From Candidatus Vogelbacteria bacterium CG10_big_fil_rev_8_21_14_0_10_51_16 (GTDB taxonomy: Bacteria > Patescibacteriota > Minisyncoccia > Phycocordibacterales > JACRKE01), in contig PCYI01000021.1 in the NCBI GenBank assembly GCA_002774795.1, positions 350-36,614 on the forward strand: a stretch of 36,265 bases of DNA, in the 5' to 3' direction. Every line of letters starts with the position of its first letter. Position 1 is the first letter of the stretch. A program made the position numbers and the translations under genes. Under the pieces are notes generated by a model that had not been told where the DNA came from, searched no databases, and was given only the letters and a program-made list of their open reading frames with translations. This document shows, piece after piece, positions 1-36,265 of this stretch.

Positions 1-141
1 TTTCCAGGCATCGGCGACGCGCCCCGCGAGGTCGGAGTCCTTGAGCACGCCCAACCAATCCTGCCCCGTCACCCCGAGATGTTCGAGCTTCTCCAACACT
101 GCCGTCACTTTCTCCCGAGACATCTGCTTCAAGCTTCCCAT
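1..141 (-). CDS. hypothetical protein, N-terminal part, running off the left edge of the window
   Basis: Minus-strand reading from ATG at 139-141: MGSLKQMSREKVTAVLEKLEHLGVTGQDWLGVLKDSDLAGRVADAWK..., open to the edge; AGGAGG-like SD about 8 nt upstream. Absent from the ORF track because it is truncated. Confidence 0.75.
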   Translation of the reverse strand, partial: MGSLKQMSREKVTAVLEKLEHLGVTGQDWLGVLKDSDLAGRVADAWK

Positions 142-533
142 AAGGGTCGCCTCCTCTCTAAAGAACATGGCTCGCTTTAAAGCTCATTTTGGTTTATCTT
201 TTGCGACCACCATGGCCACCAAAAGGGAACTCCAGGCTCGCCATTTCACTATTTGAAATAGTAGCACGGTACACAATGTATTGTCAAGACGGGCGGGCGT
301 AACTGCTCACGCCCTAGGTATGTTATCCCGGCCCCGTATCCAGTACGGGGTAAACTTGGGTCGGGATCTCCCCATACGAGGGATCCCCCGTAGTGGGACA
401 GGCCCCGGGTTGAACCTGGATCCTTGCCTGCCATCGCTGTGCTTAGGCACTGACAGGCAGGCCGTTCTGCAACGGGATGATACCCAAGAGATGCGAGAGG
501 CGCGGGCAGTTATATCGTCAATTACGTCAATGT

Positions 534-2159
534 CTAAAAAGGCGGTGGAGCGGCGTCCTCGGTTGGAGTGAGCTCAAGGATGTTTGACTCCTCACTCTTT
601 CCGACAGCATTTTCGGCTCGCACCTTAAACTTATAGGGAGTGTCGTTTGTGAGGCCGTCCACGGTGGTGCCGGCGGGGTCGATAACACCCGCGAAAGTAG
701 AGGTAGCCACGAAGTCGTTGTCGCTGTAGAGAATATCGTAACTGGTGATTGCAGAGCCGCCATCATCGGGCGCTGTCCAGAAAAGGAAAACTTCGCCGTC
801 TGTCTCGTTGTCTTCGCCATCAAGATCAGTTATGGTTGTCGGCACCGTAGCGGGAGCGACAGGTGTAGCGGTCGGCACGTTCGAGACCGTGCTTGTGCCA
901 ACAGCATTTGCGGCAAAGAGCTTGAACGAGTACTCAATGCCATTTGTAAGGCCAGTAATCGTAGTATCCACAGGGTCGATGACGCCCGCGAAGGTGGTAG
1001 TAGAAGTAAAGTTATCAGCACTCAAAAAAAGTTCATAGCCGGTAATAGCAGTGCCGTTTTCGGAGGGAATAGTCCACGTGAGAGTCGCCGCCTCGTCTCC
1101 AGCCGTAGCGACCAGGTCGCTAACTGCTCCGGGCGGTCCGGCGGGGGTGGCCGAAACTATGCTTGACGCCTCACCTGTCCCCGCACTGTTTACGGCAAAA
1201 ATTTTAAAAAAGTATTCAACACCATTGGTGAGAGTTGTGACAGTGGTCGCTAAGTCGACACCGACTCCGTCGTCAAAAAGAAGATCATCAACCGTAAAGT
1301 TGTCTGTGCTGAAGCGGACAAGGTAGTCGCTCACGGTGGCGCCCCCATCACTCGCGGGCGCAGTCCACGAAAGAGTGGCCTCACCGTCTCCACGCTCGGC
1401 AACGAGAGAAAGCGGGGCCGATGGAGTGGTAGGCTCCGGGTCCGGCGCCGGAGGCGGTGGCGTGGGAGCGGGTGCGGACGAACCGCCCCCACCTCCACCA
1501 CCGCCACTAAACCCTCCCCCACCACCGGGAGACTGCACCTCAAAAATGGGCTCGCGGTTTATAAGAGAAGAGACGGGTGCGGGCGCCTGTGGTTCTACGG
1601 TCGGCGCGAGAGCAACTACTACGGACGACTGCGCCACCGCTTCTTTTTCTATAGTTGGCACTTGAACGATTACATTCGATTCGTTCTTTAAAGATATCTC
1701 GTTTGTGGATAAGGGATCGTTTGTCGTTATTAGTTCCACATTGACCACCTGCGCCCCGGGTGTGGTGTCCGCAGACAACAACGAAGATTCCACGTCGATC
1801 GCTTCAGTTTGCGCTCCTTCATTTTCATTCGTAGGCAAATCGGCTCCCGGTATCAATGACTCAAGCTCGCCTTTGTCTTCTTTTACTATACCGGCGTTGG
1901 GGTTTAGAAAAGGCTCATCTTGTGACTTTACAAAGTCCAAAAAGGGCAAGGCAACGCTCGCCCCACTTACGCCAAAAGAACTGTCCATGCGAACAAAGCG
2001 AAGTTCGCGTGTTTTGGCTTGCTTGTCTATAAAGTCGAGGCCCAAGAGAACGGGGATAAGCAGTAGAGCTAAGATGACTAAAGCTTTTGCGGAGGAAACG
2101 AGCGAAAAGCGATACTTGCCCTGGAGACCTTGAGTAATGGTAGCGTGGCCATGATTCAT
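534..2159 (-). CDS. membrane-anchored fibronectin type III protein (N-terminal TM, Gly/Pro-rich linker, three FN3 domains)
   Basis: 541 aa; N-terminal hydrophobic segment LVILALLLIPVLLGLDF; GGGGGFSGGGGGGGG and PTPPPPAPDPEP linker; three repeats of the type LxxxxGDGEATLSWTAPxxxGG...Y.V..S..F..... Confidence 0.85.
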   Translation of the reverse strand: MNHGHATITQGLQGKYRFSLVSSAKALVILALLLIPVLLGLDFIDKQAKTRELRFVRMDSSFGVSGASVALPFLDFVKSQDEPFLNPNAGIVKEDKGELESLIPGADLPTNENEGAQTEAIDVESSLLSADTTPGAQVVNVELITTNDPLSTNEISLKNESNVIVQVPTIEKEAVAQSSVVVALAPTVEPQAPAPVSSLINREPIFEVQSPGGGGGFSGGGGGGGGSSAPAPTPPPPAPDPEPTTPSAPLSLVAERGDGEATLSWTAPASDGGATVSDYLVRFSTDNFTVDDLLFDDGVGVDLATTVTTLTNGVEYFFKIFAVNSAGTGEASSIVSATPAGPPGAVSDLVATAGDEAATLTWTIPSENGTAITGYELFLSADNFTSTTTFAGVIDPVDTTITGLTNGIEYSFKLFAANAVGTSTVSNVPTATPVAPATVPTTITDLDGEDNETDGEVFLFWTAPDDGGSAITSYDILYSDNDFVATSTFAGVIDPAGTTVDGLTNDTPYKFKVRAENAVGKSEESNILELTPTEDAAPPPF

Positions 2160-2312
2160 CCTTATATTCTACCATAGAAGCGATAGAATAGCAAGTATAT
2201 GCCTGTGGACAACGGCCCGCGGCTACACGCAGGCTCCTTTGCATGCATGCCCACAAAAGCTCAGCTTTAAACTATTTTCTGCCTTAGAGCACTCTTGTCT
2301 AGTATCCATCTT

Positions 2313-3257
2313 CTAAATCTGACAAAGCTTTTTCTTCAGTTTTTTTAAAGAGTCTTCGTCGAGAATGCTAGCAGCGAGGGGGGCGTGGTCCCGAAAAAGC
2401 TTTACAACCGCCTTAAGCTCCTCGGCGGAAACCGTGTCTGCTTTTGTAATCAGTAAAATCTCTTTTTTTTCGGAGAGGCCGGCTCCGTATGATTCAAGCT
2501 CACCTCTGATGGCGCGATAGTCGCGCATGGGGTCAACCGAGTCGGCGCTAACACAATGCACGAGCACGCGAGTGCGGCGGATGTGACGGAGAAACTTAGT
2601 ACCGAGCCCTTTGCCTTCGGAGGCCCCTTCGATCAAGCCTGGAATATCAGCTAAGATAGTGCCGTCCTCAAGTACACCCAGATGTGGCTCAAGGGTGGTG
2701 AAATTATAGTTGGCCACCTTACTCTGGGCCTTGGTGATGGCATTTAAAAGACTGGACTTTCCAACATTGGGAAGTCCAATAAAACCAACGTCAGCGATAA
2801 GCTGGAGCTCAAGGCCAATGACGGCCTTCCCTCCGGGCTTGCCCGGCTCGAAACGTTTTGGCTCGGAAGCTCGGGCGTGTGAAAAGGCGCGGTTACCCCG
2901 TCCCCTCAATCCCCCCTTGGCCACCACCACGCGTTGCCCCGCCTCGAGAAGCTCATTTTCTATGCCACTCGCACGGTTGTATACTAAAGTCCCTCTTGGC
3001 ACCGCGAGCAAAATGTCACTTCCAGCGGCGCCATCCTTATTGCGCCGGCCGGAAACACCGGAAGGAGCGAGGAAGTTTTTCTCGAAACGGAAGCGACTTA
3101 GGTCGAGCACTTGGCTATCGGCCACAATGACGACAGAGCCTCCATTTCCACCATTGCCACCTGACGGCTTCTTCGAGTAGCGGTCTTCACCAAAAGTAAC
3201 GGCTCCGCGGCCGCCCTTACCTCCCGTAACAGTGATTGTAACTTCGTCGATTAACAT
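2313..3257 (-). CDS. obg: GTPase Obg, short form without an obvious OCT domain
   Basis: Glycine-rich Obg fold (TGGKGGRGAVTFGEDRYSKKPSGGNGGNGGSV) followed by G domain (GLPNVGKSSLLN, DIPGLIEGA); 314 aa. Confidence 0.93.
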   Translation of the reverse strand: MLIDEVTITVTGGKGGRGAVTFGEDRYSKKPSGGNGGNGGSVVIVADSQVLDLSRFRFEKNFLAPSGVSGRRNKDGAAGSDILLAVPRGTLVYNRASGIENELLEAGQRVVVAKGGLRGRGNRAFSHARASEPKRFEPGKPGGKAVIGLELQLIADVGFIGLPNVGKSSLLNAITKAQSKVANYNFTTLEPHLGVLEDGTILADIPGLIEGASEGKGLGTKFLRHIRRTRVLVHCVSADSVDPMRDYRAIRGELESYGAGLSEKKEILLITKADTVSAEELKAVVKLFRDHAPLAASILDEDSLKKLKKKLCQI

Positions 3258-3441
3258 ATATAGAGGCAGTATGAGGTAGGCAGCCCCGACGCCTTGGTCG
3301 TGGCCCCGACCTCGCCTGAGGCGAACGTCGGGGTAAGCAGTAGAAACTCAATCAAACTCTAGCATACTTCGTGTCAAATCATCGAACCACGACACCTAAA
3401 TCGCATTTGCAGTCTAAACTTCTCTAGGATATACTTTTACC

Positions 3442-3705
3442 ATGGCAAAGAAAAAAATCGACCTTGAAGGTATCTCCGGGCAGATCGAGTCGCTCGCTAG
3501 AATTACAAACAGTGGCTTTTCGCGCACAAATGAGCGTATGGATAAAGTAGAAAGGCGACTGGACGGGATCGAAGTTGATGTAAGGGAAATGAAACAAAAC
3601 GTAAATTTTTTGAGAAGCAACTTAGTGAACAGAGAGGAGTTTAATGATGTTGTAGTACGACTGAAGTTTCTGGAACGCCGGGTGGGCGTGAAGCAACTCC
3701 GATAA
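3442..3705 (+). CDS. small coiled-coil hypothetical protein
   Basis: 87 aa, heptad-like MDKVERRLDGIEVDVREMKQNVNFLRSNLVNREEFNDVVVRLKFLERRV. Confidence 0.7.
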   Translation: MAKKKIDLEGISGQIESLARITNSGFSRTNERMDKVERRLDGIEVDVREMKQNVNFLRSNLVNREEFNDVVVRLKFLERRVGVKQLR

Positions 3706-3716
3706 TGACCTAGCGC

Positions 3717-4745
3717 CTACTTCACCGCGCTTGGAGCAGGCTTCCAGTGCACCCGACAGAGTTTATCGGAATGCTGACGGGCATACTCATATGCGCCGGT
3801 GGCGGCCACCGAGCCCATGGCGGCGGCGGTGATGTCTTGTTTGAAGCCCCCAAAAAGATTGACGGTGTCCCCCGCCACAAAAACACCCGGGACAGTGGTG
3901 GCCAACATGCCGTCTGCTTTTAGGTAGCCGTACCGGTCAAGCTCACAGCCGAGCGACTGACCGAGGGCCACATTTGGCTTCGCGCCGATTTCTACAAAAA
4001 GCCCGTCAACGATGAGCTCTTTCGAACCATTATGCTCTTTTGAGAGGAGAAGCTTCTCCAGCTTCGCTGTGCCCACGATCTCCTCCACTTGCGTATTTTC
4101 CAGAATCTCCACCTTGTCCCCAAGCGCCTCCACATGCTCGGCGTTGATGGGCTCCCCTTTCACTGTCGAGCGGGCGATCAGGTAAATCTTTTCGGCGTAC
4201 TGGGCCAGAAGAAGCACGCCCTTCAAAGAGGCGTCACCCCCGCCGACGACCGCCACTCGTTTGCCTCCATATAGAGGGCCGTCGCAAGTGACGCAGTAGT
4301 GCACCCCTTTGTTGGCGAGCTCTTTTTCGTTGGGGAGGTCTAGATGCCGGCGCTCGGCCCCACCGGCCAATATAACACTCTTTGCATAATAGTTATCGCC
4401 ATCTTCAGTCTCTTCGTTTTCTTTAACCTGCACAGTAAAACAGGCATCTGTGCCGGAAATGGCCGTTACCCACCCTTCGGCGTAGTGGGCGCCAACCGCG
4501 AGGGTTTGCTCCTTCATGGTTTTCATAAGGTCATAACCGTCGATTGAAGGCGCGCCTGGATAGTTTTCTATTTTACCCGCTTTAGCCGTCTCGCCCCCAA
4601 ACTCCCCTTCCACAATAAGGGTGCGCATCTGATAACGGCCGGCGTAGATGGCCGCCGAAAGGCCGGCGGCGCCGGAGCCGACGATGAGGAGGTCGTAGAC
4701 GGTTTCTTTCTGGGGTTGGTTGTTGGGGGACATAGAGATAGACAA
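3717..4745 (-). CDS. trxB: thioredoxin reductase-like FAD/NAD(P)-binding oxidoreductase
   Basis: GSGAAGLSAAIYAGR, CVTCDG redox motif, VAVVGGGDASLKGVLLLA, GVFVAGDTVN. Confidence 0.88.
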   Translation of the reverse strand: MSISMSPNNQPQKETVYDLLIVGSGAAGLSAAIYAGRYQMRTLIVEGEFGGETAKAGKIENYPGAPSIDGYDLMKTMKEQTLAVGAHYAEGWVTAISGTDACFTVQVKENEETEDGDNYYAKSVILAGGAERRHLDLPNEKELANKGVHYCVTCDGPLYGGKRVAVVGGGDASLKGVLLLAQYAEKIYLIARSTVKGEPINAEHVEALGDKVEILENTQVEEIVGTAKLEKLLLSKEHNGSKELIVDGLFVEIGAKPNVALGQSLGCELDRYGYLKADGMLATTVPGVFVAGDTVNLFGGFKQDITAAAMGSVAATGAYEYARQHSDKLCRVHWKPAPSAVK

Positions 4746-4820
4746 TCAACGATGTTTGAGAGCACAAACAACAATCAAGATTATAATGTCAAAAAAGAAC
4801 GAGGCGATACATCTTAATCA

Positions 4821-5029
4821 CTTGTTTAAGCACGAAGCACAAAATCTGAAGCTCCGACGTTTCACCAAGGGCGAAGGTAGGGGTCCCGACCGCAAGCGTC
4901 GGGACACAAACAAATCAGAAGTACTAAGTCCTAAATATCCAAACATGTTTCATTTCTAATTTTTCTACTTTGAATTTAATGCTTGTTTCGTGCTTCAGAT
5001 TTCGTGCTTCGTGCTTTGTGCTCAACAAG
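4821..5029. repeat. inverted-repeat element, copy A
   Basis: Arms cttgtttaagcacgaagcacaaaatctgaagc (4821-4852) and gcttcagatttcgtgcttcgtgctttgtgctcaacaag (4992-5029) are near reverse complements; core resembles the 21028-21168 element in inverted orientation. Confidence 0.7.
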
Positions 5030-5062
5030 CAGTATAAAAAAACCAGGTGAGAGATTTATGTC

Positions 5063-5323
5063 CTAGGCAAGCCCAAGGAGTTGTTTCATTCGCCCCTTGT
5101 CGAAGCCCACCGTGAGTTCGCCATCTATGTCTATGACCGGCACGCCCGCCTGGCCTGATTTCTTCATCATCTCCTCGCGCCTAGCCACGTCCTCTGCGAC
5201 GTTGTGCTCGGTGTATTCGACCTCCTTATCATGAAAAAACTCCTTTGCCATTTTGCAGTACATGCACGACGGGGTCGAGTAGATGGTAACCTTGTGCTTT
5301 GTCTTGGATTGTGTTTGTTCCAT
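5063..5323 (-). CDS. glutaredoxin family protein
   Basis: YSTPSCMYCKMAKEFF...GVPVIDIDGELTVGFD. Confidence 0.88.
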   Translation of the reverse strand: MEQTQSKTKHKVTIYSTPSCMYCKMAKEFFHDKEVEYTEHNVAEDVARREEMMKKSGQAGVPVIDIDGELTVGFDKGRMKQLLGLA

Positions 5324-5403
5324 GGTTAATAGGATTTAAACTAATAGAAAAAACTATTATAGCAAATAGAGGAACTTCTCCAAAATATTAAACTCTCTCA
5401 TGG

Positions 5404-6168
5404 TTACTTTTCGGAAACGGCAAGCTTCAATACCTCCTGCGTAGCTTTTCGGTAGGTGCAGTAGTCGCACTCCGCTCCGGCCCGAGGGAGAGTGCCGTCG
5501 AGGCAGTCTTTGGCATCGAGAAGGGCCTGATCCACCCAGCTCGGGTCGCCCGTGTATGGAATCAGCTTGATGTCAAACTCGAGCTTGCCATCGAAGGCCT
5601 CCTTGTCGCTGTCGCCGTTGCAGTAGACGAAGTAACCGGTGTCTGAAACCTTAAAATCGTTTTTTCGAAAGAGCCATTGGTACACCTCCATCTGACGCTT
5701 GTAGCCAATTTGCCAGTCGGCGTCGAGCGACACCTCTCCTTCCTTCGACGTGGCTTTATAGTCCACAATAATCAACTCCCCTTGCGGATTAACCCACACA
5801 TCGTCCACTCCGCCACAGACCAAAAAACCGGTGGCAAAATGGCGATGAGTGATGCCACCACGAAGAGAGTCGCGCCACTCGTCCATCTTTTCGTGCCGAT
5901 AGGGAACCGCGTCGAGTCCATATGCCTTCATGAGCAGGTGCGCTGTCCCCTTGGCGCGATGCGCGTCAAACTCTTTTTTAAGAAGCTTATCGACGGCGGA
6001 GTTGAGACTAAAAGGGTAGCCAGGAGGCCGAGCGGTGCCGAGCTTGTTGTCTATATAAAAACAGCGCGGGCAGGACATAAACAGGTCGAGCTTGGAGCGC
6101 GAGAGGCGCCAGTTCGGCCCGCCGTAATTCCACTTGGGGTTGCGATGGGGTTTGTAGTAGGAGGACAT
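5404..6168 (-). CDS. PD-(D/E)XK nuclease family protein (RecB/Cas4-like)
   Basis: GVDDVWVNPQGELIIVDYKAT motif, Q...YQWLF, N-terminal CPRCF and C-terminal CDYCTYR cysteines. Confidence 0.75.
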   Translation of the reverse strand: MSSYYKPHRNPKWNYGGPNWRLSRSKLDLFMSCPRCFYIDNKLGTARPPGYPFSLNSAVDKLLKKEFDAHRAKGTAHLLMKAYGLDAVPYRHEKMDEWRDSLRGGITHRHFATGFLVCGGVDDVWVNPQGELIIVDYKATSKEGEVSLDADWQIGYKRQMEVYQWLFRKNDFKVSDTGYFVYCNGDSDKEAFDGKLEFDIKLIPYTGDPSWVDQALLDAKDCLDGTLPRAGAECDYCTYRKATQEVLKLAVSEK

Positions 6169-6347
6169 TGAAATAGGAAGTAGGAATTAGGAGGTAGGAA
6201 GTAGGAAGTAGAGGAAGAACGTCGCGTGTAAGATTAAGGATAGTATACCACAGCGAACGAAAACCTATTGCATCCGAGCAACAGGTATGCTTTGCTAATA
6301 AGGGATTTAGTACCCTGAGGAACAGAAGACCATAAGGAGGTCTGCAA

Positions 6348-6932
6348 ATGATAGATGGAATGCGGTTTCGGCTTGAGGTGCGCCTCATGGCGCTCAAGGA
6401 GAACCCCGAAGAGGATGAGGTGCGGCATCAGATTGACGAGGAGCTCACCCTGGAACTCAAAGATGGAGGGTATGTCGTTCTTAAGGATGTGCCGCATCTT
6501 TGCGGAGGACAAATGCTGAGAGTCAGAGGCCGAGGTAGCTCTCAATTCACAGCAGTGCTCGACTGGCTTACCGTTCTGAATAGAAGCATGGCATACCAGC
6601 CAGAGTGGCGGCGGCGAGAGCAGTTCGCTAACGCCTGCGCAGAGGCGGAGGAGCGAAAGGGCGAGCTCCTCGAAATACATCCCGACAGAGGATTCCAGAG
6701 AGTGATTGAAGACTTCGGACTGCCGGGACAGCTCGCTACGGCCTTCCATAGCGCGCTACATAACATCGTCTACAGGTCCCTTGGCGAGGCACACCAGCGC
6801 CCCAAGTTGCCGGTGGATGATCTGGGTCCGCTTCTCAAGGTCCTCGGGGCGACAGAGTTTCTTCTCAAGGGAACACGTATGGGCATCGTCTGGATGGGCC
6901 CCGGCAAGCCAATCGGTATCAAGCCCACGTGA
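6348..6932 (+). CDS. hypothetical protein
   Basis: 194 aa with a strong SD (aaggaggtctgcaaATG) and a terminator hairpin just downstream. Confidence 0.7.
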   Translation: MIDGMRFRLEVRLMALKENPEEDEVRHQIDEELTLELKDGGYVVLKDVPHLCGGQMLRVRGRGSSQFTAVLDWLTVLNRSMAYQPEWRRREQFANACAEAEERKGELLEIHPDRGFQRVIEDFGLPGQLATAFHSALHNIVYRSLGEAHQRPKLPVDDLGPLLKVLGATEFLLKGTRMGIVWMGPGKPIGIKPT

Positions 6933-6951
6933 GTTAATCTTTTCCCGGCAC

Positions 6952-6992
6952 CCGCTCGTCGGATTTTCGAATCCGGCGGGCGGTAACTTTTT
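6952..6992 (+). terminator. Rho-independent terminator with TTCG tetraloop
   Basis: ccgctcgtcggatt-TTCG-aatccggcgggcgg (14-bp stem with G-U pairs) followed by taacttttt. Confidence 0.75.
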
Positions 6993-7033
6993 GTGGGCGT
7001 AGATGAGAAGACGTAGACAACACTCCTTAAACA

Positions 7034-7522
7034 TTACGGCACCACCACGATGGCGCCACGATGGGCGGGGTTGTTGAGATTATAGAATCCCCAAACGCCA
7101 AGACGAGTGAAGTTCACGCTATATTGACTGCCCTTGCCGACGGAAGAGCTCTGGCTTAAACCTTCATATCCATCCTTGCCGGGCAAATCCAGTTTGGCCA
7201 CACGTAAGGCAAGGTCACTATCGTTTACAAAACGCACATCATAGCCACGCCTTACTTCGGTCACAAATGGGTCGAAACCATTTTCGTCGTAGTAGATAAT
7301 CCGCACAACGTCGATTGTGTAAAGACGAGTGGGAGCAGGCACTCCCCCGCCGGCACCCGCATTAACTTTTCGAGGAGGTTCCGCCTGCGTCGGCACCTCA
7401 TTAGCTATGCCATCTTTCTCTTTCGAGCTTGGGGCCGATTGCGTGTACCAAACTAAAAGAGCCACTAGAGCGATCACTCCGAGAGCGGCGAGCACGTAGT
7501 TGCTTTTATGTTGCTCGTACAT
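7034..7522 (-). CDS. membrane-anchored cupredoxin-like protein
   Basis: N-terminal TM (VLAALGVIALVALLVWY); C-terminal beta-rich domain VRRGYDVRFVNDSDLALRVA...GVWGFYNLNNPAHRGAIVVV. Confidence 0.55.
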   Translation of the reverse strand: MYEQHKSNYVLAALGVIALVALLVWYTQSAPSSKEKDGIANEVPTQAEPPRKVNAGAGGGVPAPTRLYTIDVVRIIYYDENGFDPFVTEVRRGYDVRFVNDSDLALRVAKLDLPGKDGYEGLSQSSSVGKGSQYSVNFTRLGVWGFYNLNNPAHRGAIVVVP

Positions 7523-7545
7523 ATCTTGATATTTACCCTACTCTC

Positions 7546-9195
7546 CTATGCACCCATGTCAAGATGCGTTAAAGCGAAGGCGGAGTTTACTTCCGTTTTT
7601 TTGCCCGGGTTAAATATGTCAAAGGGGTCGAAAATCTTTTTTACCTCCTTGAAAAGCCCAAAGATGCGCTCGCCGTACATTTGCTCAAGGTAGGGGCCGC
7701 GAATAAGGCCGTCGTTGTGCTCACCCGACATAGAGCCTTTGTATCTAAAGACTAGCGCGTACACTTCAGCTCCGAGTTTTTTTATAATCTCTACGCTCTT
7801 GGGGTCGCTCATATCCATAAGGGGGATAATATGGAAGTTGCCCCCGCCAATGTGTCCCGCAATGGTGTAGGTGATGGGGTAGCGCTCCATAATGGCATAG
7901 AGTTGGGGCAAAAACTTCGGCAGAAGGTCGGGGCGCACCACAATGTCGTCTATAAACGGAGCTGTGCGCTTGCCCCGCACATGGTGGCGGAGCATATTGA
8001 AGCTCTCGCGCCGCACCGTCCAGTATTTTTTATTCTCGGCCTCGCTCGCTGTTACCTTAGTGCGCAGATCGAACGGCTTGAGGGCGGCCTCCGCTTTGTG
8101 GGCTTGCGCCTCCGCCTCTTCGTCGGACTCCGCCGTGAACTCGGCCATTAGTACCAGCTTGGGAGCACCGCCACGCAAGGCCATGAGAAGCTCTGGCAAG
8201 AAACTCCAGGCCATCCTGACCATCCCCAGCCCCATCTGCTTGGCGAGCTGTGGCAAAAAACGAAGGGCGATGTTAAAGGTGTGGTCGTCGTACGACTCAA
8301 AGCTCTCTGGCCGGTGAGCGAGCACGGCCTCATCAATCTCGCCGAGCCGCGCCATGTCGTTTAAAAATATTACAAGTAGGCGGGCATGGGGCTTGGGTCG
8401 CACAAGCCCAAGAGTGATTTCGGTGATAATGCCGAGCGTCCCTTGGGAGCCGACGATAAGTTGGGTGGGGTCAAAGAGGCCCCGCTCACGGTTGTAGACA
8501 TTCCAAAGGGCGTAGCCGGAGGAGTTCTTACCCACCTGAGGCTTTGCTAGTTTTAACTCCTCTTCATGGTCAAAAACTAATTTTGAAAGCTTACGATACA
8601 AGTCACCCTCTACCGAATGAAGTCGCTTCTTCGCCTCGAGCGCGGCAAGGGTCAGAGGCTTAAACTCATACTCCTCGCCGTCTTCGAGGACCATCTTCAC
8701 CGCTCGCACATAACGCTCCGTCTTGCCGTAAGAAAGCGACTTCTCGCCTCCGGCATTGTTGGCCACGATGCCCCCTAAGGCACATAGCTCGCGCGAAGCC
8801 GGGTAGCTCGGAAAGATGAGATTGTGTTTGAGGGTCTCGCGCTCAAAATCGCGGTAATACATGCCTGGCTCCACGACCGCGTAGTCGGGGCCGATCTCTC
8901 GCAAATGGTTCATGTGGCGTGTGAAAACCATTACAATCGAAGTCGAAAGTGGCCCACCTGACATGTCAGTACCGGCAGCCCGGGCGGTGAGCGAAATATG
9001 TCGACCCGCTTCCCGCTCTTTGCGTACAAACTTGACCAAGTGTTTAACATCATCCACGTCGCGTGGAAAGACCACCACTTGTGGACACACCCGAAACAAA
9101 CTTGCATCTCGGCTGTAGGTTTCTAAGGTGGCCTCATCGGCCATCACCTCCCCACGCACGACCATCTGCAACTGTTGAGCAAGCGTCATCATCAT
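7546..9195 (-). CDS. FAD-binding oxidase, GlcD/D-lactate dehydrogenase type
   Basis: FAD_binding_4 signature (TARAAGTDMSGGPLS, GGIVANNAGGEKSLSYGKT, VGSQGTLGIITEITL) plus C-terminal domain (GHIGGGNFHIIPLMD, GSMSGEHNDGLIRGPY). Confidence 0.88.
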   Translation of the reverse strand: MMMTLAQQLQMVVRGEVMADEATLETYSRDASLFRVCPQVVVFPRDVDDVKHLVKFVRKEREAGRHISLTARAAGTDMSGGPLSTSIVMVFTRHMNHLREIGPDYAVVEPGMYYRDFERETLKHNLIFPSYPASRELCALGGIVANNAGGEKSLSYGKTERYVRAVKMVLEDGEEYEFKPLTLAALEAKKRLHSVEGDLYRKLSKLVFDHEEELKLAKPQVGKNSSGYALWNVYNRERGLFDPTQLIVGSQGTLGIITEITLGLVRPKPHARLLVIFLNDMARLGEIDEAVLAHRPESFESYDDHTFNIALRFLPQLAKQMGLGMVRMAWSFLPELLMALRGGAPKLVLMAEFTAESDEEAEAQAHKAEAALKPFDLRTKVTASEAENKKYWTVRRESFNMLRHHVRGKRTAPFIDDIVVRPDLLPKFLPQLYAIMERYPITYTIAGHIGGGNFHIIPLMDMSDPKSVEIIKKLGAEVYALVFRYKGSMSGEHNDGLIRGPYLEQMYGERIFGLFKEVKKIFDPFDIFNPGKKTEVNSAFALTHLDMGA

Positions 9196-9310
9196 GACTA
9201 CAGTATACCCCGCGGAGTACGAGAGCGCGTGGGGATAGTGCGACCTACTGACTGTGAGTTACGAAATGGCCCCTCCTCCTGGCCGCGGGGAGGAATCGCA
9301 AAGCACCCTC

Positions 9311-9349
9311 CCCCACATCCCCAGCCACTTAGTGACTGGGGATGTGGGG
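9311..9349. repeat. palindromic repeat CCCAGYCACTWAGTGACTGGG family, copy 1
   Basis: ccccacatccccagccacttagtgactggggatgtgggg, 39-bp near-perfect palindrome. Confidence 0.9.
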
Positions 9350-9393
9350 TGGGAGTGTGGTCTTATCTATAACCGACCAAGCACTAGCGCTGT

Positions 9394-9434
9394 AAAAAAA
9401 GAAAAGGCCCGCCGCGTTCACGCTACGGCGGACC
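9394..9434 (-). terminator. Rho-independent terminator of the 9470-10030 gene
   Basis: Minus strand: ggtccgccg...cggcgggcc followed by ttttcttttttt. Confidence 0.8.
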
Positions 9435-9469
9435 TTTCGGGTCGGCAGAGCGGTCGCGGGGGCCTGAAG

Positions 9470-10030
9470 TTAGTCCTTGGCTCCATGTCTGGGAAGGTAA
9501 AGCTCCACCTTCTCGTGCTTCTCGTGCTTCCCCTGCCGTTGCTCCGGCGTGGGTCGAGGAGGTGGAGGCAGTAACGGCGACGGATGAAAGTGCTCGCGTG
9601 CACTAAGCGCCTGATGCTTGGGGCACTCGTGCCGCATCCTGCAGTGGGTGTCCCACTGCCCCGAGTTCCAGCACAGCTTGTCGATGATGCTCTCGACTCT
9701 GCCGTGCAAGAACTCGAGCTCCTTGTGCAGGTTCTCGAGTCGCTCACTCGGCGAGAGGGAGAGGGTCTGCTCCACCCGCGACATGCGCGGGTCGGTGAGC
9801 TTGATGATGCTTTCCGTGACCCGCTCGACTCGCGCCATGCCGGCGAGAGTCCACACCTTCTCGTCCTGGAGCTCGACGATTCTGTGGACCTTACTAGCGA
9901 CGATGTAAGTAATACATGCGGAGTAGACGCAGGCAAGAAGCAAAAGCATGCCAAGAAACGTTACCCCCCTCCTCATCTCGGTCCTCCCCTCCTCACGGAG
10001 GGCCCCCATGTCTTCCTGCGGAATTCCCAT
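9470..10030 (-). CDS. membrane-anchored hypothetical protein with helical region and Pro/His-rich tail
   Basis: 186 aa; TM GVTFLGMLLLLACVYSACITYIVA; SD aagaggtgatttagATG; terminator downstream. Confidence 0.7.
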   Translation of the reverse strand: MGIPQEDMGALREEGRTEMRRGVTFLGMLLLLACVYSACITYIVASKVHRIVELQDEKVWTLAGMARVERVTESIIKLTDPRMSRVEQTLSLSPSERLENLHKELEFLHGRVESIIDKLCWNSGQWDTHCRMRHECPKHQALSAREHFHPSPLLPPPPRPTPEQRQGKHEKHEKVELYLPRHGAKD

Positions 10031-10217
10031 CTAAATCACCTCTTTTGGGTACTGGGGCGGTATGCCCCTCTATGTTAATGATAGCACATACCGGCACACA
10101 AGGTCAAGGGCTGTGGGTGTGTCTGCTCGCACCTCACTCATCCCTCGAGTGTCATCCCGTTGCACAACGGGATCCAGGTTCAATTGTCTGTTAGCGACCA
10201 GGTCGCTAACACTACAC

Positions 10218-10256
10218 CCCCACATCCCCAGCCACTTAGTGACTGGGGATGTGGGG
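10218..10256. repeat. palindromic repeat CCCAGYCACTWAGTGACTGGG family, copy 2
   Basis: Same sequence as copy 1. Confidence 0.9.
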
Positions 10257-10300
10257 TGGGAGTGTGGTCTTATCTATAACCGAGAAAGCACTAGCGCTGT

Positions 10301-10341
10301 AAAAAAAGAAAAGGCCCGCCGCGTTCACGCTACGGCGGACC
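10301..10341 (-). terminator. Rho-independent terminator (duplicated copy)
   Basis: Same hairpin plus T tract as 9394-9434. Confidence 0.8.
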
Positions 10342-10381
10342 TTTCGGGTCGGCAGAGCGGTCGCGGGGGGCCTGGTCACAA

Positions 10382-10486
10382 TCATGTGTAGTAGTGCAGG
10401 GCTAGGAGACAGGCCATCGCAACAATACCACAGATTGCTATGATGGCCTTCTGTCTCATCAGCTCCTTTACCGGGTTATCATGCAT
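10382..10486 (-). CDS. 34-aa single-TM microprotein
   Basis: MHDNPVKELMRQKAIIAICGIVAMACLLALHYYT*, preceded by aaaggaggtggtaaaaATG; below the ORF-track length cutoff. Confidence 0.6.
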   Translation of the reverse strand: MHDNPVKELMRQKAIIAICGIVAMACLLALHYYT

Positions 10487-10534
10487 TTTTACCACCTCCT
10501 TTCAATTTGCTGAAAATCTCAGAAGTGGTGGCTG

Positions 10535-11152
10535 CTACAACTGGGGGATAGGCGTGGGGCCGACGAGCTCGAGTCGGCCGTCATTGTCATTGTGGCTGTC
10601 GGCGCGAGGAGCGGTGTCCGCACGCGACACAGGCCCATCGGTCTGACCATCCGCGTCGCCAGCGCTCGGACCAGAAGGCGGCGCTCCTCCTCCACCCCGG
10701 AAGCCTGCCACAACACTCGCCACTCTAGTACAGAAGGTCTGCCAGACGTGGACCGCGAAGCCGGCGACGCAAAAGGTCACAACCGCGAGCATTGGGCATA
10801 GAATAAGCCATGTATAGCGCTCCTCGAACAGGAAGCGCGCCAACCCTTGGTAGCCTAAACCCGACGCGACGAGTGAAGCCGCGGCCGACAAGAACGGGAT
10901 GGCGAACCAGAAGACGATGACGTAGGCGCCAACACGGTTACCTCTAGTGAAGTCGTCGAAATCTTGCAACCTTCGGCACTTCGGCCAGCCGCCCGTGACC
11001 ATGAACCCGAGGATGAAAAGCGCCGCCGGCCCAAGCAAGAAGATGAACTCGACCCCCGGCCGAGACAATTCAGCCGTTCCGATGATGAGCAAGTACGGGA
11101 TGGTCAGGACAAGCCCGACCAGACAGTAGAGTACCCCAAGCAACACATGCAT
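10535..11152 (-). CDS. multi-pass membrane hypothetical protein
   Basis: Four to five hydrophobic segments; likely start MHVLLGVLYCLVG with GGGAGGT SD 6-7 nt upstream (track ORF begins at 11167). Confidence 0.65.
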   Translation of the reverse strand: MHVLLGVLYCLVGLVLTIPYLLIIGTAELSRPGVEFIFLLGPAALFILGFMVTGGWPKCRRLQDFDDFTRGNRVGAYVIVFWFAIPFLSAAASLVASGLGYQGLARFLFEERYTWLILCPMLAVVTFCVAGFAVHVWQTFCTRVASVVAGFRGGGGAPPSGPSAGDADGQTDGPVSRADTAPRADSHNDNDGRLELVGPTPIPQL

Positions 11153-11275
11153 ACCGATACCTCCCAAAAGGTGCTTAGACGGAGGCGCTCGCCCCCACCA
11201 CTACTTAAAGTGTACTACTGAAATCTACTATCGTCAATAGTAGCGGTAGCTTAAACCATCACGCTCACCGCACAC

Positions 11276-11314
11276 ACCCATATCCCCAGTCACTAAGTGA
11301 CTGGGGATATGGGT
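11276..11314. repeat. palindromic repeat CCCAGYCACTWAGTGACTGGG family, copy 3
   Basis: acccatatccccagtcact-a-agtgactggggatatgggt, perfect 39-bp palindrome. Confidence 0.92.
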
Positions 11315-11320
11315 CTACTT

Positions 11321-12760
11321 TCAGCGTGAGCGTCTAAGTGGTTTTTGTTGTCTTAAGCCAAGTCTCCACCTTGGGCGTATCGCCTTAAGGAAACCGGCTT
11401 TAACCGTGGATACATACCGTTCACGTACCACCACTTTTTCATAGAAGTCCAAGAAGGCAGCCGCACGATATACTGCTCGCAATTGCTCGTAGAGGGTTTT
11501 TGGATAACTGTGCCAGAATTCGCCCTCCGGTGCATAAAGATGAGCGTACAATATCTTTCTTCCGTTAAGCCGTGTGGTCAATCGTTCCATCACTCGATTT
11601 ACCTGCACGAACTCTCGATATGCAAGCGCGAGCGGACCCCAGATGCCGACGTTCATGACCCTGCCGGCGCCAATATTCGTCGGGGAGAACGGGTGTACCG
11701 CATCAGTCCGCAACAGGCAAAGCCATAAGGGATAGATACCGAGGTGCTCGTGGGTATGCTCTAGGAGTGCGGTGGTGCGTTCAAGTGGCACGCTGATATC
11801 TTGGACAAAATACTCCTGCGCCGTACCCGTCTCGTGAAGCGCTTGGTAGAACGTCCGAGTGTTCATGATCGGGTTCAAGATAAATCGTGTCAGGCGATTG
11901 AATGGCACGCGGAAGCGATCGAAGGCATACTTCCCGACAAAGAACGCGCCACGGTCGTACCGGAAAAGGTAGTCAATGAGCGGCACCACCTCCTCGCGGA
12001 TCACTCCCGCCCGGCTTATCGTATCGGCGTGCAGCGAAAACCACTCATCATGGGCCCGACAAAAGCGTGCCAAGGGAAGACCGCCGGTTTCGTGACAGCG
12101 CGTACCGAGCATGATGACCCCACGGTCTCTTGCGAAAAGTAGTCCACCAATGAAGTCGACCCCGACGTTGTCCCAATGCTTCTCGGTGACGGCGACCGCT
12201 TCCGAGAAGCTTGCTACCGGGAGGTAGCGAAGTCTGACGTAACGAGTCGCAGGGATCAACCGCAGGCGGATTGCGGTGATTACACCAAGGCTTCCGCAGG
12301 AACCAGGGATTGCGCGAAAAAGATCGGTGTGGCTGCTGGGAGAGGCGGTGACCAGAGCGCCGTCGCCAAGCAGAACGTCGTAGCTCTCACACAATTCATG
12401 GACAAGGCCATGCCGATACGAGCTGCTCTCGCCCGCCCCGCCTGCAATTGCGCCACCCAAGGTGATGTTCGGAAACTCGGGAACGACCGCGGGGACAAGA
12501 CCACGCCTGCCTGTCTCGTACACCAGCTGCTCCATGGTAACTCCCGGCTCAACGAGAGCCGTGTTGCTACCGGGGTCAATCTCGAGCACGTGGGTAAGGG
12601 TTGAGGTATCAATGCTCCGATCCTTGTCAAATCGCTGGGTCCGCGTGCTGTTCGTACTGCCATGGTAGATGCGGACGCCACGAACACCAGCATGATTCAG
12701 GAGACGAAGCTGGTCCTGAAGCACTGCGACTCGTTTTTTGTGCTCGGCACTATTACTCAT
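11321..12760 (-). CDS. FAD-binding oxidoreductase, Delta(24)-sterol reductase (DHCR24)-like
   Basis: VVPEFPNITLGGAIAGGAGESSSYRHGLVHELCESYDVLLGDGALVTASPSSHTDLFRAIPGSCGSLGVITAIRLRLIPA resembles the DHCR24 FAD domain. Confidence 0.85.
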   Translation of the reverse strand: MSNSAEHKKRVAVLQDQLRLLNHAGVRGVRIYHGSTNSTRTQRFDKDRSIDTSTLTHVLEIDPGSNTALVEPGVTMEQLVYETGRRGLVPAVVPEFPNITLGGAIAGGAGESSSYRHGLVHELCESYDVLLGDGALVTASPSSHTDLFRAIPGSCGSLGVITAIRLRLIPATRYVRLRYLPVASFSEAVAVTEKHWDNVGVDFIGGLLFARDRGVIMLGTRCHETGGLPLARFCRAHDEWFSLHADTISRAGVIREEVVPLIDYLFRYDRGAFFVGKYAFDRFRVPFNRLTRFILNPIMNTRTFYQALHETGTAQEYFVQDISVPLERTTALLEHTHEHLGIYPLWLCLLRTDAVHPFSPTNIGAGRVMNVGIWGPLALAYREFVQVNRVMERLTTRLNGRKILYAHLYAPEGEFWHSYPKTLYEQLRAVYRAAAFLDFYEKVVVRERYVSTVKAGFLKAIRPRWRLGLRQQKPLRRSR

Positions 12761-12784
12761 TGCGGGATGATTAGGTTATTCCGT

Positions 12785-14074
12785 TCACCGCACTGTCTCG
12801 TATCCCCCCTCCACCCCATTCGGCGAGAGGACGATTTGCCAGAGCTGGATACTGCGGGCGCGGAAAGCGCCGGCGCAAGCAAGCAGGTAGTAGCGCCACA
12901 TGCGGTGGAAGCGGTCGTCATAGCTGGCAGTCGGGTTCAATCCCACCCCTCCCACCCCACCCCAGCCCTCCTCTCGGGCAGGGGAGGGGGCATACACCCT
13001 GGCCCCAGCACCAGAGCAGAGCTCAGTGCGGGGCACAGCAGGAGAGGGGGTTAAGCCTACGCCCCGCTTACACCACCACCGCTCAAAGTTTTTATGCCAG
13101 GCAATGAGCGTAGTGTTGTAGTCGGGGCCGAAGTTGTGCCAGTCTTCGAGGACGAACAGACCCTCGAGGGCGCGGACCGTCTTTGAGCTTTGAGGAATCA
13201 TGCCGTTTGGAAAAATGTACTTGGTAATCCACGGGTCCACGCCAGAGGTGCGATGGTTATGGCCGATGGTTTGTAGAACAAAGAGTCCTTCCGGCTTGAG
13301 CATCTTTCTGACAACATCGAAGTAGGTGCGGTAGTTTTTGTGGCCGACGTGCTCAAACATGCCGAGCGAAACGATGTGGTCGTATTCACCTTTAACGTCT
13401 CGGTAGTCTTGTAGACGAAACTCGACCTTGTCGGCCACACCAGCCTCGTGCGCTCGCTCTTCGGCGAGCACCACCTGCTCCTTTGAGACGGTCACTCCTG
13501 TGACGCGCACGCCGTACTTCTCGGCAACATAAATGGCAAAGCTTCCCCAGCCGCAACCGATGTCGAGGATGTGTAATGGTTCGCCGTCCTCACTCCGCGT
13601 CCGTTTATCGAGCCCAAGCTTACGGCAGACCAAGTCGAGTTTTGCTTCCTGGGCGGAGTCTAGGTTTTCTGGGACACGCTCGAGATCTTTCCAATAAGCG
13701 CAGGTGTAGGTCATGCGGTGGTCGAGCATGGCCTCGTACAAGTCGTTGCCGATGTCGTAATGCTTCTCTCCCACCTCAAACGCTTTCCCCCTCCGCTGTT
13801 GGTTGGTAAGGCGGGAAAGAAGGTAGGTAAAGAGCGGGGCAATACCGACAATACGACTGTCGAGTTTGGCGCGGAGGATGCGGGCAATCATGTCGTCAAG
13901 CGCCTCACACTCCCACCAGCCGTCCATGTATGCCTCCCCGAGACCGAGCGAACCCCGCGCAAGCAAGCGACGGTAAAGCCGTTCGTCGTGTACTTTAATA
14001 TCAAAAGGACGGGCGCCATTAATTTCAATACCAGCTCCCTCCAAATGCTTCTTTATAATTTCTTTTGCATTCAT
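12785..14074 (-). CDS. cfa: cyclopropane-fatty-acyl-phospholipid synthase family SAM methyltransferase with an in-frame insertion
   Basis: HYDIGNDLYEAMLDHRMTYTCAYW, ILDIGCGWGSFAIYVAEKYGVRVTGVTVSKEQ, MFEHVGHKNYRTYF, MWRYYLLACAGAFRARSIQLWQIV. Likely start MNAKEIIKKH (track ORF extends to 14107). Confidence 0.9.
   Translation of the reverse strand: MNAKEIIKKHLEGAGIEINGARPFDIKVHDERLYRRLLARGSLGLGEAYMDGWWECEALDDMIARILRAKLDSRIVGIAPLFTYLLSRLTNQQRRGKAFEVGEKHYDIGNDLYEAMLDHRMTYTCAYWKDLERVPENLDSAQEAKLDLVCRKLGLDKRTRSEDGEPLHILDIGCGWGSFAIYVAEKYGVRVTGVTVSKEQVVLAEERAHEAGVADKVEFRLQDYRDVKGEYDHIVSLGMFEHVGHKNYRTYFDVVRKMLKPEGLFVLQTIGHNHRTSGVDPWITKYIFPNGMIPQSSKTVRALEGLFVLEDWHNFGPDYNTTLIAWHKNFERWWCKRGVGLTPSPAVPRTELCSGAGARVYAPSPAREEGWGGVGGVGLNPTASYDDRFHRMWRYYLLACAGAFRARSIQLWQIVLSPNGVEGGYETVR
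12923..13072 (-). repeat. palindromic repeat insertion inside cfa
   Basis: 50 residues (CKRGVGLTPSPAVPRTELCSGAGARVYAPSPAREEGWGGVGGVGLNPTAS) replace a linker expected to be about 7 aa between NFERWW and YDDRFHRMW. Confidence 0.8.
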
Positions 14075-14242
14075 TTTGCATTCATAAGGTTTATCATACA
14101 ATACCAATACAATACCAAACTGACTGGGTAGTTGAAAGTCGAGCCTCCAAGTCAGAAAGATGCACCGGACACATCAAGAGCCCGGAAGCTCTCGATGTCT
14201 ACCGTGACTTTTTGGTCAGGGTAGAATGTCGAGCATACGGGC

Positions 14243-14836
14243 TCAAGCGAGAGTTTGCTTGCTCGCCTTATCATCGCCCCACAGATAGTCGCCAACAATT
14301 GACACGAGTTCATTGAGGGCCGTGCCGAAATCTGCGTTGACAATCTGATGGTCACATTCGCGACAGTGTTTAAGTTCCTCCTCCGCAGTAACAAGCCGAC
14401 GGTAAATCTGGGCTCTATTATCACCTCGCCTTCTCAGGCGTTCAGCTAATACCTGAGGATGGGGCGGAACAACAAAAACAGTAAGAGCCCCCGGATATCG
14501 CCGCTTTATATCGCGCGCGCCTCGATAGTCCAAATCCACAAGTGGCACACCCTCTTCGAGTGCCCGGTGGAGTGAGAACCATGGAAGCCCATATAGGTGT
14601 CCATGAATCATCTTCCACTCTACGAAAAAACCGCAGAGCACCCGAATGACAAAACCGATGATCGAGTAGAACCAGTAGTGCGCCCCATGCACCTCTGGGG
14701 TGCCGTTGTTGATCCTGGGCCTCCGCGACGTGGCCGTGACCACGCGAGCGAAGCCAGCAATGCGATCTTCGAGACCCTTTCGCAGAGCATCCTTGCCGAC
14801 TCCAGATGGCCCGACGAGAATTACAATCTTGCTCAT
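14243..14836 (-). CDS. guanylate kinase-like P-loop protein
   Basis: MSKIVILVGPSGVGKDALRKGL, VTATSRRPR, LVDLDYRGARDIKRRYPGALTVFVVPP; SD gaggagggcagtaATG (track ORF starts at 14878). Confidence 0.8.
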   Translation of the reverse strand: MSKIVILVGPSGVGKDALRKGLEDRIAGFARVVTATSRRPRINNGTPEVHGAHYWFYSIIGFVIRVLCGFFVEWKMIHGHLYGLPWFSLHRALEEGVPLVDLDYRGARDIKRRYPGALTVFVVPPHPQVLAERLRRRGDNRAQIYRRLVTAEEELKHCRECDHQIVNADFGTALNELVSIVGDYLWGDDKASKQTLA

Positions 14837-14989
14837 TACTGCCCTCCTCGGGTCAGTCACAGAACTAAAAGACTCCAAAAACAGAAGGAGTCAACCGTTA
14901 TCAGTTAAGCAAATCTGGATGGTTTGTCAAAGAGCTGTATGAGGCCACGATGTGTCGTTCGCCGCTTAAAGTGACAAGACCGTCCGATA

Positions 14990-15011
14990 AAAATCCCGCC
15001 ATGGCGGGATG
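14990..15011 (-). terminator. Rho-independent terminator of the 15115-15675 gene
   Basis: Minus strand: catcccgccatggcgggatttttat; 16-bp palindrome followed by T run. Confidence 0.7.
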
Positions 15012-15114
15012 CTGTGATAAAAGTCTTTTCGATTAGCCACATGGAATGTATTAGGAATTAAGAAGCCTTGCTTCCGGGCCCGTTTTCGGACGGTCTGGGA
15101 AGGGGGAGGCACTG

Positions 15115-15675
15115 CTACTTCTTTGTGAGCCAATAGGCGAGGGCACCCGCCACGAGAAATAGGAGGGTGACGGTGGTGGGGAGAGTCGAGGCAATGCCGA
15201 GGCGCTGGAGGAGAGTTTGCGAGGTGGTGGCCGTAGCCTGAAGAGATGCGGGTTCTTCGCCTAAGCCACCCACTACTTCTGTGTGCTCGGCGACAAAAGT
15301 AACCCCATTCGAATCAAGTGCTTCAGTTCCCTGTCTTTTTGACCACGAGTCCAACCCCCTCCCCGCCTCCCCGTGGCCAGGGGGAGGAGAATTTAATGCC
15401 GTGTTCATATCTGCTTTTTCTCTGTCCTTCAGAATTGTCTGCCTACCTGCCAGTTCGCACGAAGCAAGAGCGCCGGCGACCACGATGGGTTGTCTGTCGG
15501 AATCACAGATACAGCCACCCCACTCATCGCGGCCGACAGCATTGAAAGGGCATACCTCTTGCACACATACTCCCCTGCTAGACAAAACGAAACCAAACGG
15601 GCAAGCGTACTGCGCTCCGCTCTGTATGGGGAGGAGTAGGGGTAAAAGCAAAACTACCCACAATCTATTTTTCAT
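15115..15675 (-). CDS. hypothetical exported/membrane protein with Cys-rich N-terminal region and C-terminal TM
   Basis: Signal peptide MKNRLWVVLLLPLLLPIQSGA; CPFGFVLSSRGVCVQEVCPFNAVGRDEWGGCICD; C-terminal TM VTLLFLVAGALAYWLTKK. Confidence 0.7.
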   Translation of the reverse strand: MKNRLWVVLLLPLLLPIQSGAQYACPFGFVLSSRGVCVQEVCPFNAVGRDEWGGCICDSDRQPIVVAGALASCELAGRQTILKDREKADMNTALNSPPPGHGEAGRGLDSWSKRQGTEALDSNGVTFVAEHTEVVGGLGEEPASLQATATTSQTLLQRLGIASTLPTTVTLLFLVAGALAYWLTKK

Positions 15676-15788
15676 AACAGGGCAGTCTATGTGAAGTCAC
15701 CATACTTCGCAATCTCTATCCGCAGAACCACATAATTAGACACATTGTATTTAACCAATCACTGTATAGTGTAATTAGTGCGCGATTG

Positions 15789-16301
15789 TTAATACGTAGC
15801 CAAAAAACTGCCAACCAGAATACCGACGGCAATGGCGATGCCACCGATGATGAGCATGCGGAGAGTGCTCTTCACAGGCGACGAGCGCGAGAGAGTGGCA
15901 CTTGCGGCACCCAGAAGAGCCAGTGCTACGGCCGAAAGAGCGAGAGAGTGAGAAAAAGCATCCGGGCCAGGCACAAAAAGGTATGGAGAAAGCGGAATAA
16001 ATCCAGAGAGAACATAGGCACCAAACATAATGGCCGCCTCTCGCACCGGACGACTCGCCCTCGTTTGTGAGTCGCCCAGATAGTCATCGGCAGAACTTTC
16101 CGAAAGAAAGCTACCGGCGGACATGGAGACCGCCTCTACAAAGATGAGGACAACCCCAGTGAGGATAATAGTCTCCCGCGGGGAACCAGCGGCGGCCACG
16201 CCGGAAAGGAGGCCGACTGTGGACGCCAGACTGTCTTCCACCCCAAACACAAAAGTGCGCAGATAGGAAGCTTGAATTTCTTTGCGAGAATTAAAGTTCA
16301 T
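15789..16301 (-). CDS. VIT1/CCC1 family transporter-like protein
   Basis: RTFVFGVEDSLASTVGLLSGVAAA...VSMSAGSFLSESSADDY; hydrophobic C-terminus. Confidence 0.8.
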   Translation of the reverse strand: MNFNSRKEIQASYLRTFVFGVEDSLASTVGLLSGVAAAGSPRETIILTGVVLIFVEAVSMSAGSFLSESSADDYLGDSQTRASRPVREAAIMFGAYVLSGFIPLSPYLFVPGPDAFSHSLALSAVALALLGAASATLSRSSPVKSTLRMLIIGGIAIAVGILVGSFLATY

Positions 16302-16365
16302 GTTTTTCGTGATATTACCATGTATTAATAAATCTCAAATCGCATTCCGGCTCTGGCGTGTCAAC

Positions 16366-17451
16366 TTAATCAAGAATCGCGGTGACAAATTTAGGGGGAG
16401 TTGCCCGGTCTTCCAGTTTGAAATTAATTCGACCGATAAGTTGACGGCGAACGGTCTCGACATCTACACGCCAATAGCCTTCTTCTGGCGAGGTACGTAA
16501 GGAGTACGTTCGGAAGCCACCATCACGACCACCCGCGATGGGGAGCTCGACACGCTGAATGGTTTTCCATTGCCCGACCGACTCATCGTAATGTCGCCAA
16601 TGATGGAAAACAGTAAGATTAAAGCGTGTCGGAGAAAAAATAGCGGTGTAAACAAAGATTGGCTCATTTGCAAGACGTGGCACGCGATCAAACTGCCGAA
16701 GGTAGTCGAGCCATTCGGGCTCCTCGGCGGTAACTCGATAGGCACCGTTCGGCAAACGCGTGATGTTGTGGTACACGCCAGCCGCCTCCATGGCAAGAGG
16801 AATGGGCGGAATAATGTTTGCAAAATACATGACATTGAAAACGGCGTAAATACAAAGCAGTGTGTAGCCAAGCTCACGCCTTTCCTTGGCGTCAATATCG
16901 CGAGAAAACCAATCGAGTCCGCGCAAAACCAGGTCCATAAGGGCAAGGCTTAGGATGCCACTCAAGAGAAAAGTGCCAGCACTCACAGTCTTGGTAAGAA
17001 TAGGAATGAGCACGATGCAGTATGAAAAAAGAGCTGTGAAAAAGATGGCGAGACGAAATGTTAAACGTTCATAACGCGAACGAAAAAATTCATTCCCAAT
17101 AAAGAGAACAACGAGCAGAACAAGAAACGGCCAACTCGAAGAGATGGTGCCACTCTTTGTATAGAAGATGACAAACTTCCCAAAGAGGCCACCGAAGGCG
17201 AACTGTAGAACAAAAGGCAGGAGGGCACGGAGCTTTTCAAGAAGGTGATGGCGGCGATACCATCCAACATGAACATGCATGAGCGCAATAGCAAAAAGAC
17301 CAATAACGAGATGAGCTATAATCCCGACATTTTCAAAGAGAAGGTCAATGCGTTGAAAAAAGATAATGTCAAAAACAAAACCGGAAACAAGGCCGAGTAT
17401 CGAGAGGGGTCTCTCGTGCTTTATAAAAAAGGTGGTGAGAGCGGAGAGCAT
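16366..17451 (-). CDS. multi-pass membrane hypothetical protein
   Basis: 361 aa with about eight hydrophobic segments and a C-terminal soluble domain. Confidence 0.75.
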   Translation of the reverse strand: MLSALTTFFIKHERPLSILGLVSGFVFDIIFFQRIDLLFENVGIIAHLVIGLFAIALMHVHVGWYRRHHLLEKLRALLPFVLQFAFGGLFGKFVIFYTKSGTISSSWPFLVLLVVLFIGNEFFRSRYERLTFRLAIFFTALFSYCIVLIPILTKTVSAGTFLLSGILSLALMDLVLRGLDWFSRDIDAKERRELGYTLLCIYAVFNVMYFANIIPPIPLAMEAAGVYHNITRLPNGAYRVTAEEPEWLDYLRQFDRVPRLANEPIFVYTAIFSPTRFNLTVFHHWRHYDESVGQWKTIQRVELPIAGGRDGGFRTYSLRTSPEEGYWRVDVETVRRQLIGRINFKLEDRATPPKFVTAILD

Positions 17452-17497
17452 GGGAATAGAAAGTAGGCTCTAGGAAGTAGGCAGTAGGGAGCAAACG

Positions 17498-20239
17498 CTA
17501 CGCTGAACTCTGCGCGTGGCGCACGATAAACTTTCGGATCTCTTCCATAAGCACAATAGTCCCGGCGAAGGCGATGGCGAGGAACCATAAACGGGCATCC
17601 ATGGCGACAGTACCAAAAACTCGCTGAAGTGTGGGTACTGTAGTAATGACAACATGCATGAGCACGGCTACTGTGGTAGCGCCGAGCAGATACCAGTTCA
17701 TAGGCACGCGTCGGCTTGCTATCGAGGCCGTGCGAGAGCGACAGTTCCAGGCATTCCACCACTGGGAAGCGGCAAGCGCGGTTAGAATGGCCGTCTGCAA
17801 AAGCGCTCCTTGTACGATGTCACCCAAAATATACACAAAGAGGGCGGTGGCCCCGACCATCGTGACGCTCATTAAAAAAATGCGCAACGCCATCGAAGTA
17901 TCGATGAGTGACCTGGAACGGATTGGCCCGCTTTCACGCGAGCGCGCGAGTTTCGGCTCAAGCACCAAAGGAATCACAAGTATGCCGTCAGTCACAAAGT
18001 TTAGCCAAATAATCTGCGAAGCGGTAATAGGTAAGGCCGAGCCCACAAAAAGTGCCCCGACCACAAACAGAAGCTCTCCGATTGAAGTGGAGAAGAGATA
18101 GAGAAGTACCTGCTTTAGAGAGATGGTGATGCTTCTCCCCTCTTCGACGGCGGCACCCAAAGTGGAAAGATTTCCGTCTACGAGCACGATGTCGGCAGCC
18201 TCACGCGCTACCTCCGTCCCCTCCCCGCCCATGGCAATGCCCAGGTCGGCGCCCACAAGCGAGAGGGCGTCATTCACCCCGTCCCCCGTCATGGCAACCG
18301 TGTCGCCGTTTTCGCGCAGGGCCTTGACGATGCGTAGCTTGTGCTCGGGAGTAACGCGCGCGAAAACATCACGCGAAGGAACAAGCTCCAAAAGCTTTTT
18401 ATCGTCCGCCTCCTCTATTTCCAGACCGGTCAGGACGGCCGGGTCATGAGCGATGCCGACTGATTTCGCAATGGCGCGGGCGGTGAGTGGGTGGTCACCG
18501 GTAATCATCACCACCTTTATTCCCGTGGCTCGAATGTCACGTATGGCGGAAACCGCGCTTGCCCGCAAAGAGTCCGCGATGCCGAGAAGGCCCACCAAAC
18601 AAAGCTCGTCTATCTCCTCCGCTTTAGCCACAAGAGGCGCGTTTTCGCGGCGACCAACCGCGATCACTCGCAATCCTTTTTCCGAAAGTTCGCGCACCTG
18701 CGCGTCATACCATTCGCGCTCCTTTATACCACAACGCGCGCATCCACCACGTTGCCAATAGGTAACCACTTTTTCCATAATGGCCTCGGGAGCTCCGGCC
18801 ACCGAAAGGGTGGGGACCCCGGCCACGTCGTGGATGGCGGCGTGGTATTTTGTCTCCCGATGAAATGGATACTCGCGCAGAACAGGATGGGCCGCCTCGA
18901 TGGTGGCTCTGTCGAAGCCAAGCATGGCCCCAAAGGTAATCATGGCCGCCTCGGTAGGGTCACCGGAAACCACGTGCCACTGTTTGCCACCGTGCTTGGA
19001 TTCAATGATGGCCGTTGAAGAACGGGTGACGAGCCGCGCGAGCTCCATCAAGCCGGGGTTTTCATGTGGTTCGACCACCTTCTTTCCATGAGTAATAAAA
19101 CCAGTCGGCTCGTAGCCAAGCCCGCCGACCGCGTAGCGCTTGCCTTCCACGATAGCCTCCTGGACCCGCATCTCGTTTAGGGTAAGGGTGCCGGTTTTAT
19201 CAACCGCAAGCACATTTACCCGACCAAGGGCTTCGACCGCTTGCAGACGCTTTACGAGCGCATGCCTCTTGGCCATACGCGTCACCCCCACGGCGAGCAC
19301 TACCGTGACCACAATTGGAAGCCCCGATGGCACGGCCGAGACCGCAATAGCCACCGCCCCCGCAAACATCTCTCTCGCAGGCACACCGATACCAATACCC
19401 ACAAAATAGGTGGTGGAAACAATAATTCCAATTCCCCACAAAATCCCGCGCGAAAGACGCTTGATGCTCACCTTCAAGGGCGTATCCTGCTCCGCCCCCT
19501 CTAGCTCGTGGGCAATAGTGCCGATGGCAGTGGCCGTGCCGGTGGCGGTCACAACCGCGAGCGCGCGCCCACGAGTTACGGCTGTCCCCTTAAAGACCAT
19601 GCACTTCTGCTCATGTACGGGGAGCTTTGGTCTCGCAAGAGCCTCCGTCTGCTTCTCGACAGCCATCGACTCTCCGGTAAGAAGGGCCTCGTCTACAGCC
19701 AGGTCGCGCACCTCAATGAGGCGCCCATCGGCGGGCACTCGGTCGCCTTCGGCGAGCACAATGATGTCTCCGAGCACAATGCCTACATCTACTAAAGTGC
19801 GCGTCCTACCGCCTCTCAAAACAGCCGCCGTCCCCTTAGTAAAACGCTTTAAAGATCGCAGGGCCCCCTCGGCCTTGCCCCCCTGATAAGCACCGATGAT
19901 AGCGTTTAACAGAAGCACCACGGCAATGACAATAGCGTCGACATGGTCACCGATAAAAGCGACCGCGGCCGCGGAGACCATAAGAACAACTATCAAGGGG
20001 TCCGTAAATTGGCGCAGGACAATCTCCGCCCAAGTCGGAGGAGGCGCATCGGGCAAACTGTTTAGACCGTCACGCTCAAGACGCAGTTTCACTTCATGTT
20101 CCGTAAGTCCACTCCGCGTTGTGGCAAGCGCCTTCAAAGCGGCGGCAGGAGTTAGAGTGTGCCACGCACATACTGCTGATTTTTTTATTCGTCGTGACAA
20201 TAATCTATTTACCATTCCATCATTGTAGCACGGAGACAT
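17498..20239 (-). CDS. P-type cation-transporting ATPase (P2/Ca2+-ATPase-like)
   Basis: LTGESMAVEK, DKTGTLTLNE, MITGDHPLTARAIA, MTGDGVNDALSLVGADLGIAMG; 913 aa. Confidence 0.93.
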   Translation of the reverse strand: MSPCYNDGMVNRLLSRRIKKSAVCAWHTLTPAAALKALATTRSGLTEHEVKLRLERDGLNSLPDAPPPTWAEIVLRQFTDPLIVVLMVSAAAVAFIGDHVDAIVIAVVLLLNAIIGAYQGGKAEGALRSLKRFTKGTAAVLRGGRTRTLVDVGIVLGDIIVLAEGDRVPADGRLIEVRDLAVDEALLTGESMAVEKQTEALARPKLPVHEQKCMVFKGTAVTRGRALAVVTATGTATAIGTIAHELEGAEQDTPLKVSIKRLSRGILWGIGIIVSTTYFVGIGIGVPAREMFAGAVAIAVSAVPSGLPIVVTVVLAVGVTRMAKRHALVKRLQAVEALGRVNVLAVDKTGTLTLNEMRVQEAIVEGKRYAVGGLGYEPTGFITHGKKVVEPHENPGLMELARLVTRSSTAIIESKHGGKQWHVVSGDPTEAAMITFGAMLGFDRATIEAAHPVLREYPFHRETKYHAAIHDVAGVPTLSVAGAPEAIMEKVVTYWQRGGCARCGIKEREWYDAQVRELSEKGLRVIAVGRRENAPLVAKAEEIDELCLVGLLGIADSLRASAVSAIRDIRATGIKVVMITGDHPLTARAIAKSVGIAHDPAVLTGLEIEEADDKKLLELVPSRDVFARVTPEHKLRIVKALRENGDTVAMTGDGVNDALSLVGADLGIAMGGEGTEVAREAADIVLVDGNLSTLGAAVEEGRSITISLKQVLLYLFSTSIGELLFVVGALFVGSALPITASQIIWLNFVTDGILVIPLVLEPKLARSRESGPIRSRSLIDTSMALRIFLMSVTMVGATALFVYILGDIVQGALLQTAILTALAASQWWNAWNCRSRTASIASRRVPMNWYLLGATTVAVLMHVVITTVPTLQRVFGTVAMDARLWFLAIAFAGTIVLMEEIRKFIVRHAQSSA

Positions 20240-20330
20240 ATGACATTCTCCACAATACTAGGCACATCATGGCTATTATTCTGTATTGTAAGGTATGGAG
20301 CGACCGCTACTTCATCATTTGATGAGTTAC

Positions 20331-20360
20331 AAAAAAAGACCTCCATGGAGGTCTCTTTTT
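20331..20360. terminator. bidirectional Rho-independent terminator
   Basis: aaaaaaagacctccatggaggtctcttttt. Confidence 0.8.
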
Positions 20361-20379
20361 GAACGCGGTTGCGCGAAAA

Positions 20380-20535
20380 CTAGGCGGCTGCCTGCTCACC
20401 ACCTTTGGCGGGAGCGGCCTCCTCTGAAGCACCTTCCACAGGAGCTCCAGGGTTCATCGGGTCCGCGGCCGGAGCGGTGGGGTCCATAGGATTTGCGACC
20501 GGAGTGGCCGGATCAATCGGGTTTCCTTCTTCCAT
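20380..20535 (-). CDS. 51-aa Pro/Ala-rich small protein
   Basis: MEEGNPIDPATPVANPMDPTAPAADPMNPGAPVEGASEEAAPAKGGEQAAA*; terminator directly downstream; not in the ORF track. Confidence 0.6.
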   Translation of the reverse strand: MEEGNPIDPATPVANPMDPTAPAADPMNPGAPVEGASEEAAPAKGGEQAAA

Positions 20536-21027
20536 AGTATTTTGTATTTAGTCGTTATTAGGGCTGACAAAATTCGACCCCGACGCAAACAACTTCGCCC
20601 AACCTATTTAGGCAGACAAAGTCTCTGTGGCAGAAAAATCACACAACAGAGACAAAAGAGAGCGACGGTTTTTGAAGTATAGCATACTCAGACCGCTAAG
20701 CCAAATTGAAGACTTTCTGGATGGACCAAAAACCGCGGAGTCTTACATTGACTCCCATAAATGGACACACTTCGAGAGATAACATGCCAACTTAATACAC
20801 TTTTTTAGCCGCAAAACTCAAGGCAACAAAGAATGGTCGCGCTTGCGCTTTTGGCTTATCTATTGGCAAACTCCCTGTTGAGCTTTTTTTGTTTATGCGT
20901 TGTCGTTAAAATTAAAATCCGTCTTCGAAACGGATATTACAAACTAGAAAAGATAACCTGAGACTGTAGAAAGAGTAGGCACCCTCCATTTGAGAGAAGT
21001 AGGAGGAGACGTGCTACAAAAACACCA

Positions 21028-21168
21028 CAAAAGCACGAAATCATAAAACTAAAGCACGAAACAAGCACTAAATTCAAGGCTCTAAGATTAGAAACAGAAT
21101 TAGTTTAGATATTTATGATTTTGTGCTTAGAATTTGTTTCGTGCTTCAGATTTCGTGCTTCGTGCTTT
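21028..21168. repeat. inverted-repeat element, copy B (opposite orientation to copy A)
   Basis: Contains aaagcacgaaat, aaagcacgaaacaagcactaaattcaagg and the counter-oriented gaatttgtttcgtgcttcagatttcgtgcttcgtgcttt; reverse complement aligns with 4900-5020. Confidence 0.7.
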
Positions 21169-21244
21169 ATCTGGAGTTCTGTACTCTGAAGTCTGGACTC
21201 TGCCTCCTTCCAGTGGTCATTTCTCTACAGTTTCAAAATACACT

Positions 21245-22045
21245 ATGATATCAAGCACCCTTCTCACTTCGCTCTCCGCGGCTATTCTTCAACTCTCACT
21301 ACTCTATTCATCATCACTTACTTTACCTATTACAAGCGCCCATGTTTCGCCAGATGCCGGCACAAACACGACTATCCGCCCCACAAACAACCACACTGTT
21401 CAGAAAAGTGGCTCGACGACAAAAAATATCACCGGTGTAGGTGGAGCAACCAGACCCATGATATCGGCAGAAAACAGCGAGTTAGTGTCTGCCAATAGTG
21501 CTACCTCCCCCACTAATACCCTTGTCTTGACTTCTCGCTCCGTAGGGGTCGGGTCCTCGACTGGGCGATACATATCAAACTCTTCTTTAGGTAGCGCCCT
21601 CGAGGAAAATCGGAGGACGCATGTGCCGGTGCGCCTAGTGGCTCCCGCTATCGGCCTTAACGCCCCCATCATTTCCGTTGGCAAAAATGACAAAGGAGAG
21701 ATGGCTGTGCCTAGCGCCGGCTCGGGGGCGGTAGGTTGGTATAGCCACGGGGGCAGACCGGGCGAAAGTGGCACAGCTGTTCTCGCGGCTCATGTTTTTG
21801 ACGCTTTTGCAGACCTACATCGTCTCGCGATCGGCAACGACATTTATGTCAACACCGCCGAGGGCGAATCTCTTCGTTTTGTCATTGAAAAGAGAGAGCG
21901 TTACGGTATCACCGCTCTTTCACCACAAGATCTGTTCGGTGACAGGGGCTCTCCTCGCCTGCACCTCATCACCTGCGCCGGTCGCTATATCCCCGCCCTC
22001 GGCACCTACGAGGACCGCATCGTCCTCACCGCCCGCTTAATCTAG
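21245..22045 (+). CDS. class E/F-like sortase
   Basis: PVRLVAPAIGLNAPIISVGKNDKGEMAVPS...AVLAAHVF...LHLITCAGRY (TCxGR motif); likely start at M 21245 (MISSTLLTSLSAAILQLSLLYSSSLTLP) since the track ORF 5' end lies in repeat B. Confidence 0.85.
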   Translation: MISSTLLTSLSAAILQLSLLYSSSLTLPITSAHVSPDAGTNTTIRPTNNHTVQKSGSTTKNITGVGGATRPMISAENSELVSANSATSPTNTLVLTSRSVGVGSSTGRYISNSSLGSALEENRRTHVPVRLVAPAIGLNAPIISVGKNDKGEMAVPSAGSGAVGWYSHGGRPGESGTAVLAAHVFDAFADLHRLAIGNDIYVNTAEGESLRFVIEKRERYGITALSPQDLFGDRGSPRLHLITCAGRYIPALGTYEDRIVLTARLI

Positions 22046-22069
22046 ATAGTCTTCGACCTGACACTTTCT

Positions 22070-23323
22070 TCATTCACCTGCCTCTTTTTCATCGCTTTCG
22101 CTCCCTTCAAGCATCTTCTCGTCCGAGCGAGCAAAGGGGTTGCCCGCATGGCGCACACTTAAAACAAAGAGTGCGATGAGTACCAAAATAGCCACGCCCA
22201 TGCCCGCCCATGGAATCCAGGCGTGTCGTTCTGTCAGCCGACTTTCCTCATCATCGCAAACGTCGCCGATGCCATCGCCGTCGGTGTCGCGCTGGTCGCG
22301 ATTGGGTGTGTTTGGGCAATTGTCTTTATGGTTTGAGAGGCCGTCTCGGTCCCAGTCGTCGCAGGCGTCCCCGCGCCCGTTGCCGTCTATATCCTCTTGA
22401 GCGGGATTGGCGACATAAACGCAGTTATCGCGAGTATCTGGGATACTGTCTTTGTCGACATCGGCCGGAGAGAACGCTTCGTTCTCTTGGGCTAACCCCG
22501 AGGGAAGCACGAGGAGGCCGGCGTCAACTTCGAGATTTGGCCTCTCTTTGCTAGGGGGCGAGACCGCTCGGTCCGCGTCAAAATAGATGCGATAGGTGCG
22601 TTCCGGTTGCGCAAGAAAGCGGAGCGCCACCCCTTTGACGGTGGTAGCTTGGTCTTGCGTGAGCTCAAGCTCTGCCACCCGCAAGGGTTGGACATGACCA
22701 AGAGAGACGCGCCACTCTTTCGCGGTCGTAATGGGAAAAGTAATAACCGTCCCCTCCATGGGTCTTTTGGCGACCACAGTCTCCAGATTTCCGTTTTCTG
22801 TGACAACACTCACGGTGACTGTCCGTGGTAACGCGACATGAGGAGGCAAAGTGAGAGTGAGGCGCGACGAACGCACCGGCTCCGATGCCGAAAACACAAA
22901 GATAGCCTCCGTAGCTGTCTCGCCGTCGGCCACGGAGGGAAAGGAAACATAGGTAGCGGAGTCGCGGTCGACGACATCGCGCGGGGCTCCACTCGTAGTC
23001 TCCGGCAAGACACGGACACTGAAGGGAGCTTCGTTGCGTCTCTCCTCGAGACGCACTAAGTGGGGCACAAACTCCATAGTGGTCGTATCGAGAACGGCGT
23101 AGGTATAACGGTCGGAAACGGTGTCCGAAAAAGAAAGCTCGACGGCGGTCGGGACAAAGATGTCTAGTTTCGGAATGGAGCGATACTGGCGGAAGGCGCC
23201 GGTCGTCTCCTCTAGCGGTGGCGGCTCGGATATGGGAGTAAGGGCGAGAAGTGGCTGGGTCGCAAGACCAAAAACAAGGAGGCCGACAATGGAGCCAATA
23301 AGTGTAAGAGTTTTGCGGGACAT
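22070..23323 (-). CDS. exported protein with thrombospondin type 3 (Ca-binding) repeats and C-terminal TM
   Basis: [71 protein letters not shown], then TM. Confidence 0.88.
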
Positions 23324-23337
23324 AATTACGGGTGGCC

Positions 23338-25284
23338 TTAATTTTTACCATCTTCTAGATTCTGTTGAGTGTCTACTCTTCGCTTTTTTCCAAAAAAAGC
23401 TGTGCCCATTAAAAGAGCGCCGATGACAAAGAAGGTGACGATACGGCCGGTGAGCTCTAACTGCCAAACATCCACAAAGATGAGTCGGGCAACCACAAGC
23501 CCGAGAAGGATACCACCGTAATGGGTCAGTCCTTTTTTCTCTTCGCTTACTCCGCGGAAATAAAGGCTGATGCCAAGAACGGTATAGACTGCAAGGGAAA
23601 GCAACGTGGCAATATCCGACGGCAAAATAGCATGACTGACCAGCCACACCAGGGCAAGCAGGTAGACACTGCCAGCGACCAAGAGTGACGAGGCGAAGGA
23701 GTTTTCTTTGTCGCCTTTTGTATCGTCTCGCACTCGGTCCGCGAAAAATGAACCAAGCGTGATAAGAATAAGGCCAAGGATAAGCAAGACGAAAAAATCC
23801 TCGTGAATAATGTTCGGAGAAGACCAAGAGGAGGCCAAAAAGCTCGGCACCGAAAGTAAGACCGGCAGAGCAAAGGTGTAGCTGGCCTTTTCTGCCAGGC
23901 GCGCATCCCGAAGAATCAGGTAGGTGATGCCGGTGAGCACGGCCGCCTCCACGCTAAAGGCAATGGTGAGCACGGCCCCCTCGAGCTCGATAGCCGTGGC
24001 GGTGGCGAGCATGACCACCCCCACTCCGGCGTAGGCCAGAAAAGCGCGGGGTCGGTGGGTGTGTACAGAGATGAGATACGAGGCCACCAGGAAAACCAAC
24101 ATACAGGCGACAATAATGAGCGATTGCCACTCCTCGGGCGCGGCCACCATAATCCAGCCAAGAAGCAGAAGCCCGTTCCAAAGAGCGGTGGTGATATCAG
24201 CGGCATCTTGGCGGTCCGGATTACGAATGATACCGGCCACGTTGCTCACAAAGAAAAGAGCGGCGAAGGCAAAGGCGATAAAGAGAAAAACATAGATGTC
24301 CTCGGCAAAGCCGGAGGCGAGCATGTTTGGCAGACTATAGAGCGTGACAATAGCGAGCGCGAGGGTATTTAAAACACGCCAGCGCGTGACGGCCACCACC
24401 CAAATGGTGCCAAGAACCACCACAAAGAGATAGGTAAACTGACTGATGGCAAAGACCTCGAGGGAGTTCACGAGCATGGGGGCGATGGAGGCGAGCAGAA
24501 GACTGGCAATAGCAAGCGGGCGCCGCTGATAGAGGACGCTCACCCAAGCGACCAAAGCCGACGTGACAAACATAACAGCAAGCGCAGAAACCGGTGTAAA
24601 AAATTCGTAGATACTGCGCGCGGCAAAGATGGTAAGGATGACCGTCGTCGAGCCGACCACCAGAAACACAGCTCCTTGGTGGACAAACTGACGCATGCGC
24701 AAAAAGCCGAAGACCATAATGCCGGCTCCCAACATAAGTCCAAGTGTGATGCGTCCCATCGGGCCAATCCAATTATGAATGAAGGCGTAGGAGGCGAGCC
24801 AACCAAAAGCAATGAGCACCAAAAAGGCGCCCAGTTTGAGAATCCAGTCCTCTTTGAGCCAAGCCACAAAGTTGTCCCAGGCATCAGGCTCGCGCGAGGG
24901 TGTTTGTTCCGGACGCAAGGTCTCCGATAACTCTTTGTGCACAACATGTTCCTCGTGCCTTGAGTCTCTTTCGCTTGTGCTCATGGCAAATGCAGATTTT
25001 TCAGCCGGAAGATTGCGGTTTAAGCCACCATGAAGAGCGTGAGCCTCTTCGGCGCCCATAAGATTAGAAGACCCGCGAGCCTCGGTCTCTTGAGCGAGCT
25101 CTCCCGTCGCGGTGGCTCGGCTCGGCGAGCCATCATTAGACAGCCCTGCCGCCAGCCTTGCTTCGAGAGCCGCCATTTGGCGCTTGAGAGCGCCGAACTT
25201 GCTAAAAAGAACGAAGCAGAGAATAAGCGCGATGATAGCAATCATACTTTCTATAAAGTTATTGAAAAGGTAGTAGGTGAACAT
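23338..25284 (-). CDS. DUF2339-like large multi-pass membrane protein
   Basis: Many TM helices; N-terminal coiled-coil [17 protein letters not shown]. Start set at [14 protein letters not shown] because the upstream 77 codons overlap the FecR gene. Confidence 0.75.
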
Positions 25285-25303
25285 GGGAGGCAAGATGGCC
25301 CTC

Positions 25304-26629
25304 TTAACTGGTCTGCATTCGTTTTTTGAAGAATAAGAAGGCAAGTGCGAGAATGACCAAGACAACGATGACAACCAAGACACCAGACCACCCACCCTTC
25401 TCGGCAAGGCCGGTGGCTTCAAGCTCTTCACCAGTGTATGGACGTGGATCGTCAAAGCCACCTTCATCAACTTCGAGCATTTCACCCTCCAAGAGCTCCC
25501 GCTCTGTTTCGCCAAGACGACTCACGTATGCCTTGTCTTCGGTCACAAACAGTTTTGTCTCCTTACTTTCCGCGTCATGGGCGATAATCATCTCACTGCC
25601 ACGAATAGAGGCGTTCATGGTCGGAGTTGAGACAGAGAAGTCGCTTCGGATACTTGCCGTGCGGGGGACGCGCGCCTTCACTGTCCCAGCCAGGAGTCTC
25701 GTTCGAAGCCGATGTGGGTCTTTGTCGGCCTCGCCTAAAGTAAACTCATCGAAGGTAAGCGATGTGGCCTGCCCGACTACAAGCTCGCCCCCGGGCACCA
25801 AAAGCTCGGCTTCTCCGCCAAACCCAACATCGATGCGGTCACCGGGCTGGATGGTTGTACCAACATTCAAAGTAACCCGCTCGCCGTTGACACGAACAAG
25901 CTCGACATCTCCTTTCACGTCCATTGCAACAATTTCGCGCTCCGCAACTTTTTCTACCTTGCTTGCCACACCACCAAGATTAACCTCGATCTTGGTGGCG
26001 GGTTTACTTGAGCCACCCGCTGGTAGCGGGTCAATTGGGATATCTTGGAAGCGTGCGAGCTTAATCGTGAACTTTTCGGTAAGCACCACTCCCGCCGCAA
26101 AACCTTTGCGAGAATGATAGTCGCCCACGGCTGTGTCCGGAATAATAGTGGCTGTCCCCGTCCAAATGTCGCCTTGGGCATCGAGCTTGCCTTCCATCTC
26201 CATAAAGCCGTTGAAGTCGCCGTCCGTAAGCTCGAAGGTGTATCCTACTGCCGACCTCTTAACCTCTCCTCCCTCTATGTAGGCGATAATCACCTCCCCA
26301 CCGCCGGAACCCGTAAGAGAGTAGTCCCCCGGGTGCAAGGTCGCTGAAAGATTTATCTTCCGGGGCTCGCGGGGTAGGTCATACTGCCCGGGGGGAGTCA
26401 CTTCGGCCGAACCCCGCAGAGTGCGCGCGGAAAAGTCTAGCGTACCAGTGAACTGCTGCGACGGAATACGAGAGTCGGCAAAAGAAATAGTGAACTCGGC
26501 CGAGACCGGCGCCGCCAAGAGATCTGCGGGAGCAAACAAAATTGCGGTTGCGATGAAAAAAAGACCGCTATAAAGATATAGTGATTTCATAAAAGTTATA
26601 GGATAATCTCCTTCTTTATTGATATGCAT
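25304..26629 (-). CDS. FecR-domain protein with C-terminal TM
   Basis: VRVNGERVTLNVGTTIQPGDRIDVGFGGEAELLVPGGELVVGQATSLTFDEF...SDFSVSTPTMNASIRGSEMII; C-terminal TM VLVVIVVLVILALAFLFF. Confidence 0.8.
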   Translation of the reverse strand: MHINKEGDYPITFMKSLYLYSGLFFIATAILFAPADLLAAPVSAEFTISFADSRIPSQQFTGTLDFSARTLRGSAEVTPPGQYDLPREPRKINLSATLHPGDYSLTGSGGGEVIIAYIEGGEVKRSAVGYTFELTDGDFNGFMEMEGKLDAQGDIWTGTATIIPDTAVGDYHSRKGFAAGVVLTEKFTIKLARFQDIPIDPLPAGGSSKPATKIEVNLGGVASKVEKVAEREIVAMDVKGDVELVRVNGERVTLNVGTTIQPGDRIDVGFGGEAELLVPGGELVVGQATSLTFDEFTLGEADKDPHRLRTRLLAGTVKARVPRTASIRSDFSVSTPTMNASIRGSEMIIAHDAESKETKLFVTEDKAYVSRLGETERELLEGEMLEVDEGGFDDPRPYTGEELEATGLAEKGGWSGVLVVIVVLVILALAFLFFKKRMQTS

Positions 26630-26702
26630 ACAATATCATCTCGTCTAAAAACAGCAACAGACTACATTGAAATCTTTCTCAGCACATTTGCGAAACTTCG
26701 TA

Positions 26703-27176
26703 CTACCTTATAAAACCTCCGTGCAGGGAACATTTATAGACTACCTTATCTTTCAGCAGGATTTCTTCCCCTGCGGTAAAGTTCGCGAGGTCACCTTTCC
26801 AGGAAAATCTGTATGACCAATCGCCCTCTATAAACTCTCGTGGCCCGCGGACCGGCAGTGCGTCGCCAGCGTCAGATAGTAGTGCTTCGCGGAGAAAATT
26901 GTAGACATCATCTTTATCCATAGCATCGTCAAGGATGTAGCCGAAGTAGTTCACCCCCCAGATAGGTTTGTCTTTCAAATAGACGATCTCTTCACCGACA
27001 AAGTCTCGGGGACCAAAGTATGTATCGTGGTAAGTCAGATCTCCTACTACGACATGATAGTCGTTTGAGCCAGGACGAAGCGACGCGCTGTGCTCCACTG
27101 CCTTATCAGCGTACGACGCCTTATTTGCCGTGTTCAAGAAATCTGCTAACACACTAAGCTCAATAGGATCTTGCAT
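26703..27176 (-). CDS. DUF5680-like protein
   Basis: LRPGSNDYHVVVGDLTYHDTYFGPRDFVGEEIVYLKDKPIWGVNYFGYIL. Confidence 0.65.
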   Translation of the reverse strand: MQDPIELSVLADFLNTANKASYADKAVEHSASLRPGSNDYHVVVGDLTYHDTYFGPRDFVGEEIVYLKDKPIWGVNYFGYILDDAMDKDDVYNFLREALLSDAGDALPVRGPREFIEGDWSYRFSWKGDLANFTAGEEILLKDKVVYKCSLHGGFIR

Positions 27177-27250
27177 AGTTTTTAGGTGTATTTATTTTTG
27201 CCTTAATTCGTCTATACTACTGTCATCACCAACGGAAAAGATCACCCTGT

Positions 27251-27278
27251 AAGGCCCGTCCTTATGGGGCCTTTTTTT
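27251..27278 (+). terminator. plus-strand Rho-independent terminator without an upstream plus-strand ORF
   Basis: aaggccc-gtccttatg-gggcctt followed by ttttt. Confidence 0.75.
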
Positions 27279-27308
27279 GTGGCACATCTTCATGGTGGCC
27301 CTCCTTAT

Positions 27309-27557
27309 TCACAAGTGATATGTATGGTCGTCTTTTCTGCTAATGGAAAGCAATTTTATTTCGAAAGGTGATCGCGTTGCCACCTTAAAGATAATGCGGA
27401 TTTTCCGCGTGCGCACCCGATAGATGCTCTCGTATCCTTTCAGTTTCTTGAGATCTAGCCCTTGCCAAGCGCGTGCGTAAATCCGCTTGAGAAGATCTCG
27501 TACCAGCAGCGCCTCGTCGTGATCCAGCTTGCGTAGGAATTTGTCTATGCGATCCAT
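27309..27557 (-). CDS. RelE/ParE family toxin
   Basis: MDRIDKFLRKLDHDEALLVRDLLKRIYARAWQGLDLKKLKGYESIYRVRTRKIRIIFKV; overlaps upstream antitoxin. Confidence 0.8.
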   Translation of the reverse strand: MDRIDKFLRKLDHDEALLVRDLLKRIYARAWQGLDLKKLKGYESIYRVRTRKIRIIFKVATRSPFEIKLLSISRKDDHTYHL

Positions 27558-27778
27558 GAGCGGAGACGTTTGAGCACCTCTCTGCCATCGACTCCCTCCT
27601 TATCTATTTTAGTAAAATCGACGACCTCCTCCCATCCCTGTTCTTCATTAGGAGCAGTCATGTTGAATACCGGTTTGGCCTTTTTCATTACAAGAAATGA
27701 CCTGACTCGGCTTACCTGATGAATATACTTATCCATGTTTTCCCGAAGCTCCTTCAAGCCGATAATATTTGTTTTCAT
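27545..27778 (-). CDS. Phd/YefM family antitoxin
   Basis: MKTNIIGLKELRENMDKYIHQVSRVRSFLVMKKAKPVFNM. Confidence 0.78.
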   Translation of the reverse strand: MKTNIIGLKELRENMDKYIHQVSRVRSFLVMKKAKPVFNMTAPNEEQGWEEVVDFTKIDKEGVDGREVLKRLRSWIA

Positions 27779-27884
27779 AGCTTAAGTTTATCTTAAGGTG
27801 AACATTACTGCAATAGCGAAGACGGGCAGCTTGCGCACTTCTTGCATGGCTACAAGGTTATCAAGGGCTCCACTACTAAACTGG

Positions 27885-28181
27885 CTACTCTTGTATGTGC
27901 GCCTCGCGCTGCCAGCGGACAAATGTTTCGGTGTCTACAGGCTTACTTTTTGTCCCGCCAGTCTGTTTGTCGACAAACTGCACCTCGACGAAAAGTCCCG
28001 GATGGGCCACGTGCACTGCCTTACCGATCTGCCAAGAGCCGTCACCACGCTGTACCCAGACATCAGCCTCTGCGTCAACAAGCCGAAGCGCAAACTCCAA
28101 GTCCCCGGACTCTTTCAAGCGGTCCAGCTTTTAGAGGTACTCCGGCCTTTGATCTGTGGTGTCGTTTGGTTTGTTGGTCAT
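27885..28181 (-). pseudogene. hypothetical protein with an in-frame stop at codon 17
   Basis: ATG at 28179-28181: MTNKPNDTTDQRPEYL*KLDRLKESGDLEFALRLVDAEADVWVQRGDGSWQIGKAVHVAHPGLFVEVQFVDKQTGG...; TAA at 28131-28133. The track ORF uses a downstream TTG. Confidence 0.5.
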
Positions 28182-28210
28182 AGTATAGGTGTTACTTTTA
28201 AAACTCTCTT

Positions 28211-28270
28211 TCACTTTTTCGTTGCTTTCTTATAGTCCTTTTTAAAATCGCGATGGTAGTAGGCATCCAT
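28211..28270 (-). pseudogene. truncated RelE/YafQ-like toxin (N-terminal 19 aa only)
   Basis: MDAYYHRDFKKDYKKATKK* immediately downstream of the RelB/DinJ-like antitoxin stop. Confidence 0.6.
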
Positions 28271-28273
28271 ACC

Positions 28274-28603
28274 TTATCTATCGAGCCATGCATTTTGCTC
28301 AGCAGTTGTACTAAAAGGCCCAACCATGTTTCTACCAGCCTTAGCATCGGCTAGGCGCTTCCGCAGCATGCGTGCGGTTTTCTCATTTGGCACCAACGGC
28401 GCTCGAAAAGCAACCATGCGCGTATGAACGATCTGGCGCAAATACGCATTTACGAGTGTACCCAAAGGAAAACCGAGCTCTCCGGCCACCTCTTGCGCAG
28501 TCTCCTTGAGCTCTTTATCAGTTTTAATCGTGAGGAGTGTTTTCATGTTACTTAAGTATATACTATGGTATGACCGCATCAAATGCTTCAGCTCACTATT
28601 CAC
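28274..28603 (-). CDS. RelB/DinJ-like antitoxin
   Basis: MKTLLTIKTDKELKETAQEVAGELGFPLGTLVNAYLRQIVHTRMVAF; real start probably the internal MKTLLTIK. Confidence 0.78.
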   Translation of the reverse strand: MNSELKHLMRSYHSIYLSNMKTLLTIKTDKELKETAQEVAGELGFPLGTLVNAYLRQIVHTRMVAFRAPLVPNEKTARMLRKRLADAKAGRNMVGPFSTTAEQNAWLDR

Positions 28604-28669
28604 CTTATGTTATAGCATATGAAATTCATGAAATGTCGACAAACTTATGCATCGTGATGTCTTGGTTAC

Positions 28670-29125
28670 TCAAACAAGAGTTAAAGTAACCTCCTCTGGC
28701 TGTACGATCCTTCCACAGCAATCCCAGCGTCCATCGGTCGCGTCTTCGATGCCCAAACTTAAATAGCTATCATCCCCTGCCTGGTAGTCCCAGAACTGTT
28801 CACTCTGCCCTTTCTTGTAGATTTCTTTCCCCGAGACTTCCTCGGCTGTAGCGCGCGCATCATAGAGGAAGTCGAACTCCTTGCCATCAAAGCTGATCTT
28901 TTGCGGAAATGGTTGAGTGACGGGCACGTCTACCTTACTTACCAAATAAAAGATGTTTTGTGCCAGATCATCGGCAAAGATGTAGTCATCGTTCAAAAAG
29001 CACTTCACATACGAGCTCCCGTCCTCCATTCTAAAGGTAACGACTTGATCAATAGTAAACTGCTGCTCGCCGACATACAGTGTAGCTCCCGGCTGCACTT
29101 GAGATCGAAATTCTGTGACGTTCAT
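28670..29125 (-). CDS. hypothetical protein (possibly DUF4178-like)
   Basis: PGATLYVGEQQFTIDQVVTFRMEDGSSYVKCFLND..., 151 aa. Confidence 0.6.
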   Translation of the reverse strand: MNVTEFRSQVQPGATLYVGEQQFTIDQVVTFRMEDGSSYVKCFLNDDYIFADDLAQNIFYLVSKVDVPVTQPFPQKISFDGKEFDFLYDARATAEEVSGKEIYKKGQSEQFWDYQAGDDSYLSLGIEDATDGRWDCCGRIVQPEEVTLTLV

Positions 29126-29159
29126 GTTTTTTAATGATTACTCATATAAAGGCACTACC

Positions 29160-30398
29160 TTAAATTACACTCTCCAAAATATCTAGGCCTTGCTTGGCTA
29201 CTTTCTTGGAAATGTTGAGGGCCGGAAAAAAGACAATAATACGGTCGGTAAAGGGTGCAAACGGGAGGCCTTTTTTACGCGCCTTGTCGGAGAGCTCCAC
29301 AGCATATCCCGCTTTCTCGAACTCTATGCCGATGGCGAGCCCTTTGATACGAATAATCGCGGGAGACTTGAAAGGCATGGCGGACAAGCGATCTCGAAAG
29401 TATTTCTCCATCTGCTTCACATTGCTCTCGATCTTTCCCCAGTGCTTGGTAAGATACCCCAGATTGGCGAGCGTGGCCTCGACCGCGAGCGGCTGCCAAC
29501 CAAATGTGGAGTAGAAACTGAACTCAAACGCCATCGACTTGGCCACTTCGTCGGTCATAATGGTGGCCCCCAAGGCGCCATAGCCACCCGTAAGCCCCTT
29601 GGCTAGACACAGAATGTCCGGCTTCAGGCCATAATGCTCCGAGGCAAACAGTTTGCCCGTGCGCCCAAAGCCACAGGCCACTTCGTCGGCAATAAAGAGC
29701 GTGCCGTATTTCTTGCAGAGCACTTGCGCGCGACGCATAAACTCCTTGGTCGGAATGCCGACACCCACGTTGCACACAATTGGTTCCATGATGAGCGCCG
29801 CCACCTCCTTGGTACGAAGTACTTGCTCTAGGTCATCGGCTGCGCGGTCATCGAGCGGAAACTTGAGCTTGTGTGACGGTGGGAGAAACTTCTTGTACCA
29901 TGCGCCATACTCACTCGCACCGATACTCAAGGCCGCGAGTGAGTGGCCATGGTAGCCGCCCTCGATGGAGACAAACTTGTGGCGCTTCGTGTGCGCCATC
30001 GCTGCTTGCAGTGCAATCTCCACCGCTTCAGTACCACCCGTGGCGCGAAAACTCTTCGTAAGCTTGCCGGGTGTGATTTTAGCAAGCAGCTCGGAGAGCT
30101 CCACCCATGGCTCATAGTAGAAGCCGGGATTGACGTATTCAGGGCCGGTAAATTTCGCGATTCGCTTCCGCACCTCTTTGTTACCCCAGCCGATATTACC
30201 CACGCACCAGCCCATGAGAAAATCTGTATGTTGCTTACCCCTCGCGTCTATAACATAGCTATCTTTAGAGCCTGTCATATGGAGGTCTTCGGGCGAGAAC
30301 CCTCGCCCAAGAAACTTTTTATCCCGTGCTTTGATATTCATATGCATTAGCTTAGCAGAGAATGGAAAAAGGCTACATATAGGCGCATGGCTACACAT
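29160..30398 (-). CDS. class III pyridoxal-phosphate-dependent aminotransferase
   Basis: TGGTEAVEIALQAAMAHTKRHKFVSIEGGYHGHSLAALS, LFIADEVACGFGRTGKLFASEHYGLKPDILCLAKGLTGGYGALGATI. Confidence 0.92.
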   Translation of the reverse strand: MCSHAPICSLFPFSAKLMHMNIKARDKKFLGRGFSPEDLHMTGSKDSYVIDARGKQHTDFLMGWCVGNIGWGNKEVRKRIAKFTGPEYVNPGFYYEPWVELSELLAKITPGKLTKSFRATGGTEAVEIALQAAMAHTKRHKFVSIEGGYHGHSLAALSIGASEYGAWYKKFLPPSHKLKFPLDDRAADDLEQVLRTKEVAALIMEPIVCNVGVGIPTKEFMRRAQVLCKKYGTLFIADEVACGFGRTGKLFASEHYGLKPDILCLAKGLTGGYGALGATIMTDEVAKSMAFEFSFYSTFGWQPLAVEATLANLGYLTKHWGKIESNVKQMEKYFRDRLSAMPFKSPAIIRIKGLAIGIEFEKAGYAVELSDKARKKGLPFAPFTDRIIVFFPALNISKKVAKQGLDILESVI

Positions 30399-30430
30399 TC
30401 CCCAAAAACCAGATTAGCTAACAAGATTGG

Positions 30431-30784
30431 TTATTTCCGCAAAATCTTCTCCATTGCTTTCCCCTTTGCTAACTCGTCGATGAGCTTATCGAGGTAGCGA
30501 ATTTCCCGCATAAGCGGATCTTTGATTTCTTCCAGTCGAACACCGCAAATCGTCCCCGTTATCAAAGCTCGCGCGGGATTCAGATGAGGAGCTTTCGCAA
30601 AAAAGGTTGCAAAGTTCGCCTGCTTCTTCAGCTGCGCCTCCAATCTTTTCTGGCTGTATCCTGTCAGCCAGCGAATGACTTCGTCGACTTCTGCTTTTGT
30701 CCGCCCCTTTCTTTCTGCCTTAGCGACGTACAGTGGATAGACACTTGCAAATGTCATTGTATAGATCCTATTGTTTGTCTTCAT
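30431..30784 (-). CDS. DUF2200 family protein
   Basis: [43 protein letters not shown]...[42 protein letters not shown]. Confidence 0.8.
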
Positions 30785-30985
30785 GCCTTTTTGCTTCTGT
30801 AGCTTTCTTTAGATGAATTCCCGATCGAGCACGGTCTCCGTGGCAGTGGTAATCTCCTTGCCTTCTCCTAGTACTGGCGCTACTTTGTCGAGCGTAGCTC
30901 TCTGTGCGGATGATGATATTTTCATTGGGTAAGTATAACAAGAGGCTAGTTACATGGTCTAGGAAAAGCGGAGATACGGCATTTA

Positions 30986-31354
30986 CTACTGTTTACTCAC
31001 TCTACTGGTTTTACTCGGGATTCCCCATGCACCTTCGGGTAGCCACTTGGTTAAGTTCTGGGCCGCTCTGAGAAATGAGGGATGTTCGGTATCTTTTTTC
31101 ACTAGAAGTTCTGCGTAAACTGCCAACTCCTGAACAATTGCCCATGCCCGCGATGCTTCGATGTTTAATCTTTTACCCGAAAGCTCCTCGTACTTTTTGG
31201 CCGCAGCAGTGAGAATAAGATCATTGATGCGATAGAGTTGGCGGAACTCTTGCTCCGGTGAGCCAATATAGGCGTCCCCAAAGTCTAATATGCTTACAAG
31301 ACCATGATTCTGAAAAAGCATATTTTCAGCGTTGAGGTCATCATGGACGACCAC
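30986..31354 (-). pseudogene. aminoglycoside phosphotransferase-like kinase, C-lobe fragment
   Basis: VVVHDDLNAENMLFQNHGLVSILDFGDAYIGSPEQEF (catalytic loop and DFG-like motif) but no N-lobe; upstream sequence reads as dinD. Confidence 0.7.
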
Positions 31355-31586
31355 CAGTAATTTTTGCCGGCGCCGGCAAAAAGTGGTTCTCCACTGCCTA
31401 GCCGCCAGTCTTGCAGGATTCCTTCCCCCTACCTATTGCTTCATCAAACTGCCTCCATGTGCTATAACCTAAAATAAGCATTAAATCCCGTGCAAGCCAA
31501 AACTCCGTAGCCTGATCAGTACTCAGCTTTTTTATAGATTCCAGATTGTCTTGTATTTGGAGGAGTGCCTTGTCCATAACTATCAA
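31344..31586 (-). pseudogene. truncated dinD (DNA-damage-inducible protein D-like) with in-frame TAG
   Basis: LESIKKLSTDQATEFWLARDLMLILGYSTWRQFDEAIGRGKESCKTGG*AVENHFLPAPAKITGGRP**; TAG at 31398-31400. Confidence 0.65.
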
Positions 31587-31587
31587 A

Positions 31588-32445
31588 TTACTTTTGTGTA
31601 ACTTCTCTCCCTTGCTCCGACAATTCTTCTAAGGATGGGATTTGTCTTTCTCGATACTCGTTCCATTCTGTTGTGCTCGCTCCGAAAGCCCCGCTAAGCT
31701 CATTAAATACCCCCGGATCTTTAGGACTAACGCCAAGCTGCTTATACAATTCAGCTACTCTGTCTGCTTTTTGTTCGCGGAGCGCTTGGTCAATTTCGTC
31801 GATGATCACCTTGTGTGCTTCTTTCTCCTCTTCTGGGATTACCGGTGGTACCAAGAGATGCTGGCCAAAAGGTTCAATTAAACCTTCGAAGCTTCCATTC
31901 TCTTTGAACTCAAGAGCAGCCACATCTGGAAACTTCATTGATTTTTCTATTTCTTCTAATTCTCCCCCTGCAAAACTCTGATACGCGAGCGAGAGTACTC
32001 CGCTATGAGAAACAATACCAAGACTCTCTAATCCAGCCAGCTGTTGCTCCCTCACAAGTGCCGCCAACCCTTCAGTAAATCGTGCCTTCGCGTCTGCGAA
32101 ATTAGCCTCGCCAAATAAGCTTGCATCTTGGTGTTCGAAGAGATACTTCATGATCTCTGCATATCTCGGCCCCAGAAATTTGCTCACCCCTGCACTCACC
32201 TCACCGAAGGCATCGTTGAGTGCCAAGGGTACGCCTAATGCGCGAGCCATATGAGCGCCCGTCTCAAAAGCCTTGAGCTGTGAGCTGGAGATGAGCAACT
32301 GTGGCGGCCGCTCTAAGCCCCCAACAACCTCACCGAGCTGCCCCGACAAAGCGGCACCCTCTGGCTTCAGGTGCCACTGCTTGACCGGCTTCTGACCAGT
32401 CATATCCACAAACGCTGAAGCGTGACGAATTAAATATACTTTCAT
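31588..32445 (-). CDS. histidine phosphatase superfamily protein
   Basis: MKVYLIRHASAF (RHG-like motif), SSSQLKAFETGAHMARALGVPLALNDAFGE, GIVSHSGVL. Confidence 0.82.
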   Translation of the reverse strand: MKVYLIRHASAFVDMTGQKPVKQWHLKPEGAALSGQLGEVVGGLERPPQLLISSSQLKAFETGAHMARALGVPLALNDAFGEVSAGVSKFLGPRYAEIMKYLFEHQDASLFGEANFADAKARFTEGLAALVREQQLAGLESLGIVSHSGVLSLAYQSFAGGELEEIEKSMKFPDVAALEFKENGSFEGLIEPFGQHLLVPPVIPEEEKEAHKVIIDEIDQALREQKADRVAELYKQLGVSPKDPGVFNELSGAFGASTTEWNEYRERQIPSLEELSEQGREVTQK

Positions 32446-32506
32446 GTGTGGAGTATAGCAAAATTAATGGTGTCTAACATCTTTAACCTTCTCAACCCTC
32501 AAAGGG

Positions 32507-33328
32507 CTAACCTTTGCCTTTCTTTATCAATTCCAACAGTTTGTCGTGGACATACCCGTTTGAAATCACACAGCCCAAACCTTCTTTATCGTACCTTCTC
32601 TCATTGCCTTGTAAATCAGTAACCTTACCACCGGCCTCTTCGGTGATGATCTTCAGCGTCGCGACGTCGTGCGCGTACTCCCCGTAAAATACTGTTCCGA
32701 CGAACTTGCCGTTCGCAACCTGCACGCCGCCGTAGATGACGGAGAGCAACTTCATCACTTTGCACTTTTCTCTACTTAGGGCGTCGAGGAGAGGCAAATT
32801 TGAGAACCCAAGATGCCGACCAGAGCCCTCGGCGCTCACGTACGCGTTGAGGAAATTGTCTTGTTTCGAAACAAATATCTGGCTTCCATTCCGATAAGCC
32901 CCACCCCCTTTCGTTGCCCAGTACATATTTTTCATGATTGGATCATACACTACACCTAGAACGGGTTGGCCAGTCTCTTGCTCAACAAGAGCAAGAGAAA
33001 AAGTAAACATGGGCAGTCCGAGTGAAAATGGCATGGTGCCGTCTATGGGATCACAGACCCAGGTGTAGGAGGATCCTTCTTTGATGACACTTTTTTCCTC
33101 GCCGTAGATGCTGTGGTCGGGGTAGACTTCACTTATTCGCTTGACGACGAGATAGTTGATCTCTGTGTCTGCTTTTGTAAGAGGAGTGTTGTCCTCCTTC
33201 CACGTAGTCTCGGTGGTGAAGCTAAAATACCGTAGCGCTATTTCACCAGCATCCACGGCAAGTTCTTTGGCAAATTTTAGATATGTCTCCATTGTGAAAG
33301 CAGTATACCCCGCCTGCTTTTCTATCAT
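32507..33328 (-). CDS. inositol monophosphatase family protein
   Basis: YGEEKS, WVCDPIDGTMPFSLGLPMF, YGEYAHDVATLKIITEEAGGKVTDLQG. Confidence 0.9.
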   Translation of the reverse strand: MIEKQAGYTAFTMETYLKFAKELAVDAGEIALRYFSFTTETTWKEDNTPLTKADTEINYLVVKRISEVYPDHSIYGEEKSVIKEGSSYTWVCDPIDGTMPFSLGLPMFTFSLALVEQETGQPVLGVVYDPIMKNMYWATKGGGAYRNGSQIFVSKQDNFLNAYVSAEGSGRHLGFSNLPLLDALSREKCKVMKLLSVIYGGVQVANGKFVGTVFYGEYAHDVATLKIITEEAGGKVTDLQGNERRYDKEGLGCVISNGYVHDKLLELIKKGKG

Positions 33329-33460
33329 AAATTAAGAACGGAGGCGACTTAACTACATACCACACATAACGCCGGGAAGCCGTGCTCTGCATTGACTCGG
33401 TGACTGCGGAAGGGGGAAAGTCTTGTGGACGAATGGCCTTAAGGACGATAGGATTACGAC

Positions 33461-34132
33461 ATGGAAGAATTGCCGGAAATCATTCTCGTCGACAAGCCCA
33501 AGGGCATCACTTCCTACGACGTAATTAGGCTACTTAAACACACCCTCCCGCGTGGTACAAAAATCGGCCACGCGGGTACCCTCGACCCGCTCGCAAGCGG
33601 GCTTATGATAATCGGCATCGGCCGAGGCACCAAACGCCTGACCGAGTTTCTGAAGCTCCCGAAAGTGTACACAGCCGACGTGCTTCTGGGACGGCGCACG
33701 AGCACCGGAGACCTAGAGGGAGAGGTACTCGAGGAGCGACCACTAACATCCCAGTCACTAAGTGACTGGGATGTTAGGAAAACTGTTGCAGGTATGTGCG
33801 GAACCCTTGAGCTCCAAGTGCCGGCCTACTCGGCGGTGAAGGTCGGCGGGCAACCGCTCTATAAAAGAGCCCGGCGGGGCGACACTAGCATAACTCCGCC
33901 CATAAAAACGATGCAGGTTGCCCGCGCGGAACTTCTAGAGCATTTTGCGCACGAACACGGCTATGTTTTACGTGTCGAGTTTGCCGTCGGCTCCGGCACT
34001 TACATCCGCTCCTTGGCCGAGGAGCTTGGTCGCCGCTTCAATCTACCCGCCACCCTCGCCGACCTTCGGCGCACTATTATTGGTGAGTTTCGCATCGAGG
34101 ATGCCCGGCCCATGGAGAATTTCCACTCCTAG
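33461..34132 (+). CDS. truB: tRNA pseudouridine(55) synthase TruB (short form)
   Basis: VDKPKGITSYDVIRLLKHTLPRGTKIGHAGTLDPLASGLMIIGIGRGTK, VPAYSAVKVGGQPLYKRAR, VGSGTYIRSLAEELG. Confidence 0.95.
   Translation: MEELPEIILVDKPKGITSYDVIRLLKHTLPRGTKIGHAGTLDPLASGLMIIGIGRGTKRLTEFLKLPKVYTADVLLGRRTSTGDLEGEVLEERPLTSQSLSDWDVRKTVAGMCGTLELQVPAYSAVKVGGQPLYKRARRGDTSITPPIKTMQVARAELLEHFAHEHGYVLRVEFAVGSGTYIRSLAEELGRRFNLPATLADLRRTIIGEFRIEDARPMENFHS
33743..33777. repeat. palindromic repeat CCCAGYCACTWAGTGACTGGG family, copy 4, inside truB
   Basis: ctaacatcccagtcactaagtgactgggatgttag, perfect 35-bp palindrome beginning on a truB codon boundary. Confidence 0.92.
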
Positions 34133-34153
34133 CAACAACAAAAGATTCACATA

Positions 34154-34296
34154 CTTTGAATTACGAAACTCGTAAAATTACCGTCATTGCGAGGGCTTTA
34201 GTCCGAAGCAATCCAGGAACCGCGACTTATTTTCTGGATTGCCACGGGCTTACGCCCTCGCAATGACGACAGTGAGTAGAGTTTCGTAACTCAAAG
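34154..34296. mobile_element. MITE-like element with TIRs and target-site duplication
   Basis: TIRs ctttgaattacgaaactc / gagtttcgtaactcaaag (17/18 complementary); flanked by TCACATA at 34147-34153 and 34297-34303; inner inverted repeat gtcattgcgagggc...gccctcgcaatgac. Confidence 0.75.
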
Positions 34297-34376
34297 TCAC
34301 ATAATTTGTGGCATCATACCATAGCCAAGTTGTAAAGCGGGCTATTTTTCTGCTATATTTGTAGGTGCTACCCTAC

Positions 34377-34447
34377 TGCCAGATCGTCTAATGGTAGGAC
34401 ACATGCCTCTGGAGCATGTTATCTAGGTTCGAATCCTAGTCTGGCAA
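34377..34447 (+). tRNA. tRNA-Gln(CTG)
   Basis: TGCCAGA acceptor / TCTGGCA, anticodon arm CATGC-CTCTGGA-GCATG, T arm CTAGGTTCGAATCCTAG; U1-A72 pair; CCA not encoded. Confidence 0.9.
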
Positions 34448-34463
34448 CAAACAAGCGAAGCAG

Positions 34464-34616
34464 TTTTGTTGCCAGAAGAAAGGCGACTGATCGCCTTTAG
34501 TCTAGGATTCGAACGCCGGAGCTTATGACCATCAGCAGAGGTTGCGCGAGGCGGTGCCCAGCTCGAGGCGAGCGACGGCGAAACGAGAGGCGAGGGAGAA
34601 ACTCCTAGTCTGGCAA
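34464..34616. repeat. inverted and direct copies of the tRNA-Gln 3' end
   Basis: Inverted: ttttgttgccaga (34464-34476) and ctaggattcgaac (34502-34514); direct: tcctagtctggcaa (34603-34616) equals 34434-34447. Confidence 0.7.
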
Positions 34617-34760
34617 TTGTAAAAAAGTGGCTCATCGCAATGTCTCCCAAGGTGAGACCTATGTGAGGACCTATGTGAGCTATCCACAACAAATCTCCAA
34701 AATAGCCTTTATATATCTACATCGGGTGTGGATATGTGTGGATATATAGAGCTTAAAACA

Positions 34761-34803
34761 AAAAACGCCTCATCCGATGAGACGCTCGTGAGTCGTTTTT
34801 TGT
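34761..34803. terminator. bidirectional terminator-like hairpin
   Basis: acaaaaaacgcctcatccgatgagacgctcgtgagtcgttttttgt. Confidence 0.6.
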
Positions 34804-34807
34804 AGTG

Positions 34808-34840
34808 GACCCGACACAGAGGCGCGCTCTGTGTCGGGTC
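34808..34840. other. strong hairpin
   Basis: gacccgacacagag-gcgcg-ctctgtgtcgggtc, perfect 14-bp stem. Confidence 0.7.
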
Positions 34841-34872
34841 TGGTGTGTGTGACAGTGGCAGGAACTGGGAGC

Positions 34873-35187
34873 TCAGCTAAAGTCGAGGCTCTCGGCCATC
34901 GAAAGCAGGCCGATTCTCACGTTCTCCCGGAAACGCTCCAGGATGGCGACCTCCGCCTGCTCCATACCGTACCGGTAAAGCAGAGTCATGAGATATGCTC
35001 CCCGTGCGTGATCCTCACTCTCCGGATTGATGAAGGCGGCGAGATACTGTCCGTTGACCTCCCGCCCCTCCCGGAACGCCTCGGCGAGCACGAAGCACGC
35101 GAGGTCGCGCCTGAAGGCGGCGCGGGACTCGTCGGCCTCTTCCGGATTCGGGTCGTCGTCCAGGTCCAGTCTTCTGTTGCAGCCCAT
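34873..35187 (-). CDS. hypothetical protein
   Basis: MGCNRRLDLDDDPNPEEADESRAAFRRDLACFVLAEAFREGREVNGQYLAAF...; SD aaaggagaaccactATG places the start at 35185-35187 rather than 35298. Confidence 0.65.
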   Translation of the reverse strand: MGCNRRLDLDDDPNPEEADESRAAFRRDLACFVLAEAFREGREVNGQYLAAFINPESEDHARGAYLMTLLYRYGMEQAEVAILERFRENVRIGLLSMAESLDFS

Positions 35188-35264
35188 AGTGGTTCTCCTT
35201 TCCTTTCCTTCGCGGGCCGTGTGGCCCGCGGGGGTGAAGTTGTTGTCGTTGGTCCCAACCGGCG

Positions 35265-36062
35265 TCAAAGCGGGCGTTCGGCTTGGATGCGGAGCCACTT
35301 CAGACCCGCAAGGTAGTTTGCGCGAAGTTTGTCGTAGTCGGTCACCTCTTCCGATGACGCATCAAAGCACTTCAATAGAGTGAGTACCAATGCGACTGTT
35401 TCCTGATCGTCACGCCATTCGTGAAAGAACCGGGCAAGCAAGTTTCCCTCTCTCGTCACTATCTTGTTAGTGCTGAAACGGACGATGATCTGGACCAACC
35501 GAAACTGGAAGTTCATTAGACTGGATTCATCCGAAGCCTTGTCTGACTTGTCTGAACCTGCCTTGTCGTCATCCTTGGGTGGCACAAACCGCTCGAGTTT
35601 GTCGAGAGCGCTCTCGAGCGTGCCCACCGCCTCAGTGGCTTCGCGGGCTTCTGTCTCGAGCTTCTCGGCGAACTGGTCGAGGAGCCCGCCACGAACTGCC
35701 TCGGCGAATTGGAGAAGATTTCTTGGCTCGCTGGTGTCTTGCGAAACCGACAACCAGAAGCTCCTCGACATCTCCGGCCGCATGGGCCACGAGAAACTCC
35801 ACATACGGAGGCTGTTGAAGAAGAACTTCGCCTTGCCCCTAACTTCTATCTCGATGCCACCCGTCGAGACGTTGTCCCGGTAGAAGACTCGCAGGAAAGC
35901 GGCCGCGATGGCGTGCACCGCCTCGCGCAACTTCTCCCACATCCGGCTCCGCTCGTCGCCCGCGCGCAGAAGGCGCTCTAGGGCATCCTTCGGCTTAAGC
36001 TCCTTCTGATCCCTGTCTTCTCCTAGCAAACCGCCCTCGATAGCGGCTGTGACGTCTTTCAT
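35265..36062 (-). CDS. hypothetical protein
   Basis: 265 aa, MKDVTAAIEGGLLGEDRDQKELKPKDALERLLRAGDE..., SD ggaggtagaaagATG. Confidence 0.7.
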   Translation of the reverse strand: MKDVTAAIEGGLLGEDRDQKELKPKDALERLLRAGDERSRMWEKLREAVHAIAAAFLRVFYRDNVSTGGIEIEVRGKAKFFFNSLRMWSFSWPMRPEMSRSFWLSVSQDTSEPRNLLQFAEAVRGGLLDQFAEKLETEAREATEAVGTLESALDKLERFVPPKDDDKAGSDKSDKASDESSLMNFQFRLVQIIVRFSTNKIVTREGNLLARFFHEWRDDQETVALVLTLLKCFDASSEEVTDYDKLRANYLAGLKWLRIQAERPL

Positions 36063-36265
36063 CTTTCTACCTCCGCGCTTTTAGGCTCGCCGGCCAGTAA
36101 AGGAACCTGAAGCTCACCATGAGCTTCGCTGAAAGTATGCAACCATGTACTTCACACAAATGCAAGTCTAGCAAAAGTAACTGCTCACAAAAACGAGTGG
36201 CGGCTAACTAGCACAACATATCTCGCTCCGTCTTTGCCACCGCCTTTGGCGGGGTCCCGTCCGAA

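What the first reader, a model, noticed from the sequence alone, without database searches (positions are those of the whole stretch)
12923..13072. In-frame ~43-aa palindromic-repeat insertion inside a cyclopropane fatty acid synthase
The conserved CFA core is interrupted between NFERWW and YDDRFHRMW by KRGVGLTPSPAVPRTELCSGAGARVYAPSPAREEGWGGVGGVGLNPT. The underlying DNA is low-complexity and made of nested inverted repeats (for example gccccgcactgagc...gtgctggggc, and ccctcccctgcccgagaggaggg). Its ends look alike (GTAGGCTTAACCCC and GTGGGATTGAACCC). The frame is kept and the downstream CFA motifs are intact. This resembles Rickettsia palindromic elements, which insert in frame into genes and are tolerated as surface loops.
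Basis: partly seen in the sequence, partly recalled or inferred. Interest (0 to 1): 0.75.

Follow-up and report, generated by a model that had tools for sequence, protein, structure and literature searches.

The report
In-frame mobile palindrome inside CFA synthase
A small Patescibacteria-like genome carries dozens of copies of a short, palindromic, non-autonomous mobile DNA element; one trimmed copy sits in frame inside a cyclopropane fatty acid synthase gene and adds about 44 amino acids that are predicted to form a floppy loop, and other copies do the same in several conserved genes.

Summary
The CFA synthase gene (window 14074-12785, minus strand) has an in-frame 132-bp insert (12932-13063, 44 aa). 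None of 87 homologues has it: they have 6-11 residues there, this protein has 50. The insert is a trimmed copy of a repeat family dispersed over this 0.96-Mb genome (53 merged sites). Complete copies are MITE-like: inverted termini CTKTGARTTACGAAA (126 ends, control 2), G-rich hairpins inside, mostly 7-bp target duplications (17 of 33 copies; 4 of 1056 mismatched flanks). Other copies are in frame in a cysteine desulfurase (two), tRNA-guanine transglycosylase, a histidine kinase and an FAD oxidoreductase (complete copy, exact 7-bp duplication). AlphaFold keeps the CFA fold confident and the insert disordered. It works like Rickettsia palindromic elements and intragenic REPs but is not shown to belong to either. 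The CFA copy has lost its termini, so its own insertion event is inferred. The mobilising enzyme is unknown; Y1 transposase genes inspected have unrelated ends. A lead for the wider repeat class: in related genomes DUF559 nuclease genes are flanked by such palindromes (27 of 29 on at least one side; controls 0), and three genomes carry a palindrome-DUF559-palindrome cassette in frame inside leucyl-tRNA synthetase.

The parts
12785..14074 (-). Cyclopropane fatty acid synthase (CMAS family) gene, 429 aa from ATG at 14074, interrupted in frame
   Evidence: ORF and Pfam PF02353 E 4e-81; alignments with homologues
12932..13063 (-). In-frame insert, 132 bp / 44 aa (GVGLTPSPAV...GVGLNP): trimmed copy (right half plus nested hairpin) of the dispersed repeat. 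Exact edges are uncertain by a few codons.
   Evidence: Linker of 50 aa against 6-11 aa in 87 homologues; coordinates; alignment with other copies
12942..12968 (+). C-tract CCCACCCCTCCCACCCCACCCCAGCCC (G4-type motif on the complementary strand), hallmark of the right half of the family
   Evidence: Motif search (the coordinates given here were read); family core pattern found 64 times in the own genome with up to 3 mismatches (overlapping registers included) against 1 for the reversed control
12966..12988 (.). Core polypyrimidine/polypurine hairpin CCCTCCTCTCGGGCAGGGGAGGG
   Evidence: Sequence; folds
13003..13034 (.). Nested second hairpin CCCCAGCACCAGAGC..AGCTCAGTGCGGGG, shared with copies L002 and L013
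34154..34296 (.). A complete element of the same terminal-repeat shell in this window, with 7-bp duplication TCACATA on both sides; its core is a CATTGCGAG/CGCAATGACG palindrome instead of the G-rich one
9252..9360 (+). Terminal repeat CTGTGAGTTACGAAA followed by a G-rich hairpin core; degenerate copy without a recognised second end (right limit approximate)

Best explanation
The insert is a trimmed copy of a MITE-like, non-autonomous palindromic element. The element moves by a cut-and-join reaction that acts on its inverted termini (CTKTGARTTACGAAA) and duplicates about 7 bp of target; the enzyme acts in trans and is not identified (inferred from the termini and duplications of complete copies). 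Most surviving copies are intergenic. Copies inside conserved genes persist only where the added DNA is a multiple of three, is free of stops in the gene's frame and falls in a tolerant loop. In the CFA gene a copy landed in the linker between the helix ending NFERWW and the helix starting YDDRF, kept the frame, and now adds a disordered 44-residue loop. Shown: repeat family, termini, duplications at complete copies, absence from homologues, open frame, predicted disordered loop, other in-frame copies. Inferred: that the CFA copy arrived by the same reaction (it has lost both termini and any duplication), that trimming followed, and that the enzyme still works.
For: Insert absent from 87 homologues. 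33 further related places in the genome. 64 core-pattern matches (control 1), 49 left-half matches (control 0) and 126 terminal-repeat ends (control 2). Target duplications in 17 of 33 complete copies against 4 of 1056 mismatched flanks. In-frame inserts elsewhere: cysteine desulfurase 59 aa against at most 14, and 44 aa against 9, in 22 relatives; tRNA-guanine transglycosylase 39 aa against 2 (maximum 8) in 29 relatives; histidine kinase ATPase domain 144 aa over 108 profile positions; FAD oxidoreductase with a complete 142-bp copy and exact 7-bp duplication, 150 bp in all, ORF 491 aa empty and 541 aa filled. AlphaFold mean pLDDT 85.8, pTM 0.86, only residues 355-382 below 50. Complete copies of 140-143 bp mostly have no stop-free frame (7 of 10), whereas the trimmed CFA insert has 3 of 6.
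Against: The CFA copy has neither terminus nor a target duplication, so its own insertion event is not shown. No genome close enough to show the empty site was found: the one same-family genome searched lacks the gene. No transposase can be assigned. The residue aligned with E. coli H266 (an active-site residue by own knowledge) is Gln here, but 7 of 87 homologues share that, so activity is unproven. In-gene copies other than those in CFA, desulfurase, transglycosylase, histidine kinase and FAD oxidoreductase rest on open frames alone.
Confidence: 0.86

Rival explanations
1. REP/RAYT: the element is a GTAG-type REP doublet moved by the Y1 (HUH) transposases of this genome, with single-stranded excision at hairpins.
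For: Nine Y1_Tnp genes in the genome. Left halves end in GTAG, and paired inverted hairpins resemble REP dimers. Intragenic GTAG REPs are described (PMC3733652).
Against: The five Y1 genes examined for repeats are bounded by palindromes unrelated to this family, and only two of nine loci have a copy within 1.5 kb. Complete copies have long termini and exact duplications, which HUH transposition is not known to make (own knowledge).
Confidence: 0.1
2. DUF559 system: the G-rich palindromes are the non-autonomous partners of DUF559 (Vsr-like PD-(D/E)XK) nucleases, and this genome's copies descend from such a system that has since been lost.
For: In the same order 22 of 29 DUF559 loci have such a hairpin on the left, 22 on the right, 17 on both, 27 on at least one, against 0 of 49 control loci and 0 of 54 displaced windows. 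11 of 14 other genomes with the core pattern have a strong DUF559 gene against 21 of 282 others (Fisher 1e-9; counts read by hand, test). Three genomes carry palindrome-DUF559-palindrome in frame in leucyl-tRNA synthetase.
Against: The own genome, 98% complete, has only a weak partial DUF559 match (E 1.6e-7). The own family's long termini and 7-bp duplications point to a different enzyme for the shell. Linkage is not proof of mobilisation: nuclease genes could insert into existing palindromes. Core-pattern hits and DUF559 hits may be the same loci in some genomes, so the co-occurrence is not independent of the linkage.
Confidence: 0.25
3. Native lineage-specific loop or low-complexity expansion of the CFA gene, not an insertion.
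For: Low-complexity, GC-rich, Gly/Pro-rich.
Against: The DNA is an interspersed repeat shared with intergenic sites and unrelated genes, and homologues all lack it.
Confidence: 0.02
4. Assembly artefact joining a repeat into the gene.
For: Single draft assembly in 30 contigs, with Ns in some other copies.
Against: Frame kept, no Ns at this locus, unique flanks in one gene, and several independent in-frame cases.
Confidence: 0.02

Closest known systems
Rickettsia palindromic elements (RPE; Ogata et al., as reviewed in PMC10969869)
   Same: Palindromic repeats of about 100-150 bp, dispersed, many translated in frame inside conserved genes, argued to sit in tolerated positions
   Different: Different host lineage; long inverted termini with 7-bp duplications; G-rich hairpin core. 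No sequence comparison with RPEs was made.
Intragenic GTAG/CGTC REPs (PMC3733652)
   Same: Inverted hairpin pairs, GTAG at the end of the left half, reported inside DNA repair and replication genes in several bacteria
   Different: REPs are 20-40 bp; here two REP-like hairpins are carried inside a larger terminal-repeat shell with target duplications. That paper lists Proteobacteria, Cyanobacteria, Chloroflexi and the PVC group for GTAG repeats.
Bacterial MITEs (reviewed in PMC10969869)
   Same: Short, inverted termini, target duplications, many copies; in-frame fusions are mentioned in the review
   Different: No parent IS found; the internal cargo varies (G-rich hairpins, CATTGCGAG palindrome, nested hairpins)

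Membership tests
MITE (non-autonomous terminal-inverted-repeat element) | Terminal inverted repeats on short copies without a transposase gene | tested here: met
   33 copies of 69-374 bp bounded by inverted CTKTGARTTACGAAA within two mismatches
MITE (non-autonomous terminal-inverted-repeat element) | Target site duplication | tested here: met
   17 of 33 complete copies against 4 of 1056 mismatched flanks, mostly 7 bp; not seen at the CFA copy
MITE (non-autonomous terminal-inverted-repeat element) | Autonomous relative sharing the termini | tested here: inconclusive
   Longer terminal-repeat pairs (724 bp to 1.8 kb) showed no duplications, and nine inspected loci showed no transposon. No transposase family other than Y1 was searched in the own genome.
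Rickettsia palindromic element | In-frame translation inside conserved genes | tested here: met
   CFA, cysteine desulfurase (two), tRNA-guanine transglycosylase, histidine kinase, FAD oxidoreductase
Rickettsia palindromic element | Rickettsial host | tested here: not met
   A genome of the same GTDB order is a named Parcubacteria group bacterium (the same 412,640-bp contig)
Rickettsia palindromic element | Sequence homology to described RPE families | not tested
   No RPE sequences were at hand to compare
REP moved by RAYT | Y1 transposase gene whose ends are the repeat | tested here: not met
   Five of nine Y1 loci inspected have unrelated palindromic ends; two of nine have a copy within 1.5 kb
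REP moved by RAYT | GTAG tetranucleotide at one end of the hairpin unit | tested here: met
   Left-half pattern ending GTAG, 49 matches with up to 3 mismatches, control 0

The most novel reading that the evidence does not exclude
G-rich polypyrimidine/polypurine palindromes found across bacterial phyla, including the one in this CFA gene, are the mobile partners of DUF559 nucleases: a palindrome-plus-nuclease system, parallel to REP/RAYT but with a Vsr-like enzyme, that spreads between genes and also settles in frame inside essential genes such as leucyl-tRNA synthetase.
Probability: 0.3. Interest if true: 0.85.

Novelty: new variant of a known kind. Interest (0 to 1): 0.62.

Why it matters
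Protein-coding palindromes are mostly discussed in Rickettsia. Here a similar process, with clear transposon hallmarks, acts in a tiny Patescibacteria-like genome and is seen in housekeeping genes, including directly after the CxCxxC cysteine cluster of tRNA-guanine transglycosylase. A complete copy with an exact duplication inside a gene makes the entry route testable. If the DUF559 link holds, a widespread class of orphan bacterial repeats gains a candidate enzyme.

Tried and rejected
RAYT as mobiliser: unrelated ends at the five Y1 loci inspected. Rfam: no family reaches its gathering score in 12700-13300. Autonomous parent by long terminal-repeat pairs: none with duplications. Intein or intron: 44 aa is too short for an intein (own knowledge), and no intron family was found by Rfam. 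DUF559 in the own genome: only a weak partial match. Empty-site search for DUF559 cassettes in plasmid records: no clean empty site among the records listed. Papers joining Candidate Phyla Radiation with MITE or REP, or Patescibacteria with in-frame palindromes: none in the open library. The 14 DUF559 papers were judged by title and abstract start, and one was searched for palindromes without result. An earlier count said all 12 plasmid DUF559 loci have palindromes; that was a reading by eye, and the scored result is 9 of 12.

Full report
Observation. The minus-strand ORF at 14107-12785 is a CFA/CMAS enzyme. Between W334 and Y385 it has 50 residues. In 87 homologue sequences (8 from the same order by genome search, 79 from named genomes, at least one genome in both sets) this linker is 6 residues in 76 cases and 7-11 in the others. 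The best estimate is a 132-bp insert at 12932-13063.

Family. blastn of the region against its own genome (958,550 bp, 30 contigs, 98% complete) gives 34 places including itself. Pattern searches with controls give 64 core matches (control 1), 49 left-half matches (control 0) and 126 terminal ends (control 2). The hits for which loci were fetched merge to 53 sites. The canonical copy is terminal repeat, hairpin, G-rich tract ending GTAG, centre, C-rich tract, hairpin, terminal repeat. A second terminal-repeat type (GGGTATTCTGGGTTTCCTGTGGG) is present in a few copies.

Termini and duplications. 33 copies under 400 bp are bounded by inverted termini within two mismatches. 17 show a duplication at the chosen score against 4 of 1056 mismatched-flank pairs. 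The commonest length is 7 bp. One complete copy in this window (34154-34296) has TCACATA on both sides; its core is a different palindrome (CATTGCGAG...CGCAATGACG), so the shell carries more than one kind of palindrome.

Other genes. Cysteine desulfurase: 59 aa where 22 relatives have at most 14, and 44 where all have 9. tRNA-guanine transglycosylase: 39 where 28 of 29 relatives have 2 and one has 8. The histidine kinase ATPase domain match spans 144 aa for 108 profile positions. The FAD oxidoreductase carries a complete 142-bp copy with the 7-bp duplication CCCTTGT; joining the flanks in a script to show the empty site gives a 491-aa ORF, against 541 aa with the element. Further cases (DinB, a GNAT protein, two LTD/surface-type proteins, one unknown) are from open frames only.

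CFA copy. Aligned with other copies it corresponds to the right half plus a nested hairpin, with homology fading in the centre on one side and just inside the right terminus on the other. No terminus or duplication remains. I infer loss by deletion or a half-element event. Complete copies of 140-143 bp mostly lack any stop-free frame (7 of 10), whereas this trimmed insert has three, which fits selection on what a gene can carry. Three open frames are not unusual for its composition (55% of shuffles do as well), so the insert is not specially coding.

Structure. AlphaFold with 40 sequences gives pLDDT 85.8 and pTM 0.86; only residues 355-382 fall below 50, between helices 316-336 and 387-405. 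Surface exposure was not computed. The nearest solved relative by score is the CFA synthase 6bqc, E. coli by own knowledge. The position aligned with its H266 is Gln here, as in 7 of 87 homologues; enzyme activity is untested.

Mobiliser. Nine Y1 transposase genes exist, but the five inspected have their own unrelated palindromic ends. No other transposase family was searched in the own genome. The enzyme is unknown.

Distribution. The canonical element is found in 2 of 297 genomes of the order at E 1e-8, the other at 74% identity (only the top candidates per genome were scored). The core pattern with up to 2 mismatches occurs in 15 of 297, most often in this genome (34 matches; next 8). Several of those sites in other genomes are also read through in frame, for example in polynucleotide phosphorylase, a UvrB-like protein and leucyl-tRNA synthetase (the UvrB name is from the sequence alone).

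DUF559 lead. Strong DUF559 genes in the order have hairpins of this kind within 300 bp: 22 of 29 left, 22 of 29 right, 17 both, 27 at least one; 0 of 20 desulfurase and 0 of 29 transglycosylase control loci, 0 of 54 displaced windows. Leucyl-tRNA synthetase of three genomes contains palindrome-DUF559-palindrome in frame at the same site (L290, L303, L304), and a fourth (L283) has a palindrome only. Outside the order I fetched 12 of the 36 plasmid records with a match (loci). By the same detector 9 of the 12 are positive on at least one side (6 on both sides, 3 on the left only); Pseudanabaena, PCC 7002 and Novosphingobium are negative, and all 24 far windows are empty. By eye those three negatives also have G-rich inverted repeats nearby, but that was not a scored test. 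The 12 were my selection, not a random draw. An in-house detector rule (8-nt all-pyrimidine arm with at least 5 C, one mismatch, loop 2-14) was set after I had seen the first loci, so the rule is not independent of the first set.

Limits. One draft genome; no reads; no close relative with an empty site; in-gene versus intergenic status judged from open frames without a gene finder; some copies contain runs of N.

Noticed in passing
L296-L325 (DUF559 loci in the same order): DUF559 genes flanked by polypyrimidine/polypurine palindromes: 22/29 left, 22/29 right, 17/29 both, 27/29 at least one side, against 0/49 control loci and 0/54 displaced windows.
   Followed up: partly
L290, L303, L304; L283: Palindrome-DUF559-palindrome cassette in frame inside leucyl-tRNA synthetase at one site in three genomes; palindrome-only remnant in a fourth.
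   Followed up: partly
L326-L337 (plasmid and chromid records): Twelve DUF559 loci from Cyanobacteria, Deinococcus and Alphaproteobacteria: the hairpin detector is positive in 9 (6 both sides, 3 left only) and negative in Pseudanabaena, PCC 7002 and Novosphingobium; far windows all empty.
   Followed up: partly
window 34154-34296: Same terminal-repeat shell with a CATTGCGAG/CGCAATGACG palindrome as cargo and TCACATA duplications: one shell, different palindromes.
   Followed up: partly
L018, residues after CTCSVC: tRNA-guanine transglycosylase carries about 37 extra aa directly after its CxCxxC cysteine cluster, before YTRAYLAHLF.
   Followed up: partly
L162:1183-2679: Cysteine desulfurase with two separate in-frame repeat inserts in one gene.
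   Followed up: partly
L040-L048: Nine Y1 transposase genes in a 0.96-Mb genome; the five inspected have their own distinct palindromic ends.
   Followed up: partly
window CFA residue 268: Gln at the position aligned with His266 of E. coli CFA synthase; 7 of 87 homologues share it.
   Followed up: partly
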